64,000 bases of DNA from Erysipelothrix anatis. Its GTDB lineage: Bacteria > Bacillota_I > Bacilli_A > Erysipelotrichales > Erysipelotrichaceae. The notes beneath the pieces are model-generated. The model searched no databases. It saw nothing but the letters and a program-made list of their open reading frames with translations, and was not told where the DNA came from. The DNA lies in contig NZ_WTSX01000001.1 in NCBI RefSeq assembly GCF_009828745.1, positions 1 through 64,000 on the forward strand. Reading direction: 5' to 3'. A program made the position numbers and the translations under genes. Positions 1 to 64,000 of this stretch are shown in pieces (the stretch's first letter is position 1; the number at the start of each line of letters is the position of its first letter).

Positions 1-62
1 CTCCTTTGATAATTTTAGATAGTTTGCAGACTACACTTAAATATTATCAAATGGAGGTTTAA
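1..62 (+). CDS. 3' end of an unidentified gene (partial)
   Basis: An open frame runs from the left edge (codons from base 3) to TAA at 60-62 and ends in the peptide LQTTLKYYQMEV. A good terminator pointing the same way follows 30 bases later, which suggests that a plus-strand gene really ends here. Too little is visible to name a family, and the frame could be chance. Confidence 0.35.
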   Translation, partial: PLIILDSLQTTLKYYQMEV

Positions 63-91
63 AACAGAATACATCGCTAAAGCTATAATCG

Positions 92-118
92 AACCCCCAG
101 ACTATCTGGGGGTTTTAA
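92..118 (+). terminator. Rho-independent terminator for the gene entering from the left
   Basis: The arms AACCCCCAG (92-100) and CTGGGGGTT (106-114) form a 9-bp stem with a 5-base loop, followed by TT and then A-rich sequence. The T tail is short, so termination may be modest. Confidence 0.6.
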
Positions 119-124
119 AATGCA

Positions 125-151
125 CAAAAAAAAAGCACCGCTTGGTGCTTT
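125..151 (-). terminator. Terminator of the first two-component operon
   Basis: Read on the minus strand, AAGCACC and GGTGCTT (133-139 and 144-150) pair around a 4-base loop and are followed by a run of eight or nine T. It directly abuts the stop codon of the histidine kinase gene. Confidence 0.85.
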
Positions 152-1469
152 ACTCATATTGAACCAAAACGGTTGCTTTAAACATATGGGCTGATTCATC
201 AACTTCAACTTTAAATATCCCATTTGATTTTTCAATGATTTCGCGTACAATCTGAAGTCCAATACCATGAATGTCTGCATCCTCTTTGGTACTTTTAAAT
301 ACACCATACTTTAAAATCGGTTTGATTGTGTAGCGGTTGGAAATGGTCAACGATAACCAATTTTTATGAATAATGTTCGAAACTTGAATGTATCGCTTCG
401 TCGGATCTTCGATATTTAATGAGGCCTCAATGGCATTGTTAATAAGATTGGTGATGACACGTAACATATCTAGTTCTGAAAGTCGAAACATCTCCGGAAT
501 TTGAAGATCTAAATCATACTTAATATCGTTATCAATGCATCGCTTTTCAACATCTTTAATGATTGCGTCCAAAAGATGACTTTGGGAATAGGGTTCCAAC
601 AAGGTGGTATCTGCAAAGGAATGATTCGTTTGATTAATGATATTCTGTGCACTCACCAGTTGATTGGATTCTATAAGTGCATTAATGGTCGTTAAGGTAG
701 AACGGTAATCATGCTTAAATTTTTGATATTCGGCCATTAAATCTTGATATGACTCATAATGCTCAATTTGCATTTTTAGCTGGTTTTCAATTTTACCTGT
801 ATACCTTGCATTCTCTAATAGATCAGCACCTCGAAGGGCATCACTCCATGAAACACATAGAATTACGAGGATGAATAGACATGAAGATAGGTACACCGTA
901 TTAAACCATAGAACATTGTTTTGAAGGAATCGTCCATCGTTCACAATCATAATATAAAACAGCATAATCACTTCAATACGTAAGACATGTTTGGTCTTCA
1001 TAACGTTTCTAAAAAGTTTTATTTGTTTTTGAACAATTTCCTCGTTGTTCATACCAACCCAAACACACCAGTTAAAGATAACATAGGTTAGAACAAATAT
1101 AATCCATCGAAAGGATGTTGTCAGAAGAATTTGGTGAGTTGTTGTGCCAGCAACAAAGGCTGCGAATGCTGCAAACGACCCCCGTAAGGTATAAATAAAG
1201 AGGATTGGAAACAAAGAAATCGTTACAAGATTGAGTGGAGACACAATAAAAACGAGCTGAGTCATCAGGAGCAAGTAGGCTAAAAGATAAAAGGTGCTCA
1301 TCCGCACAGCATCCAATTGATCAACAAATATAAAATCCAAGGCATAGACAAGAATTAATAAATACTCAAGTTTTCGAGTGTTGTAACGTTTCTCAAAAAC
1401 TTTTGATAAATTAGTAATCCATAAATTGCCACTGAATACTAAGAGTGGTAAAAATATAAAAAGCATCAT
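150..1469 (-). CDS. AgrC-like sensor histidine kinase (GHKL family), first copy
   Basis: This is a 439-residue membrane sensor kinase. The first ~205 residues are very hydrophobic and should form six or so membrane segments, as in peptide-sensing AgrC/ComD kinases. A linker with coiled-coil character (about 220-250) leads to the phospho-acceptor region FKHDYRSTL (His253). The C-terminal ATPase shows an N-box NLINNAIEAS and a G-box DIHGIGLQIVREI. It is read after the LytTR regulator, nine bases downstream, with GGGAGAG as ribosome site. It is strikingly similar to the kinase at 10744-12063, so the two pairs are paralogues. No agrB or agrD gene is seen nearby, so the signal is unknown. The family is clear; the ligand is not. 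Confidence 0.88.
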   Translation of the reverse strand: MMLFIFLPLLVFSGNLWITNLSKVFEKRYNTRKLEYLLILVYALDFIFVDQLDAVRMSTFYLLAYLLLMTQLVFIVSPLNLVTISLFPILFIYTLRGSFAAFAAFVAGTTTHQILLTTSFRWIIFVLTYVIFNWCVWVGMNNEEIVQKQIKLFRNVMKTKHVLRIEVIMLFYIMIVNDGRFLQNNVLWFNTVYLSSCLFILVILCVSWSDALRGADLLENARYTGKIENQLKMQIEHYESYQDLMAEYQKFKHDYRSTLTTINALIESNQLVSAQNIINQTNHSFADTTLLEPYSQSHLLDAIIKDVEKRCIDNDIKYDLDLQIPEMFRLSELDMLRVITNLINNAIEASLNIEDPTKRYIQVSNIIHKNWLSLTISNRYTIKPILKYGVFKSTKEDADIHGIGLQIVREIIEKSNGIFKVEVDESAHMFKATVLVQYE

Positions 1470-1478
1470 AGTCTCTCC

Positions 1479-2198
1479 CTAACGATTGATGAAATCGACA
1501 AAACTGTTTTCAAGCGCATTTTGATACGTACGACCAACCGGTACTACACTACCATCTAATAAAACAATCTCTGATTTTCCAAAAGTTTTTATGTAGGTCA
1601 TGTTTACAATAAATGAACGTTGGACACGGACTAAAGGACTCCCCAGAATTTGCTGCTCCACTTCTGTCATCGTACTGTAAAATTCAATGATTTGCTCCTG
1701 TCGTGTCTTGATTGCAATAATGCGCTTCTTAACTTCGATATAGATAATATCCGAAATTACGAGTGTGTATGACATCCCCTTGATTTCATACATAAACAAT
1801 TGATCACGTGTGATGCTAACATTCTCGATAGACTTCATCAAGACAGATTCAAAGCGCTCGTCAGTGATTGCATATTTAAGTAAGTAATTGGCTGGCATGA
1901 CATCAAATGATTCAAACACATACTCTTTAAGATTTGATAAGAAAATGATTTCAGCTTGGATACCAAGACTTCGAAGTTTGGCCGCTGCATCCAGTCCGTT
2001 CATTTCTCCCATTTGAATATCAAGATAAATAATATCGGGTAACACTTTTATATCATCAAGCATAAAGAAAAGTTCCTCCGCCGATTCGAAGGCTGTAATT
2101 GAAATGTAGAGATTGTGCTTTTCTGCAATTGACTGAATGAGTTTCGCGTATTTCTCTCTAATTTCAGGATCGTCATCGCACAGAAAAATTGTTATCAT
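1479..2198 (-). CDS. LytTR-family (AgrA-like) response regulator, first copy
   Basis: This is a 239-residue DNA-binding response regulator. The start is taken at the ATG that gives MITIFLCDDD because a good AGAGGTGG site sits just upstream; a longer frame reaching 2297 has no such site. The receiver domain carries the acidic pocket DDD (8-10), phospho-acceptor Asp60 in IIYLDIQMGEMNG, and the switch residue in FLSNLKEYVF. The LytTR domain (about 135-238) includes VRVQRSFIVNMTYI. It is the first gene of the operon with the kinase downstream. Three CGTTA repeats lie in its promoter region, which suggests autoregulation. Confidence 0.88.
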   Translation of the reverse strand: MITIFLCDDDPEIREKYAKLIQSIAEKHNLYISITAFESAEELFFMLDDIKVLPDIIYLDIQMGEMNGLDAAAKLRSLGIQAEIIFLSNLKEYVFESFDVMPANYLLKYAITDERFESVLMKSIENVSITRDQLFMYEIKGMSYTLVISDIIYIEVKKRIIAIKTRQEQIIEFYSTMTEVEQQILGSPLVRVQRSFIVNMTYIKTFGKSEIVLLDGSVVPVGRTYQNALENSFVDFINR

Positions 2199-2222
2199 GG
2201 TCCCACCTCTTTGTATTAATAG

Positions 2223-2259
2223 TAACGCAATTTTAACGATATAACAATTATTTATAACG
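2223..2259 (-). promoter_or_regulatory. Candidate LytTR binding repeats before the first regulator
   Basis: On the minus strand CGTTA occurs three times (2255-2259, 2234-2238, 2223-2227), spaced 21 and then 11 bp. LytTR regulators bind pairs of 9-bp repeats containing GTT, about two helical turns apart, so the outer pair fits. The assignment to this operon's own regulator is inferred. Confidence 0.45.
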
Positions 2260-2305
2260 TATTTATGGTTGTACTTACAATACAAATACTTCGACATTAC
2301 GTCAA

Positions 2306-2342
2306 GAAAAAATAAAAACTGTACATATTTGTGTACAGTTTT
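2306..2342 (-). terminator. Terminator of the serine dehydratase operon
   Basis: The arms 2315-2325 and 2332-2342 are perfectly complementary (11 bp, AAAACTGTACA) with a 6-base loop. On the minus strand they are followed by a T-rich tail. The hairpin sits six bases after the sdaAA stop codon. Confidence 0.85.
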
Positions 2343-2347
2343 AGATT

Positions 2348-3229
2348 TTATAATTTAGAATTTGACTCACCGAATATTTCTGCTTCGAAGCGACGACCTG
2401 TTGGACTATCAGCAAGGCCACCTTCGCCTGTCTCTCTGAATTTACGGGGCAATTCTTTCCCAACTTTATACATTGTCGCTACGACTTCATCACTTGGAAT
2501 AGCACTCCGTACCCCTGCTAGAGCCATATCTGCGGAAACAAGAGCCTGCGCAGCTCCCAAAGCATTACGTTTAACGCAAGGTACTTCAACCAATCCGGCA
2601 ACTGGATCACATATGAGGCCCAGCATATTTTTTATGGTCATTGCAAATGCCTGTTCGGCTTCACGTGGAGAGCCACCCAGTATTTCAACGGTTGCTGCTG
2701 ATGCCATCGCAGATGCACTGCCAATTTCAGCTTGGCATCCCCCTGTCGCACCAGCTATGGATGCATTGTTTGCGACAACTAAGCCAAAGCCCCCTGCAAC
2801 AAACAAAAAGTTAATTTGCTGTTCACGGGTTAAGTGATACCGTTCAATTAATGCACTAAGTACACCAGGAGCCACACCTGCACTACCTGCCGTCGGCGTT
2901 GCACAGATTCGTCCCATTGCCGCATTAACTTCGTTTGTAGCTACAGCGCCTGCAACTGCACGAACTACGATCGGACCACACAACGTTTCATTGCTTTCGA
3001 GATACGTTTGCAGTTTTAATGCATCTCCACCTGTTAATCCGGTCTTAGATTGTACACCCTGTATTCCTTGTTCAACAGAACGTAACATGACATCCAATTG
3101 TTTCCCCATCAGTGTCAAAATTGCTTCACGTGATTTGCCTGAATTTTCAATTTCTGCACAAATGACCGCTTCCGCAATCGACCCTTGTAATTCTGCTTGG
3201 TGGATAAGCGTTTCGATTGAATCAAACAT
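2348..3229 (-). CDS. sdaAA: L-serine dehydratase, iron-sulfur dependent, alpha subunit
   Basis: This is the catalytic subunit that deaminates L-serine to pyruvate and ammonia with a [4Fe-4S] cluster. The 293-residue length is usual for the two-subunit Firmicute enzyme. Family motifs seen include ICATPTAGSAGVAPG, GGCQAEIGSASAMA and ICDPVAGLVEVPC, which supply cysteines suited to cluster binding. Its ATG overlaps the beta-subunit stop codon by one base (TAATG), so the two are translationally coupled. A strong terminator follows. The identification is confident. Confidence 0.93.
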   Translation of the reverse strand: MFDSIETLIHQAELQGSIAEAVICAEIENSGKSREAILTLMGKQLDVMLRSVEQGIQGVQSKTGLTGGDALKLQTYLESNETLCGPIVVRAVAGAVATNEVNAAMGRICATPTAGSAGVAPGVLSALIERYHLTREQQINFLFVAGGFGLVVANNASIAGATGGCQAEIGSASAMASAATVEILGGSPREAEQAFAMTIKNMLGLICDPVAGLVEVPCVKRNALGAAQALVSADMALAGVRSAIPSDEVVATMYKVGKELPRKFRETGEGGLADSPTGRRFEAEIFGESNSKL

Positions 3230-3906
3230 TATAAATTCCTCCCAATATAAATAACACTTTTAATATAGGGTATCTCACGGATTGCGTCTAGCGACGTATG
3301 TAATTCTTCTTGATCCAACTCTATAACCATGTAAGCATTATTCCCTTTCGTATCACGGTCCACTTTCATCGTACTAATATTAATCTCTAAATCGGATAAG
3401 ATAGTTGCAACACGTGCAATAAGACCGGGAAGGTCTTGATGAAAGATAAGGATTGTAGGTATACCACCATTAATATCAACATCAATGTCGTTAATATTTA
3501 CAATTTTGACACTCCCGCCTCCAATAGATGCCCCGATAACTGTCATTTTTTGATGACCCGAACGCATAACTAATTTTGCGGTATTGGGATGACTAACTGC
3601 TTCAGCTAAAGGAATAAATTTAATGTCAACACCTTCAGCTTGAGCAATCAACAAAGACTCATGAAGCCGATCATCATCAGCATCCATTCCTAAAATTCCA
3701 CCAGCAATCGCAACATCGGTACCATGACCACGGTACGTTTTCGCAAATGACTCGTAAAGATAAACATTTACGGATTCGGGAGTCTTTCCAAATACTTCAC
3801 GTGCTATTTTCCCAATCCGTGCGGCACCTGCAGTGTGGGAGCTGCTGGGTCCAGTCATCACTGGACCAATGATATCAAAAACTGATGTATAATCTTGTTT
3901 AGACAT
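3229..3906 (-). CDS. sdaAB: L-serine dehydratase, iron-sulfur dependent, beta subunit
   Basis: This 225-residue partner of SdaAA begins MSKQDYTSVFDIIGPVMTG, which contains the family signature GPSSSHTAGA shortly after. The C-terminal third (about 150-225) is an ACT domain (GIPTILIFHQDLPGLIARV) likely to sense amino acids. The start was set at the ATG preceded by AGAGGTGAGACC rather than an in-frame ATG seven codons upstream. A TACAAT -10 lies at 3925-3930 on the minus strand. The gene is divergent from the ABC exporter operon. Confidence 0.93.
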   Translation of the reverse strand: MSKQDYTSVFDIIGPVMTGPSSSHTAGAARIGKIAREVFGKTPESVNVYLYESFAKTYRGHGTDVAIAGGILGMDADDDRLHESLLIAQAEGVDIKFIPLAEAVSHPNTAKLVMRSGHQKMTVIGASIGGGSVKIVNINDIDVDINGGIPTILIFHQDLPGLIARVATILSDLEINISTMKVDRDTKGNNAYMVIELDQEELHTSLDAIREIPYIKSVIYIGRNL

Positions 3907-4049
3907 GGTCTCACCTCTTGTCATATTGTACCATTAAAACAAAAAACGACATATACATATTTACGCACGTATCGGACTTTTGTGAAACCTTTCAAAATCA
4001 CACCATCGTCCCCAAAGAGACCACCTCGCACTTTTTTAGACAAAACTCC

Positions 4050-4078
4050 TTGCCAACAAAATTGGGGTGTGCTATTAT
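4050..4078 (+). promoter_or_regulatory. Sigma-A promoter of the ABC exporter leader
   Basis: TTGCCA (4050-4055) and TATTAT (4073-4078) are separated by exactly 17 bp. The predicted start near 4085 lies just before the first structured RNA unit, so both RNA units would be in the 5' leader of the exporter mRNA. Confidence 0.75.
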
Positions 4079-4090
4079 CGAGTGAGCAAA

Positions 4091-4180
4091 ATCCCTTTGA
4101 GTTCTCGCCGGATTACTCCAGGACGTTACATGTATTTCGTAGGCCATACGAAGAAATACTTCAAGACGTCTTTTTATTTT
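4091..4180 (+). ncRNA. Riboswitch-like structured leader, unit 1 of a tandem pair
   Basis: A first hairpin pairs GAGT (4099-4102) with ACTC (4115-4118) around a loop containing CGCCGG. The second is a long hairpin closed by AGGACGT (4120-4126) with ACGTCTT (4166-4172). Its upper arm pairs 4132-4138 with 4153-4159, then GTA with TAC, and has a GGCCA apical loop. A T-rich tail follows, so this second hairpin looks like a terminator. The loops GCC and GGC could kiss. Two hairpins, the second a terminator, with loop-loop pairing and a drug exporter downstream resemble the guanidine-IV (mepA) class as I remember it. I cannot verify that assignment. Confidence 0.7.
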
Positions 4181-4194
4181 GCTTGGCAACTAAG

Positions 4195-4287
4195 ATTCCC
4201 TATGAGTTCTCGCCGGACAACTCTAGGACGTTATTGATGCTTCGTAGGCCATACGAAGAAGCATCTATGACGTCCTTTTTATTTTTT
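4195..4287 (+). ncRNA. Riboswitch-like structured leader, unit 2 of a tandem pair
   Basis: This repeats unit 1. The first hairpin is GAGTT (4204-4208) with AACTC (4219-4223) and the same CGCCGG loop. The terminator hairpin is AGGACGT (4225-4231) with ACGTCCT (4270-4276). Its upper arm pairs 4236-4243 with 4258-4265 and keeps the GGCCA loop and a 3-base GAA bulge, and a T run follows. The upper arm differs from unit 1 by compensatory pairs (G-C to A-T, A-T to G-C, T-A to C-G), which supports pairing as RNA. The exporter ribosome site AGAAGGAG follows directly. Confidence 0.75.
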
Positions 4288-4303
4288 AGAAGAAGGAGAC
4301 CCT

Positions 4304-6049
4304 ATGAAATTAGTTAAAAAGTTTTTACAAGAGCACTTCGCCCTCGTTTCTGGAACAATGATCCTACTCTTGATCCAATTAACGGCTACCCTTTACATTC
4401 CGTATTTGGTTGCTCATATCGTTGATGATGGAATTTTAGCCAACGACCTTAATACCATCTACAGTTTAGGATTTGAAATGCTGATTGTGGCTATTATTGG
4501 CGTGATCGCTGCTGTCGCATGCAGTTATTACTCGTCCGTGATTGCTACACGATTTGGTACCGACCTAAGACTTCAAGTCTTCCATAAAGTCCAGGTACTC
4601 TCCGTTAAAGATGTTGAAGATTATGGTACTTCATCGCTCGTATCTCGAATTACCTCTGATGTTGTCAACATCCAGCAAGTTGTTGTCATGTTGTTTCAGA
4701 TGATTCTTCCTGGACCCCTCATCGGTATTGTCTGTATCATTATGTCCTTTATGATTTCACCAACTTTAGGATGGGTGGCACTGATCAGTATTCTTGTCTT
4801 CCTTGGTGCTGCTATTTTGGTTACAAAATTAGCAGTTCCATACATGAATGCAATCCAACATTACCTCGATCGTATGATTCTTGTTTTGCGTGAATTCTTT
4901 GTTGGAGTACGAATTATTCGAGCATTTGACAACTCTGAATTTGAACGCCAACGCACTGATAAAACCTTTGAAGAGCACGCTGAAAACATGATCAAGATTA
5001 ACCGCTTATTCGCCTTCTTGTCTCCCATCGCATATGCGCTTTTAGGATTATCGATGGTAGCAATCCTTTGGTTTGGACTGATTGAAGTTCCAAGTGGTAT
5101 TTTGCAGCTAGGTGAAGTTACAGCCGTCATTGAATACACAACACTCACCATTTTAACCCTAATAATGGCAGCCTTGGTTATCGTTATGATCCCTCGTGCG
5201 TTAGCGGCATTGAGTCGTGTTGATACGCTCCTTGCGATTGAACCAGGAGTATTAGACTCACAAACAGTCCACCCTTTGACACCTGGAAGCAATGATATTG
5301 TTCGTTTTGAACATGTCTTCTTTGGATATGAGGGCGAAGATGGTGATGCATTGGTAGATGTCAGTTTCTTTGTACCCAAAGGACAAACTACAGCGATTAT
5401 CGGTGCTACAGGATCGGGTAAAAGTACGATTGCGAAACTTATTATGCGATTCCACGACGCTACAAACGGACGAATTCTTTTCCAAGATAGCGATGTTCAA
5501 AGTATTTCGCAACATGCCCTTCGTGATGCTGTCAGCTATATTCCCCAAAAGTCGTTTTTGTTTAGTGGTACCGTTCAAGAGAACATCAAATTCCACAAAC
5601 CCAATGGAAGTAACACAGCAATGCGTCAGGCCGCACAAACAGCACAAGCTGCATCCTTTATCGAATCCCTTGAGAAACAATACGATGCCGAAGTTGTTCG
5701 CGGCGGGATGAACTTCTCTGGAGGACAAAAACAGCGAATTAGTATTGCGCGCGCTTTGTATAAGGATGCTGACTTATATGTCTTCGACGATAGTTTCTCT
5801 GCCCTTGACTACAAAACGGATGCGGTACTACGCAAAGCCTTAAAAGAAGATATGCCCGAAGCAACTTATTTAATTATTGCACAACGCGTGAGCACCATTA
5901 TGAATGCAGATCAAATTATTGTGATGGATAAAGGACATGTAGTTGGTATCGGAACACACGCATCCCTCATGCAAACAAGCGATATTTACCGTCAATTTGC
6001 TCAGTCCCAACATATTTTTGATGACATGGAGGAACCCTTAAATGTTTAA
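4304..6049 (+). CDS. Heterodimeric multidrug ABC exporter, degenerate-site half
   Basis: This 581-residue half-transporter has a six-helix membrane domain (about 1-310) and a C-terminal ATPase. Walker A is GATGSGKS (near 367-374) and the signature is the consensus FSGGQKQR (near 471). The catalytic positions are altered: the Walker B carboxylate is Asp496 (FDDS rather than DE) and the switch histidine is Gln527 (IIAQRVST). Such pairs (BmrCD, LmrCD, EfrAB, TM287/288) have one hydrolytic and one degenerate ATP site. The start follows AGAAGGAG. The next gene overlaps it by eight bases. Expression is probably set by the tandem leader RNA. Substrate unknown. Confidence 0.9.
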   Translation: MKLVKKFLQEHFALVSGTMILLLIQLTATLYIPYLVAHIVDDGILANDLNTIYSLGFEMLIVAIIGVIAAVACSYYSSVIATRFGTDLRLQVFHKVQVLSVKDVEDYGTSSLVSRITSDVVNIQQVVVMLFQMILPGPLIGIVCIIMSFMISPTLGWVALISILVFLGAAILVTKLAVPYMNAIQHYLDRMILVLREFFVGVRIIRAFDNSEFERQRTDKTFEEHAENMIKINRLFAFLSPIAYALLGLSMVAILWFGLIEVPSGILQLGEVTAVIEYTTLTILTLIMAALVIVMIPRALAALSRVDTLLAIEPGVLDSQTVHPLTPGSNDIVRFEHVFFGYEGEDGDALVDVSFFVPKGQTTAIIGATGSGKSTIAKLIMRFHDATNGRILFQDSDVQSISQHALRDAVSYIPQKSFLFSGTVQENIKFHKPNGSNTAMRQAAQTAQAASFIESLEKQYDAEVVRGGMNFSGGQKQRISIARALYKDADLYVFDDSFSALDYKTDAVLRKALKEDMPEATYLIIAQRVSTIMNADQIIVMDKGHVVGIGTHASLMQTSDIYRQFAQSQHIFDDMEEPLNV

Positions 6050-7856
6050 GCACAAAAAAACTAGAGTTCAGAAGGTAACCCAACAAGAGCAACCTTCGAA
6101 CATGAAGCATGCTTTCAAATTATTCATTAATCTATTATTAAATTGGAAGGGACGCATCGCCTTAGTTTTGCTTGTTTCCCTACTCGGTAGTATTACCTAT
6201 ACAGTTATCCCTTGGATTATGGGACTCTCGATTGATGCTGTCGCAACGCTAATTAGCACCAATAACTTATCCATTGCTAGTGTTGAAGCAGTTATTATCC
6301 AGCCATTGCTATGGTTGGTCCTTGCATCTTTTTTCTCCTTCTTGTTTTCTTTCATTCAAGAACGCATCATGGCGTCGATTAGTGAACAAGCTGGTACCCA
6401 TCTTCGAAAAATTATTACAGATAAAATGACAACACTTCCGCTACGATTTTATGACGATGTGAAAGTAGGAGAAGTCTTAAGTCGTGTCTCTGTTGATATC
6501 GAACGAGTTGCCGAAATTCTTGTCGTTGGCTTCAATCAATTTATCTCATCATTTTTTAATATTGTGATTGGTTTGATTGTCATGACTCAAATTGCAAGCT
6601 CATTGACACTCTTAATTTTCGCTCTTATTGTTATTAGTGGGTTTGTGACTTATATTATTTCCTTGAAGAGTCAACGATCGTTCCTCGACAATTTCAGTAC
6701 CCTTGCTGATTTCAATAGCTTGGTAGAAGAGTACTTTACGGGGAATGTTATTCTCAAGTCATACAATAAACAAACCTATGCAATGGATACAGTGATTGCT
6801 TCAAATGAACGTCACGAAAAAGCACATCTTAAGGCCATGTTTTTAAACTACGCAATCTATCCCGCAGTTCGCTTCTTAAACCAATTAGCATTTATTGCTA
6901 GTGCTGTGATTGGTGGATATTTCGCATTACGTGGAATACTTAGTGTCGGGATTCTTCAAGCCTACCTCCAATACGTATCCCAAGTTTCTGAGCCGATTAC
7001 AGAAGCTTCCTTTATTATTAACTCATTTCAAGCTGCACTTGCATCGCTAGAGCGGGTCTATGATATTACGGCTTTAGACGACGAACAAGAACATGAAGGT
7101 GTCACACCGAAAATAGACCATCCAGAAGGCGCAATTTCATTTGAAAATGTTGCCTTTGGTTACGGTCCAGATCATTTACTTATGACAGATGTATCATTTG
7201 AGGTTGGTGCCAAACAGACCGTCGCCATTGTGGGTCCAACTGGAGCTGGTAAAACAACCCTTGTGAACTTATTGATGCGTTTCTATGATATTAATGGTGG
7301 TAAAATCTTATTTGATGGTGTCGACACCCAATCAATGACACGTACAGATGTACGAAATCTCTTTGGGATGGTACTTCAGGATACGTGGTTGTTTGAAGGA
7401 ACTGTCGCCGATAACATTGCCTATGGACGAAAAGATGCCTCACGTGAAGAGATTATTGCCGCCGCCAAACTCGCACAAAGTCATGATTTTATCATGCAGA
7501 TGCCTCAGGGTTACAATACCATCATCTCAAGTGATGCCTCGATTGTATCTCAAGGTCAACAACAACTCTTAACGATTGCGCGTGCAGCCCTTGCTAACCC
7601 TGCAGTGATGATTCTTGACGAAGCCACTTCCAATATTGATACCATCACCGAACAGAAAATCCAAACTGCATTGAATGCTCTAATGGAAAATCGTACAAGT
7701 TTTGTGATTGCCCATCGTTTATCAACAATCCGTAATGCCGATATCATTCTCGTGATGAATCGCGGAAATATTATTGAAAGTGGTAATCATGAATCACTCC
7801 TTGAATTGGGTGGTGTTTACGCCGACTTGTATGAAAGTCAATTCACGATTGCATAA
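6042..7856 (+). CDS. Heterodimeric multidrug ABC exporter, catalytic half
   Basis: This 604-residue half-transporter is the partner of the preceding gene. It has a ~30-residue polar N-terminus, six membrane segments (about 30-330) and an ATPase with Walker A GPTGAGKT, Walker B ILDEATSN with the catalytic Glu527, and His558 in IAHRLST. Its signature is degenerate (VSQGQ at 502-506 instead of LSGGQ). The broken signature here and the broken Walker B/H-loop in the partner would fall in the same composite site, which is internally consistent. A GGAGG site lies within the end of the upstream gene. Confidence 0.9.
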   Translation: MFKHKKTRVQKVTQQEQPSNMKHAFKLFINLLLNWKGRIALVLLVSLLGSITYTVIPWIMGLSIDAVATLISTNNLSIASVEAVIIQPLLWLVLASFFSFLFSFIQERIMASISEQAGTHLRKIITDKMTTLPLRFYDDVKVGEVLSRVSVDIERVAEILVVGFNQFISSFFNIVIGLIVMTQIASSLTLLIFALIVISGFVTYIISLKSQRSFLDNFSTLADFNSLVEEYFTGNVILKSYNKQTYAMDTVIASNERHEKAHLKAMFLNYAIYPAVRFLNQLAFIASAVIGGYFALRGILSVGILQAYLQYVSQVSEPITEASFIINSFQAALASLERVYDITALDDEQEHEGVTPKIDHPEGAISFENVAFGYGPDHLLMTDVSFEVGAKQTVAIVGPTGAGKTTLVNLLMRFYDINGGKILFDGVDTQSMTRTDVRNLFGMVLQDTWLFEGTVADNIAYGRKDASREEIIAAAKLAQSHDFIMQMPQGYNTIISSDASIVSQGQQQLLTIARAALANPAVMILDEATSNIDTITEQKIQTALNALMENRTSFVIAHRLSTIRNADIILVMNRGNIIESGNHESLLELGGVYADLYESQFTIA

Positions 7857-7889
7857 AAAAAACGACTCCGAATAATGGGGTCGTTTTTC
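7855..7889. terminator. Bidirectional terminator between the exporter and the SIMPL gene
   Basis: AACGACTCC (7861-7869) pairs with GGGGTCGTT (7877-7885). There is a run of A before and of T after the stem, so it can serve the exporter operon on the plus strand and the convergent gene on the minus strand. Confidence 0.85.
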
Positions 7890-7895
7890 TATGCT

Positions 7896-8501
7896 TTATT
7901 TAATTTCCCAAGACATTGTTACGGATTGCTCGATTGTGATATTCGTTGCATGAATATCAGATCCACCATGATCATACGCATAGGCACGCATCAGTGATGG
8001 GCGATTCTGTTGGGCGCTTTCGTATGAAATATTTGTAATCCCACCTAGGCAAACGCCGGCACTGTCCGAAATCACTTTCGATTTATCGTGCGCATCGTTA
8101 ATCGCAAGAATAAGTGCGTCATTGATATATTTCGTTGCATCTTTAATAAAGTATGATAGTGAGAAGTTAAAATCATCCTCGGAACGAAGTGCGTCCAAAA
8201 GTTTGGACATTTTCTCTAGATTGATGCGGTCTTCAAAGATTAGACTCTGATTTCCACGGAATTTTTTCTTTTCAACATCAGTTTCGTGGATAATCGAAAC
8301 ATTTATGGATGATGTTTGAATCAAGGAAACATTGAAGCCAACAGACTTAAATGCCTTGACGAGTGCATCAAATTGGTGTGATAGTTTATCAAATGCTTCA
8401 CCATAGGAAGGTGCATCCTGAACTAATTCATAGTTAAAACGCATCATGTCTGGTTCTGCTTTTAAGAAACCGCGACCCACTACTTCTAATAATCGTGTCA
8501 T
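7896..8501 (-). CDS. SIMPL domain protein (DUF541)
   Basis: This 201-residue protein appears to be a single SIMPL/DUF541 domain: an N-terminal GRGFLKAEPD strand, a central RINLEKMSKLLDAL region, and the C-terminal segment ALILAINDAHDKSKVISDSAG that is typical of the family. There is no signal peptide or membrane segment, whereas many homologues are secreted, so this one should be cytoplasmic. It lies 54 bases downstream of xpt on the same strand with no clear terminator between, so it may be co-transcribed. The molecular function of the family is not established. Confidence 0.7.
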   Translation of the reverse strand: MTRLLEVVGRGFLKAEPDMMRFNYELVQDAPSYGEAFDKLSHQFDALVKAFKSVGFNVSLIQTSSINVSIIHETDVEKKKFRGNQSLIFEDRINLEKMSKLLDALRSEDDFNFSLSYFIKDATKYINDALILAINDAHDKSKVISDSAGVCLGGITNISYESAQQNRPSLMRAYAYDHGGSDIHATNITIEQSVTMSWEIK

Positions 8502-8555
8502 ATTTTCACCTCTTATAAAGCTATTATACGCTTTTTATGCAAAATAATGAAATAA

Positions 8556-9128
8556 CTATTTTATATGGATGGCATTCGTTTGCGGTTCAAGGGCCGTGAC
8601 ATGCACTTGGCAGTAAACGTCTTTCCCTTCGGCAGATAATTTTTGATACCCAGGCTGGTAATCCTTAGAGATGCAGATTCCGGTCGCTACAAGTGTTGCG
8701 TCCGCTTTATGTAATAAGGTCTCTACATTGGTTACGACACTACCTTGTGCTAAGAAATCATCGATTAAAATAATACGTTTGCCTTTAATAAATTCCAGTT
8801 GCGTTGTGAGATGGTATGCATTACCTTTTGTAAACGAGAAGGATGCTTGTTGAACAAAGCGTGGATCATCCATAACTTTTTGAGACTTCTTAATAATAAC
8901 AAGTGGTTTTTGAGCCGCCAAACTTGCAAATACAGATGGTGCAATCCCGGAGCTCTCGACGGTCACAAAAACATCAAAGTCATGATCCTTAAAGTGCTCT
9001 GCAAAGTCATCACCGATTGCTTGCATCAATCTTGCATCAACTTGAGCATTAAAAAACGTACTCACATCTAATATTTCTTCAGTTCGCGCGATTCCCGCCT
9101 CGCGTATCCGTTGTTTCAACAATTCCAT
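8556..9128 (-). CDS. xpt: Xanthine phosphoribosyltransferase
   Basis: This 190-residue enzyme makes XMP from xanthine and PRPP. The PRPP-binding loop is IILIDDFLAQGS (119-130), and the N-terminal pattern MELLKQRIREAG is typical of Firmicute Xpt. It follows the purine permease gene by 13 bases in an operon headed by a guanine-type purine riboswitch, which matches its role in salvage. The length is standard. Confidence 0.92.
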   Translation of the reverse strand: MELLKQRIREAGIARTEEILDVSTFFNAQVDARLMQAIGDDFAEHFKDHDFDVFVTVESSGIAPSVFASLAAQKPLVIIKKSQKVMDDPRFVQQASFSFTKGNAYHLTTQLEFIKGKRIILIDDFLAQGSVVTNVETLLHKADATLVATGICISKDYQPGYQKLSAEGKDVYCQVHVTALEPQTNAIHIK

Positions 9129-9141
9129 TTCTAACCTCTTT

Positions 9142-10518
9142 CTAAAGTGTAATCATATATGCAATGGAAACTAATGTAATCCCATGCATAATCCAACCTA
9201 ATTCTTTATGTTTTCCTGCAAAAATCATGCAAAGTTCATACGATACAAATCCCATGGTAAGACCCAATGCAATAGACCCAGTTAACGGCATCATGACAAT
9301 TGTGATGAAAGACGGCACAATAACTTCATAACCACCTCGCCAATCAATATTCACAATATTTTGCATCATGAAGATTCCAATAACGACCATAGCCGGCGTT
9401 GTGACTGCCGCAGTAACTAAAGATAGCAATGGATAGATAAAGACTGACAATAGGAATAAACAAGCCGTGACGACTGCCATAAGCCCTGTCCGCGCACCAT
9501 TGATGATTCCGGAAACGGATTCAATGTATGTAGAGAGATTCGATGTCCCTAAAACCCCTCCGACAAATGTTCCAACTGCATCCGCAACATAAATACGATG
9601 ATTGTTTTCAAATGCTTCCGCAGGCAAATCAGGAATTTGTGATGCAGCCGCTGATAATGTCGTTGCTGTACCAAAGAAATCCAAAAACAGGAACGTTAAG
9701 ACAACTATGATTGCTTGTGGATTTAAAAGTTCCCCAAGATTTTTAAATCCAACAAACAATGTATTATCAATCATCGATTGCATCGGACCCACTGGCACGA
9801 CAATCGGACTTCCTGCTGGCAATTGTGGCAAGGTTGCCGCAATTTCTGGTGCCATCGATAACCATCCCATATCAACACCTAAGCGAATTAGAAGACCACA
9901 AACTGCTGCACCAATCATTCCAAAGAAGACGGCATATTGATTCTTCTTCACGAGGAAGAATGCGGCTGTAAGTACACCTACTATCGCAATGACAACGTTT
10001 GGATTGTGGAATCCACCAAACGTAATAAACATACTTGAATCAGGAACGATTATCCCAGCATTTTTAAAACTAACAAATGCGATAAATAATCCCAATCCAA
10101 CATTCCCAGCTTGTTTAATTGGCAGTGGGATACCTTTAATGATTTTGGCACGAATCCCTGAGAATGAAAGCATGATAAACAAGACAGATGAAACAAGTAC
10201 TGCCGCTAACGCAACTTCCCATGCCATCCCCATTCCCAATACAACACTAAATGCAAAGAAGGCATTCATCGACATACATGGCGCTAATCCTAACGGAAAG
10301 CGTGCATACAAACCCATAATGAGCATTGCAATTGCCGATGAGAGTATTGTTGCCATGAAGACTGCATCTTCGGGCATACCTGCATTCCCCAAAATAATCG
10401 GATTCACAAAAATGACATAAGACATTGACAGGAAAGCGGTAAGACCCCCTGCAAATTCCCGTTTGATTGTTGACCCTGATTCCTCAATTCTAAAATACGT
10501 ATTCAACCATGTTTTCAT
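9142..10518 (-). CDS. pbuG: AzgA-type (NCS2) purine permease, guanine/hypoxanthine family
   Basis: This is a 458-residue polytopic membrane protein. The N-terminus TYFRIEESGSTIKREFAGG and the following LTAFLSMSYVIFVNP are hallmarks of the AzgA/PbuG branch of purine transporters. FFGTATTLSAAA marks the central conserved region. It is the first gene behind a purine riboswitch and is followed by xpt. The ribosome site AAAAGGAGGAG is strong. Substrate preference (guanine/hypoxanthine versus adenine) is inferred from the family and the riboswitch. Confidence 0.88.
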   Translation of the reverse strand: MKTWLNTYFRIEESGSTIKREFAGGLTAFLSMSYVIFVNPIILGNAGMPEDAVFMATILSSAIAMLIMGLYARFPLGLAPCMSMNAFFAFSVVLGMGMAWEVALAAVLVSSVLFIMLSFSGIRAKIIKGIPLPIKQAGNVGLGLFIAFVSFKNAGIIVPDSSMFITFGGFHNPNVVIAIVGVLTAAFFLVKKNQYAVFFGMIGAAVCGLLIRLGVDMGWLSMAPEIAATLPQLPAGSPIVVPVGPMQSMIDNTLFVGFKNLGELLNPQAIIVVLTFLFLDFFGTATTLSAAASQIPDLPAEAFENNHRIYVADAVGTFVGGVLGTSNLSTYIESVSGIINGARTGLMAVVTACLFLLSVFIYPLLSLVTAAVTTPAMVVIGIFMMQNIVNIDWRGGYEVIVPSFITIVMMPLTGSIALGLTMGFVSYELCMIFAGKHKELGWIMHGITLVSIAYMITL

Positions 10519-10537
10519 AGTCTCCTCCTTTTGAATA

Positions 10538-10560
10538 CAAAAAAACTGCCAATAGGCAGT
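10538..10560 (-). terminator. Riboswitch expression-platform terminator
   Basis: On the minus strand ACTGCC pairs with GGCAGT (10555-10560 and 10545-10550) and is followed by seven T. It lies between the purine aptamer and the permease start, as expected for an OFF switch acting by premature termination. Confidence 0.85.
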
Positions 10561-10593
10561 AGTATCAAAAGGTACGTAAAAACGCCTTTGAAA

Positions 10594-10667
10594 CTAGTGC
10601 CATAGTACACGACTTTACGGGTCATGAGTAGAGACTTCCGGACCTTATTTCCAGAATTATATGGTAG
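10594..10667 (-). ncRNA. Purine riboswitch, guanine-type aptamer
   Basis: Read on the minus strand, P1 pairs CCATA with TATGG and J1/2 contains TATAAT. P2 pairs TCTGGA with TCCGGA around AATAAGG. J2/3 is TCTCTACT, and P3 pairs CATGAC with GTCGTG around CCGTAAA. The base just before the 3' strand of P1, equivalent to position 74 of the xpt aptamer, is C (complement of G10605), which specifies guanine or hypoxanthine rather than adenine. The loops keep the GG/CC contacts. It controls pbuG-xpt. Confidence 0.93.
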
Positions 10668-10680
10668 TTTTCATAGCGTA

Positions 10681-10709
10681 ATGGTAACACTGTAAATGTA
10701 GTGTGTCAA
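10681..10709 (-). promoter_or_regulatory. Promoter of the pbuG-xpt operon
   Basis: On the minus strand TTGACA (10709-10704) and TACCAT (10686-10681) are separated by 17 bp. Transcription would begin a few bases upstream of the riboswitch aptamer. Confidence 0.75.
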
Positions 10710-10743
10710 CGACAGGCTCCCTTAATTTCCATATTCATTGTAA

Positions 10744-12063
10744 TCAATATGGAATTGTGATGTTCACAAGAAACTGCCGCAACACGGGATCGGTTTTTAT
10801 TTTCAGAATTCCTTCAGATTTTTCTACAATTTCCCGGACAATTTGCAAGCCAATACCATGAATATCGGGACTATCTTTAGTACTCAAGTATTGACCGTGC
10901 TTATAGATTGGCTCCGTCACGTATTGATTTGTAACCTCTAAAGACAGCCAACGATGATTCACCCTACTTCTAATTTTAATCCACCGATCACAAGGATTTG
11001 AAATGGGTAACGATGCTTCGATAGCATTATTGATAATATTCGTAAGAACTCGCAACATGTTGAGTTCCGTGAGTTTAAAAGTATCTGGTAGCTGCAAATC
11101 CAACTGATAGTTGATTTCCAAGTCATCACAACGCACTTTAAAATCTTTAATGATTGCATCCAGCAAGTGACTCTGAGAATACGGCTCTAAAGCCTGCGTC
11201 TCTTGAAAGGAGTCATGAGACTGTTGAATGATATTTTTTGCGCCAACAATTTGTTCTTCAGCAATCAAATGTTGGATTGTTTGAAGCATTGCACGATAGT
11301 CATGTTTAAATTTCTTATATTCTTCCAGTAAATCTTGATACGATTCATAATGTTGGACTTGCATTTTCAGTTGGTTTTCAACTTTCGCAGTGTACCGGGC
11401 ATTTTCTAATAATGACGCACCACGAATGGCATCATTCCAAGACACACTCAATATCACAAAAATAAAAACTGAAGCACTTGCATATAATAAATTAAACCAA
11501 TGTATTTCATTGTCTAAAAACCGACCATCATTCACTATTAAAAGATACACCATCATAATCAGTTCGATACGGAGAATATGCTTTAATTTCATGGTATTTC
11601 GTAGAAACATTTTGATATTCATATTAACATCGAGTACTTGCGAAAGAGCATACGTTAAAATTGCGAGAATGCTATAGGATGCTAAAAAGATTGTCCATCG
11701 CGTGAATGAATATGATAAAACAAAAAATGTTGTCTTTTGCCAAATCATTGCAGTTGTTGCTGCTAAAAATCCACGGATCGTATAGAACGAAACGACGGGC
11801 AAAAAACTAATAGTCAAAACATTCAACGTCGGTATTATAAAGAGTATCCGAGCCATGAACATAAGATACAAAAACATGATAAACGGACCTAAATGTGTAA
11901 AACTAAAACGATTGATTAAAGCAAAGACGACCCCATAGATGATAAGTAAGAGGCCTTCAATAACTTCCGGTACTGCACGCCTCACATAATAATGAGATAC
12001 AATCCTTAACCATAAGTGACCACTGAACATTAAGACAGTAAATAACACGAGATTGATGATCAT
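10744..12063 (-). CDS. AgrC-like sensor histidine kinase (GHKL family), second copy
   Basis: This 439-residue kinase has the same length and layout as the one at 150-1469: a multi-helix N-terminal sensor (to about 205), a linker, the H-box FKHDYRAML with His254, the N-box NIINNAIEAS and the G-box DIHGIGLQIVREI. The linker ENARYTAKVENQLKM is nearly identical in the two paralogues. Its ATG overlaps the regulator's TGA (ATGA). All kinase residues are intact although its cognate regulator has lost the phospho-acceptor. It may signal to the first regulator instead, but that is speculation. Confidence 0.87.
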   Translation of the reverse strand: MIINLVLFTVLMFSGHLWLRIVSHYYVRRAVPEVIEGLLLIIYGVVFALINRFSFTHLGPFIMFLYLMFMARILFIIPTLNVLTISFLPVVSFYTIRGFLAATTAMIWQKTTFFVLSYSFTRWTIFLASYSILAILTYALSQVLDVNMNIKMFLRNTMKLKHILRIELIMMVYLLIVNDGRFLDNEIHWFNLLYASASVFIFVILSVSWNDAIRGASLLENARYTAKVENQLKMQVQHYESYQDLLEEYKKFKHDYRAMLQTIQHLIAEEQIVGAKNIIQQSHDSFQETQALEPYSQSHLLDAIIKDFKVRCDDLEINYQLDLQLPDTFKLTELNMLRVLTNIINNAIEASLPISNPCDRWIKIRSRVNHRWLSLEVTNQYVTEPIYKHGQYLSTKDSPDIHGIGLQIVREIVEKSEGILKIKTDPVLRQFLVNITIPY

Positions 12064-12785
12064 CGATGACTCCCAACATACGCAATGTATTCATTTTCTA
12101 AGACTGTCATATAGTATTTTCCTATAGGAATTTCAGTACCATCTTTAAGGGTAATGGTTGTCTTATCATAACTATCGATGTAAGTAATATTGACAATATA
12201 TGAACGATGAACCCGTACAAGAACTGTATTTCGAATCTGTTGGTCGAGTTCATACATCGTTCCATAAAATTCGATTGTTTGACCATCATTTATATTGAGA
12301 ATAATAATTCGTTTCTTAATCTCGATTGATACAATTTTGGACATCCGTTGCGCATAAGTTGTTCCTTTTATTTGATAAGCAAAAATTTGTTCGCGGTTTG
12401 GTCGATACTTTTCGACCGCATTTAAGAACTCTGTCTTAAACCCATCACACGTCAATCGATCTTTAATTAGGAAATTAGACGGACCGATTTCAAATGTATC
12501 GAAAACATACTCAGTAGCATTCGAGATAAAAATAATCTCCGAGTTGACGCCCTGCTCTCGCAATCTATTTCCTAACTCAAGGCCATTCATACTTTTCACC
12601 TCAACACCTAAATAGATTACTGTTGGACAATGTGTCATCGCTTTTAGAACTTCAATAAGTTTGTCAGCACTATCAAAAACGGTGATGGAGAGATACATTT
12701 GTTGCTCTAAAGCTATTGCTTCAAGCATTCTCGAATAGCGTTCTTGATAGTATTCATCATCTTCATATATAAAAACAGTAATCAT
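12060..12785 (-). CDS. LytTR-family response regulator, second copy, phospho-acceptor Asp missing
   Basis: This 241-residue regulator starts at MITVFIYEDD behind AGGGGGTTCC. Aligned with the first copy, the receiver keeps acidic residues 9-10, the Ser/Thr switch (FISNATEYVF) and the conserved lysine region. The phospho-acceptor is replaced: VIYLGVEVKSMNG has Gly60 where the paralogue has Asp60. The LytTR domain (VRVHRSYIVNITYI) looks intact. It is therefore probably a DNA-binding regulator not controlled by ordinary aspartyl phosphorylation. It heads an operon with an intact kinase. Confidence 0.87.
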   Translation of the reverse strand: MITVFIYEDDEYYQERYSRMLEAIALEQQMYLSITVFDSADKLIEVLKAMTHCPTVIYLGVEVKSMNGLELGNRLREQGVNSEIIFISNATEYVFDTFEIGPSNFLIKDRLTCDGFKTEFLNAVEKYRPNREQIFAYQIKGTTYAQRMSKIVSIEIKKRIIILNINDGQTIEFYGTMYELDQQIRNTVLVRVHRSYIVNITYIDSYDKTTITLKDGTEIPIGKYYMTVLENEYIAYVGSHR

Positions 12786-12844
12786 GGAACCCCCTAAATT
12801 GAAACATTTCTTTATTCCGTTAACGAATATCCTAAAATACACAC

Positions 12845-12874
12845 TTAACTAAATAAATATTAATATTTAACTAA
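12845..12874 (-). promoter_or_regulatory. Candidate LytTR binding site: paired direct repeat
   Basis: TTAGTTAA occurs twice on the minus strand (12874-12867 and 12852-12845), 22 bp apart start to start. This fits the two-repeat, two-turn geometry of LytTR sites, whose core is GTT. It lies 60-90 bp upstream of the second regulator's start codon. An AT-rich palindrome lies between the repeats. Confidence 0.55.
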
Positions 12875-12995
12875 TAGAAATTGGTCCTCATCGTTTTCAA
12901 AGTGAAATTTTTTGTTCCAAAACTCAAAAAACTTGTGTTTTTTTTAACATGAGAAAAAAACAAGGGGTTGATTAATGCCTCAGATTATCAAAGCA

Positions 12996-13043
12996 ATAAA
13001 AAAAGCATTTGCTTTCGTCATTCAATGTCCGAAAAAAATGCTT
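12996..13043 (-). terminator. Terminator of the HExxH protein gene
   Basis: AAGCATTT and AAATGCTT (arms 13003-13010 and 13036-13043) close a longer hairpin with inner TTCG/CGAA pairing. On the minus strand it is followed by about seven T. Bases 12875-12995 hold no gene I can see; a weak T-rich hairpin closed by CTTGT/ACAAG lies at 12932-12964. Confidence 0.7.
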
Positions 13044-13057
13044 ATCTTTATTGTGAT

Positions 13058-14188
13058 TTATTTTTGGGAAACAGATAATAATGAATCATAGTTGTAAATA
13101 GCTTTTAGATCGTCCAAACGTTGACCTTGCAGTTGTTGGCCATCAACAAACCTATATATTAAGTCATAGACTGAAACAGGATTTTCCAGTGTCATACCAT
13201 TGAGAATCATCTGCCACTCTGGAAATACGGTATCAAGAGCATCCCCTAAAACTGCACCTGTATTATAGAGACCACTATTAGAAATGTAGGATGCGTCCAT
13301 AAGTCCATCACCGATTGCACTGATAATCATTTCATAGGTCGCAGGTGTTCCATCAGAAGCAGTTAGGTAATGAAAAGGTTGACCGATTCGCAAGGAAGCT
13401 TCACGCCCAATGTAGGTCGCAACACCTTCAAGCGTTAGCTTTACACCTTCATCAGATACGTACGATGGATTGTCTGTGCTTCGCGCAGTTTGAACTACAC
13501 TCCAATCCGCTAACAATTGTGCAAGGACCGCTTCACGACCCGCTCCATTCATTTCCAAAATCAAGGCATCATAAATACGATACTGCAATAGTGCAAGTGC
13601 TTGTCCTTCGACGGATAATGGTTGTAAGAAATCAGCAGCATCAGGCCAGTTTCGTTGAATGCTGTAATGCGCATATTCATGCATAAAAAATGACGTTGGA
13701 TAGGACTCAGGTTGATCAAATGCTTGTTTAATATCTTGATTGCTATACTTTGTATAATAAACATCGTGATAGGAACCAACATGATAATGCTGATTCATCG
13801 ATGGGAAATTCCCGAAAGGAAGATTTAAAAACCATGTCGCTGGATTTGTACTCGCAAACCGATATACAGATGATTCAGTATTTGTAATTAAGGTAGAACC
13901 AATTGTATTGAGACCCTCAAGTTCGTCCATATTGAATGTGTAGGCATTATTAAACCAGCTATCTTTATCGACAAAAATAATTGGCGCACTACTTAAATTA
14001 TAACCATCCCAAATTGGATCCGCTTTCTCACTTTGTTTCAGACGCTCAAAGTCAAGGAGCACATCCTGTGTCGTCTGATTAAGTGATTCGAGTGTAGTAT
14101 TAACCGTTCTATTGAGAATCATATTCATTACAATTAATAGGACAATTACACCTCCCACCACAAACAATCGTTTTAATTTTTTATTCAT
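13058..14188 (-). CDS. Membrane-anchored putative zinc metallopeptidase (HExxH)
   Basis: This is a 376-residue protein starting at the ATG behind AAGGAGG. Residues 8-27 form one hydrophobic anchor preceded by lysines, so the rest is probably outside the cell. HEYAH at 170-174 is a zinc-binding HExxH motif. Glu194 in LSVEGQALA lies 20 residues after the second histidine, the thermolysin-type spacing for a third ligand. Glu254 in LTLEGVATYIG is the alternative. I do not recognise a named family; gluzincin-like is inferred from these motifs alone. It is a single gene with its own terminator, next to the second two-component operon. Confidence 0.65.
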   Translation of the reverse strand: MNKKLKRLFVVGGVIVLLIVMNMILNRTVNTTLESLNQTTQDVLLDFERLKQSEKADPIWDGYNLSSAPIIFVDKDSWFNNAYTFNMDELEGLNTIGSTLITNTESSVYRFASTNPATWFLNLPFGNFPSMNQHYHVGSYHDVYYTKYSNQDIKQAFDQPESYPTSFFMHEYAHYSIQRNWPDAADFLQPLSVEGQALALLQYRIYDALILEMNGAGREAVLAQLLADWSVVQTARSTDNPSYVSDEGVKLTLEGVATYIGREASLRIGQPFHYLTASDGTPATYEMIISAIGDGLMDASYISNSGLYNTGAVLGDALDTVFPEWQMILNGMTLENPVSVYDLIYRFVDGQQLQGQRLDDLKAIYNYDSLLSVSQK

Positions 14189-14260
14189 CAAGACCTCCTT
14201 AAAATCCTGTTTATCATAACATGGCTATCCGATTCAAGAAACGAATGTACATTTTCGCAT

Positions 14261-14283
14261 AAAAAAACACGGATAGCCGTGTC
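14261..14283 (-). terminator. Terminator of the 14284-14655 gene
   Basis: ACACGG (14267-14272) pairs with CCGTGT (14277-14282). On the minus strand seven T follow. It abuts the stop codon. Confidence 0.85.
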
Positions 14284-14655
14284 TTAGTATTTGAGCAATG
14301 CTTGAATTCCTGGTTTTTGAATGTCATTAAGGCCCATAACTGTCTTATTGACGTTCGCTTTGAAAACTTTTTTTCCATTTACTTTAAGTTTGAGTTTATA
14401 GAATAGAATTCCTCTTTTAGCGATAACTTGTGTATTTCCGTCTAAACGGTATGTTTCAACAGAGTTCACTTTAAGTGAAAATGGATGTAGACTGAGAATC
14501 ACGATAACATTTGGTTCTAGTATTAGTATTTTAGGTGACATCGTCACCGTGAATGCTTTTTGTTGAACTGCATAAATGGCATGCGATTCGACGCCTGGTG
14601 TCCCATATGTTTGCATCAATTCGGTAAGATACTGCTTATCTAGTTTTAATTTCAT
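14284..14655 (-). CDS. Hypothetical protein, 123 residues
   Basis: The start was placed at the ATG giving MKLKLDKQYLTEL, behind a GGGGGAATTT site; a longer frame to 14721 has no better site. The protein has no signal peptide, cysteine motif or obvious membrane helix. Its middle (FTVTMSPKILILEPNVIVIL) and C-terminus alternate short beta-like strands with basic residues (KLKLKVNGKKVFKANVNK), which suggests a small beta-rich domain, perhaps PH-like. I do not recognise the family. Confidence 0.6.
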   Translation of the reverse strand: MKLKLDKQYLTELMQTYGTPGVESHAIYAVQQKAFTVTMSPKILILEPNVIVILSLHPFSLKVNSVETYRLDGNTQVIAKRGILFYKLKLKVNGKKVFKANVNKTVMGLNDIQKPGIQALLKY

Positions 14656-14740
14656 AAATTCCCCCATGTACTTTGACTTTCTAATTATACGCACCTCGCA
14701 AGTTTTTTTCAAATCAATCATGGTGTTTGGTTTGCTTCAC

Positions 14741-14768
14741 AAAAAAAAGACATCCCGAAGGATGTCTT
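14741..14768 (-). terminator. Terminator of the glycolytic operon
   Basis: AAGACATCC and GGATGTCTT pair around a 4-base CGAA loop (14747-14755 and 14760-14768). On the minus strand they are followed by about eight T. It lies just after the eno stop codon. Confidence 0.9.
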
Positions 14769-14781
14769 GTATGTTCATCAA

Positions 14782-16110
<1,329 letters not shown>

Positions 16111-16854
16111 TTATTTAATTGCATCAATGATTGCTTTGAATGAGTCAACTTCTAATGAAGCGCCTCCAATTAAAGCACCATCAATGTCTTCTTGTGACAT
16201 GTATTCTGCAATGTTATCTGGTTTTACAGATCCACCGTATTGTACACGTACTTTGCTTGCAACATCATCACCGAAGATGTTGCGAACTTCATCACGAACT
16301 AATGCACATGTATCTTGTGCAATTTCAATTGTTGCACTCTTACCTGTTCCAATAGCCCAAACTGGTTCATAAGCGATTACTAAGTTTGATACAGCTTCTG
16401 GAGCTAATCCAGCTAATGTACCCGCAACTTGTTTACGAACTACTGACTCTGTTTTACCAGCTTCAAATTCGAACAATGTTTCTCCGACACAGATGATTGG
16501 TGTCATTCCTGCTTCAATAGCAACAGCAGCTTTTTTATTGACTTCTTCATCTGTTTCGTTGAAGTATTGACGGCGTTCTGAGTGTCCTAAAACTACCCAT
16601 TTGACACCGATTTCTTTCAACATTTCAACTGAAACTTCACCTGTGTAAGCGCCATTTGGTGCCCAGTGTACGTTTTCAGCTGCAACGTGAATATTTTTCG
16701 CAGCATTTACAGATGTATGTAATGCTGTGAAAGGTACTGCAACACCAAAGTCAGCTTTGTCTGTTGCGAATGCATCAACACCGTCAAAGAATGATTGTGC
16801 TTGTGCATTTGTTTTGTTCATTTTCCAGTTTCCGAAGATAATTGGTTTTCTCAT
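16111..16854 (-). CDS. tpiA: Triosephosphate isomerase
   Basis: This 247-residue enzyme begins MRKPIIFGNWKMNK with the catalytic lysine. The catalytic histidine lies in VLGHSERRQYF and the catalytic glutamate in VIAYEPVWAIGTGKSAT. The C-terminal phosphate-binding segment is VQYGGSVKPDNI. It starts three bases after the pgk stop codon and shares the pgk promoter. Confidence 0.97.
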   Translation of the reverse strand: MRKPIIFGNWKMNKTNAQAQSFFDGVDAFATDKADFGVAVPFTALHTSVNAAKNIHVAAENVHWAPNGAYTGEVSVEMLKEIGVKWVVLGHSERRQYFNETDEEVNKKAAVAIEAGMTPIICVGETLFEFEAGKTESVVRKQVAGTLAGLAPEAVSNLVIAYEPVWAIGTGKSATIEIAQDTCALVRDEVRNIFGDDVASKVRVQYGGSVKPDNIAEYMSQEDIDGALIGGASLEVDSFKAIIDAIK

Positions 16855-16857
16855 TTT

Positions 16858-18057
16858 TTATTTATCCTGAATTGCAGCGATTCCTGGCAATTCTTTTCCT
16901 TCCATAAATTCCAAGCTTGCACCACCACCTGTTGAGATGTGAGTAATTTGGTCTTTAAATCCTAATTGAATAGCTGCAGCAGCTGAATCACCACCACCGA
17001 TAACACTTAAGACTTCTGGAAGTTCTGTAATTGCTTTACATACTTCTAATGTTCCATTTGCGAATGCTTCAAATTCGAAGACTCCCATTGGTCCATTCCA
17101 TACTACTGTTTTAGCGCCTTGTAATTCATTTTTGAATAGTTCGATTGATTTCGGTCCGATATCGAGCCCCATCATATCTGCTGGAATAGCATCTGCTGAT
17201 ACAACAACTGGTGTTGCATCGGGTGCAAATTCAGCGGCAACCACTGTGTCAACTGGGAGAATTAATTTATCTCCAGCTTTTTCCATAACAGCTTTCGCAA
17301 TGTCGATACGATCCATTTCAACAAGTGATGTTCCGATTTCACGTCCCATTGCTTTGTAGAATGTATAAGCCATTCCACCACCAACGATAACTTTATCTGC
17401 AACATCAAGCAAGTTTTCAATAACATTGATCTTATCGCTAACTTTTGCTCCACCTAAAATCGCTACAAATGGGCGTTTTGGTGAGTAGATTGCTTCTGTT
17501 AAGAATTTGACTTCTTTTTCCACAAGGAATCCAAGTGCTGAAGGTAAGTGATTTGCAATACCTACAGTTGATGCGTGAGCACGGTGTACAGATCCAAATG
17601 CATCTGTTACAAAGAGATCACCCAATCCTGCCCAATACGTTGCAAGATTATCATCATTTTTGCTTTCACCTGCTTCATAGCGTGTGTTTTGCATTAATAC
17701 AATGTCACCATCGTTCATTGCTGCAACAGCGTCTTCTAATTCGATTCCACGTGTTACAGGAACAAAAGTAACGTTTGTTTCAGGCATTAACTCTTGTAAG
17801 CGTGTCGCTACTGGAGCCATGTTGTTTTTAGCTTTGTCAGCTTCTGTTTTTTCAGCGTCCTTATGGTTTACTTTCCCCAAGTGTGACATAAGAATAACTT
17901 TTGCGTTATTTTCTACCAAGTATTTGATTGTTGGTAATGCACCATTGATACGGTTGTCGTCTGTAATGACGCCATCTTTTAACGGAACGTTAAAGTCTAC
18001 ACGTACAATGACACGTTTGCCAGCAACATCCAAATCTGTGACAGTTCTTTTTGTCAT
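16858..18057 (-). CDS. pgk: Phosphoglycerate kinase
   Basis: This 399-residue enzyme transfers the 1-phosphate of 1,3-bisphosphoglycerate to ADP. The start was set at the ATG giving [11 protein letters not shown] because AAGGAGG lies just upstream; an upstream frame to 18123 lies over the promoter. It has the usual [14 protein letters not shown] and [16 protein letters not shown] segments and the C-terminal [10 protein letters not shown]. It is the first gene of the operon. No gapA or cggR is present here, unlike the hexacistronic operons of Bacillus. Confidence 0.97.
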
Positions 18058-18082
18058 AATTGCCTCCTTATATACGTTGACT

Positions 18083-18111
18083 ATTATAGCAAATAAACAC
18101 TGGATAAACAA
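18083..18111 (-). promoter_or_regulatory. Promoter of pgk-tpiA-eno
   Basis: On the minus strand TTGTTT (18111-18106) and a perfect TATAAT (18088-18083) are separated by 17 bp. The leader is about 20 bases. Confidence 0.8.
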
Positions 18112-18203
18112 TGATATCAACATCTCTTGTTCTCGTTTTCACAATAGTCTTATAATTTGTCACCTATATTTTGACTGATTGCGAAAAGTTTCAATTCCAT
18201 CAC

Positions 18204-18225
18204 AAAAAATACCGCTAAGCGGTAT
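18204..18225 (-). terminator. Terminator overlapping the end of the 135-residue gene
   Basis: ATACCGC (18209-18215) pairs with GCGGTAT (18219-18225) and a T run follows on the minus strand. The hairpin includes the stop codon of the gene. Confidence 0.8.
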
Positions 18226-18622
18226 GGTTGACGACAATATCTTGTTCAATCATTGTCAAGATGCGATAGAGACGGGCAAACACAGCTTCAATCCCATAAA
18301 CTGCTTTATAAATTTGCCGCTTAGTATGATTGATCGTTGTTGCATCAAAACGTTGAAGAATGCGATAACTTGCATCGTATTGGTAGGTCAACGCATTCGC
18401 ATAATGACACCGTTCAAATTCATTCTCGACGGCTTCCAACAGTGGCATTAATGTTTCTACTTCTACTTTTAGAATCTTAATAATATTTTTGGCTTTCACA
18501 TGCTGTGACGAAACCGTATAGGTAATTGCATTTAAGCGGTATGCCGGTTTTTGAAGTAATGTCTCGATTTCAAAGAGACGTTCTGCAGCTTTATCAATGA
18601 TAGCCAAATCAAATGGTTCCAT
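18215..18622 (-). CDS. Hypothetical protein, 135 residues, helical
   Basis: The protein starts MEPFDLAIIDKAAERLFEIE behind an AGAGGTGA site. It looks almost entirely alpha-helical and soluble, with no cysteines and no membrane segment. The segment VKAKNIIKILKVEVETLMPL could form a coiled coil. It has its own terminator and lies between the glycolytic operon and the copper operon. I do not recognise the family. Confidence 0.65.
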   Translation of the reverse strand: MEPFDLAIIDKAAERLFEIETLLQKPAYRLNAITYTVSSQHVKAKNIIKILKVEVETLMPLLEAVENEFERCHYANALTYQYDASYRILQRFDATTINHTKRQIYKAVYGIEAVFARLYRILTMIEQDIVVNHTA

Positions 18623-18653
18623 GAAATCACCTCTTACATCTATTATATCACAG

Positions 18654-18687
18654 AAAAAAGCAGGCTATTGAATTACATAGCCTGCTT
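18654..18687 (-). terminator. Terminator at the end of the copper region
   Basis: An 11-bp perfect stem (18658-18668 with 18677-18687) with an 8-base loop is followed by T on the minus strand. It overlaps the last codons of the HMA-like gene. Confidence 0.85.
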
Positions 18688-18856
18688 GAATTATTGCTTG
18701 TTTGGCACTGTGAATAACATCGTTTGAGCCACTTACCGTAACACTACTTGTTGCTGTACTAATCGTAAACTCAATACGTGTATTTTCAAGTTCGTATTGT
18801 ACTTTCTCACGATCTTCTTCAGTTGTTAATCCTTTTACAAAAATTATATGTTTCAT
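18665..18856 (-). CDS. Small HMA-like protein lacking the metal-binding CxxC
   Basis: This 63-residue protein starts MKHIIFVKGLTTEEDREK behind AAGAGGTG. Its size and pattern (strand, helix, strand, SATSSVTVSGSND, helix, final GYVIQ) follow the ferredoxin-like heavy-metal-associated fold of CopZ. The M-x-C-x-x-C metal site is replaced by KGLTTEED and the protein has no cysteine. It lies 69 bases after copA on the same strand, so it may be a divergent member of the copper operon. Metal binding by the usual mechanism is ruled out by the sequence; any other role is unknown. Confidence 0.6.
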   Translation of the reverse strand: MKHIIFVKGLTTEEDREKVQYELENTRIEFTISTATSSVTVSGSNDVIHSAKQAIIQAGYVIQ

Positions 18857-18925
18857 GAAAACACCTCTTAGTGCCATTGTACGTTTTTACGACACAATTT
18901 TCAATGAAAGCATTTTGAAATGTGC

Positions 18926-21376
18926 TTAATGCTTCACTTTAAATTTACGAAGACGCAATGCGTTTGTAACAACGGACACTGATGAGAATGCCATTGCTGC
19001 CCCCGCAATCATTGGATCTAATAATGGTCCGTTGAAGAGGAGTTTGAAGAGTCCCATCGCAAATGGAATTCCTACAACGTTATAAGCAAATGCCCAGAAC
19101 AAGTTTTGTTTAATATTACGCATTGTCGCTTTACTTAAAGCAATCGCATTTGCAACGTCCTTGATGTTATCACGCATCAAGACAACTTTAGCAGATTCAA
19201 TCGCAACATCTGTTCCCGTTCCAACAGCAATTCCTACATCACTTTGAACAAGCGCAATGGCATCATTGATTCCATCCCCAACCATCATTACTTTTTCGCC
19301 ACCTTCTTGCAGGCGTTTAATATTGGATGCTTTTTCGTCGGGTAAAACTTCTGCTAAAACATGAGAAATACCAATCTGATCAGCAATTGCTTTCGCCGTA
19401 TCCTTATGGTCACCTGTCATCATAACAACATCAAGCCCCATTTTTTGCAACGCTGCAACTGTTTCAATTGCTTCATCTTTAATCGTGTCCGCAACGGCAA
19501 CGACACCGACAACACGATGATCTAACGAGACAATCATGGCCGTCTTTCCAGACTTCGCAAATGTATTCACATCATTTTGATATGCAGACATATCACTATC
19601 CTGCTCACGCATTAGTTTTTCATTTCCGATATAGAGTGGTTTCCCTTGATAAAATCCTTGCACACCACGTCCCACCAATGCTTCAAATCCTTCAATATCA
19701 TCATAGACCACATTGAGATCTTCAGCACCTTTGACTAAGGCTTGCGCTAAAGGATGTTCTGACATGCGTTCAATTGATCCTATAATCGTCATCAAGGTTA
19801 CATCATCAAGGTCATGAGACACGATATCTGTTACGACGGGTTCACCGTATGTTAATGTTCCTGTCTTATCAAAGACAACTGTATGAATATGAGACGCTTC
19901 TTCTAATGATTCAGCAGATTTGATGAAGATTCCATTTTGTGCACCGACACCCGTTCCAACCATAATTGCAGTTGGTGTTGCTAATCCTAAGGCACATGGA
20001 CAAGCAATGACAAGTACTGTAACAAACACGGTCATACTTAATTCAACGTCACCGGAATAGAAGTACCAGAACACTCCCGAAATGATCGCAATTGCAATAA
20101 CGATTGGTACAAAAATACCCGATACCTTATCGACCATTTTCGATATTGGTGCTTTTTCGTTTTGAGCATTCTCAACAAGTTGGACAATTTTTGCAAGTGC
20201 AGTATCTTCATTACTTACAGTTGCCTCAACGATCATTCGTCCATTTATATTCATTGTACCCATTACAACGTTGTCACCAACGGTTTTATCAACTGGCATA
20301 CTTTCACCAGTTAGCATCGCTTCATCGACACTACTGTGTCCTTCAATAACAATTCCATCCATTGGAATCGATGATCCTGGTTTCACGACTAAGTGATCAC
20401 CAATACTAATTTCGTCACTGTCAATCTCAACCTCAACGCCATCTCGCAAGAGAATCGCTGTTGCAGGTTTCAAATTTAGAAGCGCTTTGATTGCTGATGA
20501 TGTTTTTGCTTTACTCATTGATTCGAAGTATTTACCAAGACTAATGAGCGCTAAAATAACAACAGCTGTTTCTAGGTATAGATGATGAGCGTAACTTGCA
20601 TCACCCATGAAGATACGTGCGGTTCCATAGAAACTATAGACAATGGCTGCCCCTGTTCCTATAGCTACCAAGGTATCCATATTTGGAGAACGTTTCATTA
20701 ATGTTTTGAATCCACGAATAAAGTAACCTCGGTTAACCCATACCACAGGAATTGTGATTGCCCATTGGAATAAGGTATAACTTAATGGATTTTCCATCAT
20801 ATCTACGAATGCAGGTTGTGGTAATTTTATTGAGAACATTTGCCCCATTGTTATGTAGAGCATAATCGCACCTAAAATTAATCCAACAATGACACCTCGG
20901 CGTTCTTTACGTTGTGCTTTAATGAGCGTATCGTCATCTTCAATTACTTCTTCCATGCGAACCGCACCATAGCCTTGGCCTTTGATTGTTTCAATAATAT
21001 CGAAAAGCTTCACTTGATTGGGATCATATTCAATGTGAGCACGTTCCATAAGTAGATTCACGGTTGCTTTTTCAATTCCTGGAACCGCACTCAGCGCACC
21101 TTCCACGTTCGCAACACATGATGAACATGTCATATCCGTAATTTTTAGGTCTACACTTTTCGTTAATACTTCTTCAGCAACTCCATAGCCACTGTCTTCG
21201 ACAGCTTTGATAATTGTTGCTTCTAAAACATCATCATTCATGGTCACTGATGCTTTATTGGTTACAAGGTTTACATCGACCGCCTCAACACCCGCAACCT
21301 TCGAAATTGCTTTCTCAACGTGTAGCTGGCATGAAGAACAAGTCATCCCTGTTATTTCATATGTTTTAGTACTCAT
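18926..21376 (-). CDS. copA: Copper-translocating P-type ATPase
   Basis: This 816-residue P1B-type ATPase probably exports Cu(I). Two N-terminal HMA domains carry CSSC at 13-16 and 84-87. The membrane CPC motif is in [15 protein letters not shown], the phosphorylation site is [10 protein letters not shown], and [10 protein letters not shown] and [12 protein letters not shown] are present. It follows copZ by 23 bases and begins behind GGAGG. Transcription is probably driven from the cop-box promoter upstream of copZ. No copY repressor gene lies in the window. Confidence 0.95.
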
Positions 21377-21399
21377 AGTCTTTCCTCCAAGATGGTGGA

Positions 21400-21600
21400 T
21401 TATTGTGCTGAATAACCACTTTCATTTATAGCTGCAATGATTTGTGCATCGGTAACAGACGCATCGGCTTTAACTTTCGCAATTCCTGATGTAAGATCAA
21501 CATCGACTGTTTCAACACCCACAATATCTTGTACAGCATGTGTTACGTGTCGGACACATCCTCCGCATGTCATTCCTGTTACTTTAAATTCTTTTTCCAT
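21400..21600 (-). CDS. copZ: Copper chaperone CopZ
   Basis: This 66-residue single HMA domain protein carries the metal site MTCGGC (Cys12 and Cys15). It would bind Cu(I) and deliver it to CopA or to the repressor. It is the first gene of the copper operon, with an AAGGAGG ribosome site and cop boxes immediately upstream. Confidence 0.93.
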
Positions 21601-21628
21601 GGTAAATCCTCCTTGGTTTTATATCGTT

Positions 21629-21696
21629 TACATTTGTAGTCTATCATTGTTTTTCGGGAATTGCAAGAGTTTGACTTCAAATAGTTTACATTTGTA
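21629..21696 (-). promoter_or_regulatory. cop promoter flanked by two CopY-type operators
   Basis: TACATTTGTA occurs at 21629-21638 and 21687-21696, matching the cop box TACANNTGTA. Between and overlapping them, on the minus strand, TTGCAA (21666-21661) and TAGACT (21643-21638) are 17 bp apart. The downstream box overlaps the -10, as expected for repression by a CopY-type repressor released by copper. The repressor gene is elsewhere. Confidence 0.85.
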
Positions 21697-21716
21697 ATCA
21701 AAATCAAAATGCGCAC

Positions 21717-21772
21717 ACAAAAACGCGAACACGGGGGGGTTGTGTTCGCGTCTCGTACCCTACTTAAGGATA
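21717..21772 (-). ncRNA. Candidate ~55-nt small RNA with a C-rich hairpin loop
   Basis: A minus-strand promoter is followed, after about 20 bases, by a strong hairpin: CGCGAACAC and GTGTTCGCG pair (arms 21742-21750 and 21724-21732), and five T follow. The loop on the RNA is AACCCCCCC, which could pair with purine-rich ribosome sites. No open frame lies between promoter and hairpin. It could be a stable mini-RNA or a remnant leader. Confidence 0.45.
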
Positions 21773-21777
21773 CTCTA

Positions 21778-21805
21778 ATTATAATCTATCTTCGCTATAA
21801 TGCAA
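21778..21805 (-). promoter_or_regulatory. Promoter of the candidate small RNA
   Basis: On the minus strand TTGCAT (21805-21800) and a perfect TATAAT (21783-21778) are 16 bp apart. No gene follows within the unit; the next signal is the hairpin at 21724-21750. Bases 21806-21914 show nothing else I can name. Confidence 0.6.
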
Positions 21806-21914
21806 AAGAAGTTTGCACAATTCACAAAATTTTAATATTTTTTACGTATACATCTGTTTTATGAAGATGGCAATAACGCCACTTAAGTGGATTTCTAACG
21901 CATTATCTAGTAAT

Positions 21915-21954
21915 AAAAAAAAACTCTTTGCTTTAACGTATTAAATCCAAAGAG
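21915..21954 (-). terminator. Terminator of the 96-residue membrane protein gene
   Basis: CAAAGAG and CTCTTTG (21948-21954 and 21924-21930) pair around a 17-base loop with partial inner pairing. On the minus strand nine T follow. Confidence 0.7.
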
Positions 21955-21974
21955 CTCTTTTATCATGCATAAAT

Positions 21975-22265
21975 TTACATTTCATCCTGTTTGCTGCGAC
22001 TAATCTCTTCTTCACTTCGATCGATTTCATCATTTCGACGCGCTGATCGATCAAGTAAATACATGAGGAGGCCAAAACCAATGACCACTAAAAGTATTGA
22101 CGTAAATTGACCAGAAGACATTCCAAAGATACTATTTTCTTTCTTTGTTGTTTCCGCAAAGACTACACTATAGGGTGAAGTGTAAAGCCCCACACTGATA
22201 ACACTAACAATCGCTAATCCCTTCATGAGAAGCGATTTCAAAACAAATTTCCCATTTTTTGTCAT
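21975..22265 (-). CDS. Small membrane protein of unknown function, 96 residues
   Basis: The N-terminus is basic and then hydrophobic (KGLAIVSVISVGLYTSPYSVVFAE), like a signal peptide or a first membrane segment with possible cleavage after VFA. A second membrane helix follows (about 53-69), then a charged tail rich in D, E, R and K (DRSARRNDEIDRSEEEIS). The ribosome site GGAGGGAAAC is clear. I do not recognise the family. Confidence 0.6.
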   Translation of the reverse strand: MTKNGKFVLKSLLMKGLAIVSVISVGLYTSPYSVVFAETTKKENSIFGMSSGQFTSILLVVIGFGLLMYLLDRSARRNDEIDRSEEEISRSKQDEM

Positions 22266-22442
22266 GTTTCCCTCCTATGACAAGTGGTGCATTCATTTTA
22301 AAGATATGATGCACGCACCATCTCTGTATTGATATATTCATTATAATGTATTATGTGTTTTTTGTCACTTTTGATGAATTGTTTTGGATGGATGTGCATT
22401 ATTTTTCCTTTAAAATCAATTGGGTTAATTTTAACTGCGATG

Positions 22443-22727
22443 TTACTTTTTAAACGTTTTCATCAGACTTCTGACATTGTAGCCTACCACAAACATTCCA
22501 ACCATCATAAACATGATATCAGCAAGTTTTAAGCGGTTCGATACATCCCAAAAAAGGATCGTCAATCCAAGATTTGTAAGTAGTAATCCAGCTACAATAT
22601 AAACTCCATATTGTATTTTGCGGAATCTACTATGTTCAGGTGCAGTAAAGGTACTCACGATGAGTGCGAGAAAAATACCTGTGATCATTAAAATTATGCT
22701 TGCGATTATTGCAGGTGATAGGTCCAT
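22443..22727 (-). CDS. Small three-helix membrane protein, 94 residues
   Basis: Three hydrophobic segments are visible at about residues 6-27, 42-62 and 69-86, joined by short polar loops and ending in a basic tail KTFKK. The start follows AAGGAGGTACACCCG. It stands alone, with no clear partner. I do not recognise the family; unrelated small integral membrane proteins often look like this. Confidence 0.6.
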   Translation of the reverse strand: MDLSPAIIASIILMITGIFLALIVSTFTAPEHSRFRKIQYGVYIVAGLLLTNLGLTILFWDVSNRLKLADIMFMMVGMFVVGYNVRSLMKTFKK

Positions 22728-22788
22728 CGGGTGTACCTCCTTGTATTTCTATAATATAGGAGGCACACACAATACTCAACACCGAAAC

Positions 22789-22814
22789 AAAAAAAGAGTA
22801 GCTTATGCTACTCT
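22789..22814 (-). terminator. Terminator of deoD
   Basis: AGAGTAGC (22795-22802) pairs with GCTACTCT (22807-22814) around TTAT. Seven T follow on the minus strand, and the stem touches the stop codon. Confidence 0.85.
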
Positions 22815-23533
22815 TAGAATGTAATGGTTGATGCTGTATCTAACGCAATTTCCATCATTTTAGTAAATGACAATTGTCGTTCTTCAGCTGAAGTAACTTC
22901 GGAAGTTACAAATGAATCTGAAATTGTTAGGATACATGCTGCATGTTTTCCTAATTTTTGTGCATTTGCAAATAATGCGAATGATTCCATTTCAACACAT
23001 GATACGCCGTGGTTATCACGAAGTTCTTGCCATGTTTCACCAGAATCACGGTAGAATACATCACTTGAGTGAACTCGATCTTCTTGCATTGGAATTCCAA
23101 GTTTAACGGCACTTGCGCGCAATGATTCGTTAACTTTTGCACTTGGTTTCAACGTATCTTCTTCGTAACCGAAAGCGACCTTCGCAAAACTAGATTCACT
23201 ATATGCACTGTCTGCCATGATTACATCATAAACATTAAGTCCTTCTTTATATGAACCTGCTGAACCAATACGAATGATTGCTTCAACGCCAAATTGTGTA
23301 TAAAGTTCATATGAATAGATACCAATACTTGGTTGTCCCATTCCTGAACCCATCACGGATACTTCTACCCCATTGTAAGTTCCTGTATATCCAAACATAT
23401 TACGAACTTCGTTAAATTGCTTTACATCTTTTAAGAATGTTTCTGCAATAAACTTGGCACGTAATGGATCTCCTGGCATAAGTACAACTTTTGCGATTTG
23501 TCCTTGTTCTGCATTAATATGTGGTGTTGCCAT
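22814..23533 (-). CDS. deoD: Purine nucleoside phosphorylase, DeoD type
   Basis: This 239-residue enzyme phosphorolyses purine nucleosides to base and ribose 1-phosphate. Signatures are MATPHINAE at the N-terminus, VLMPGDPLRAKFIAE for phosphate binding, GSGMGQPSIGIYSYEL, and GVSCVEMESFALF with the nucleoside-binding glutamates. It is a single gene with a terminator. It complements the pbuG-xpt salvage operon at 9-10 kb. Confidence 0.95.
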   Translation of the reverse strand: MATPHINAEQGQIAKVVLMPGDPLRAKFIAETFLKDVKQFNEVRNMFGYTGTYNGVEVSVMGSGMGQPSIGIYSYELYTQFGVEAIIRIGSAGSYKEGLNVYDVIMADSAYSESSFAKVAFGYEEDTLKPSAKVNESLRASAVKLGIPMQEDRVHSSDVFYRDSGETWQELRDNHGVSCVEMESFALFANAQKLGKHAACILTISDSFVTSEVTSAEERQLSFTKMMEIALDTASTITF

Positions 23534-23593
23534 CTATTGTCCTCCTGACATCATCTATTTTTATTATACATGAAAGTGGCAATAGATATAAGA

Positions 23594-24379
23594 CTAACGT
23601 TTCACATCGTTCATATAATACCGTGTTAAAGGTGCATATCCCATTTTTTCATAAATTCTTGCCGCGTTGGGATTATCATAAAAGAGCACACCTTGTTTCC
23701 CTTTTGCGTACAGATCATCACTTAGTTTTTTGACAACTTGTGTTGCATAGCCTTTATTACGTGCACTATCTAGAGTTGCGACGCCTACAATCATCGCACT
23801 GAATTCTGTTTGGGCAACGTAGCTTGCCACAGTAACAACATTGCCATCTTCAATGAAACCGTAGACAACGCGCTCCCCTGATTCAATGCCTGTGCGAATA
23901 CGATCAACATCGCGACTTTCTTCACTCGCAAATGCAAGTGTTTCGATATGCGCAATTTGTGCTGCATAGGTCGAATCTAACTTTTGAACTAAATGTGTGT
24001 CTACATCAAGGTCATTCGGTGTATAGACTGACATGGTTGTTGGACGTGGTTCTTGGATATAGGGCAAAATATGATTTCCGAGTAAGTCCATGGTTGGCTG
24101 CGTGACCATAATGCGTTTAAAAGGCAAGCCTTTGTATAATGTGTCAATCTTCGCAATCAGTGAGTCTTGAACTTCTGTAGCATAGATATGAATTGAATCA
24201 TCTCGAAAACGAAATATTACTCCTACAAGCTCCCCATCTTTATAATCACCATAATATGTTTGAATCGCATCATCAAATCCAAAAGCATCTAAGTCACCGA
24301 TGAGGAAGAGATTATAGTGAGGTTCAACGGCTAAGAAAGCTCGCAATTCTGCTTCATTATCTTGGTTTAGTTTCTTCAT
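23594..24379 (-). CDS. GNAT-family N-acetyltransferase
   Basis: This 261-residue protein has a GNAT fold in its C-terminal part: VGVATLDSARNKGYATQVV is motif A with the acetyl-CoA loop RNKGYA, and FYDNPNAARIYEKMGY is motif B. The N-terminal half (about 1-120) is a second divergent domain that often accompanies this class. The substrate cannot be predicted. The start lies behind AAGGAGG. Confidence 0.85.
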   Translation of the reverse strand: MKKLNQDNEAELRAFLAVEPHYNLFLIGDLDAFGFDDAIQTYYGDYKDGELVGVIFRFRDDSIHIYATEVQDSLIAKIDTLYKGLPFKRIMVTQPTMDLLGNHILPYIQEPRPTTMSVYTPNDLDVDTHLVQKLDSTYAAQIAHIETLAFASEESRDVDRIRTGIESGERVVYGFIEDGNVVTVASYVAQTEFSAMIVGVATLDSARNKGYATQVVKKLSDDLYAKGKQGVLFYDNPNAARIYEKMGYAPLTRYYMNDVKR

Positions 24380-24478
24380 AATATCCTCCTTTTTGATATT
24401 TATTACAGTGATTATAGCACGTTAAAAGATTGTTGCAACAGTTTTCAGAAAACGAATGAAAATTAATTCAAACAAACT

Positions 24479-24507
24479 AAAAACACGATGATAGAATCAT
24501 CGTGTTT
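24479..24507 (-). terminator. Terminator of adhE
   Basis: AAACACGATGAT (24481-24492) pairs with ATCATCGTGTTT (24496-24507) around a 3-base loop. A T-rich tail follows on the minus strand. Confidence 0.8.
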
Positions 24508-24520
24508 TATGTTTGATTAA

Positions 24521-27130
24521 CTATTCGCCATAGTATGCTTGTTTTAAGATTGTACGCATATCTTCAACCATTGGAAGACGTGGGTTACATGGTGAACATT
24601 GATCTTCATAAGCAAGGTAAGCAATTTCTTTTTCGTATTTGAGGAATTCTTTCTCATCAACACCTTGTGCTTTAAGATTCATTGTGACACCACAACGAAC
24701 TGCGAGGTCGTGGCATGCTTGAGCATAACTTTCGACACCTTCTTCAACAGTATCTGCTTTTAATCCTAAGATTCGTGCAAGTTCTGCATAGCGTTCGTGT
24801 GCACGGTAAACATTATATTTTGGCCATAATGATGGTTTTTCTGGATGTGTTCCATTATATCGAATTACATGTGGCATCAAGATTGCGTTGATACGTCCAT
24901 GAGGTACGTGGAAACGTCCACCAATTTTGTGAGCCAATGAGTGGTTCATTCCTAAGAATGCGTTAGCAAACGCCATACCAGCCATTGTTGATGCATTATG
25001 CATTTTTTCACGTGCAATTAAGTCATTTTTACCATCATGAACACAGCGTTCGAGGTATTCAAAGACCATCTTAACCGCTTGAATGCAGAGGCCATCTGTA
25101 TAGTCGTTAGCAAAGTTTGATACAAATGCTTCTGTAGCATGAGTCAAGACATCAAGTCCTGTATCTGCAGTAACAGATGCTGGTAGGTTTGTCGTAAAGA
25201 TTGGGTCAACGATTGCAACGTTTGGAACCATTGAGTAGTCTGCAAGTGGGTATTTTTTGTTTGCCACTTTATCAGTGATAACAGCGAATGGTGTTACTTC
25301 ACTACCTGTTCCTGATGTTGTTGGAATACATACCATTTGTGCTTTTTGTCCTAAGTCTGGATATTTAAAGGCACGTTTACGGATATCGATGAATTTTTGT
25401 TTAAGATCATTGAAGTCTGTATCTGGGTGTTCGTAGAAGATCCACATACCTTTCGCAGCATCCATTGGTGATCCACCACCTAAAGCAATGATTGTATCAG
25501 GTTGGAATGCTTGCATCATCTCAACACCCTTACGGACTGTTTCGATTGATGGATCTGGTTCAACATCGGCAAAGAGTTGAATATCAACACGGTTTGCACG
25601 GAGGTTTAATTGTTCTGTAATTAGGTTAGCAAATCCAAGATCGACCATGGATTTGTCTGTTACGATGAAGACACGTTGTACATCACGCATTTCTTGAAGG
25701 TAACGAATTGAGTTACGTTCGAAATAGATTTTTTGAGGAACTTTGAACCATTGCATATTATTATTTCGTCTCCCTACTTTTTTGATGTTTAAGAGGTGTA
25801 CGGCACCCACGTTATCACCAACAGAGTTATGACCATATGATCCACATCCAAGTGTTAATGAAGGGATAAAGTCGTTGTAAACATTTCCGATACCACCAAA
25901 TGTTGATGGTGCATTCCAGATAATACGAATTGCTGGAATCGCTTCTCCAAATTGTTCTGAGATTTCTTTTGATTTCGTATGAATCGCTGCGGAGTGACCC
26001 ATTCCATTAAATTCAACCATTTGACGTGCTAATGCGATTCCTTCTTCTGTACTCTTTGATTTTAGAACTGCAAGAACTGGTGATAATTTTTCACGTGTCA
26101 AGACTTCTTTAGGTCCAACTTGAGCACATTCAGCAGCAATAATAACTGTATTTGAAGGGACTTTAATACCTGCTTGTTCTGCAATCCATGTTGCATCTTT
26201 ACCAACAACGGTTGGATTTAAGACTGCATCAGCATAGTTCTTATCAGTTGATGCGACGCCAAACATGAATTTTTCAACTTTTTTCTTTTCTTCTTTGTTA
26301 ATGAAGTAGACACCGTATTTTTTGAATCGTTCTACGGCTTCATCATAAACTTCCGTATCAATGATAACAGCTTGTTCTGAAGCACAGATCATACCATTAT
26401 CGAATGCTTTTGAAAGTGCAATATCGTTAACAGCTTGTGGAATATCCGCTGTTTTTTCAATATATGCTGGAACGTTACCGGCTCCAACACCTAACGCTGG
26501 CTTACCACATGAGTATGCTGCACGAACCATTGCGTTACCACCAGTTGCTAAGATTGTTGCGACACCTTCGTGGTTCATAAGTTCGTCTGTTTTTTCTTTT
26601 GATCCACGTTCAATCCATTGGATGCAATCTTTAGGAGCACCAGCAGCTACAGCTGCATCACGAATAACTTTCGCTGCTTCAACACTACATCTTTGTGCAG
26701 ATGGGTGGAATGAAAAGATAATTGGATTACGGGTTTTTAATGAAATTAATGATTTAAACATTGCAGTTGAAGTAGGGTTTGTTACTGGTGTAATACCACA
26801 AATAACACCGACTGGATCGGCAATTTCAGTAATACCTGTAACATCATCATCGCTGATGATACCTACGGTTTTAAGATGACGCATATGGTTAATAACGTGT
26901 TCACATGCAAACATATTTTTAGTTGCTTTATCTTCAAATACACCACGGCCTGTTTCCTCAATAGCCACTTGTGCAAGGTAACCGTGTTGGTCAACACCTG
27001 CAACACTTGCTTTCGCAACGATGTAGTCGATTTGTTCTTGATCGAGCTTTAAGAATTCTTCTAATGCTTTTTGTCCTTTTGCAACGAGTTCGTTTACCTC
27101 ATTGTCAATGACTGTCTTTTTGTCTGTCAT
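24521..27130 (-). CDS. adhE: Bifunctional acetaldehyde/alcohol dehydrogenase
   Basis: This 869-residue fusion converts acetyl-CoA to ethanol in two NADH-dependent steps. The N-terminal aldehyde dehydrogenase domain (to about 440) has the catalytic cysteine in NGMICASEQAVI. The C-terminal iron-type alcohol dehydrogenase has the cofactor loop ALGGGSPMDAAKG and metal histidines in NHSLAHKIGG and HVPHGRINA. The length is normal. It is a major fermentative redox sink. A degenerate Rex-like palindrome lies just upstream (27141-27159). Confidence 0.96.
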   Translation of the reverse strand: MTDKKTVIDNEVNELVAKGQKALEEFLKLDQEQIDYIVAKASVAGVDQHGYLAQVAIEETGRGVFEDKATKNMFACEHVINHMRHLKTVGIISDDDVTGITEIADPVGVICGITPVTNPTSTAMFKSLISLKTRNPIIFSFHPSAQRCSVEAAKVIRDAAVAAGAPKDCIQWIERGSKEKTDELMNHEGVATILATGGNAMVRAAYSCGKPALGVGAGNVPAYIEKTADIPQAVNDIALSKAFDNGMICASEQAVIIDTEVYDEAVERFKKYGVYFINKEEKKKVEKFMFGVASTDKNYADAVLNPTVVGKDATWIAEQAGIKVPSNTVIIAAECAQVGPKEVLTREKLSPVLAVLKSKSTEEGIALARQMVEFNGMGHSAAIHTKSKEISEQFGEAIPAIRIIWNAPSTFGGIGNVYNDFIPSLTLGCGSYGHNSVGDNVGAVHLLNIKKVGRRNNNMQWFKVPQKIYFERNSIRYLQEMRDVQRVFIVTDKSMVDLGFANLITEQLNLRANRVDIQLFADVEPDPSIETVRKGVEMMQAFQPDTIIALGGGSPMDAAKGMWIFYEHPDTDFNDLKQKFIDIRKRAFKYPDLGQKAQMVCIPTTSGTGSEVTPFAVITDKVANKKYPLADYSMVPNVAIVDPIFTTNLPASVTADTGLDVLTHATEAFVSNFANDYTDGLCIQAVKMVFEYLERCVHDGKNDLIAREKMHNASTMAGMAFANAFLGMNHSLAHKIGGRFHVPHGRINAILMPHVIRYNGTHPEKPSLWPKYNVYRAHERYAELARILGLKADTVEEGVESYAQACHDLAVRCGVTMNLKAQGVDEKEFLKYEKEIAYLAYEDQCSPCNPRLPMVEDMRTILKQAYYGE

Positions 27131-27140
27131 AAAGTCCTCC

Positions 27141-27159
27141 TTGTTATTTCTTTCACATT
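27141..27159 (-). promoter_or_regulatory. Possible Rex operator before adhE
   Basis: On the minus strand ATGTGAA and ATAACAA flank four bases, 11 of 14 matches to the Rex half-sites TTGTGAA/TTCACAA. A TATACT -10-like element lies about 8 bp upstream. AdhE is a classical Rex target, but the match is imperfect. Confidence 0.3.
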
Positions 27160-27226
27160 GTTAGTATATCGTTGTTTCCGGTTCCTGGCGAATGTTTGCA
27201 AGCTTATTTGATTAATAATTTGATAT

Positions 27227-27257
27227 AAAAAAATAAACGCTTTGTGTAAAGCGTTTA
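27227..27257 (-). terminator. Terminator of the epimerase/zinc-ribbon operon
   Basis: TAAACGCTTT (27234-27243) pairs with AAAGCGTTTA (27248-27257) around GTGT. On the minus strand a T-rich tail follows. Confidence 0.85.
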
Positions 27258-27289
27258 CATTGTGAAATAATTAACTAACTTTGGTAAGT

Positions 27290-27685
27290 TTAGGATTTTG
27301 CATCGAATTTCGTTGCACATTTCGGGCATTTTACTTCGATTTTTCCACGACCTCGTGGCACGCGCATTTCGGTTTTACATTCAGGACACTTTAAATATTT
27401 GTATTTCGGAAAGTCTTTGATACGTTGTGTTACTTTACGAACCTTTGCACGCCACTTATGCCATATATAGAGATACGCCTGATTCTCTTGGAATCGTTTG
27501 GTCGTTTGCTTCGAAAACATTCGATAGTAAACAAAAGCCATAATCCCTACCCATATAAAGATAAGCCAATTAATGTTGAAAATCATACTTATGAGCGCAA
27601 GTACCAACGAAAAGTACAATAAGTGTGTATTTAACTTATCCGTTCCATATCGACCGCGCATGAACTGCATAAATTTTTGTCTCAT
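27290..27685 (-). CDS. Membrane protein with a C-terminal zinc ribbon
   Basis: This 131-residue protein has two membrane segments (about 22-38 and 40-56), then a basic helical stretch. A C-terminal ribbon follows with CPEC and CPKC knuckles separated by about 16 residues (LKCPECKTEMRVPRGRG and VKCPKCATKF). The ribbon should bind one zinc ion. Its ATG overlaps the stop of the epimerase gene (ATGA), so they are co-translated. The family's function is unknown to me. Confidence 0.7.
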   Translation of the reverse strand: MRQKFMQFMRGRYGTDKLNTHLLYFSLVLALISMIFNINWLIFIWVGIMAFVYYRMFSKQTTKRFQENQAYLYIWHKWRAKVRKVTQRIKDFPKYKYLKCPECKTEMRVPRGRGKIEVKCPKCATKFDAKS

Positions 27686-28536
27686 ATAAATCTTAACGAA
27701 TAGCTATACGATTTATCCGTATTTGCCTCCAATTCTTCGATTGCGTATTTTTCCTCAAGTTTGCCACTTGCATCAATTCTATCGGTAATACCGATCCATG
27801 GCTCGATGCAGATAAATGGTGAGAGTGCGTCGTCAACAACGGAAGTCCAAAGTCCCACAAAATTGAAGCCTGGGAAATCGGCACGAACTGTATCACCATT
27901 GCGTTTATTAACAAGCTCAACCGCATCAACATTCGTATAGATGATTGCATCATTTTTAAATGTATCAAATGTGACTGCGACTGGATTCAGTGTTTCCATC
28001 GGAATTGCTTGATCAACATGTCCTTTGGTTAAGGTTAGTTCGCTCACATCTTTTTGAGCATCAAATCGGAACTCATAATCGCCATCAGCATCTAATGCAA
28101 ATGCAGGATGTCCACCAATACCATAATACATTGTTTTAGTGTCTTTATTAAACACTTGCCACGTAATACATACCACGTCCGCAATTAAACTATACGTAAT
28201 CACAACAGCGTGTTCAAACGGATAAACCTCTAACTTCGAACCCTTGCTTTCATATTGGAATCTTACTGAGGATGCGTCATTGCTAATAACCTCAAACTGT
28301 TGGTCACGTAAGAATCCATGCTGTGAAAGCTCGTACTTTTGACCATCATAAACATAAAAGCCATCTTTTACGCGTCCAACGATAGGAAACAAAACCGGAG
28401 AAACACGTCCCCAGTACTTGGCATCACCACGCCACATATATTCGCGTTCTTTAATTTTGTGGTAGACGGATCGTAACTCTGCTCCCATTGGGTTAATCGT
28501 TACTTTTAAAATATCATTTTCTAATAGTATCATCAT
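27682..28536 (-). CDS. Aldose 1-epimerase family protein (LacX-like)
   Basis: This 284-residue protein has the galactose mutarotase-like fold: an early NPMGAELRSVYHK strand, YMWRGDAKYWGRVSPVLFPIVGR, the histidine in YELSQHGFLRDQQF, and YYGIGGHPAF. These fit the LacX/YeaD-type branch of hexose epimerases. Two consecutive ATG codons lie behind AGAGGTGA; the second (28533) has the better spacing. The exact sugar is unknown. Confidence 0.82.
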   Translation of the reverse strand: MMILLENDILKVTINPMGAELRSVYHKIKEREYMWRGDAKYWGRVSPVLFPIVGRVKDGFYVYDGQKYELSQHGFLRDQQFEVISNDASSVRFQYESKGSKLEVYPFEHAVVITYSLIADVVCITWQVFNKDTKTMYYGIGGHPAFALDADGDYEFRFDAQKDVSELTLTKGHVDQAIPMETLNPVAVTFDTFKNDAIIYTNVDAVELVNKRNGDTVRADFPGFNFVGLWTSVVDDALSPFICIEPWIGITDRIDASGKLEEKYAIEELEANTDKSYSYSLRFI

Positions 28537-28655
28537 TCACCTCTGTCATAGGAGCATTATAGCATAATTCATACCCATTTCTTTGAATTCTGTATGAACA
28601 AATACCTTTACCTATCACATCTTAAGGACTATGATTATTTACATGGAGGTATACG

Positions 28656-29420
28656 ATGAAAGGCTTAATCATTAATGAATTGGGGAAACCCGAAAATGCA
28701 ATGCATTCAACAGCAATGGACGATTATTCAGTTCGAACAGTAGATCAAGAGACACTTATTTTACACCTCTTTCAGCATGAAGGTGTCAATATGGGCTTAG
28801 ATGATACTAAGATACCAGCATTTGAAAAAGGACTTGCTTACTATCATGATCATGATGCATCTGTAATTGTCCGTAATTCTGGAGGTCGTTCAATTGTCTC
28901 AGACTCAGGCGTTCTCAATATGTCCCTTGTTTTGAAGTCAAATGCAAATATGTATGATAATTACCGCTATTTGGATCAGTTTATCCGCGATGCTTTATCC
29001 CCTATTACCCATGCAATTGATACTGGAGAAATAATTGGCGCATATTGCCCCGGAAATTCTGATATGAGTATCAACGGGCGCAAGTTCTGCGGAACTGCTC
29101 AGCGCAAACGTTTGGATAGTGTGGCATTGGTATGTTACATCGGTGTTAATGGAAATCAAGATCAGCGTAGTTCTTTAGTACAAGGCTTTTATGAAGCCAT
29201 GGATTATGATGATGTAGTGGTGCATAAAGACTTCATGGGTACACTGTCGTCACTCACAGGGCTTACACTTACGGTTCCTCAAGTCGCGCAGCTAATGATT
29301 GATGAACTGAAACGCCGGACCGATTCAACTTACGAAATCACAGGATATGACACAACCCACGACGCATTTCAAACCTCAATGGACATGACACATCGACAAA
29401 ATCGTGTATTAACCAAATAA
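28656..29420 (+). CDS. lipL: Lipoate-protein ligase A family, LipL-like octanoyltransferase
   Basis: This 254-residue protein belongs to the biotin/lipoate ligase fold. NSGGRSIVSDSGVLNMSLV is the substrate-binding segment. AYCPGNSDMSINGRKFCGTAQ contains Cys131 and Lys143, which match the LipL pattern in which a cysteine forms the octanoyl thioester before transfer from GcvH to E2 domains. A lipoate ligase or LipM role is possible. It is a single plus-strand gene behind ATGGAGGTATACG. Confidence 0.75.
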   Translation: MKGLIINELGKPENAMHSTAMDDYSVRTVDQETLILHLFQHEGVNMGLDDTKIPAFEKGLAYYHDHDASVIVRNSGGRSIVSDSGVLNMSLVLKSNANMYDNYRYLDQFIRDALSPITHAIDTGEIIGAYCPGNSDMSINGRKFCGTAQRKRLDSVALVCYIGVNGNQDQRSSLVQGFYEAMDYDDVVVHKDFMGTLSSLTGLTLTVPQVAQLMIDELKRRTDSTYEITGYDTTHDAFQTSMDMTHRQNRVLTK

Positions 29421-29427
29421 CACCAAA

Positions 29428-29455
29428 CAAAAAGCGTACCGAGGTACGCTTTTCT
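29428..29455. terminator. Bidirectional terminator between lipL and the OsmC gene
   Basis: AAAGCGTACC (29431-29440) pairs with GGTACGCTTT (29443-29452), with A before and T after. It can serve both convergent genes. Confidence 0.85.
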
Positions 29456-29469
29456 TAGTTTATTATGAA

Positions 29470-29877
29470 TTAGTATGTTTCAACTTCGACAAAGACATGT
29501 TCATTTGCTTGGATTAATTTTGAAACAGGGCAACGGCGGTGTGCTTGCTCTGCAAGTTGTTCAACTTTATCCATTTCTAATCCTTCAACTGCCACAAATG
29601 CACGCATTGCAAAGTAAAGGCCTTTGGTTTCTGGTTGTGGATGGAGTGTTACTTCAACACGGACGCGACTCTCATTATCCCAGCTTCGCGCTTTCATCAG
29701 CGCTTGCACGGTTTTATTTAAACAAGTCGCCCATGCCATACCCATAAATTGTTCAGGGTTTGCACCTTCTTGATTTGAAGTGGGAGACGCAACCTTAATC
29801 TTCCATTCTCCTTCAATACGTGTTTCGTCTTCCATTTTGGAATCGTTGACTGCTAATGTTTTATACAATTCGCTCAT
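29470..29877 (-). CDS. OsmC/Ohr-family peroxide-reducing protein
   Basis: This 135-residue protein has the two redox cysteines of the family, Cys52 in WATCLNKT and Cys116 in RRCPVSKLI, with the intervening helices. Such proteins reduce organic hydroperoxides using thiols. The segment TSNQEGANPEQFMGMAWA fits the OsmC branch. Single gene. Confidence 0.85.
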   Translation of the reverse strand: MSELYKTLAVNDSKMEDETRIEGEWKIKVASPTSNQEGANPEQFMGMAWATCLNKTVQALMKARSWDNESRVRVEVTLHPQPETKGLYFAMRAFVAVEGLEMDKVEQLAEQAHRRCPVSKLIQANEHVFVEVETY

Positions 29878-30030
29878 TTAAAGCACCTCTTTCTTTACCC
29901 TATTCTAGCACACATATAAGAAATATTTATCTTGTTTGCTTTAAAACAGTGGCTTTTGATAGGTTTTTATTGCATGCGAACCGCATCACAAATTAAATCT
30001 AAAAACTTGAACCAGATGCCCGCACAATAC

Positions 30031-30059
30031 GTGCAATCGCTCTCATTAAGGCTTATAAT
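30031..30059 (+). promoter_or_regulatory. Promoter of the metNIQ-like operon
   Basis: GTGCAA (30031-30036) and a perfect TATAAT (30054-30059) are 17 bp apart. The leader is only about 20 bases, so there is no room for an S-box or T-box; none was found in 29878-30086. CCCGC (30019-30023) and GCGGG (30063-30067) flank the promoter as a possible operator. Confidence 0.6.
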
Positions 30060-30086
30060 GAACGCGGGTCAAAGGTTGGTGAAGAA

Positions 30087-30806
30087 ATGATACGATTTGA
30101 AAATGTCTCCAAAGCCTATGATGCATTCACAGTTCTCGATTCCGTGAGCTTTGAAGTGCACCGTGGAGAAATCTTTGGAATAATTGGCGAAAGCGGCGCT
30201 GGCAAGTCGACGTTGTTACGGTTGGTGAATCAACTCGAAACACACGATGCTGGCACGGTGTTTGTGAATGGTACCGATATGAGTACCCTCACTGCAAAAG
30301 CCCTTCGTACCATACGGAAAGAAATCTCAGTTGTTTTTCAAAACTTCAACCTTCTCAAAAACCGTTCAGTCGCTGAAAATGTTGCCCTACCATTAACACT
30401 TAGCAACGTGAACGACAATGCACGGGTCGAAGAGGTTTTAACGTTTGTAAATTTGCTTGATAAAAAGGATCACTATCCCAATCAATTATCTGGAGGCGAA
30501 CGACAACGCGTTGCAATTGCGCGCGCATTGGCGACAAATCCAAATATCTTGATTTGTGATGAACCCACTTCTGCACTGGATCCGAAGTCAACCGCAGACT
30601 TACTTGATGTTTTGAAATCAATTAATGAAGTTTTTGGAACGACTATAGTAGTGGTTACGCATCAGTTGGAAGTTGCAAAAGCAATCTGTAACCGAGTTGC
30701 AGTCATGGAACGTGGCGTTCTAAAAGATGTTGTCACTGTCAACAATCTACCAATGGAGACAGATACCTCGTATGTCGCACATGCTAAGGCGGTGCTTCAA
30801 CGATGA
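30087..30806 (+). CDS. metN: MetN-like ABC transporter ATPase (short form)
   Basis: This 239-residue ATPase has Walker A GESGAGKS, the signature LSGGERQR and Walker B LICDEPTSALD. Together with the MetI-like permease and MetQ-like lipoprotein that follow, it makes a methionine-type uptake system. Typical MetN proteins are about 340 residues and end in a NIL domain that gives feedback inhibition by methionine. That domain is absent here, and the stop codon overlaps the permease start. The substrate could be another amino acid. Confidence 0.82.
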   Translation: MIRFENVSKAYDAFTVLDSVSFEVHRGEIFGIIGESGAGKSTLLRLVNQLETHDAGTVFVNGTDMSTLTAKALRTIRKEISVVFQNFNLLKNRSVAENVALPLTLSNVNDNARVEEVLTFVNLLDKKDHYPNQLSGGERQRVAIARALATNPNILICDEPTSALDPKSTADLLDVLKSINEVFGTTIVVVTHQLEVAKAICNRVAVMERGVLKDVVTVNNLPMETDTSYVAHAKAVLQR

Positions 30807-31465
30807 TGGCACATATCCTTCAATACCAAGCTGAGATTCTTAAAGCATTAGGCGAAACTGGAATTCTCATTGGAATTTCCACATGCTTCGCAATTCTCGT
30901 TGGATTACCCTTAGGAACACTTATTTATCTAACACGTAAAGATGGTGTCCTTGAGAATCGCATTGCTTACACGTTAGGAAATCTTTATGTTAACGTTGTC
31001 CGTTCCTTTCCATTTTTAATTTTCATCGTAGCAATGATTCCAGTAACACGATTTCTTTTAGGTAAATCGCTTGGAACCATTCCTGCATCCATTCCCCTTT
31101 CCTTTGTTGCCGTAGCAATTTTTGCCCGTTTCGTCGAGCAATCATTACTAGATGTCCCTCAAGAAATTGTCGATACGGCACTTTCTATGGGCGCAAGCGT
31201 TCCACAACTCATTACGAAGTTCCTTTATGTAGAAGCACGGTCCGGAATTGTTCTTGGACTCACATCTTCAATTATTAGTTTCGTTTCTTACTCTACCGTT
31301 ATGGGTGCAGTAGGCGGCGGGGGTATCGGTGACTTTGCAATGCGTTATGGCTACCAACGCTTCGATTATCTTTTACTTTATTCGATAGTTGCAGTCATGA
31401 TTGTGATTGTTCAAGCAATTCAGTTTGTTGGAACAACCATCGCACGAAAAATAGATAAACGATGA
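30803..31465 (+). CDS. metI: MetI-like ABC transporter permease
   Basis: This 220-residue permease has five hydrophobic segments and the coupling helix ALSMGASVPQLITKFLYVEA (EAA loop) typical of MetI. VGGGGIGDFAMRYGYQRFD near the C-terminus is a strong MetI signature. It overlaps metN by four bases. Confidence 0.85.
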   Translation: MMAHILQYQAEILKALGETGILIGISTCFAILVGLPLGTLIYLTRKDGVLENRIAYTLGNLYVNVVRSFPFLIFIVAMIPVTRFLLGKSLGTIPASIPLSFVAVAIFARFVEQSLLDVPQEIVDTALSMGASVPQLITKFLYVEARSGIVLGLTSSIISFVSYSTVMGAVGGGGIGDFAMRYGYQRFDYLLLYSIVAVMIVIVQAIQFVGTTIARKIDKR

Positions 31466-31478
31466 GGAGATTGAGAAT

Positions 31479-32276
31479 ATGTTTAAAAAATTACTAGTTT
31501 CATCACTTGCATTATTAGTTCTGACAGCATGTGGCACCACTGCTAAGGATTCTAAAGAAGACAAAGTTATCAAAGTTGCATCACACATGGAACCGATGAC
31601 AACCGTCGTAACAATTGCTGGCGAAGTTCTCGCGAAAGATGGTTATACTGTTGAACTTGTTCCTGTATCAGATAATGCTGCAGCTAACATTGCACTAAAC
31701 AATAAAGAGATTGACGCGAACTTCTTCCAACATGTTCCGTTCATGACAATGTTTAATACTGCTAACAATGGCACACTTGTTGGCGTTCAACCAATTTATG
31801 ATGCAATCGTTGGGTTCTATTCAAAAACAGTATCTGACATCAAAGATTTACCAACAGATGCTAAAATTGCCATTCCTAATGATCAAGTTAATCAAGCACG
31901 TGCATTAATGATGCTCGAAGCTGCTGGTCTTATCAATTTGAATGGAAAAACACACGATGCAACTTTAAAAGATGTTGCAGCAACAAGTTACCAATTCATC
32001 GAAGTTGATTTGCTCACATTAACACAAGCATACGATGAAGTAGATTTAGTATACAACTACCCTACATACATCAAGGCACTTGGATTAACACCAAAACAAG
32101 ATGCTTTAATTCTTGAAACATCCGGATCAACACACTATGCTATTTCACTTGTAGCACGCGAAGATAATAAAGATTCAGAAAAAATCAATAAATTAAAAGA
32201 AGCAATGACAAGTAAAGAAGTTAAAGATTTCTTAACAAACGAAGAAAACTCAAAAACACTTGCACCTGCATTCTAA
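31479..32276 (+). CDS. metQ: MetQ/NlpA-family substrate-binding lipoprotein
   Basis: This 265-residue protein has a lipoprotein signal with lipobox LTAC (Cys18). It belongs to the NlpA class: KVASHMEPMTTVV, the NAAANIALNNKEIDANFFQHVPF segment (shown in part), and KIAIPNDQVNQARAL. It should sit on the outer membrane face and hand an amino acid to MetI. AGGAG precedes the start. Methionine is the family default, not proven. Confidence 0.85.
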   Translation: MFKKLLVSSLALLVLTACGTTAKDSKEDKVIKVASHMEPMTTVVTIAGEVLAKDGYTVELVPVSDNAAANIALNNKEIDANFFQHVPFMTMFNTANNGTLVGVQPIYDAIVGFYSKTVSDIKDLPTDAKIAIPNDQVNQARALMMLEAAGLINLNGKTHDATLKDVAATSYQFIEVDLLTLTQAYDEVDLVYNYPTYIKALGLTPKQDALILETSGSTHYAISLVAREDNKDSEKINKLKEAMTSKEVKDFLTNEENSKTLAPAF

Positions 32277-32284
32277 AACAAATT

Positions 32285-32313
32285 AAAAGCTAGCATAATT
32301 GCTAGCTTTTTTT
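32285..32313. terminator. Terminator after metQ, probably bidirectional
   Basis: AAAAGCTAGC (32285-32294) pairs with GCTAGCTTTT (32301-32310), with T following on the plus strand and T on the minus strand from the preceding A run. It separates convergent operons. Confidence 0.85.
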
Positions 32314-32317
32314 AGTT

Positions 32318-33061
32318 TTAATTCCAATAAATGATTTTCTTTTCAGCATACTCTGCAAGATAATATAAGATAAGTCCAAGGACAGACAGAATGACGACTG
32401 AGCTAAGAATTATTTTAATATCATACATTTCACTTCCATAGACCAACAGGTACCCAAGACCAGCTTGAGCCCCCATCATTTCACCAATGACTGCTCCTGT
32501 CATCCCTTGAGTCACAGAAACTTTGATCCCACTCAAAACTGCTGTTAATGAATACGGTAGTTCTACATGAATGAATCGTTGTAAAGCATTTCCGTTTAAG
32601 ACCGTCATATAGTCGATATAATTTTTATCAATATTTTTGATAACTGTACTTTGTGCAATCATAACAGGGAAAGAAACAACTAAGATAACTAAAGCAATTT
32701 TAGACGTTGCCCCTAAGCCAAACCATAAAAGGAAGAGCGGTGCGAGTGAGATTTTTGGCGCAATTTGTAGAATCAAGATAATAGGTGTCACTAATCGGTC
32801 CACCAATTTCGACTTCGCAATTGCATATCCCAACGCAATCCCAACAAGAATTCCATAGAATGTCCCAACGATAACTTCATGCAGTGTTGTTAAAATATGT
32901 TTCGTAATTGAACCTGTTGCAAACTGATTGCCCATATACTGAACCAATTCAACTGGGCTTGGCATAATATAGTTCGGCACCTTCGTAACTTGAACTGCAA
33001 TTTGCCAAATCACAAGAATGATAGCTGTGAGAATCATAGGTCTGATAATTTTTTTATTCAT
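32318..33061 (-). CDS. SsuC/TauC-type ABC permease 1
   Basis: This 247-residue permease has six hydrophobic segments, the conserved IMPSPVELV stretch early, and the coupling motif NGNALQRFIHVELPYSL. The start is at the ATG behind AAGGAGGTGC, inside the end of the binding-protein gene. It resembles the permease at 34072-34839. Two different permeases with a single ATPase suggest a heterodimeric channel, or two channel variants. Confidence 0.82.
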   Translation of the reverse strand: MNKKIIRPMILTAIILVIWQIAVQVTKVPNYIMPSPVELVQYMGNQFATGSITKHILTTLHEVIVGTFYGILVGIALGYAIAKSKLVDRLVTPIILILQIAPKISLAPLFLLWFGLGATSKIALVILVVSFPVMIAQSTVIKNIDKNYIDYMTVLNGNALQRFIHVELPYSLTAVLSGIKVSVTQGMTGAVIGEMMGAQAGLGYLLVYGSEMYDIKIILSSVVILSVLGLILYYLAEYAEKKIIYWN

Positions 33062-34064
33062 GGTTAGCACCTCCTTCAACGATTAATTCCGATGCATCGT
33101 ATGATTTAGAGATAATACCAAATTTTACAAGATCATCGATGAACAATTGATATCGCTCACGATTATTGTAACCAAATCCATGGATTTTCGTATCCTCACT
33201 TTGCCATAATCCGTTAACATAGGCATCATCCATTATTGTCACGAATTTGTCTCGAGAGTTTTTAGCTGATTGAGCATAGTTATCAATGGATAAGTCGACG
33301 GCATCTTCAAGATTGCCATCCGTAATATATTCGAGCGATTTGTTGAGTGCTTTTGTGAAGCCCTCAACTAGCTCAGGATTTGTTTCTAAGAAAGTGTCAC
33401 TTACTATAACAACATTTCCGTAGGTAGTTGTAAACTCGTTCGATCTAAATTCTGATACAGCTTCTCCATTTGCGCGGAGCTCATAAGTACGTAGCATTGA
33501 GAAACTGATAGCATCCACTTGATCTGTAATAAGTGCATTCACAATAGCACCAGTACCAATAATCTTGATTGTGACATCATCGATGGTAAGTCCTTCTGTC
33601 TCGAGTAACATTTTTAGTTGACTGTAATTAGGACTACCATAGGAGGTGATCCCGATTGTTTTCCCTTTTAGATCACTCGGTACTTTAATTCCAGATGCAT
33701 CTTTAAAAATGACTGAACCCAGTCCATTTTGTAACGTTGTGTGGACTATTTTTACAGGAACGCCATTTGCGCGCCCAATGATAACTGGATCTGCATTCGG
33801 AAAACCGAATTCTATATTGTTAGATCCAACGTTTTTTACAATTTCTGCCGCTGAAGCATAATAGAATGAAACATTAAGACCTTGTTCGGCAAAAAAACCG
33901 CGTTCTTGAGCAACATACATTGGTGCATAGTACGGAACTGCCGCACCGTCAATTTGAACACTTACATCTATCAAACCATCTTGATTTGGTGTGTATGTGT
34001 GACTTTTTTGCCCACAGCCTGCGAGCATTACTGTTAGTAAGAGTATTGTAATAATTCGTTTCAT
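33054..34064 (-). CDS. NMT1/SsuA-type substrate-binding lipoprotein
   Basis: This 336-residue protein starts MKRIITILLLTVMLAGC with lipobox Cys17. The mature part shows the NMT1/THI5-like pattern: VPYYAPMYVAQERGFFAEQG, then KGKTIGITSYGSPNY. Such proteins bind thiamine-pyrimidine precursors, riboflavin, sulfonates or nucleobase-like compounds. The PucR-type regulator and nucleoside phosphorylase nearby favour a pyrimidine or purine-derived ligand, which is inference. The gene starts seven bases after permease 2. Confidence 0.8.
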   Translation of the reverse strand: MKRIITILLLTVMLAGCGQKSHTYTPNQDGLIDVSVQIDGAAVPYYAPMYVAQERGFFAEQGLNVSFYYASAAEIVKNVGSNNIEFGFPNADPVIIGRANGVPVKIVHTTLQNGLGSVIFKDASGIKVPSDLKGKTIGITSYGSPNYSQLKMLLETEGLTIDDVTIKIIGTGAIVNALITDQVDAISFSMLRTYELRANGEAVSEFRSNEFTTTYGNVVIVSDTFLETNPELVEGFTKALNKSLEYITDGNLEDAVDLSIDNYAQSAKNSRDKFVTIMDDAYVNGLWQSEDTKIHGFGYNNRERYQLFIDDLVKFGIISKSYDASELIVEGGANHE

Positions 34065-34071
34065 AATCGAC

Positions 34072-34839
34072 CTACTTCCAAAAGACATACTTGCGCTCAA
34101 GTATTTCGATAATCTGATAGAGAATCACACCCAGAATAATCGTCACTACAATTCCTGCGATTAACAGTGGTGTATTGAATGTGGATGATGCAAAGGATTG
34201 AATATAACCAAGACCATATTGTCCGGCCATCCATTCTGCAACTGTTGCACCGATTATTGCTTGAACAATTGCAATTTTAAGCGATGCAAACACTTCGGGT
34301 AGAATGTACGGAATTTCTAAATCAACGATTGTTTTTGACTTTGGCGACTGAACGACGTGTAACAAATCATAATAAGATGACGGAATCTGACGTAAAGCAG
34401 ATTCAATCCCAATTATAATTGGGAATACGACCATCGAAAATACAACTATAATTTTAGACGTCAGGCCAAGTCCAAACCAAACAACAAAAAGCGGTACTAA
34501 CGCAATTTTAGGCGCAACTTGGAGAAAAATCAAAATTGGTTTTATATAATCACTGAGCGTTTCTGATTTGTAAATTGCATAGGCAATAATCGCCCCAACA
34601 ATAACGCCCAAAATAAATCCGACCAAAACCTCATACAAAGTGATGCCAATATGAAGCCAAATACTACTTCCACTAAACTGATAGACCAACTCTTTCAGCA
34701 CACTTAGCGGTGCTGGAAGCATGAAGTGTGGCACTTGAACGAGTGTCACATAAAGGTGCCAGATCAGAATAAAAACCGTGATAGACGCTACGGTATTTAG
34801 TAACGGGTGCTTATCAAAAGTATTTCTAATTGTCTTCAT
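34072..34839 (-). CDS. SsuC/TauC-type ABC permease 2
   Basis: This 255-residue permease starts at MKTIRNTFDKHPLL, within the end of the ATPase gene, with a GAGG site upstream. A longer in-frame start lies inside the ATPase gene and is unlikely. It has the FMLPAPLSVLKELV segment, six hydrophobic segments and the coupling sequence VQSPKSKTIVDLEIPYILP. It is a diverged paralogue of permease 1. Confidence 0.82.
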   Translation of the reverse strand: MKTIRNTFDKHPLLNTVASITVFILIWHLYVTLVQVPHFMLPAPLSVLKELVYQFSGSSIWLHIGITLYEVLVGFILGVIVGAIIAYAIYKSETLSDYIKPILIFLQVAPKIALVPLFVVWFGLGLTSKIIVVFSMVVFPIIIGIESALRQIPSSYYDLLHVVQSPKSKTIVDLEIPYILPEVFASLKIAIVQAIIGATVAEWMAGQYGLGYIQSFASSTFNTPLLIAGIVVTIILGVILYQIIEILERKYVFWK

Positions 34840-35590
34840 TGAGCAGCCCTCTGAGGTGTTTCGCATAGGTAGTGAACCGTTCATCAGCACGAATGGATAA
34901 ATCACGATCTGCTGGAAGATCTATATCAACAATTTCTTTAATTTCGCCTGGGCGAGCTGACATAACAATGACTTTCGATGAAAGGAATACTGCTTCATCA
35001 ATGTCATGGGTTACGAATACGACAGTCATTTTTTCTTCACGAGAGATTCGTGCCAATTCTAAATTAAGCGTATCGCGAGTAATTGCATCTAGAGCTCCAA
35101 ACGGCTCATCCATTAATAATAACTGAGGACTATAGGATAATGAACGCACGATTGAAACTCGCTGCTTCATTCCTCCAGATAGTTCTTTGGGTAGTGCATT
35201 TTTAAATTTTTCTAATCCTGTCGTTTTCAAAAGATGATCAACATATTTGAGGTGAGAATCTGTCATCATATTTTTTACTTTAAGTGGAAAGACTGCATTT
35301 TTATAGACGGACTTCCATGGAAATAGCACAGATTCCTGGAAAACAAATCCGATGTTATCAGCTATTGGACCATCTGTGAAATATTCAATGTTACCACTAT
35401 TGTATGTTTCAAGTTGAGATACAATCCGAAGCAATGTAGATTTTCCACATCCTGATGGACCGATAATTGAAACAAACTCTTGACTATTGATTTCAAAATT
35501 TATATCTTTGAGTGCCGTGATCGTTTCATTCGCTTGGTTTACGAATGTTTTATTTAGATTTTGAACACTGACAATACGTTTACTTGACAT
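34826..35590 (-). CDS. SsuB/TauB-type ABC ATPase
   Basis: This 254-residue ATPase has Walker A GPSGCGKST, the Q-loop segment IGFVFQESVLFPW, the signature LSGGMKQRV and Walker B LLMDEPFGALD. All catalytic residues are consensus. It is the only ATPase for the two permeases downstream and is probably a homodimer. It starts 13 bases after the regulator gene. Confidence 0.86.
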   Translation of the reverse strand: MSSKRIVSVQNLNKTFVNQANETITALKDINFEINSQEFVSIIGPSGCGKSTLLRIVSQLETYNSGNIEYFTDGPIADNIGFVFQESVLFPWKSVYKNAVFPLKVKNMMTDSHLKYVDHLLKTTGLEKFKNALPKELSGGMKQRVSIVRSLSYSPQLLLMDEPFGALDAITRDTLNLELARISREEKMTVVFVTHDIDEAVFLSSKVIVMSARPGEIKEIVDIDLPADRDLSIRADERFTTYAKHLRGLLNEDN

Positions 35591-35602
35591 AATCTATCTC
35601 CC

Positions 35603-36784
35603 TTATTGGTTGTACTCAGCAATGACCGCTAAGTATAACTTCACTTTGTTTTGTGTCACATTTAAATTTAATCCTGTCACATTTTGAACTCGCTTTAAAC
35701 GATAATTCAAGGTGTTGATATGGATGTACAGTTGTTTGCTCGTCTCTTGGAGGTTTTCATTGCAACGGAAATACATCAGTAATGTGTCATAGAGAATCGA
35801 ACCTTTGCGCACAGTGTGTAATGTGGACATTAGGAATGTATCCATATCCGAACCAATGCCCTTGTAAATCATGTGGTAAAACTCGACATTTTCATAGGCT
35901 TCAATATAACCACCTTCAACATCATGATTTGTAAAACTCAACGTAAATTGGGCTTGATCAAGAAGTTGCGGCATAAATTTAATATACTCGATGTTACTCA
36001 GTCCTACACTCAGCACATTTAAATTCTCTTTGTATTGATCCAATGCTTCGATTGAATAGTGCTTTAATTTCAGTTCTTGGAGTTGTTCTCGATTCCCAAG
36101 AAAAATGATAATAAAACTATTCAACTGGCGAACAAACAAATATTCTGCAATCTTCGATGTATTAATTAAATCCGAACACATAAGCTGGACTGTTTTAAAA
36201 AATGCATCAAAATGAACATTAATGCGATTGTCTTCTGAGTCTGCCTTGAAATTAAAATTAGCAACCAAGCAGTCTAAATTCGTAATATCGACATCATATG
36301 ACTTAAATGAGTCAACAATTAAACTGTCTATTGTTCCGTTGTTAAAAATAATATTGTAGGCTGCACGTTCTCTAAAATCATTGTATTCTTTGATATTAAA
36401 GAGCATGGAATTGACATAATTCATAATCTCAAGGTATGTAACACTGTGGGGTATCCATAAGATTGGGAATTCTAGATTTTCGGTAAGAGCTTCGAGCTCG
36501 TCCTGAGACGGGCGATCTTCCTCAATGACTTTAATCGCAAGACATGTTGCATGCTTTTGTTTGAGTGTCTCAATTAATGATGTTAGGTCCTCGTGTGACT
36601 TTGGAAATGTTGAGCTACTTGTAAGTATGAGTTCTCCGCCTTTTACCCACTGGTCAACATTTACCGTTTCCATTACGGTTATTGAAGAAACGGATGCATG
36701 TTCCGCGTATTCTGCACGCTTATTAAGCGATATAATATCGAATCGTCGATTCAGTGCATCGTATATTTCTTTTAAACTAATCAT
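35603..36784 (-). CDS. PucR/CdaR-family transcriptional regulator
   Basis: This 393-residue regulator has an N-terminal PucR-type sensor (about 1-125; GGELILTSSSTFPKSHEDL) and a C-terminal helix-turn-helix of the CdaR type, ETSKQLYIHINTLNYRLKR. PucR-family proteins usually govern purine, allantoin or sugar-acid use. It heads the ABC operon and is divergent from the MFS/nucleoside phosphorylase pair, so it probably controls both. The start lies behind AGGAGATTGCA. Confidence 0.82.
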   Translation of the reverse strand: MISLKEIYDALNRRFDIISLNKRAEYAEHASVSSITVMETVNVDQWVKGGELILTSSSTFPKSHEDLTSLIETLKQKHATCLAIKVIEEDRPSQDELEALTENLEFPILWIPHSVTYLEIMNYVNSMLFNIKEYNDFRERAAYNIIFNNGTIDSLIVDSFKSYDVDITNLDCLVANFNFKADSEDNRINVHFDAFFKTVQLMCSDLINTSKIAEYLFVRQLNSFIIIFLGNREQLQELKLKHYSIEALDQYKENLNVLSVGLSNIEYIKFMPQLLDQAQFTLSFTNHDVEGGYIEAYENVEFYHMIYKGIGSDMDTFLMSTLHTVRKGSILYDTLLMYFRCNENLQETSKQLYIHINTLNYRLKRVQNVTGLNLNVTQNKVKLYLAVIAEYNQ

Positions 36785-36953
36785 TGCAATCTCCTGAGAG
36801 CGCTACCGTTCCGCATTCATTATATAGCGGTATCCGCTTACAAACAATTGTATTATAACACAATAATTTTCGATATTTATGTGTGATTCTACAATATTTT
36901 ATTCAATGAGTGTTTGTTATAGTTAAGGCGTTCAAAGTCGAAGGGAGACAAAT

Positions 36954-38165
36954 ATGAATACAGTAACAGAAACACACGATAACAAGTCATATCGTCGTCA
37001 AGCTTTATTCAGCTCGATGGCCGGGCTCGGATTACAAAGCATGAGCACAATGATGTTATCATTCGCACTCAGTTCCATGATTATTGATTTTGGAATCAAT
37101 GGTGCTGCTGGAGGATTTATTTCCACAATCACGAATATCGGGATGCTTGTAGGAGGTATCATATTCGGGACACTCGCTGATAAATACGGGCGAATCAAGA
37201 TTTTTGCAATCACCGTTGCAATTTTCTCTATTGCTACAGGAATGATGGCATTCGCAACAAATATTACCATGGTTTACTTCTTACGATTCCTCGTTGGTGT
37301 CGGTGGTGGTGGTGAATATGGTGTCGTAATGTCACTAGTCGCTGACGCCTTCCCCGCAGAGAAACGCGGACGAATGAATTCTTTTGTTACCATCGCAGGT
37401 CAAGTTGGTAGTATCATTGCAGCCATCGCAGCAGCCATTATTATGCCAAGCTTCGGTTGGAAAGGTCTCTTTATTTTTGGTGCATTGCCAATCTTCTTAG
37501 CAATTTATGTTTACCTAACCATGGATGAGTCTGCATCATGGAAAGAGCAACGTCAACAATCTACTGAAAAAGCTGAAAAAATTGGTATCTCTGAATTATT
37601 CAAAGAAGGACGCGCAGCAACAACGATCAAATTAACGATTATGGCGACTGCTCAAGTTGCGGGTTACTTTGGATTAATGAACTGGTTACCATCAATTTTA
37701 CAGAAAAAAGCTGGTATTAGTATTTCGGGTTCTTCAATTTGGATGATTGCAACAATTGTCGGGATGTCCTTAGGAATGCTCGTATTTGGTCAAATTATGG
37801 ATAAACTTGGTGCTAAAAAAGCGTATGCTTCATTCTTAATTGCATCCGCCCTCGCCGTTTATCTCTACTCATTCGCATCCTCTAACCTTGGTATCCTAAT
37901 TGGTGGTGCAGCTGTTGGATTCTTTGCAAATGGGATGAATGCAGGTTATGGAGCAATCGTTGGAAACCTTTATCCAGCACGTATTCGTGCAACTGCTAAT
38001 AACATTATCTTTAACATTGGCCGTGCCGTTGGAGGATTCTCATCCGTAGCAATTGGATTCTTCCTCGATAACTACTCACTAACAATTGCAATGCTTTTCT
38101 TATCAGGACTGTATTGTGTTTCTTTAATTACTGTACTATCATTGAAAATAAATACAAAGGAGTAA
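36954..38165 (+). CDS. MFS transporter, 12-helix
   Basis: This 403-residue transporter has the MFS loop GTLADKYGRIKIF between helices 2 and 3 and RFLVGVGGGGEYGVVMSLVA in helix 4, as in the sugar/aromatic-acid porter group. It starts behind GAAGGGAG, and the next gene follows four bases after its stop. Given that the next gene is a nucleoside phosphorylase, a nucleoside or related compound is a reasonable substrate, but this is inference. Confidence 0.82.
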   Translation: MNTVTETHDNKSYRRQALFSSMAGLGLQSMSTMMLSFALSSMIIDFGINGAAGGFISTITNIGMLVGGIIFGTLADKYGRIKIFAITVAIFSIATGMMAFATNITMVYFLRFLVGVGGGGEYGVVMSLVADAFPAEKRGRMNSFVTIAGQVGSIIAAIAAAIIMPSFGWKGLFIFGALPIFLAIYVYLTMDESASWKEQRQQSTEKAEKIGISELFKEGRAATTIKLTIMATAQVAGYFGLMNWLPSILQKKAGISISGSSIWMIATIVGMSLGMLVFGQIMDKLGAKKAYASFLIASALAVYLYSFASSNLGILIGGAAVGFFANGMNAGYGAIVGNLYPARIRATANNIIFNIGRAVGGFSSVAIGFFLDNYSLTIAMLFLSGLYCVSLITVLSLKINTKE

Positions 38166-38169
38166 CATT

Positions 38170-38928
38170 ATGAGCATACATTTAAAAGGATTAAAGCCTG
38201 GCGATTTAGGAGAAGTAACACTCATCGTTGGCGATCCAGGTCGGGTTGAGTTAATATCATCATTATTTACGAACGTGGAGTCAGTTGTTGATACCAGTCG
38301 TGAATTTGTCTTGTATGTTGGCGAATATCAAGGACGTCGCGTTTCTGTTTGTTCAACAGGTATCGGAGTTGGTTCTACAGAAATCGCTATTACAGAACTC
38401 CTTGAGAATGATGCACAAATGATAATTCGCTGTGGTGGCTGTGGTGCATGGCGAGAAGGAATCAATCCTGGTGATATTATTTTAAATAGCGGGATGGCTC
38501 GTTCTGAAGGTCTATTATCAGCCTATGTACCTGCAGTTTATCCTGCGGTTCCAAACCCATTGCTACTATCACAAATACACAATGAATTAACTTCAAATCA
38601 CAAGACAGTACATGTAGGAATTGGACTTACATCGGAAACATATTATTTCGGACAAGGCCGCACACCAGCACTGAAGACACGGATTGAAACACCTAATCTT
38701 ATCGAATATTGGGAGCCTCGCGGTATCATCAACTGTGAAATGGAAACTGCCGTTTTATATCTTCTCGGATCCCTTTACAACATTCCGGTAGCGAACTGCC
38801 TTGTCGTTCATGTCAGTCGCACAAATGAAAAATGGACCAACGATGAAGACTATCGCCGTCTCCACCGTGAATCAGCAGAACTTGTCTTAAATGCTGCGTT
38901 AAAATTCGTTAGCACAAACACACAATAA
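38170..38928 (+). CDS. Nucleoside phosphorylase, uridine-phosphorylase-like
   Basis: This 252-residue enzyme belongs to the PNP/UDP family: LIVGDPGRVELIS for phosphate binding, CSTGIGVGSTEIAI, IIRCGGCGAW and INCEMETAVLYLLG. The last corresponds to the ribose-binding E-M-E region. The family splits nucleosides to base and ribose 1-phosphate. Sequence features sit closer to uridine phosphorylases than to DeoD, yet the substrate is not certain. It forms an operon with the MFS gene. Confidence 0.82.
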   Translation: MSIHLKGLKPGDLGEVTLIVGDPGRVELISSLFTNVESVVDTSREFVLYVGEYQGRRVSVCSTGIGVGSTEIAITELLENDAQMIIRCGGCGAWREGINPGDIILNSGMARSEGLLSAYVPAVYPAVPNPLLLSQIHNELTSNHKTVHVGIGLTSETYYFGQGRTPALKTRIETPNLIEYWEPRGIINCEMETAVLYLLGSLYNIPVANCLVVHVSRTNEKWTNDEDYRRLHRESAELVLNAALKFVSTNTQ

Positions 38929-38936
38929 TCCCCTTT

Positions 38937-38966
38937 AAAAAGCAAGCTTACGCTTGCTTTTTTTAA
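38937..38966. terminator. Bidirectional terminator
   Basis: AAGCAAGC (38940-38947) pairs with GCTTGCTT (38952-38959) around TTAC. A precedes and T follows, so it serves the phosphorylase operon and the convergent small gene. Confidence 0.85.
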
Positions 38967-39262
38967 TAGAACATCCGGATATTCCACAGTGCAGCAAATG
39001 CACCCACTGCCAACGCCCCACCAACAACACCACCCGCAATTAGAGCAGCAGTGCCAAATTTCATATAAGCGGCACCATAGCCCATTCGAACTACACCCCA
39101 CAATCTACTTGTGTTAATTCCAATCGCTTTGAGTGCCCGATTTGCTGACGGAACACCTAAGATAAGTCCACGAAGGTTATTGAAAAAGCGTTGGCCATCA
39201 CCTCCATTGATTCGTTCGTGGTGTTCAATCAATTCGTAATGCATCGGTAATTCTAAATTCAT
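38963..39262 (-). CDS. Small glycine-rich, bacteriocin-like or membrane-active peptide
   Basis: This 99-residue product starts at MNLELPMHYELIEH; AGGAG is correctly spaced for this ATG and too close to an ATG three codons upstream. Residues 1-18 end in HERINGG, reminiscent of a double-glycine leader. The C-terminal third is a glycine/alanine-rich helix (FGTAALIAGGVVGGALAVGA) ending in WNIRMFY, like class II bacteriocins or small membrane-active proteins. No immunity gene or dedicated transporter is adjacent, so the bacteriocin role is a hypothesis. Confidence 0.5.
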   Translation of the reverse strand: MNLELPMHYELIEHHERINGGDGQRFFNNLRGLILGVPSANRALKAIGINTSRLWGVVRMGYGAAYMKFGTAALIAGGVVGGALAVGAFAALWNIRMFY

Positions 39263-39374
39263 GTATATCATCTCCTGTTATCAAATATGAATTACCGTAT
39301 CTTTTTCCTATGACGGTGATGTATTTTTCTAATTATGGAAAAAAAACATCAGAAAAACCAATACAATTCACCAA

Positions 39375-39388
39375 TGTAAACGCACTCA
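39375..39388 (+). promoter_or_regulatory. Probable cre (CcpA) site upstream of citO
   Basis: TGTAAACGCACTCA matches TGWAANCGNTNNCA at all but one defined position. It lies about 60 bp upstream of the regulator's -35, suggesting catabolite repression of the citrate regulon, as known in Enterococcus. Confidence 0.5.
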
Positions 39389-39414
39389 TTAGTGATTATA
39401 TGGACAATATGATG

Positions 39415-39466
39415 TGTATACAGTGTATACACTATTTTGACCTACGGCTAAAAAATAGCATATAAT
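39415..39466 (+). promoter_or_regulatory. citO promoter with two TGTATACA operators
   Basis: TGTATACA occurs at 39415-39422 and 39424-39431, just upstream of TTGACC (39437-39442) and TATAAT (39461-39466), which are 18 bp apart. The palindrome fits the y-GTM-KAC-r operator core of FadR-type GntR regulators, the class of the gene downstream. The same 8-mer recurs at 51656 and 56651. Confidence 0.65.
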
Positions 39467-39509
39467 AGAAATAACCATGAGCTTACTAAGCAAATAAGGA
39501 GATAAATAT

Positions 39510-40205
39510 ATGAAAGATTACATGGATAGAGTTATTGACTTGGTTGACTTGAGCCAAAATTTACCGCTCAATCAAATCATTTACGAAGGACTTCGTACCG
39601 CAATCATTAGTGGTGTCATTCCTATGGGGGAACGTATCAATGAAAAATTCTATGCTGAATCACTCAACGTAAGCCGAACACCTGTTCGTGAAGCATTACG
39701 ACGGATTCAAGATGAAGACATTGTCCAATACATTCCAAATTACGGAATTGTAGTTACAACATTTAATTTAGACGATGTTCGCGAAATTTATCAGATTCGT
39801 ACAGCACTGGATATTCTCGCGGCAACCAATGCCATGCAATTAATGAATGACGAGCGTTTTGCTCGTATGGAAGCGTTACTAGATCGCACCGACGCCGCTC
39901 AAGCAGCTAATGACGTCAACAGTGTCATTCAAATGTCCAAAGAGTTTAATACGATGATTTATGAATTCTCAGAAATGCCGCGTCTTGAAACCATTCAGAA
40001 TCGGCTTCGTGACTATCTGACACGCTTCCGCGATATTTCACTGACAGCCGCACCACGTCGTGAGCGAGCTTTGGCAGAGCACCGACTCATCTATCGTTGC
40101 CTTAAGAACGGTGATGTTGAACAAATGAAACTTGTGATCACAGAACACCTTGCATTATCCGAAGAGTTTATTATTTTAGCAATGGAATCTGAACAACACG
40201 CATGA
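39510..40205 (+). CDS. citO: GntR-family (FCD domain) regulator, CitO-like
   Basis: This 231-residue regulator has an N-terminal winged helix (LNVSRTPVREALRRIQDE, about 48-65) and a C-terminal all-helical FCD ligand domain (VREIYQIRTALDILAATNAM onward). It overlaps citG and lies beside a citrate lyase cluster. CitO of Enterococcus faecalis is a GntR/FCD citrate-responsive activator in the same kind of context. The promoter carries paired TGTATACA boxes, suggesting autoregulation. The gene name rests on context. Confidence 0.75.
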   Translation: MKDYMDRVIDLVDLSQNLPLNQIIYEGLRTAIISGVIPMGERINEKFYAESLNVSRTPVREALRRIQDEDIVQYIPNYGIVVTTFNLDDVREIYQIRTALDILAATNAMQLMNDERFARMEALLDRTDAAQAANDVNSVIQMSKEFNTMIYEFSEMPRLETIQNRLRDYLTRFRDISLTAAPRRERALAEHRLIYRCLKNGDVEQMKLVITEHLALSEEFIILAMESEQHA

Positions 40206-41008
40206 GTAAAGATCAACTCGTTGCCCTTGCACTTAAAGCACTCATTCAAGAAGTTACCTTAACACCAAAACCAGGACTTGTTGATCCTTATCACCCAGGA
40301 TCACATACTGATATGGATGCCTTTACCTTTATTGACAGCTGTTTCGCATTAGTACCTGGGTTTCACGTTTATTATGAGATAGGAGCACAGCATCACGGTA
40401 CATTACCTGAACTCTTCGCAAGTATTCGCCAAGCCGGCATCAATAATGAAGCTAAAATGTTTACAGCTACAGCGAATGTTAACACACACAAAGGTGCAAA
40501 CTTCATGTTTGGTATCCTAATTGCAGCAATCGCGTATCTTGATTATCCAGACTTAGAGACTTTACAAACCAGCATTCAAACCATGACAACTGGATTGGTT
40601 CAAGCAGAACTTGGTTCACTGACCCATTTTCAAACACATGGCGAAAAAATGTATGAACAATACGGTTTTACAGGCATTCGCGGTGAGGTTGAAGCCGGGA
40701 TACCTCATGCCTTTAACCTTGCACTTCCAATCCTTCAAGATGACTCAGTTCCCTATGACCACCGTCTCAAACTTGCCTTACTTCAACTCATCGCAACCAA
40801 CGATGACGCAAATATGGTCAAACGCGGAGGCATCTTAGGACTTGATTATGGAAAATCATTAGCAGCAATGGATTATCATGATCTCGACTATCATCTGAGC
40901 TACATGAATCGCATGTTTGTTCAACGAAATTTAAGTCCAGGAGGCAGTGCTGATTTACTTGCCATTTCAATCTTCTTATATCTATACGATAAAGAACAAT
41001 CATCATAA
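40202..41008 (+). CDS. citG: Triphosphoribosyl-dephospho-CoA synthase
   Basis: This 268-residue enzyme makes the precursor of the citrate lyase prosthetic group from ATP and dephospho-CoA. The N-terminal EVTLTPKPGLVDPYHPGSHTD (shown in part) and NVNTHKGANFMFGIL are family signatures, as are FTGIRGEVEAGIP and LSPGGSADLLAI. It overlaps the regulator by four bases. Its product is used by CitX, encoded in the large operon. Confidence 0.93.
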   Translation: MSKDQLVALALKALIQEVTLTPKPGLVDPYHPGSHTDMDAFTFIDSCFALVPGFHVYYEIGAQHHGTLPELFASIRQAGINNEAKMFTATANVNTHKGANFMFGILIAAIAYLDYPDLETLQTSIQTMTTGLVQAELGSLTHFQTHGEKMYEQYGFTGIRGEVEAGIPHAFNLALPILQDDSVPYDHRLKLALLQLIATNDDANMVKRGGILGLDYGKSLAAMDYHDLDYHLSYMNRMFVQRNLSPGGSADLLAISIFLYLYDKEQSS

Positions 41009-41010
41009 AA

Positions 41011-41042
41011 GAAAACATCGACAGATTAATGTCGATGTTTTC
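41011..41042. terminator. Bidirectional terminator after citG
   Basis: A 13-bp perfect stem (GAAAACATCGACA, 41011-41023, with 41030-41042) has a 6-base loop. It separates citG from the convergent LysR gene. Confidence 0.8.
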
Positions 41043-41957
41043 TTATTTGTCCAATTTCAAAACTTCCATTTTAATAAGCGTAATTAAATAGTTTGCCGCC
41101 TCTTGATTTTCAAGCGAATCCGAAATATAGCCATACAATGACCAATATCGTGGCGTTTCCAAGTCAAAATGAACGATATTATCTAAGTTCGGTGCAAACT
41201 CATAAATGTGTGCAGGAACAAAAGCCGCACCAATGCCCGACTCTGCAAGTTTGTACGCTGTAGCAATGTTTTCCGTTTCAAGAACGATATTTGGCGCAAA
41301 GCCCAGTTCCGTAAATTGTTGATCTGAAAAATGCCGCATCTTTTGACCCCGCTTCAAACTTATGTAAGGCAATTGCTTCATAGTTTCACGATCCACAACA
41401 TTGGACATAATCCCATAGTATCGTTTCAAGTCACGGTTAATCGCTAGGACAATCTTTTCTTTCAACAAACGCTCGCAACTATAGTTCGCATACGTTCCCG
41501 ACAAATCGACTGGAGGTGAAAAGAATGCGACATCCACGTCCTTGTGTTCTAATTTATCAGAAAGTTCAAAGGTGCGTGTTTCGCTGATTTCAAGTTTGAT
41601 ATGTGGATAACTATCTTGAAAACGTCCTAAAATTCGAGGCAATAATAAGCCGCTCCAATAGCGTGTGGTACCAATCCGTAAAATTGAAGTCGCCTGTGCA
41701 TCGACAGTCTGTAATTGCGTCCCTAATTTATCTTCAAGGTGCATGATAACATAAGCAGTCTCTAGATAGATTTTTCCGTGTTGAGTCAACTGTATTGGCG
41801 TTTGAGATCGATCAAATAACGTCACATTCAATGTTTTCTCCAAATTGAGAATATACTGACTTAATGAGGATTGTGCTATGTATAAATTCTTTGCTGCTTG
41901 CGAAAACGATTGTGTTTCTGCTAGCGCAATAACGTATTCGTATTGTTTTGTTCGCAT
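41043..41957 (-). CDS. LysR-family transcriptional regulator
   Basis: This 304-residue regulator starts at MRTKQYEYVIALAETQSF behind AGGAG; a longer frame to 41987 lacks a site. The helix-turn-helix is FSQAAKNLYIAQSSLSQYI. The substrate-binding domain follows (ATSILRIGTTRYWSGLLLPR). It is divergent from the AtuA/DUF4387 pair, the classical arrangement for a LysR regulator controlling the neighbouring operon. The ligand is unknown. Confidence 0.87.
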   Translation of the reverse strand: MRTKQYEYVIALAETQSFSQAAKNLYIAQSSLSQYILNLEKTLNVTLFDRSQTPIQLTQHGKIYLETAYVIMHLEDKLGTQLQTVDAQATSILRIGTTRYWSGLLLPRILGRFQDSYPHIKLEISETRTFELSDKLEHKDVDVAFFSPPVDLSGTYANYSCERLLKEKIVLAINRDLKRYYGIMSNVVDRETMKQLPYISLKRGQKMRHFSDQQFTELGFAPNIVLETENIATAYKLAESGIGAAFVPAHIYEFAPNLDNIVHFDLETPRYWSLYGYISDSLENQEAANYLITLIKMEVLKLDK

Positions 41958-42058
41958 ACATTCTCCTATCGTAAATAGCGATACCATTTATCGTTTAATA
42001 GTCTTAGACGATTTCTCATTATCATTGTACACTATATTTATGAATAAGGAGGCATTAC

Positions 42059-43420
42059 ATGGATTCTTTACGTATTTTAGTACCTACACCAATGATGGGG
42101 TATGGTTTTCCGATTAAGGAATTTGAACGTGGTTTAACTTATAAACCACATGCAATTGTATTGGATGCAGGATCAACCGACAGTGGTCCGCAAAAGTTAG
42201 CACTTGGTGAAATGACATGCCCTGCGTCCGCATATAAGAAAGAAATGGAAATTCTTATCCCTGCTGCAGTTAAAGCAAAGGTACCACTTATCATTACATC
42301 TGCTGGTGGTGACGGAACCAATGAGCATGTTGATTTGTTTATGGAACTTGCTGAATCCGTTGCGAAAGCACATCAACTTGAGGTTCGAATTGCTGCAGTT
42401 TATAGTGATATTCCGAAAGATACCGTCCGCGAAGCACTCAAAAATAATAAGATCAGTGCAATGACGAATGTTCCAGATTTAACGTTCGAAGATATTGATG
42501 ATGTAACGGTTATTACAGCTCAAATGGGTGCAGAACCTTACATCAATCTTCTTCAATCTGAAAATCCACCACATGTTATTATCGGTGGTCGTACATATGA
42601 TCCAGCACCTACTGCAGCGATTGGGATCATGAATGGCTTCGCTCCTGCACTAGCATGGCATATGGGTAAAATCATTGAATGTGGCGCATTGTGTGCTGTT
42701 CCTTCAGGAAAGAGTGTCATCGGAACCCTTTACCATGACCACTTTACGATTGAACCTATGAATGAAAATTCTCAAGCTAAACCACATACCGTTGCAGCAC
42801 ATACAATGTATGAAAAAAGTAGTCCAAGCATCCTTCCAGGACCAGGTGGTCAGCTTTTACTCAATGACTGTGACTTTAGTGCAGTAACTGATTCCGTTGC
42901 TCGTGTTGCGGGAAGCAAGTTTGCACCCGACTCACAGTATCGTATCAAGCTTGAAGGTGCGAAAATTGTCGGTTACCGTTCAATTACGGTAATGGGACTT
43001 CGCGACCCAATTCTTTTAAGTCAACTCGATGATGTCCTAAAGTATGTGCGCACTGAAGTTGCGAAAGCTTTACCTGATGAAAGTTCCCAATGTACTATCA
43101 TCATGCACGAATATGGACGAAACGGTATCATGCAATCTCTCGAATCGTATAATGGCCCAAGTGCCCATGAAGTATGCGTCATCGCTGAGGTAACTGGCCC
43201 AACACAAGAAATAGCACAACTCGTAACCAACCGCGTCCGTACTACATTATTACATTACCATTACCCTGGCCGTATCGCGACATCAGGAAATATTGGAATG
43301 CCTTTTACACCGTTAGAAATTCCACTCGGTCCTGTATGTGCCTTTAATGTTTATCATTTAATGGATATTACCGATCCAATTGCACAATTCCCAACTCGAA
43401 TTACGGAGGTTACTTTATAA
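42059..43420 (+). CDS. AtuA-like protein (DUF1446-related), function unknown
   Basis: This 453-residue protein matches what I know as the acyclic terpene utilization AtuA/DUF1446 group. It begins RILVPTPMMGYGF, has ADAGSTD-like AIVLDAGSTDSGPQ, then LIITSAGGDGTNEH and VIIGGRTYDPAPTAAIG. There is no signal peptide or membrane helix. It overlaps the DUF4387 gene by one base and is divergent from a LysR regulator. Homologous pairs are not biochemically well defined. The citrate-cluster setting suggests action on a small carboxylic acid or CoA ester, which is inference. Confidence 0.75.
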   Translation: MDSLRILVPTPMMGYGFPIKEFERGLTYKPHAIVLDAGSTDSGPQKLALGEMTCPASAYKKEMEILIPAAVKAKVPLIITSAGGDGTNEHVDLFMELAESVAKAHQLEVRIAAVYSDIPKDTVREALKNNKISAMTNVPDLTFEDIDDVTVITAQMGAEPYINLLQSENPPHVIIGGRTYDPAPTAAIGIMNGFAPALAWHMGKIIECGALCAVPSGKSVIGTLYHDHFTIEPMNENSQAKPHTVAAHTMYEKSSPSILPGPGGQLLLNDCDFSAVTDSVARVAGSKFAPDSQYRIKLEGAKIVGYRSITVMGLRDPILLSQLDDVLKYVRTEVAKALPDESSQCTIIMHEYGRNGIMQSLESYNGPSAHEVCVIAEVTGPTQEIAQLVTNRVRTTLLHYHYPGRIATSGNIGMPFTPLEIPLGPVCAFNVYHLMDITDPIAQFPTRITEVTL

Positions 43421-43731
43421 TGAAACTTAAAGATTTTGCACAAGTTATACGGAGTAAAAACTCGGGTCCTTTTGAAATTACTTTTGATATAATATTCAAA
43501 AGCGAAGCTGACTACAATCACTTTAAAAACAGTCAAGCACTTACTAAAGAGTCCTTTGCAACGTTGTATCACCTAAGCCCAGAAGATGTCATTACCTTTG
43601 AATACTTTGACCCAGCGCGGGGCTTGAAAATTACCATTCCACGTCCTTGGGCACAGGGAAGCATTGGTGAAAGTGATATGCATGGCTCGCAACAGTATGC
43701 ACCTTTACTCGATATCATTATTTCTGAATAA
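43420..43731 (+). CDS. DUF4387 family protein
   Basis: This 103-residue protein shows the DUF4387 pattern: N-terminal IRSKNSGPFEITFDIIF, then YNHFKNS, YHLSPEDVITFEYFDPARG, and IPRPWAQGSIGESDMHGSQ. It typically accompanies AtuA-like proteins. Here TAATG couples its translation to the upstream gene, so the two probably form one enzyme or complex. The activity is unknown. Confidence 0.8.
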   Translation: MKLKDFAQVIRSKNSGPFEITFDIIFKSEADYNHFKNSQALTKESFATLYHLSPEDVITFEYFDPARGLKITIPRPWAQGSIGESDMHGSQQYAPLLDIIISE

Positions 43732-43733
43732 CG

Positions 43734-43760
43734 AAAGCACCACAATGTGGTGCTTTTTTA
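43734..43760 (+). terminator. Terminator of the AtuA/DUF4387 operon
   Basis: AAGCACCAC (43735-43743) pairs with GTGGTGCTT (43747-43755) and is followed by T on the plus strand. Confidence 0.85.
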
Positions 43761-43767
43761 TTTGCCG

Positions 43768-43802
43768 TAAAAAAGAACACTGCAGGGAAAAGTGCAGTGT
43801 TC
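43768..43802 (-). terminator. Terminator of the large oad-cit operon
   Basis: GAACACTGCA (43775-43784) pairs with TGCAGTGTTC (43793-43802) and six T follow on the minus strand. Between it and the oadA stop lie two further small hairpins (CATCAAG/CTTGATG at 43810-43832 and CACAC/GTGTG at 43838-43856). Confidence 0.85.
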
Positions 43803-43857
43803 AAGGTATCATCAAGGTCATTGGTCTTGATGTATAACACACATTATTGGCGTGTGA

Positions 43858-45246
43858 TTAGATTACGATCGTTACGATTTGTTCTGGTACATCGTAGAAT
43901 GGATCTTGTTTTTTCTTAAGGAAAGGAGTAGCAATTTGTGGGAATAATGCATAAGACAAGACATCTTCTGTTGTCGTTGCAAATGCTTCCGCTTCTTTCG
44001 CAAATGTTGCCATAGCTGGCTGTAGGAGGTCAGCTGGGCGGACAGTTACGATTTCTGCATCTTTACCTACGATTTTTTCAACAATCTCTTCAGCAATTGG
44101 AGCTGGAGATTTACCATAGTAACCTTTAACGTATTCTTTAATTTCGTTTGGTATTAGTTTGTAGCGCTCACCACTCAAGACGTTCATAACGGCTTGTGTA
44201 CCAACCATTTGAGATAATGGGGTAACTAAAGGAGGATATCCCATATCTGCACGCACTCTTGGAACTTCCGCAAGCACTTCTTCATATTTATCCAATTGTT
44301 TTGCTTCTTTAAGTTGTGAGAGAAGGTTTGACAACATACCTCCTGGAACTTGATAAATAAGCGTATTTGGATCCGTTTCGAGAACCTTAGGATTAAAGAC
44401 ACCACTCTCTTTGAATGTTTCTTTTACAGCTTTGAAGTGATCCGCGACAATTTGGCAGTCTTCGAGGTTCACATCAATGTCGTATCCAAGTTCGCGTAAC
44501 GCAATAACCATGGATTCTGTTGAGGGTTGGCTTGTCCCTCCAGCAAATGATGAGTTTGCTGTGTCAATAACATCTGCTCCTGCCTCAACAGCTTTAAGGT
44601 ATGTCATTTCGGCAATACCACTTGTTGAGTGTGTATGAACATGAATAGGTAATGCTGTCACTTCTTTAATAAGACGGACTAAAGTTTCAGCACGAGCTGG
44701 AGTCAGGATTCCAGCCATATCTTTAATACAGATTGAATGAGCACCCATTGCTTCCATATCTTTAACCAATTGAACATAGTATGCATCTGTATGAACTTCA
44801 CTAATTGTATAGCAAATTGTCATTTGTGCATGTCCACCATGTTGAATAATTGATTTAACAGATTGTTCTAAATTTCGTAAGTCGTTTAGAGCATCGAAAA
44901 CGCGGATGACATCAATACCATTTTCAATGGATTTTTGGATGAAAGCATCCACAACATCATCTGGATAGTGTTTGTATCCAAGAAGGTTTTGACCACGCAA
45001 TAGCATTTGGAGCTTGGTATTTTTTACGTGTTTGCGGATTGTACGGAGTCGCTCCCATGGATCTTCTCCTAAAAAACGGATACATGCATCAAAAGTTGCA
45101 CCACCCCATACTTCAAGACTTTCGAATCCAGCATGGTCAAGTGTTTCCAATACTGGAATCATTTGTTCTATTGTCATGCGCGTTGCAATTTGACTTTGGT
45201 GTGCGTCACGTAAGATTGTATCGGTGATTTTAACGTGTTTCGTCAT
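43858..45246 (-). CDS. oadA: Oxaloacetate decarboxylase alpha subunit (carboxyltransferase, no biotin domain)
   Basis: This 462-residue carboxyltransferase begins KITDTILRDAHQSQIATRMT, the family signature. The metal and catalytic residues lie in CIKDMAGIL and HVHTHSTSG. It transfers CO2 from oxaloacetate to biotin, leaving pyruvate. Full-length OadA proteins end in a biotinyl domain; here the protein stops before it and the biotin domain is a separate gene (oadD), as in Enterococcus. It overlaps citX by 17 bases. Confidence 0.92.
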   Translation of the reverse strand: MTKHVKITDTILRDAHQSQIATRMTIEQMIPVLETLDHAGFESLEVWGGATFDACIRFLGEDPWERLRTIRKHVKNTKLQMLLRGQNLLGYKHYPDDVVDAFIQKSIENGIDVIRVFDALNDLRNLEQSVKSIIQHGGHAQMTICYTISEVHTDAYYVQLVKDMEAMGAHSICIKDMAGILTPARAETLVRLIKEVTALPIHVHTHSTSGIAEMTYLKAVEAGADVIDTANSSFAGGTSQPSTESMVIALRELGYDIDVNLEDCQIVADHFKAVKETFKESGVFNPKVLETDPNTLIYQVPGGMLSNLLSQLKEAKQLDKYEEVLAEVPRVRADMGYPPLVTPLSQMVGTQAVMNVLSGERYKLIPNEIKEYVKGYYGKSPAPIAEEIVEKIVGKDAEIVTVRPADLLQPAMATFAKEAEAFATTTEDVLSYALFPQIATPFLKKKQDPFYDVPEQIVTIVI

Positions 45247-45838
45247 TAAACGTCACACTCCCTTCTTTTATTAATATATCTTGCATTGCCTTGTGCAATG
45301 CTTTAACTGTATGTGTTCGGTTACGACCGCACGCCTTGCTTGATTCATTACAAATCAAGCAACGACGGCCATCATATCCAAGATCTTCACGAGAAAGCGA
45401 TCCATTTGAATTATAAACATCAAAGTCATAGAGTCTTCCAAGTGCATTTTGATCTTCAAGTTGAATTGTGAGTTTTTTTACGAAGTCAATTTGTGATGTA
45501 TTGACGACAATGAAATATTCGATCCCTGTGATGGCATTCACAGTTTTCGTATAAAGCGTTTCAAGTGCTGCAGCACTCAAAGCTGCATGCAACCGTTCAA
45601 TTCCAAGTTCTAAAAGTGTTTGAATCAGTTCATTGTTTTTAACAGGACCTGGCATATTGACCTTTAATGCAATGAGAACTGCATCCGGATAAAGCGACAC
45701 AAGTTGTTGTTGGAACTGAATACGATGATCACGATGTGTAAGAACTGCCTCAAGCGTAGGAACTGGTCCAACTTCAAAAGCATCTTTTACACTCTGATCA
45801 ATGTGATATTTAGTCACGTTTAACTTGGCGCACTGCAT
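45230..45838 (-). CDS. citX: Apo-citrate lyase phosphoribosyl-dephospho-CoA transferase
   Basis: This 202-residue enzyme attaches the prosthetic group to the CitD acyl carrier. The family hallmark DLGYDGRRCLICNESSKACG with its cysteine cluster is present, followed by RNRTHTVKAL. A start overlapping citF by 29 bases is used; a GTG seven codons later is the alternative, and neither has a strong ribosome site. Confidence 0.9.
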   Translation of the reverse strand: MQCAKLNVTKYHIDQSVKDAFEVGPVPTLEAVLTHRDHRIQFQQQLVSLYPDAVLIALKVNMPGPVKNNELIQTLLELGIERLHAALSAAALETLYTKTVNAITGIEYFIVVNTSQIDFVKKLTIQLEDQNALGRLYDFDVYNSNGSLSREDLGYDGRRCLICNESSKACGRNRTHTVKALHKAMQDILIKEGSVTFNDETR

Positions 45839-47351
45839 CGATTAAGCTACCATCACGGTATTCAATTAATGCAACCACTTTATCTCCATATTGGATTGGC
45901 TCAGGTGTTCCAACGATTCCATAAGCACGATCACGAAGTTCTTCAATGGTGAATTGCGGAATATCAACATTTTTGAAACGTTCGATTAGATCTTGACGTA
46001 ATGGGTTAATTGCAATCCCTACTTCCGTAACAACGACATCAATCGATTGTCCTGGTGTAATAACTGTATTAACGTCATCAACGATTGTTGGGATACGACC
46101 ACGCACGACTGGTGAAAGGATAATGCTGAGTTTTGAACCTGCAGCGGTATCACTATGTCCACCTGAAGCACCACGGATTAAACCATCAGAACCAGTCATA
46201 ACGTTGACATTGAATTTAGTATCAACTTCTAATGCAGATAGTACAACCACATCAAGCATGTTGACAGCAGCACCTTTATTTCCAGGGTTCGCATACATTG
46301 AAGCACTAATTTCGTAGTGTTTTTCATTGTTTTTAATCGAATCAATCGCACCACGGTCAAATGATTGTGTATCAATTAATGTATCGATTAAGCCTTCTTC
46401 ATGCATTTCTGCTAAGTGGCCTGTAAGTCCACCTAAAGCAAATCCTGCTTTAATGTTCTTCTCAATCATTGCGTCTTTTAGGTAACGTGCAACTGCAAGT
46501 GATGATCCACCTGTTCCTGATTGGAATGAGAATCCTTCTTTAAAGTATGGTGATGCTTGAATAACTTTGCTTGCATATTCTGCAATAAGAAGTTCTTTAG
46601 GATCTGTTGTATAGCGTGTTGCGCCTTTAGCAATCCCATTTGGATCACCAATTGAATCAACGACAACAACGTAATCGACATGGTTTTGTGGAATACTAAT
46701 TGGTGTATTTGGGTATGGTACAAGTGTATCAGTGATAATGACGACTTTTTCTGCAAATTCTGCATCAACGCGTGCATATCCTAATGATCCACACGCTGCT
46801 TTACCATGTGATCCATTTGAGTTTCCATATTCATCTGAACTGGATGCTCCAAGGAAGGCAACATCAATTTTAATATCGCCCATTTCGATTGCTCGTGCAC
46901 GACCACCGTGTGAACGGATCACAACTGGGTTTTCCATGAGTCCGTTAGAAACAGCTGCTCCAACTTTATCACGAAGTCCACTTGATGTAATATTTGTAAT
47001 CACACCATTTTTGACATGGTCAATAATTGGTTCGTGAACGTTTGCGATAGAACTTGATGCTAATGTTAAGTTTTTAATTCCAAGTTTTGCAATTTCTTCC
47101 ATAACCATGTTGAGGACTTTATCCCCTTCACGGAAATGGTGGTGGAATGATACGGTCATACCATCTTTTAAACCTGTTTCAATAATAACATCTTTAATGG
47201 ATTCACGAAGTTTTGATTCCCCAGGTAATACTGCAGTTACAGTTGCGGCATTACGTTGGTATGTTGGTTTGCGATCAAATTGATCAACAAACATTCCAAA
47301 TTTTTCTGCGTATTCTGTAGGAATTTCGCGTCCGACTTTATTTTTTGGCAT
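45810..47351 (-). CDS. citF: Citrate lyase alpha subunit (citrate:acetyl-ACP transferase)
   Basis: This 513-residue subunit exchanges the acetyl group on the carrier for citrate. Recognisable segments are MTVSFHHHFREGDKVLN, VRSHGG-type VIRSHGGRARAIEMG, VAFLGASSSDEYGN and MTGSDGLIRGASGGHSD. It follows citE by one base and begins MPKNKVGREIP. Full length for the family. Confidence 0.95.
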   Translation of the reverse strand: MPKNKVGREIPTEYAEKFGMFVDQFDRKPTYQRNAATVTAVLPGESKLRESIKDVIIETGLKDGMTVSFHHHFREGDKVLNMVMEEIAKLGIKNLTLASSSIANVHEPIIDHVKNGVITNITSSGLRDKVGAAVSNGLMENPVVIRSHGGRARAIEMGDIKIDVAFLGASSSDEYGNSNGSHGKAACGSLGYARVDAEFAEKVVIITDTLVPYPNTPISIPQNHVDYVVVVDSIGDPNGIAKGATRYTTDPKELLIAEYASKVIQASPYFKEGFSFQSGTGGSSLAVARYLKDAMIEKNIKAGFALGGLTGHLAEMHEEGLIDTLIDTQSFDRGAIDSIKNNEKHYEISASMYANPGNKGAAVNMLDVVVLSALEVDTKFNVNVMTGSDGLIRGASGGHSDTAAGSKLSIILSPVVRGRIPTIVDDVNTVITPGQSIDVVVTEVGIAINPLRQDLIERFKNVDIPQFTIEELRDRAYGIVGTPEPIQYGDKVVALIEYRDGSLIDAVRQVKRD

Positions 47352-47352
47352 A

Positions 47353-48249
47353 TTAACGTACCTCCCCGTCTACATCGATTCCAGCAGCGCGTGCAAGCAT
47401 GATGACACGCTCAGCACGTTCTACGATTGGTTTATCAATCATTTTACCGTTTAGTGCAATAACACCTGAACCTTTTGCTTCAGCTTCAGCAATTGCTGCA
47501 ATAACGTCTTTTGCGTTTTTAATTTCTTTGTCTGTAGGACGGTAAACGCTATTAACGATAGGTATTTGACGTGGGTTGATAACAGATTTTCCGTCAAATC
47601 CAAGTTGACGAATTAATTCTGTCTCACGGCGAAGTGTATCAGGATCGTTGACGTCTGAGAAGACCGTATCGACCGCAGCTACACCTGCTGCACGTGCAGC
47701 ATGTACAATCATTGAACGAGCAAAGAATAGCTCTTCACTGTTACGTTCTGGGTAACGACGTGTTTTCATTGAAGTAACATAGTCTTCTGCCCCAATTGCG
47801 ATTCCCACGATTCGTGGACTTGAAGTTGCAATTGCATACGCGTTGAGGACTCCCATTGGACCCTCAATTGCAGCAAAGATTTTAGTAGATCCTTCTTCAC
47901 GACCGGATTGTTTTTCAGCTTCGAGCATAATTGCTTCAACATCAATAACATCTTGCGCAGTTTCTGTTTTTGGAAGACGAATAACGTCGATTCCTGCACG
48001 AACCATCGCATGAATATCATCACGACCACCCTGTGCTAAGTCGTTAATACGAACAACAGTTTCAGTTGTTCCAAAATCGAGTGTTTTTACTGCTTGGTAA
48101 ACTAAGAAACGTGATGTATCTTTTTCTTTAAGTGAAATTGAATCTTCGAGGTCGAACATAATGGAATCAGCCCCGTATAAGTTTGCATCACGTAGCATTC
48201 CTGGATTACTTGCAGGAATGAACATCATTGTTCTTCTTAAACGTTCCAT
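47353..48249 (-). CDS. citE: Citrate lyase beta subunit (citryl-ACP lyase)
   Basis: This 298-residue lyase cleaves the citryl thioester to acetyl carrier and oxaloacetate. It starts MERLRRTMMFIPASNPGML behind GGGAGGC, not at the frame start at 48267. SIMFDLEDSISLKEKD holds the metal-binding acidic residues, and IAIGAEDYVTSM and SVINPRQIPIVN are conserved. It overlaps citD by 13 bases. Confidence 0.95.
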   Translation of the reverse strand: MERLRRTMMFIPASNPGMLRDANLYGADSIMFDLEDSISLKEKDTSRFLVYQAVKTLDFGTTETVVRINDLAQGGRDDIHAMVRAGIDVIRLPKTETAQDVIDVEAIMLEAEKQSGREEGSTKIFAAIEGPMGVLNAYAIATSSPRIVGIAIGAEDYVTSMKTRRYPERNSEELFFARSMIVHAARAAGVAAVDTVFSDVNDPDTLRRETELIRQLGFDGKSVINPRQIPIVNSVYRPTDKEIKNAKDVIAAIAEAEAKGSGVIALNGKMIDKPIVERAERVIMLARAAGIDVDGEVR

Positions 48250-48557
48250 GATTCTAATGCCTCCCAATCGATATTTTGTGTAATTCCTGACGCACGGTGA
48301 ACAACTGCAATGGTACGTGCTTTTATGGTACAGTCCAATGCTCCTTGATCAACAATAGATACTTTTGCATCGGTAATTCCAAGATTCGCAAGTGTTTCCT
48401 CGACAACTTTACGAATTTGTTTTCCAAATTGGAATTCGACGCTACTTTGTAGGTCAATTTCAATTCCTTTACCAGCGTTTTGGTCAATCATAATCTGTAA
48501 ATCTGATGATTCCAGCGTACCGGCTACCGCTTGATTTTTAATTTCAAATTTTGCCAA
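48237..48557 (-). CDS. citD: Citrate lyase gamma subunit (acyl carrier protein)
   Basis: This small carrier bears the phosphoribosyl-dephospho-CoA group on the serine in VAGTLESSD, seen near the N-terminus. I chose the TTG at 48557 because GGAGG lies eight bases upstream and the resulting 106 residues fit the family. ATG starts at 48569 or further upstream would add MEEHQ or more and have weaker sites. It overlaps the citC end. Confidence 0.88.
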   Translation of the reverse strand: MAKFEIKNQAVAGTLESSDLQIMIDQNAGKGIEIDLQSSVEFQFGKQIRKVVEETLANLGITDAKVSIVDQGALDCTIKARTIAVVHRASGITQNIDWEALESWNV

Positions 48558-49584
48558 TTGATGTTCCTCCATTTCGAATCTCACTGATGAGTGTTTGACC
48601 TTCCTCTGACATTAAGTAGTCATAGGTGGTCGTTGGCACGAGCTTTTGAACCAGCTCTAAATCATTTTCGAAAAGCGCTTTACGGACCAAAGATGCGCTA
48701 ATGACATTGCCCGTAATTTCTTTGCGGGGAATGATACTTAGACGAATCTCAGGTTCTAAAACAGATTTTAGCGCTTGATTGTAGATTGCTGTTGCTTCAG
48801 AGTACGGCTCTTCACCAACAAAGCGTTTGGTAATATTCATTACGTTCGCGATATTTTTGAAGATGGTTGCATCTAAAGCTGCTTGAACTGCAGTGACACT
48901 GACGTCTTCTTTAAGGAAATATGAAGGGAAAGTTTGATTGGAAACCATATAGTTCCCAGTATCTAACACTGTCACATTTGCAAAGTGTGCTGTTCCTTTT
49001 TCAACAAGATTACGACGCACATGCGCAGGGAATGCGGACGCATCTTCTGATAAAACAAACACAAAGACATGATCAGCATGTAACGTTGCATATTCAACAA
49101 GGTATTGATGACCTTTGGTGAACGGATTTGCATTCATTACAATGGCTGCACTAACGCCTGTTTCTTTTCGATACGGCTCGATGCGTTCAAGATAACGATC
49201 GAAACCATTCATTGCTTTTTCTAAGAATACAAGGTCTTCACCAACAGCGGCAATTTGTTTAAATCCAAGATATTTAAAGGATTCAACAGCGCTTGGTTTT
49301 GTGTAAACGTACACATTAGTGTAACCATTGTCCAACACCTCATTCATTAAGAATGAGATAAGTTGGTTCAAGGTTCCACCTCCAGTGTATTTCTTACACA
49401 CGGCGATGCATTTTAGAATATTTTGATAGATGGATCCCGTCGCAATTAACGTATCCCCTTCAAAAACTCCATAAGTATAATCGACGTTGTCCTCATGACG
49501 GATATTGGCATCGTTCAAGAACGAAACCCATTGTTCGTATTCATCACGATAACGTTTGATGTGCATTCGACGAATTTCTGACAT
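48544..49584 (-). CDS. citC: Citrate lyase ligase
   Basis: This 346-residue enzyme acetylates the citrate lyase prosthetic group with ATP and acetate, activating the lyase. An N-terminal GNAT-like domain (about 1-125; CKKYTGGGTLNQLI) precedes a nucleotidyltransferase domain with IVMNANPFTKGHQYLVE carrying the T-x-G-H motif. The start is at MSEIRRMH behind AAAGGAG. It is the first cit gene after the oad genes. Confidence 0.92.
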   Translation of the reverse strand: MSEIRRMHIKRYRDEYEQWVSFLNDANIRHEDNVDYTYGVFEGDTLIATGSIYQNILKCIAVCKKYTGGGTLNQLISFLMNEVLDNGYTNVYVYTKPSAVESFKYLGFKQIAAVGEDLVFLEKAMNGFDRYLERIEPYRKETGVSAAIVMNANPFTKGHQYLVEYATLHADHVFVFVLSEDASAFPAHVRRNLVEKGTAHFANVTVLDTGNYMVSNQTFPSYFLKEDVSVTAVQAALDATIFKNIANVMNITKRFVGEEPYSEATAIYNQALKSVLEPEIRLSIIPRKEITGNVISASLVRKALFENDLELVQKLVPTTTYDYLMSEEGQTLISEIRNGGTSIGKI

Positions 49585-49602
49585 CTGGCGCACTCCTTTC
49601 GA

Positions 49603-49746
49603 TTATTTTTTGTCTTCTGGGAAGACTTTAAGTAAGACGGCACTTGCTGCATAGATGATTAATAATGCGGCAAAGATACCACCCATTCCAATTACCATAA
49701 TTTCCAATGCTGGCATAATATCTGCCATATTTAAGTTTAATGTCAT
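49603..49746 (-). CDS. oadG: OadG-like gamma-subunit membrane peptide, 47 residues
   Basis: A short gene, easily missed, fills the gap between oadB and citC. It starts MTLNLNMADIMPALEI behind AAAGGAGTATCATT and stops at TAA. It contains a single membrane helix (about 13-40; MVIGMGGIFAALLIIYAA) and a short charged tail FPEDKK. This is the pattern of the N-terminal anchor of OadG, the gamma subunit that holds the sodium-pumping decarboxylase together, without the usual soluble C-terminus. Confidence 0.75.
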   Translation of the reverse strand: MTLNLNMADIMPALEIMVIGMGGIFAALLIIYAASAVLLKVFPEDKK

Positions 49747-49761
49747 AATGATACTCCTTTA

Positions 49762-50874
49762 TTAAGCGAAGAACATGAGGATCATTCCACCAGCAACAAC
49801 TGATGCAATTTGACCCGACACGTTCGCTCCAATAGCGTAGTTGAGTACGAAGTTTTGTGGATCTTCCTCTGTAGCAAGTTTTTGAACAACACGTGCTGAC
49901 ATTGGGAAGGCTGAGATACCAGCACCACCAATCATAGGATTAATTTTTTCTTTACGGAACAAGTTAATGAATTTTGCAAAGAGAACACCACCGATTGTAT
50001 CCATAATAAAGGCAACAAGACCAAATGCAATGATGAGTAATGTTTGAACATTAAGGAATTCACCAGCAGTCATCTTCATAGCAATCGTGAAACCAAGTAA
50101 GATTGAAACAAGGTTTACTAATTCGTTTTGTGCTGTAAGGCTTAAGCGATCAAGAACTCCACATTCACGAAGTAAGTTTCCAAACATTAAGAATCCAACA
50201 AGTGGTAATGAAACTGGTGAAATAAATCCAGCAACCACTGAGATAATGATTGGGAAAAGAATTTTCGTACGTTTTGATACACCGGATGCTTTATAGTTCA
50301 TCTTAATTGCGCGTTCTTTTTTAGTTGTTACTAATTTGATTGCGGCAGGTTGGATGATTGGTACTAAAGCCATATATGAGTATGCGGCAACAGTGATAGG
50401 CCCTAAGAGCTCTGGTGCAAGTTTATTTGCAACGAAGATTGATGTAGGTCCATCAGCAGCTCCAATAATTCCAATAGTAGCGGCTTGTGGTAATGTAAAG
50501 TTAGCAATAACTGCAACCACAATCGTAAAGAAGATTCCGAATTGTGCAGCAGCACCATAGAGTAACATTGATGGATTTTGTAGTAATGGTCCAAAGTCGA
50601 TCATTGCTCCAATTCCAATAAAGATGAGGAGTGGGAACAACTCTGTTTCGATCCCTGCGGCAAAAAGAATGTTTAGAACACCTTCTGGCCCTCCTGGTTG
50701 TGTAATAAGTCCCGAGTTCGGGAAGTTAACAAGAATCGCACCCAAGCCCATTGGTACTAAAAGCGTTGGTTCGTATTCTTTAACAATTCCTAAATAAATG
50801 AGTACTAATCCAATTACCATCATAATAATCTGTGGTAATGTGATTTGCATTATCCCCTGAATTAAAATATCCAT
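49762..50874 (-). CDS. oadB: Oxaloacetate decarboxylase beta subunit (Na+ pump)
   Basis: This 370-residue integral membrane subunit decarboxylates carboxybiotin and exports Na+. Signatures are GIGAMIDFGPLLQNP, IIGAADGPTSIFVANKLAP with the conserved aspartate (the DGP motif), and GNLLRECGVLDRL. It has about nine to eleven membrane segments. It lies between the biotin carrier and the OadG-like peptide. Confidence 0.94.
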   Translation of the reverse strand: MDILIQGIMQITLPQIIMMVIGLVLIYLGIVKEYEPTLLVPMGLGAILVNFPNSGLITQPGGPEGVLNILFAAGIETELFPLLIFIGIGAMIDFGPLLQNPSMLLYGAAAQFGIFFTIVVAVIANFTLPQAATIGIIGAADGPTSIFVANKLAPELLGPITVAAYSYMALVPIIQPAAIKLVTTKKERAIKMNYKASGVSKRTKILFPIIISVVAGFISPVSLPLVGFLMFGNLLRECGVLDRLSLTAQNELVNLVSILLGFTIAMKMTAGEFLNVQTLLIIAFGLVAFIMDTIGGVLFAKFINLFRKEKINPMIGGAGISAFPMSARVVQKLATEEDPQNFVLNYAIGANVSGQIASVVAGGMILMFFA

Positions 50875-50892
50875 ATGTCTTTCCTTCCTTTA

Positions 50893-51300
50893 CTATTTAA
50901 TGACGACCATGACTTGTCCAACGTCAATAGCAGTTCCTTTTTCTGCATAAATTGCAGCAACAGTTCCTGCTTTTGGTGCAACAATATTGTTTTCCATTTT
51001 CATTGCTTCAAGAACAAGTAATACTTGGTTTTCAGTAACGACGTCACCAACTTTAACAGCGATTGATAAGATATTTCCTGGCATTGGTGAAATAACTTCT
51101 GTTCCGCCTTCAACACTTACTGGTGCAGCTGCTGGTGCTGGTGCAGGTGCTGCTTCAGCTACTGGCGCTGCGGCTGCTACTGGTGCAGGTGCTGCTACTG
51201 GTGCAGCAGGTGTAAATGATAAACCTTCTGGATTTCCAATTTCTTCCATTTCAACAACGTATTCTTTGTCGTTTAATTTTACTCTAAATTTTCTAAGCAT
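50893..51300 (-). CDS. oadD: Biotin carrier protein of the decarboxylase
   Basis: This 135-residue protein has an N-terminal segment (1-30), a flexible Ala/Pro-rich linker (about 30-65) and a biotinyl domain with the target lysine in LEAMKMENN. It shuttles carboxybiotin between OadA and OadB. The linker is strongly repetitive (PVAAPAPVAAAAPVAEAAP-like). It starts three bases after oadH. Confidence 0.93.
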   Translation of the reverse strand: MLRKFRVKLNDKEYVVEMEEIGNPEGLSFTPAAPVAAPAPVAAAAPVAEAAPAPAPAAAPVSVEGGTEVISPMPGNILSIAVKVGDVVTENQVLLVLEAMKMENNIVAPKAGTVAAIYAEKGTAIDVGQVMVVIK

Positions 51301-51303
51301 ATT

Positions 51304-51621
51304 CTAATTGCTCCCTTCCTCAGTAATACTTACCAACCTAAAGGTTGATTCTGGCTTATCGTGTGCCAGGACACTTGCTGCAATCAATGCTGCAGCTTCT
51401 TTGTCTTGATCAATACGACGAATTGATTTGATTTTAACTGTCGCATCATCAAAGCTTGTAGATAAAATTGCAGAAGCAATGACAGCTACCGTATCGTGCT
51501 CCTCTTGATCTGTGATTGCTTCAGTGAAGTCAACCAATGGAATTTGAGGTGCGGCAACTGGCGTTGGTGCTACAGTTTTATCTTCAACGGGTTCTACTTT
51601 ATTACGTTTTCTCCAAAACAT
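51304..51621 (-). CDS. oadH: OadH-like accessory subunit of the decarboxylase
   Basis: This 105-residue protein starts at MFWRKRNKVEPVED; the longer frame to 51708 runs through the promoter. A Pro/Ala/Val-rich stretch is followed by EEHDTVAVIASAILSTSFDD and FRLVSITEEG, which resemble the soluble part of OadG-family gamma subunits. It opens the operon oadHDB-oadG-citCDEFX-oadA, matching the Enterococcus faecalis order except for the extra oadG-like gene. Its exact role is not established. Confidence 0.72.
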   Translation of the reverse strand: MFWRKRNKVEPVEDKTVAPTPVAAPQIPLVDFTEAITDQEEHDTVAVIASAILSTSFDDATVKIKSIRRIDQDKEAAALIAASVLAHDKPESTFRLVSITEEGSN

Positions 51622-51648
51622 GCCAGTACCTGCTCTTTCTACACTCTT

Positions 51649-51663
51649 ATTATAATGTATACA
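51649..51663 (-). promoter_or_regulatory. oad-cit promoter -10 with adjoining TGTATACA box
   Basis: A perfect TATAAT lies at 51654-51649 on the minus strand, and TGTATACA lies immediately upstream at 51656-51663. A weak CATATA is the only -35 candidate at 17 bp, which is typical of an activator-dependent promoter. The box is identical to the two before citO. Confidence 0.6.
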
Positions 51664-51684
51664 CTTCTGGATATATGATTTTAT

Positions 51685-51720
51685 GGTGTTTTTTACGTGT
51701 CTGAACATTCAAAAAACACC
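51685..51720. repeat. 10-bp perfect inverted repeat upstream of the oad promoter
   Basis: GGTGTTTTTT (51685-51694) and AAAAAACACC (51711-51720) are complementary around 16 bases. One half with its flank (51704-51720) matches 15 of 17 bases at 54864-54880 before the citrate transporter. It looks like an operator rather than a terminator, as no T run follows on either strand. Confidence 0.5.
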
Positions 51721-51722
51721 TA

Positions 51723-51776
51723 TTGTAAACTATTTTATTTATTTGAGTTTACAATGCCTGATTTGCATGATATTCT
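51723..51776 (+). promoter_or_regulatory. BirA operator and birA-bioY promoter
   Basis: TTGTAAACT (51723-51731), 14 bp, AGTTTACAA (51746-51754) is the classical BirA operator of Firmicutes. The promoter overlaps it: TTTACA (51748-51753), 17 bp, TATTCT (51771-51776). BirA charged with biotinyl-AMP would repress its own operon. Confidence 0.88.
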
Positions 51777-51797
51777 AGCATGCATAAGGAGGCTTTT

Positions 51798-52781
51798 ATG
51801 ACGCCATCAGTTTTAGAAATACTTGAAAACAATATGGGTTCTTTTATCAGCGGCGAAGCGATTGCTACCCAATTTGGGATGACACGCGCTAATGTATGGA
51901 AAGAAATCCAAAAACTTAAGGCTCAAGGCTACCGAATTGAGTCAGTTCGCAATCAAGGCTACCGCCTTATTGATTTAAACGGTAATTTATCGAAATCACA
52001 AATTCTAACACATGTTCACGACGCGTTAATTCGTGATGTTGAGTATTTGGAATCGGTTGATTCAACGAATACGTATGCCAAATTGCTTGCACAAGATAGT
52101 GACGTAACAGATTATGTTGTTGTTTCTGACCTTCAAACCGATGGCCGCGGCCGCATGGGACGCTCATTTTATTCCCCTTCTAAAAATGGGGTATACATGA
52201 GTTTCATCCTACGACCAAACTTAGCCCTGCAAGATACGCAATTATTAACGATTGCTGCCGCGGTGGCCGTTGTCCAAAGTATCAAGCAACTTTATGATGT
52301 TGATGTTGATATTAAGTGGCTTAATGATATTTATAGTAACAAACGTAAATTATGCGGCATTCTGACCGAAGGTGAAATCGTCCTTGAGTCTAGCAGTTAC
52401 CGTTATTTAATTTTGGGACTTGGTATTAATGTTTATACTGATTCCCAATTGCCAGATTCGATTCAAAGCATTTACACGGCCCTCGATGCTGTTGTATCCC
52501 AGCCTATTGATCGAAATCAATTGGTCGGGGCGATCATTAACAATTTTTATGATATTTACCATGGAATCCCCCAGAATCGAGATGCATTGTTGCACGAATA
52601 TAAAGCATCTAGCATTGTCTTGGGTGAAGTCGTTCATGTTAATAATGATCCGAACCAGTCTTTTACTGCTATTGATATCGACGATCATGGTTATCTCATC
52701 GTTGAAGATGATGAACACAACCGTCATATCTTAAACGCTGGCGAAGTCAGCATTGGAGGAAGTTTCAAAAATGAAAACTAA
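51798..52781 (+). CDS. birA: Bifunctional biotin-protein ligase and biotin repressor
   Basis: This 327-residue protein starts at MTPSVLEILENNMG behind AAGGAGG. Residues 1-60 are a helix-turn-helix (ISGEAIATQFGMTRANVWKE). The ligase domain carries the biotinyl-AMP loop GRGRMGRSFYSP (about 116-127) and DIKWLNDIY. It biotinylates OadD, the only biotin carrier in the window, and represses biotin transport when biotin is ample. The operator upstream supports regulation by itself. Confidence 0.94.
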   Translation: MTPSVLEILENNMGSFISGEAIATQFGMTRANVWKEIQKLKAQGYRIESVRNQGYRLIDLNGNLSKSQILTHVHDALIRDVEYLESVDSTNTYAKLLAQDSDVTDYVVVSDLQTDGRGRMGRSFYSPSKNGVYMSFILRPNLALQDTQLLTIAAAVAVVQSIKQLYDVDVDIKWLNDIYSNKRKLCGILTEGEIVLESSSYRYLILGLGINVYTDSQLPDSIQSIYTALDAVVSQPIDRNQLVGAIINNFYDIYHGIPQNRDALLHEYKASSIVLGEVVHVNNDPNQSFTAIDIDDHGYLIVEDDEHNRHILNAGEVSIGGSFKNEN

Positions 52782-53325
52782 AGATTTAACACTTGCTGCA
52801 CTCTTTGCAGGCTTTATATCAATTAGCTCTTATATCGTCATTCCACTCCCTGTCGTTCCTTTTTCGCTTCAAGTATTTGCTGTTAGCTTAACAGCTATCT
52901 GCCTAACGCGTAAACAGGCACTCTTTGCCATCTTGACTTATACCCTAGTTGGTTTGATCGGACTTCCTGTTTTTGCTGGAGGTCGTGGTGGTTTCCAAGT
53001 TATCTTATCTCCATCATTTGGATTTATTCTTGGATTCATTCCCATGGTCTTCATTATCAACACACTATTCCATAAACTACCGAAAGGCAAACGTTGGCTT
53101 GCCTTCATTGCTGGAAGCCTTTCACTCTATGCTGTGGCACTTCCTATTTTATATTTCAATCTGAAGTTAAATACCGGAACGGTGCTTTCACTTTCAAAGT
53201 TACTCGTCACCTATTGGTTAATTTTCTTACCGACTGATTGCTTATCAATGGGACTTAGTTATTTGGTCCAAACCAAGATTTTACCTTTTACCCAATCGCA
53301 AACTACATCATCGGAGTCGTTGTAA
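52771..53325 (+). CDS. bioY: Biotin transporter substrate-binding component BioY
   Basis: This 184-residue membrane protein is the S-component for biotin uptake, with six hydrophobic segments. FSLQVFAVSLTAICL, YTLVGLIGLPVFAGGRGG and PSFGFILGFIPM are BioY signatures. It overlaps the birA end by 11 bases; the ATG chosen (52771) follows GGAGG. No biotin synthesis genes are present, so biotin for the decarboxylase is probably imported. Confidence 0.93.
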   Translation: MKTKDLTLAALFAGFISISSYIVIPLPVVPFSLQVFAVSLTAICLTRKQALFAILTYTLVGLIGLPVFAGGRGGFQVILSPSFGFILGFIPMVFIINTLFHKLPKGKRWLAFIAGSLSLYAVALPILYFNLKLNTGTVLSLSKLLVTYWLIFLPTDCLSMGLSYLVQTKILPFTQSQTTSSESL

Positions 53326-53331
53326 ATAGTT

Positions 53332-53366
53332 ACAAAAAGCTGGTATTGCGAAATACCAGCTTTAGT
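53332..53366. terminator. Bidirectional terminator after bioY
   Basis: AAAGCTGGTATT (53336-53347) pairs with AATACCAGCTTT (53352-53363) around 4 bases, with A before and T after. It serves bioY and the convergent transporter gene. Confidence 0.85.
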
Positions 53367-53369
53367 TTG

Positions 53370-54770
53370 TTATTTAATAAATGGTACAGCACCTGTGAAT
53401 CCAGCCACGAGGATGAAAATCACGAAGATTCCCAATGCCCATTTTGCGGATTCTTTTTGCCATTCACCCATATCTAACTCTGTCATTTGTAAGAGTAAGT
53501 AGATGAAGGCAACGAGTGGACTGAGTAAGTGGAATGCTTGTCCTAAGAGTGAAGCAACTCCCAACTCCATTTGTGTCCATCCGTATGTTGCACCTGCTTC
53601 TGTAAGCACTGGTAACACACCATAGTAGAATGCGTCGTTTGATAGGAAGAATGTACCTGGTGCTGACAAGAAGGCAACAACAAGACCCCAGAAACGACCA
53701 AAGCTTGCAGGAATAATTTTTGTTAAACTAATTGCTAATGCATCTGACATACCTGAAACTGTAAATAATCCTGTAAATACCCCAGCACCAAGTACTAAGA
53801 TAACAACAGCAACTGCGTCTCCTGAGTTTTCGTGTAAACGCGTTTTTTGATCTTTAAGGTTTGGATAGTTCATCATTAATGCAATAACTGTACCTACAAG
53901 GAACAAGAATACTGATGGGAATGTTCCTTCCATCATTAGCAATGTAACAATTGTTAATGTAAGGATTAAGTTTGGCCAGAATAAGTGTGGACGACGAATT
54001 TTTAAGATTTCTTCATCATCTGTTGATGTAAGCTCAAGTAATTCTGTTTCTGATAATACTTTGATTCCAATACGTTTACGTTCTTGGAATCCCATGTAGA
54101 TTGAAACACCTAACATGTAGATAACAGCTAGAATCATTCCTGGTGCAACTGCACGAAGGACTTCTGAGTCCATTCCGTTTAATTCAGGTAGAACTGAGAT
54201 AACACGGGCTGTAGGACCACCCCATGGTAGTAAGTTCATAATTGTGTTCATGAGGATAACAAGAACACCCAAGTTCATCATCTTCATACCCAGCTTCTTA
54301 TAAAGCGGTATAAATGCGGTACATGTAATTAACGTTGTTGTCGTTCCATCACCATTCAGTGATACGGTAGCCGCAACAACTGCGGTAGCGAATAAGACTT
54401 TTAATGGATCTCCATTCGCGAATTTAATCATGACTCGAGTAATTGGATCGAACATCCCTGCATCGAGCATCAATGCGAAGTAGAAAATCGCAAAGAGTAA
54501 CATGATACCTGTTGTTGATGTTTTCTTAATTCCATCAAGAACAAAGTCCCCTAGAATCCAAATTTGGTCCATGAATGTGACCATTGATGGATCAGCTAGT
54601 TTTTTAATCTCAACTATTTGATCCGTGTAGAGTCCCATGAAAGACCCTGCTAATGCAAATACAAGTGGTACGATGATCAAAGCTGTAAATGGTGATAATT
54701 TTTTCTTCATTATCAAGAATAGGAATACAGCGATCATTCCCCACGCCAACACTGTTAGTGCTATAGGCAT
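53370..54770 (-). CDS. citM: CitMHS-family metal-citrate/proton transporter
   Basis: This 466-residue transporter starts at MPIALTVLAWGM behind GGGAGGAG; a longer frame to 54821 includes the leader. It has 11-12 hydrophobic segments. SLNGDGTTTTLIT and LPWGGPTARVISVL are the two conserved hairpin regions of the CitMHS family, which imports citrate complexed with Mg2+ or Ca2+. It is a separate unit with a cre site and a motif shared with the oad-cit promoter upstream. Confidence 0.88.
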   Translation of the reverse strand: MPIALTVLAWGMIAVFLFLIMKKKLSPFTALIIVPLVFALAGSFMGLYTDQIVEIKKLADPSMVTFMDQIWILGDFVLDGIKKTSTTGIMLLFAIFYFALMLDAGMFDPITRVMIKFANGDPLKVLFATAVVAATVSLNGDGTTTTLITCTAFIPLYKKLGMKMMNLGVLVILMNTIMNLLPWGGPTARVISVLPELNGMDSEVLRAVAPGMILAVIYMLGVSIYMGFQERKRIGIKVLSETELLELTSTDDEEILKIRRPHLFWPNLILTLTIVTLLMMEGTFPSVFLFLVGTVIALMMNYPNLKDQKTRLHENSGDAVAVVILVLGAGVFTGLFTVSGMSDALAISLTKIIPASFGRFWGLVVAFLSAPGTFFLSNDAFYYGVLPVLTEAGATYGWTQMELGVASLLGQAFHLLSPLVAFIYLLLQMTELDMGEWQKESAKWALGIFVIFILVAGFTGAVPFIK

Positions 54771-54827
54771 AATATTTCTCCTCCCTGTGGATAATTCTTT
54801 ATCAGAATGTACATTCATCATAATGCC

Positions 54828-54841
54828 AGAAAGCGATTACA
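54828..54841 (-). promoter_or_regulatory. cre (CcpA) site before the citrate transporter
   Basis: On the minus strand TGTAATCGCTTTCT fits TGWAANCGNTNNCW at every defined position. It lies about 60 bp upstream of the start codon, where CcpA would block expression when preferred sugars are present. Confidence 0.65.
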
Positions 54842-54863
54842 ACAATACTTGAACAGCCCAAAA

Positions 54864-54880
54864 AACACTCAATAAACACC
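54864..54880 (-). promoter_or_regulatory. 17-bp motif shared with the oad-cit promoter region
   Basis: AACACTCAATAAACACC here and AACATTCAAAAAACACC at 51704-51720 are identical at 15 of 17 positions, in the same orientation relative to the genes they precede. A degenerate TGTATA and GTGTAC lie next to it (54881-54901). Confidence 0.45.
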
Positions 54881-54933
54881 CTATACACTTGGGGTACACT
54901 ATGGGATTACTCACTTATTAAGCCACATTTTCA

Positions 54934-54963
54934 CATAAAAAGCCACGTTTGAGTGGCTTTTTG
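54934..54963 (-). terminator. Terminator of pckA
   Basis: AAAAGCCAC (54938-54946) pairs with GTGGCTTTT (54953-54961) around 6 bases. On the minus strand T follows. It is 50 bases after the pckA stop. Confidence 0.75.
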
Positions 54964-55013
54964 AGGTTCCGCTTAGGCAAGCTTTTGCAATACACTTGTG
55001 AAAAAATAGATTA

Positions 55014-56570
55014 TTAGTCAATCTCTTGAAGGATGTTTTTGATGATGGAATAGGTTTCTTTCGGAAGCCAATGCCATTCATCAGCATCCAATAAATATTT
55101 CTCGCGCAGGGTAAATGTACGACGGAGCTTCTCTAAATATTCGATATCAGCAAATTGTGGTGTAAACGAATTGGATACAGCATATGACATTTTTGGAAGG
55201 GGTCCGAATGGCTCAAACACTGCAGTGTCCGTTAAAATGTCGTGAATTACTTTCATTGTATCTTCGGGTTTTATTTTTTCACCATTGAAATATCCTGTAT
55301 TTAAAATATAACCTGTGACATCACCTGTTTCAAATAACGCTTTGAACTGTGTATAATCTTCCAATAGTGGATAGAGTCGAAATGGATTCGCATACGGTTC
55401 AATGACCAATTTACCCACCTCGTCGGTATTTTCAGCATTACTTCGGGTTGTACTGATGGTTGCTCCCATAACAGCCGCTAAGACTGGGTCGTCCAATCGC
55501 ACACACGGTGGAAAAGCATCATCACGCATAATCCAAAAAACTGTTTTGAGTGGTGAGTCGATCGCATCGATGCGATTATCTGTCCAATATTTCGATTTGA
55601 TGGTGCGACCATTTCCATTGCGAACATCTTCCGTCTGCAGAACAAGCTTTCCAGTTTCATCACGTACAACGCCATTATTTTGAACTGTAATGAATGATTC
55701 TATGGCATCGTGTCCCATCGGATAATCGGCAGTCTTATCAAAGTAAGATGGTTCGAGTGCAATCGCACGTTTGGTCTCTTCATGAATAATAAACGCATCA
55801 TCATGCAAGACTTTAACCTCAGTTGTTGCCTTGGGCTGAGCAAACGTAATTGTAGACTTACCAGATCCAGACAGTCCAAAAGCAGCCATGACTTGTTCAT
55901 GCTCGCCATCTTTCATGTATTTTAACCCACCATGGCATGGGATATAGTCGTAGCGTTTCGCTGCGTTCCATGCGAGTGAAAGAATTGCTTTCTTGATTTC
56001 GCCAAAATAGTTTAGACCTAAAATAACAGCAACATCTTCATGAGGATCTAGGAGGACGAGTCCATGGGGATAGTCTGGATGACGCCATTCTGGATCGACA
56101 TATATAAACTGTTCGCCCTTAGGATTTTCAATACAACCTGCTTCAAAGTTTATCATTGTATTATAGAGATTATTCTCGTGTCCTTGAGGCAGCATGATAT
56201 GGGCATTCATTTGAAAATCTGCATCCAATCCAATATAAACACATGAACTGTAAAATGTCCGGTGATGATTGCTTTCGATGATATCTTGAACAAGCTTTAC
56301 AAAAGCCATGTCTTTGGGACTGTCAATAATATGGCGTGCACGTGCAGTTCTTCCGACTACAGAACCGTTGTTATCAACGAGGACTTTTGCATTGCTAGGA
56401 AGTCCGAGTGCTTCTGTATGATTCACAACAAGATCTGTAACAATGGTCGCAGGTGCAGTTTCCGCCATGCGATATGCTGCTTCACGGGTTTTAACCGGAA
56501 TTACGTGATTATGATAGAACGCGGTTTCAACGGTAGACTTAAACGCTTGATGTACGTGTTTGTGGAACAT
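55014..56570 (-). CDS. pckA: Phosphoenolpyruvate carboxykinase (ATP)
   Basis: This 518-residue enzyme interconverts oxaloacetate + ATP and PEP + CO2 + ADP. The P-loop FGLSGSGKST (around 231-240) and the upstream GLNYFGEIKKAI segment (metal/phosphate binding) identify the ATP-type family, as do HDDAFII and NAENTDEVGKLVIEPYANP (shown in part). A perfect TGTATACA lies 80 bp upstream. It offers a second outlet for oxaloacetate beside the decarboxylase. Confidence 0.88.
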   Translation of the reverse strand: MFHKHVHQAFKSTVETAFYHNHVIPVKTREAAYRMAETAPATIVTDLVVNHTEALGLPSNAKVLVDNNGSVVGRTARARHIIDSPKDMAFVKLVQDIIESNHHRTFYSSCVYIGLDADFQMNAHIMLPQGHENNLYNTMINFEAGCIENPKGEQFIYVDPEWRHPDYPHGLVLLDPHEDVAVILGLNYFGEIKKAILSLAWNAAKRYDYIPCHGGLKYMKDGEHEQVMAAFGLSGSGKSTITFAQPKATTEVKVLHDDAFIIHEETKRAIALEPSYFDKTADYPMGHDAIESFITVQNNGVVRDETGKLVLQTEDVRNGNGRTIKSKYWTDNRIDAIDSPLKTVFWIMRDDAFPPCVRLDDPVLAAVMGATISTTRSNAENTDEVGKLVIEPYANPFRLYPLLEDYTQFKALFETGDVTGYILNTGYFNGEKIKPEDTMKVIHDILTDTAVFEPFGPLPKMSYAVSNSFTPQFADIEYLEKLRRTFTLREKYLLDADEWHWLPKETYSIIKNILQEID

Positions 56571-56650
56571 GATAGATCCCTCCTATACAAATATCTTACC
56601 ACGCATTACTTCCACTCGTTGTTTTTAATCGGTTTTGTATGTTTTTTTTA

Positions 56651-56658
56651 TGTATACA
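56651..56658 (-). promoter_or_regulatory. TGTATACA box upstream of pckA
   Basis: This perfect 8-bp palindrome is identical to those at citO and oadH. It lies between pckA and the convergent-strand terminator of degV, about 80 bp before the pckA start. Chance occurrence is possible at this base composition. Confidence 0.45.
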
Positions 56659-56682
56659 AAAAAAAATCACCTTGCGGTGATT
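56659..56682 (-). terminator. Terminator of degV
   Basis: AATCACC (56665-56671) pairs with GGTGATT (56676-56682) around TTGC, followed by about nine T on the minus strand. Confidence 0.85.
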
Positions 56683-57544
56683 AATATTTAGGTGCCCATT
56701 GGATGGCGATAGTTCCCAACCCTGCATGGGTTGCAACAGCTGCCGGAAGGGGGATAATATAGTATTTAAAGGTTCCTAGTTTTTCAAAAAGGTAATCACG
56801 GCATGACTCTAGTACTGCCATCCCTTCGCTTTCAAGTAAATAAAGATCATGCGTTTCAGGTTTTACATGATACGTAATCATATCATCAACAAGTGCTTGG
56901 AACGCTTTTCGATCAGTACGTCCAATACTCCGTTTTTCTATCGATACACCTTTATTTTCTAAATAGAGCATCGGTTTCACACGAAGTAATGATGCAATTT
57001 TTTGTGCTGTCTTGGACATACGACCACTTAGCACAACTTGGTCTAGTGTTTCTGGATAGACATATGAAATTGTGTCCGAGAAAATCTTGTCGAGCATTGC
57101 TTGAATTGTTTCAATGGATTCGCCACGTTCGTTGTATTCTCGAATACCACGGACAGCTTGTTGTACAGGTCCGGTAATCGTATGGGTATTTATAACTGTG
57201 GTATTTTGAAGTCCACTTTCATTCACTGCCTGTTGGAATGATGGATAGGATCCGGACAGTGCCGTTCCAATACTTAGGACGAAAACATGGTCATAATTTT
57301 CGTCAACCATCGATTCAAACAACTCCATCATAAATCCAATACTTGGTTGGGATGTTGTCACACGTTCTTTATTACGAAGTAAGTTATTAACCTCTTCTTT
57401 CGTAATTGTCACTTCATCAATATATGCATGGTTATTATTCATAACAGTTAATGGTGCAATTTTTACATCAAAATGCTTGATTTCTTCAGGGGTGAACGAC
57501 ACGGATGAGTCGCAAACGATTGCAATTTTTTTCATGGGCATCAT
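56681..57544 (-). CDS. DegV-family fatty-acid-binding protein (FakB-like)
   Basis: This 287-residue protein begins KKIAIVCDSSVSFTPEEIKH and carries RVTTSQPSIGFMMELFE and VLSIGTALSGSYPSFQ, all DegV signatures. Members bind a fatty acid and present it to the kinase FakA for phosphorylation. The start is ambiguous among three close ATGs (57544, 57541, 57535), with only a weak AGAAAG site. No fakA lies nearby. Confidence 0.88.
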   Translation of the reverse strand: MMPMKKIAIVCDSSVSFTPEEIKHFDVKIAPLTVMNNNHAYIDEVTITKEEVNNLLRNKERVTTSQPSIGFMMELFESMVDENYDHVFVLSIGTALSGSYPSFQQAVNESGLQNTTVINTHTITGPVQQAVRGIREYNERGESIETIQAMLDKIFSDTISYVYPETLDQVVLSGRMSKTAQKIASLLRVKPMLYLENKGVSIEKRSIGRTDRKAFQALVDDMITYHVKPETHDLYLLESEGMAVLESCRDYLFEKLGTFKYYIIPLPAAVATHAGLGTIAIQWAPKY

Positions 57545-57717
57545 ACTTTCTATATTTATATTAGCACGCTTAGTATATCAAAATTTTTTCTTATTTTCAC
57601 AAATACTTTATGTTGTTTTTCACACTTTTGGAATTTATACACTAAAAATGCAAATACGAATGTAGTATCTTATCCTTTATTATGATATGTTGAGTTTACT
57701 AGAAATGAGGCATCCTT

Positions 57718-58443
57718 ATGATTCAGTTAATCAATTACCTTAATTCACCCCAAGAAGTCCAATCAAAATTGGATAAAGCCTTCGCGAAAGGCTATACGTT
57801 AAATAAAGTAAAGTTTGGGTTTCGCTTTTTTAAAAAGGAAGAAACTCCCAAAGCTGCGGCATACCTTGTTGAGCGCGAAACTGCTTTAGAACGCAAGTAT
57901 CTCGTCGATAAAACCGTATTTACCCAACCCAATGTTACTGTAACCTATTGCTTGGGTGTTGATGAGAAACAAGATACTATTTCTGACATTTTACTTGTTG
58001 ATTATTATCAACATCAAAAATCTCTGTACAGTCATGTTTCGTTGCGTTTAAGCATTTACGTCATGATTGGTTTGTATGCGCTCATGTTCCTAAATATCAT
58101 TCCGGCTGCTTTAACGGGCTGGTTGTTCCTTGTTATTTTCTTATTTTTATTGCACCGCTTTGTCAGTTATCGTGCATTCTATAAAACGGTATTCAAACCG
58201 CTTTTAGACTCTACCAACTCAATAGATGTTGCGAAGGCCATCAGTCTTGTAATCGTGGCTGATCGTAAGTTGAATAGCGAGGAATTTGCGATAATCCGTG
58301 AACTGGGGAATTTTGAATTTTCCAACGAGAAAAATGGCAAATTTGTCTACAAACTCCTCACTCTATCAAAACATAAATTGGTCCAAGAAAAATTGGATAC
58401 CTTGACTTCAATTGAAACTGAACTCTTTGCTACAGCACGTTAA
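57718..58443 (+). CDS. Hypothetical membrane protein, 241 residues
   Basis: The N-terminal part (about 12-52) contains KLDKAFAKGYTLNKVKFGF and FFKKEETPKAAAYLVER, which recalls DUF2812-type proteins but is not a firm match. Two membrane helices follow at about 108-128 and 131-150. A soluble tail ends the protein (SIDVAKAISLVIVADRKLNSEE), which looks helical. The start follows ATGAGGCATCCTT. Single gene with a terminator. Function unknown. Confidence 0.6.
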   Translation: MIQLINYLNSPQEVQSKLDKAFAKGYTLNKVKFGFRFFKKEETPKAAAYLVERETALERKYLVDKTVFTQPNVTVTYCLGVDEKQDTISDILLVDYYQHQKSLYSHVSLRLSIYVMIGLYALMFLNIIPAALTGWLFLVIFLFLLHRFVSYRAFYKTVFKPLLDSTNSIDVAKAISLVIVADRKLNSEEFAIIRELGNFEFSNEKNGKFVYKLLTLSKHKLVQEKLDTLTSIETELFATAR

Positions 58444-58457
58444 TCGTGCTTTTTTTA
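58434..58457 (+). terminator. Terminator overlapping the end of the 241-residue gene
   Basis: AGCACG (58434-58439) pairs with CGTGCT (58445-58450) and seven T follow on the plus strand. The loop contains the stop codon. Confidence 0.8.
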
Positions 58458-59726
58458 TGACTGCTGATACTTCATTGCGAGATAAAAAGGCACAGCTAAA
58501 AGTAAACCCGCTAGACCCGCAACAAGCTCAAGCGGTGGTGCTTGTAAAAGAAGCCATATTGACGCCACAATACTGTATGCCGGAATCAAGATCCCAAAAG
58601 GTAATCGGAATGGGCGTACAACGTCTTTTTTTGTACTTCGCAATCGAATCACTGCCATCGCTGTCGAAATGTACTGAATAAAGCCTGAAACTACAGCGAG
58701 CGTTACGAGCATTTGATAACTACCAGATAAGGCAACCGGTATTGCAATGATTGTTGAGGCAACAATCGCAAAGCCAGGGGTACCAAAACGTGACTCCTTC
58801 GCAAAGCACGATGGTAAAAGCTTATCTTCAGCTAGGGCGACCATACATCGTGGCGTAATGAATGAATTGGCAATGTTAATACCAGCAATTGAAATCAAAG
58901 TACCAGTACAAGCAATCATCAGGCCTGTAGGTCCAATCATACGGTATAGAGCGGCTTGAATAGGCATTGTTTCCGTCTTTAAATCATTTCCCAATACTCC
59001 GATTGATAGAACATGAACGCCAATATAGAATACGGTAATGACCGACATGACAATCATAATTGCACGTGGTAGATTTTGTTTTGGATTTTCCATATCCTCA
59101 GATGCAATTGCTAATGATTCAAATCCTTGAAACGCATAGAACCACATCAAACTAATTGCACCAAATTTACTCCATTTGAATGCCGTATCTGTCATGACAA
59201 GTTCAAAGTGAGATCCCTTCACGAAGAAAACACCCACAACGATAAATATAAGGATTGGAATAATTTTTGAAACAGTTACAACATTATTTAAGACTTTCGT
59301 AAAATTAACTCCGAGATAATTTACGATACCCAATCCAACAAGTGTCCCGATAACAATCAGTGCACCACCTGTTTCCGTACGTGCTGGACTCCATATTGCG
59401 CCCAAAGCAACTTTCAAGGCACATGCTGTCGAAGCCCATGTTATTATTTGAACCACTAACTTACTAAAGCCAACAACAAATCCTGGAAATTCTCCAAATG
59501 CGTCACGGACATAAACATAGGGCCCACCATTTTGTGAATAAATACCGGCTGCTTCAGCAAAACATGCTGCCAACGACATCACCACAATCGCGATAAAAAG
59601 TAATGTCCAAAGACTTCCCAGGCCAATTTCTTTACTCGTTATATGTGGAAAGAAAAAGACGCCAGAACCAATAATCGAATTAATACCAAGCAATACGATG
59701 CTCGTAAATCCAAGTTTCTTTTGCAT
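58455..59726 (-). CDS. APC-family amino acid permease
   Basis: This 423-residue transporter begins KLGFTSIVLLGINSIIGSG, with the G-I-N-S-I-I-G-S-G substrate loop in helix 1 characteristic of APC permeases. It has 12 hydrophobic segments, and FYAFQGFESLAIASEDMENP in helix 6 is typical. The substrate is unknown. The upstream region holds a 9-bp inverted repeat. Confidence 0.85.
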   Translation of the reverse strand: MQKKLGFTSIVLLGINSIIGSGVFFFPHITSKEIGLGSLWTLLFIAIVVMSLAACFAEAAGIYSQNGGPYVYVRDAFGEFPGFVVGFSKLVVQIITWASTACALKVALGAIWSPARTETGGALIVIGTLVGLGIVNYLGVNFTKVLNNVVTVSKIIPILIFIVVGVFFVKGSHFELVMTDTAFKWSKFGAISLMWFYAFQGFESLAIASEDMENPKQNLPRAIMIVMSVITVFYIGVHVLSIGVLGNDLKTETMPIQAALYRMIGPTGLMIACTGTLISIAGINIANSFITPRCMVALAEDKLLPSCFAKESRFGTPGFAIVASTIIAIPVALSGSYQMLVTLAVVSGFIQYISTAMAVIRLRSTKKDVVRPFRLPFGILIPAYSIVASIWLLLQAPPLELVAGLAGLLLAVPFYLAMKYQQS

Positions 59727-59819
59727 TATAAATACTCCTTAATTTCTTTTTTTTCCTGTAGATGGAGTTATTTTACAGAAACAGCTTGTGCGAAACAAGG
59801 CGTGAATCTTTCGTTTTTA

Positions 59820-59850
59820 TTGGCTAATGTCGAAGCGATAAATTAGCCAA
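59820..59850. repeat. Perfect 9-bp inverted repeat between divergent genes
   Basis: TTGGCTAAT (59820-59828) and ATTAGCCAA (59842-59850) flank 13 bases. No T run follows on either strand, so it is more likely an operator than a terminator. It lies about 95 bp upstream of the permease and 150 bp before the lipoprotein gene. The rest of 59727-59996 shows no gene. Confidence 0.45.
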
Positions 59851-59996
59851 ACTGTCTAAATCGCTATTTTACGTCACCTGTAGCGGTTACATTACTTGTC
59901 TGAACATGACTAAATACCGTAAACTAAATATAAATAGTTACCGCTTAATCACTTTCTTTTTAAGTATGAAAGTGCGAAGCAACGAAAGGAATTCCT

Positions 59997-60974
59997 ATGT
60001 TCAAAAAATTAATGATACTAAATCTATGTCTTTTGTTTATTACTGGGTGTAGTGTTAACACCCCCGAAGAACCCAAAACACCAACCGCAACAACCAATAC
60101 GATGACACGCAACAATCATGATTATACGTTTGATGTTGTATCCGGAGCTACGAATGGAAGGCATGAAGGGACCGCTTATACAGGTGATGAAAAATGGCAA
60201 CGTATGATGTGGTCAGGACGCCCTGAAATTGGTGTTGTTACTGGGGATTATTATTTTGATTCCCTCGACTTCAATGGTGGCTATATTGCAACTGTGACAG
60301 TTGTCACCGAAAACAATGCTTTGCAACTTGTTGAATTTGATGAAATCTCACCACAAAACTACTATGCGCCTGAATGGGCAAACCGTACGAAACGTACCTC
60401 CGGGTATGCGAATTGGCAAATGGATAATGGTCGTACCGATACGACGCTTGTTACCATTGTCAATGCGATGACGTTTCTTGAGTATCAAATGATGACCCAA
60501 AACAGCCTTGTAGGTGAGTTCAATGCACCTGCGGGTTCTTCAACCAGTCTTCGTGGTGGATTTGAGCCCGTTGCCGAAAAAATCGCACCTCGCGTCGAAA
60601 AGCCATCCAATTTATATTATATTGGGGTTACCGAATCTATAGGTGATGGCCTCTATGCCCGTCTTGGTGTCATCTATAATAAACAGGATCAGTCAATCTA
60701 TGATGTCATCTATGATGAATATTTCGATGATAATCCTGCGGCAATTACCGACCCAACATTGCAACAGTTTTACCGTCAATCAAAGTACCACGCCCGTGAA
60801 TTTGAAGCCGTTACTCAACAACCCTTCCGCGAGGATGTGACTGCACTAAAAGATGCCGTAAAGCAACAACAAACTCTCGATATTTCAATCGAGAACACTG
60901 CCATTTCAGTGCACTATCGCACGCTAGCTGAACGTGTGTATCAGTTAAGCCAAGAAAAAATGTCTGAGTTTTAA
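59997..60974 (+). CDS. Lipoprotein with possible FMN-binding-like domains
   Basis: This 325-residue protein has a lipoprotein signal with lipobox ITGC (Cys18) and a Thr/Pro-rich spacer. DVVSGAT at 46-52 matches the ApbE flavinylation motif D-x-x-(S/T)-G-A-T. A strand pair FNGGYIATVTVVTENNALQL resembles the FMN-binding fold, as in PplA-type surface lipoproteins. The motif sits before rather than at the end of such a domain, so the assignment is uncertain. It starts behind AAAGGAA. Confidence 0.6.
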   Translation: MFKKLMILNLCLLFITGCSVNTPEEPKTPTATTNTMTRNNHDYTFDVVSGATNGRHEGTAYTGDEKWQRMMWSGRPEIGVVTGDYYFDSLDFNGGYIATVTVVTENNALQLVEFDEISPQNYYAPEWANRTKRTSGYANWQMDNGRTDTTLVTIVNAMTFLEYQMMTQNSLVGEFNAPAGSSTSLRGGFEPVAEKIAPRVEKPSNLYYIGVTESIGDGLYARLGVIYNKQDQSIYDVIYDEYFDDNPAAITDPTLQQFYRQSKYHAREFEAVTQQPFREDVTALKDAVKQQQTLDISIENTAISVHYRTLAERVYQLSQEKMSEF

Positions 60975-60988
60975 TCAGACATTTTTTT
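60955..60988. terminator. Bidirectional terminator after the lipoprotein gene
   Basis: AAATGTCTGA (60958-60967) pairs with TCAGACATTT (60975-60984) around 7 bases including the stop codon, with T after and A before. It serves the convergent genes. Confidence 0.85.
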
Positions 60989-62876
60989 ATTGATTGAGAT
61001 AGGGCAATGCATAACCTGAACCATCAATTAAATCATACTGAATCACTTCATAAGCTGTCAGTAGTTTTTGTTGATAGGGAGTCAATTGCTCATAACTTCG
61101 TGGACTTGTATCACCATACAAGTAATAACCAGTACTATGAATACTAATAAATGTTTCGTTGACCTCTTGAACCAAAGCTTGATATGGACTAATTTTGACA
61201 TCTCCAACTGCATAAATTAAATTCTGTGCATTTGTTAAAGAGATTAGGTCTGTGTTGTAAGCTTCCAAACTTGCATCGGGAAGGTTTGTCGCAATAAAGT
61301 AATTGGTTTGATATTTTTTGATAGGTGTATTGACGTTTAAGATACTGTTGTAAATTCCCGGAAGATGATCCCCATAGAAAAAGAGAATATATGGTTTTTC
61401 TTCTTCATTCAAAGCCGTTACAAATTCTTTCGTATAGCCATCTGTTCGATGAATTCCTTCACTATAATTTTTGACGACTGTTTTATAACCATCTGATAAT
61501 AGTTCACTCTCGACCTCATAAATACTATCTGGGAAATCGTTAGGGTACGGTGCGTGATTTTGCATCGTTACTAAGTGAATCGACATTGGATTATCATTGG
61601 TTCGATAATGGTCAAGAACTTCATTGTAGGCAGACTCATCCGAGATATATCCATACATAACCAGCAGCCCTTTATGCTGCATATCATTTTCAAAGATGCT
61701 TGTATCAATTCCAAAGTTTCGATATGTCGGAACTCGTTTGAAGAACTGTGATCCATAACTATGGATTGCAAGCGTATCGCGTTCGACATCAGATTGAATC
61801 GATTTAAAAATTGATGGCAGATGATCATTGGTCGATGTGAATGACTGGAATGCGGTCGCAACTGCTGGACTTAGTGATCCATAGCTCATTCCTGTTATGA
61901 GTTCATACTCGGTATTGGGTGTTTGGCCACCGTAAGTTGGTGAAATGATCGATCCCACTGCTACCTTATCAGATGAATCTTTTAAGTATTCAAGTGGTTC
62001 CTCTGCAAGTATAAAACCATCCAAGTTACTGGGATCACTCATCGATTCACTAAGAATAGTGATAACATTGATATATTCAAAATTTTCACGACTTCGGCTT
62101 GCATTGATTGCATCCGCATCTTTTGTATAATGGTCCATAATTTTATCGACAGTTTCTTTTGAATACGAATCCGGTTTATACATATTATCACCCGGTATGT
62201 TTACAACAAATCCATTCAGAAAACCGTAATATTGATAATTATCGATTTGATTCCAAATTGAATACTCCGGAAAGAAATTATTATTTAAAGCATAACTTCT
62301 AAAACGTGAGTCATGTTTATTGTAAGACATCATGTATGATGACCCCAACATTAATATCACAAGTCCTGAGATTAATGTCACTACACGAATGTGTTTGTTG
62401 TAGACAGGTTTGAAAATACCGATTTTGCGGTTTAAGAAGACCATCACAACAACAAGAACCACAAGTACTATCACACTTAGGATGATCATCTTAAGTTGAC
62501 GTGACGTAATCATTGAGAGAAGATCTTTGGTATTACGAAGATAGCTCACATCAGCTGGATATATAGGTTCGACTAATACATTTAATTTAATATAATTTAA
62601 AACAGCAACAATACCAGTTACCGTTAAATATCCAATACTTACAAAAAGAATATTATTAAAGATTAGTACCAGCAGTATAAACACAATAAACAACACTAAA
62701 GTACTAAACACATATGCGGGTGTTGAGTATGCAATTGATTCAAAAACGAGATCATAGTCAAATTTAAATAAACTTGCTGTCGTTACGAGTTGAAAGACTA
62801 CACTCATAATAATTCCAGTTACTATAATTGTTGCGCTATAGGCTAGCCATCGTTTCCAATTTTTATTTTTTAACAT
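60987..62876 (-). CDS. LTA-synthase-family membrane sulfatase/phosphotransferase
   Basis: This 629-residue protein has five N-terminal membrane helices (to about 195) and an extracellular sulfatase-fold domain. Thr319 in GGQTPNTEYE is the expected catalytic nucleophile. FFYGDHLPGI carries metal-binding residues. LTA synthases polymerise glycerol phosphate from phosphatidylglycerol and release diacylglycerol. It follows a DgkB-like kinase by nine bases, which fits recycling of that diacylglycerol. Related enzymes make other modified teichoic acids. Confidence 0.85.
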   Translation of the reverse strand: MLKNKNWKRWLAYSATIIVTGIIMSVVFQLVTTASLFKFDYDLVFESIAYSTPAYVFSTLVLFIVFILLVLIFNNILFVSIGYLTVTGIVAVLNYIKLNVLVEPIYPADVSYLRNTKDLLSMITSRQLKMIILSVIVLVVLVVVMVFLNRKIGIFKPVYNKHIRVVTLISGLVILMLGSSYMMSYNKHDSRFRSYALNNNFFPEYSIWNQIDNYQYYGFLNGFVVNIPGDNMYKPDSYSKETVDKIMDHYTKDADAINASRSRENFEYINVITILSESMSDPSNLDGFILAEEPLEYLKDSSDKVAVGSIISPTYGGQTPNTEYELITGMSYGSLSPAVATAFQSFTSTNDHLPSIFKSIQSDVERDTLAIHSYGSQFFKRVPTYRNFGIDTSIFENDMQHKGLLVMYGYISDESAYNEVLDHYRTNDNPMSIHLVTMQNHAPYPNDFPDSIYEVESELLSDGYKTVVKNYSEGIHRTDGYTKEFVTALNEEEKPYILFFYGDHLPGIYNSILNVNTPIKKYQTNYFIATNLPDASLEAYNTDLISLTNAQNLIYAVGDVKISPYQALVQEVNETFISIHSTGYYLYGDTSPRSYEQLTPYQQKLLTAYEVIQYDLIDGSGYALPYLNQ

Positions 62877-62885
62877 TTAATTTCC

Positions 62886-63758
62886 TCATTTCAAGGGGCC
62901 AACAAGCGTAATAGGTTCTGGTTCTACATCGAACTGAATATGCTTGGTCTTGCCTCCAAATTCGCCATCAAGTCCGTATTCGACCGTTGACTCACTGTTG
63001 ATTGTAACTTTTTTTGCACGTCTAAAGATGATGCTATCATCTTCAAAACTCTGAGTATTGATTTGATGAAGTGCTTTTACGAGTTGAACCGGTGTTTTGG
63101 GTGTTCGAACAAGCATCACTTCAAACAAGCCATCTGCTAAATCGGTCGAATCAGGAAAGCGGACAAAGTTTGCCATCTTTTTTGTATTGGTGATGGATAC
63201 AAAACTGAATTTCCCTTTTACAATTTCATCATCCACGTTAACGTCAAGACGGTATTTCTTTAATTTCCAAATTTCCCAAAAACCACGCAACATATAGGCA
63301 AAGTAGCCAAATTTATTCTTCAGTTTTTGATCAGTCGTATAGGGTACATTGGACAAGTAACCAAAGGTTAATGCATACGAAAATACTTTATCATTAACAA
63401 CACCTAAGTCCGTAGTAATTGTTGTTGTAAAGTCTGTTGTTGTAAGTATTTCTTCAATATTGACGGTTTCATAATAGTTCTTTGCAATATCATTCGTTGT
63501 ACCACTGGGAAGCATCAGAATTGGTTGTTTTAAATTTAACGCTGCTGCCATTGTAAATGCCGCACTGATGGTTCCATCACCACCCATAGCCGCTAGGACA
63601 TCAAAGTCTGTAGTTTTGATGCGCTCCATCAAGGCTTCTGGATCTTGTTGAATGGATTCTTTCGAAACAATATTGAGGTGGGCGTATGAAGCATCATTGA
63701 TCGTTGGAATCCCCTTACCGGATTCTGTATTACCAATAAAGAAAATACGAGGGGTCAT
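62886..63758 (-). CDS. Diacylglycerol kinase family protein (DgkB/YegS-like)
   Basis: This 290-residue lipid kinase starts at MTPRIFFIGNTESG; the site AGGTG is correctly spaced for this ATG and too close for two earlier ones. The catalytic ATP motif is AAMGGDGTISAAF, and LMLPSGTTNDIAKNYY is the second conserved segment. The C-terminal half is the usual beta-sandwich. It probably phosphorylates diacylglycerol to phosphatidic acid. It is the first gene before the LTA-synthase-like gene. Confidence 0.86.
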   Translation of the reverse strand: MTPRIFFIGNTESGKGIPTINDASYAHLNIVSKESIQQDPEALMERIKTTDFDVLAAMGGDGTISAAFTMAAALNLKQPILMLPSGTTNDIAKNYYETVNIEEILTTTDFTTTITTDLGVVNDKVFSYALTFGYLSNVPYTTDQKLKNKFGYFAYMLRGFWEIWKLKKYRLDVNVDDEIVKGKFSFVSITNTKKMANFVRFPDSTDLADGLFEVMLVRTPKTPVQLVKALHQINTQSFEDDSIIFRRAKKVTINSESTVEYGLDGEFGGKTKHIQFDVEPEPITLVGPLK

Positions 63759-63855
63759 AATCATCACCTATTCTTATCATTCTTGTTTATATCTATGTAC
63801 AGTATACCGTTATTTCACTTTTTTTCAATTTTCTTCACAATTCCTCGTTAAAATT

Positions 63856-64000
63856 TCATATATGAAAGCCTTGCTCGGAATAGCAAGTGTTTGTGAGGAT
63901 TGCTTGAAGTACATCATAACGTGACGGAATCATACTTTCTGGTAATTCGTTGATTTTAAACCATTCAAGTTCTGCTATTTTATGTGGCTCTTTAATTTGT
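63856..64000 (-). CDS. C-terminal part of a NUDIX hydrolase (cut by the window edge)
   Basis: An open minus-strand frame enters from the right edge and stops at TGA (63858-63856). The visible 47 residues include EPHKIAELEWFKINELPESM, the typical C-terminal strand and loop (E-W-F-x-x-x-E-L-P) that follows the NUDIX box in MutT-like proteins. The catalytic box itself is outside the window. Nothing else is visible between here and the kinase gene. Confidence 0.65.
   Translation of the reverse strand, partial: QIKEPHKIAELEWFKINELPESMIPSRYDVLQAILTNTCYSEQGFHI

Follow-up and report, generated by a model that had tools for sequence, protein, structure and literature searches.

What controls the transcription of a heterodimeric ABC exporter operon that, in Erysipelothrix anatis, is preceded by two similar RNA units, one behind the other? 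The operon lies near the start of the window, that is, the whole stretch of 64,000 nucleotides analysed here (contig NZ_WTSX01000001.1, positions 1 to 64,000 of the forward strand). It comes from an Erysipelothrix genome of 2.19 Mb in 29 contigs, of which E. aquatica is the nearest named relative found. Our results make it highly probable that two complete, serial guanidine-IV-type riboswitches control the transcription of this operon, with docking of their loops leading to read-through.

Results

The exporter locus

A consensus scan placed a promoter of the sigma-A type at 4050-4078 (+). It reads TTGCCA-17-TATTAT and matches the consensus at 10 of 12 positions, in addition to a TG ahead of the -10 element. 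A promoter of this kind just upstream of the leader, and an exporter ribosome site just downstream of it, had been proposed in the original prediction; the latter is present as AAGGAGA at 4293-4299 (+), ahead of the first exporter gene. This gene (4304-6049, +) encodes subunit 1 of a heterodimeric ABC exporter, a protein of 581 amino acids whose nearest solved relatives are ABC exporters, including TM287/288 (3qf4). The gene for subunit 2 (6042-7856, +; 604 amino acids) overlaps that of subunit 1 by 8 bases.

Elsewhere in the window, a purine riboswitch (RF00167, 67.7 bits) is found at 10583-10684 (-), and the permease-like gene that closely follows it (9142-10518, -) seems to encode a purine permease. 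Two similar genes for AgrC-like sensor kinases of 439 amino acids (150-1469 and 10744-12063, both -) were recognised by eye, as was a LytTR-type response-regulator-like gene (1479-2297, -) adjoining the kinase gene at 150-1469.

Two hairpin-terminator units in series

Two complete riboswitch-type units of the same class stand before the operon, and each has an expression platform of its own. The units are about 86 nucleotides long and lie at 4093-4179 (unit 1) and 4198-4283 (unit 2; both +); measured from P1 through the U-tract, they span 4099-4180 and 4204-4287, respectively. In unit 1, the P1 hairpin (4099-4118, +) carries the hexaloop CGCCGG (4106-4111) with the kissing triplet GCC (4107-4109), and the P2 intrinsic terminator hairpin with its U-tract occupies 4121-4180 (+). 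The P2 apical loop, GUAGGCCAUACGAA (4139-4152, +), holds the kissing triplet GGC (4142-4144). The layout is repeated in unit 2, with P1 at 4204-4223 (+), hexaloop CGCCGG at 4211-4216 and GCC at 4212-4214, followed by the P2 terminator and U-tract at 4226-4287 (+), whose apical loop GUAGGCCAUACGAA (4244-4257, +) holds GGC at 4247-4249. Both P1 hairpins are supported by folding, model score and covariation. The P2 stretch of unit 1 folds with -16.1 kcal/mol and is the weaker of the two, that of unit 2 with -28.3 kcal/mol.

Folding energies were compared with those of shuffled sequences. None of 200 shuffles folded as well as unit 2 (z -6.1), and the signal of unit 1 was moderate (z -2.3; 4 of 200 shuffles as good). 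Unit 1 reached 75 bits with a covariance model built without it. The broad model R3, which had both units in its training set, scored them at 92.5 and 73.6 bits, the next match in the window being at 21 bits. A scan of the whole genome with a loose two-loop pattern returned these two units only. A reverse-strand match at 4218-4315 was set aside as the mirror of the terminator stem.

Folding, model scores and pattern scan thus bear out the predicted series of two units, each made of a small hairpin and a terminator, and the CGCCGG loop of the small hairpin stands as described. The terminator loop had been given as the five nucleotides GGCCA and has to be redrawn: what is conserved is a stretch of 14 nucleotides, GUAGGC(C/A)A(U/C/A)ACGAA, whose GGC can kiss the GCC of CGCCGG. 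The compensatory changes noticed between the upper arms of the two units are real, and the same pairs covary across species.

Conservation of the leader and of the tandem

The same tandem precedes the orthologous exporter (88% identity) of E. aquatica. Between the two species, identity is 79% in unit 1, 94% in unit 2 and 91% in the stretch that runs from the promoter up to unit 1, against 48% in the upstream intergenic DNA and 49% at third codon positions of the exporter gene; units and promoter are conserved above the neutral level. In E. aquatica the first terminator has -21.0 kcal/mol and the second -29.1 kcal/mol, so that the weaker one comes first in both species. The nearest match to unit 2 is its counterpart in E. 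aquatica, and the linkers resemble each other too, so the duplication that gave the tandem probably predates the split between E. anatis and E. aquatica.

The asymmetry between the units raises the question of whether unit 1 is a decaying duplicate and unit 2 alone regulates. We consider this improbable. The terminator of unit 1 is the weaker in both species, its P1 has a U-U mismatch in E. anatis, and its conservation is the lower of the two (79% against 94%), all of which would fit decay. However, the functional loop nucleotides of unit 1 are kept in both species, the changes in its stems are for the most part compensatory, and its conservation far exceeds that of the flanking DNA or of third codon positions.

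Beyond this pair of species, a distant Erysipelothrix (G083) has one unit before its exporter, which shows 63% protein identity and lies in a different gene neighbourhood. The covariance model R1, built from four ABC-linked units, found one further unit (93.6 bits) before an orthologous exporter in another family (f11, genome G317; 59-61% protein identity). The search of related genomes for the unit upstream of ABC exporters, proposed with the original prediction, has therefore yielded E. aquatica, G083 and G317. When 272 genomes of the class were searched, no exporter beyond the four known reached the cut-off. The leader is present at all four exporters found with about 60% identity or more, and the upstream regions read for Erysipelothrix ABC exporter paralogues (40% identity or less) show no unit and hold a divergent regulator-like gene. 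Leader and exporter therefore travel together, and the pair has probably spread by horizontal transfer. Two units occur in 2 of 28 unit-bearing loci, those of the E. anatis window and E. aquatica only.

An ABC pair on an Enterococcus faecalis plasmid (42%) follows a MarR regulator and is without the unit. A loose loop pattern run over 146 genomes of the family gave mostly chance matches, with a comparable number in the reversed control, and a pattern scan of viral contigs was swamped by chance matches and left unused.

Membership of the guanidine-IV superfamily

The first match outside the exporter context was found before a MATE gene (G178). Models R2 and R3 match leaders before MATE, SMR/Gdx, PNPOx-like, B3/4 and PnuC-like genes in Erysipelotrichales and other families of Bacilli; the assignments to PnuC, and those to MATE apart from L213 and L221, come from reading the protein sequences. 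The gene classes named for guanidine-IV in one study are sugE (SMR), MATE and PnuC (PMC7736828), and B3/4 (CtdA) proteins are described under guanidine-I and -IV riboswitches in another (PMC10018355).

Covariation supports both stems. In an alignment of 15 sequences, standard pairs fill 93.4% of the pair cells, and two-sided changes are seen in 21 of the 24 pairs. The covariation score reaches 0.80, while shuffles gave 0.28 and slid controls did not exceed 0.15; as the alignments were fitted to covariance models, these figures lean towards the structure. The kissing interaction was followed through 30 units by pairing the second base of the first loop with the last base of AGGY, which gave G-C in 22, A-U in 8 and a mismatch in none (Fisher p 2e-7, only indicative given that the units are related). 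This covarying pair corresponds to A29-U72 of the Clostridium botulinum guanidine-IV RNA, in which A29-U72 and C30-G71 are kissing pairs and the double change A29G/U72C restores kissing (PMC11611296). The second-loop positions named for Lactococcus lactis, G62, G66, U67, A71 and G72 (PMC7736828), fit a loop C-G-U-A-G-G-Y-C-N-N-A-G-A-A when the numbering is deduced from the mutant names in that text; by the same deduced numbering, G62, G66 and Y67 are present in the ABC-linked units.

Taken together, the gene set retrieved, the stem covariation and the perfectly covarying kissing pair identify the element, on comparative grounds, as a member of the guanidine-IV superfamily. The resemblance to the guanidine-IV (mepA) class that was originally suggested is upheld: the model retrieves the gene set of that class, and the loops, the terminator and the covarying kissing pair are common to both. 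So is the idea of a two-copy version on an ABC exporter instead of a MATE pump, two complete units standing before a heterodimeric ABC exporter. The covariation that was to be looked for in homologous leaders is strong in both stems and in the kissing pair. The proposed search with Rfam models gave a more equivocal outcome. At gathering and relaxed thresholds, Rfam 15 returned only chance matches at the site, so that the expected match did not appear; since the canonical guanidine-IV homologues tested were also unmatched, Rfam 15 appears to lack a model reaching any of these RNAs, and its silence is uninformative.

Several observations concern the wider family. Some 20 guanidine-IV-type leaders were collected in Erysipelotrichales and other families of Bacilli (L213, L221, L223-L227, L229-L241, L246, L247), and 8 loci tested gave no Rfam 15 match. 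The kissing pair is A-U in the PnuC-linked members and in one MATE-linked member (L231), and G-C in the others. L220, L222 and L229 are guanidine-IV-type leaders before a gene for a PNPOx-like flavoprotein, a class not named in the available text of the guanidine-IV literature cited. In L236 and L238-L240, upstream of SMR and MATE genes, the second loop ends in GCA or G and not in GAA, and these may be further variants of the sensing loop. L228, a reverse-strand match in L212, and L242-L245 were set aside, having no CGCCGG loop or no suitable context. On a Paraclostridium bifermentans plasmid, the riboswitch at sugE is guanidine-I, not guanidine-IV.

A one-nucleotide insertion in the sensing loop

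The ABC-linked units differ from the other members in the spacer between AGGC and GAA. It has 5 nucleotides (NANAC) in all 6 ABC-linked units, from 4 loci in two families, and in 0 of the 24 others, which have a 4-nucleotide spacer CNNN, mostly ending in A or U (AGGY-CNNW-GAA). Moreover, the otherwise invariant C68, which follows AGGY, is A in two of the six. With the numbering deduced as above, the insertion places a C at the position of G72 if the loop is anchored at its 5' side, and leaves G72 in place if it is anchored at its 3' side. The mutation G72C abolishes guanidine binding and regulation in L. lactis (PMC7736828). As the insertion touches this nucleotide, guanidine is a likely rather than a proven ligand, although it is the leading candidate. 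It is favoured by the fact that an SMR/Gdx gene was not detected in any of the four genomes carrying the exporter, E. anatis included, where the ABC exporter could take over the role of such a gene.

The change in the loop may instead mean that the ABC-linked units recognise a different ligand, such as a guanidino compound of larger size or a drug-like cation that the ABC pump exports. This reading is the main alternative and deserves serious attention, even if we hold it to be somewhat less than probable. The 5-nucleotide spacer ending in AC is kept in all six units, even though third codon positions of the exporter gene are only 49% identical between the two closest species, and the insertion permits a 3-bp CGU/ACG mini-helix in each of them. 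Gene context and loop change also coincide, an argument that was used for the variant motif Gd4v (PMC9788692). On the other hand, these units retain every kissing nucleotide as well as the GAA and the G behind the spacer, the total length of 14 nucleotides is that of ordinary members with GUU-AGGC-CAUA-GAA, and the units may share one origin, in which case the correlation may amount to a single event. More speculatively, the one-nucleotide insertion might have retuned the guanidine-IV scaffold to a substrate of the ABC exporter, the retuned sensor then being doubled in two species as a pseudo-cooperative gate.

The mini-helix brings Gd4v itself, a motif with an orphan ligand, into consideration. 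That the units belong to Gd4v, and not to guanidine-IV proper or to a third subgroup, seems unlikely to us. The units could form a mini-helix atop the terminator, and they have a C at the 5'-anchored place of G72; this C might answer to the Gd4v difference D1 (the G of guanidine-IV is not G). However, the kissing GGC would lie inside the loop of the mini-helix, and in the one unit computed this fold has -7.2 kcal/mol, which is 2.6 less stable than the open loop with -9.8 kcal/mol. For Gd4v, a bulge opposite the pseudoknot-forming region suggests that the pseudoknot lies below the extra hairpin (PMC9788692). The genes named there are transaminases, GNAT and MATE, ABC appearing nowhere in the main text available; an ABC exporter follows at all four of our loci, and the Gd4v association with transaminase, GNAT or MATE genes was not found at them.

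Discussion

The model that we favour takes its start from features that are supported directly, namely the anatomy of the leader, the promoter match, the covariation of the stems and the kissing pair, the tandem in a second species and the association of leader and exporter in more than one family. What is published on the guanidine-IV class leads us to infer, beyond these, that the units bind a ligand and that they most likely act as transcriptional ON switches; which ligand they bind, that each unit acts independently of the other and that the pump exports the ligand are likewise inferred. In each unit, the GCC of the P1 loop and the GGC of the P2 apical loop can form a kissing pair, and binding of a small cation, probably guanidine or a closely related guanidino compound, would make this pair more stable. 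With the loops docked, P2 could not close fully and RNA polymerase would read through; without ligand, P2 would close and transcription would stop. The polymerase would have to pass two serial terminators, so the basal level should drop and the dose response should become steeper, as in a 'pseudo-cooperative' tandem.

Repeated short hairpins with terminators are also known from leaders that are controlled by proteins. The layout would therefore also fit a protein-dependent antiterminator or a leader-peptide attenuator in place of a ligand-binding RNA. We regard such a mechanism as very unlikely. No leader open reading frame conserved among the four leaders was found, and both the covariation between the loops and the occurrence before genes of unrelated classes agree with a riboswitch class that has been validated.

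If serial riboswitches do control the operon, this would be, to our knowledge, the first case of guanidine riboswitches of any class in tandem: a survey of tandem riboswitches from 2022 observed none for the four guanidine classes and lists guanidine-IV with the classes never met in that arrangement (PMC9481103). It would also tie a heterodimeric ABC exporter to the export of guanidino compounds in organisms without a detectable SMR/Gdx exporter, and the loop change would be a compact case of a small RNA sensor shifting its specificity together with its target gene. What is new here is the tandem form, the ABC exporter as target and the subgroup-specific change in the loop. The target genes that the text of the papers cited gives for guanidine-IV do not include an ABC exporter.

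Both Erysipelothrix subunits are related by sequence to heterodimeric ABC exporters of the TM287/288 type; the Erysipelothrix exporter differs in being preceded by a riboswitch-type leader. The leader resembles pseudo-cooperative tandems, such as tandem TPP riboswitches, in that a single operon is preceded by two complete switches with a terminator apiece; such tandems were not reported for any guanidine class in PMC9481103. With Gd4v it shares, as far as the available text of PMC9788692 describes that motif, a guanidine-IV-like architecture in which a changed sensing loop goes with a different gene context, whereas the gene classes are others and the extra hairpin, compared by its description in the text, has no obvious match. 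The closest likeness is to guanidine-IV (mepA motif, GGAM-1), with two hairpins of which the second is an intrinsic terminator, a loop-loop pair RCC/GGY, loops of the CGCCGG and UAGGY...GAA kind, and exporter genes downstream. From guanidine-IV, the E. anatis leader is set apart by its two complete serial units, its ABC exporter target and the 5 instead of 4 nucleotides between AGGY and GAA.
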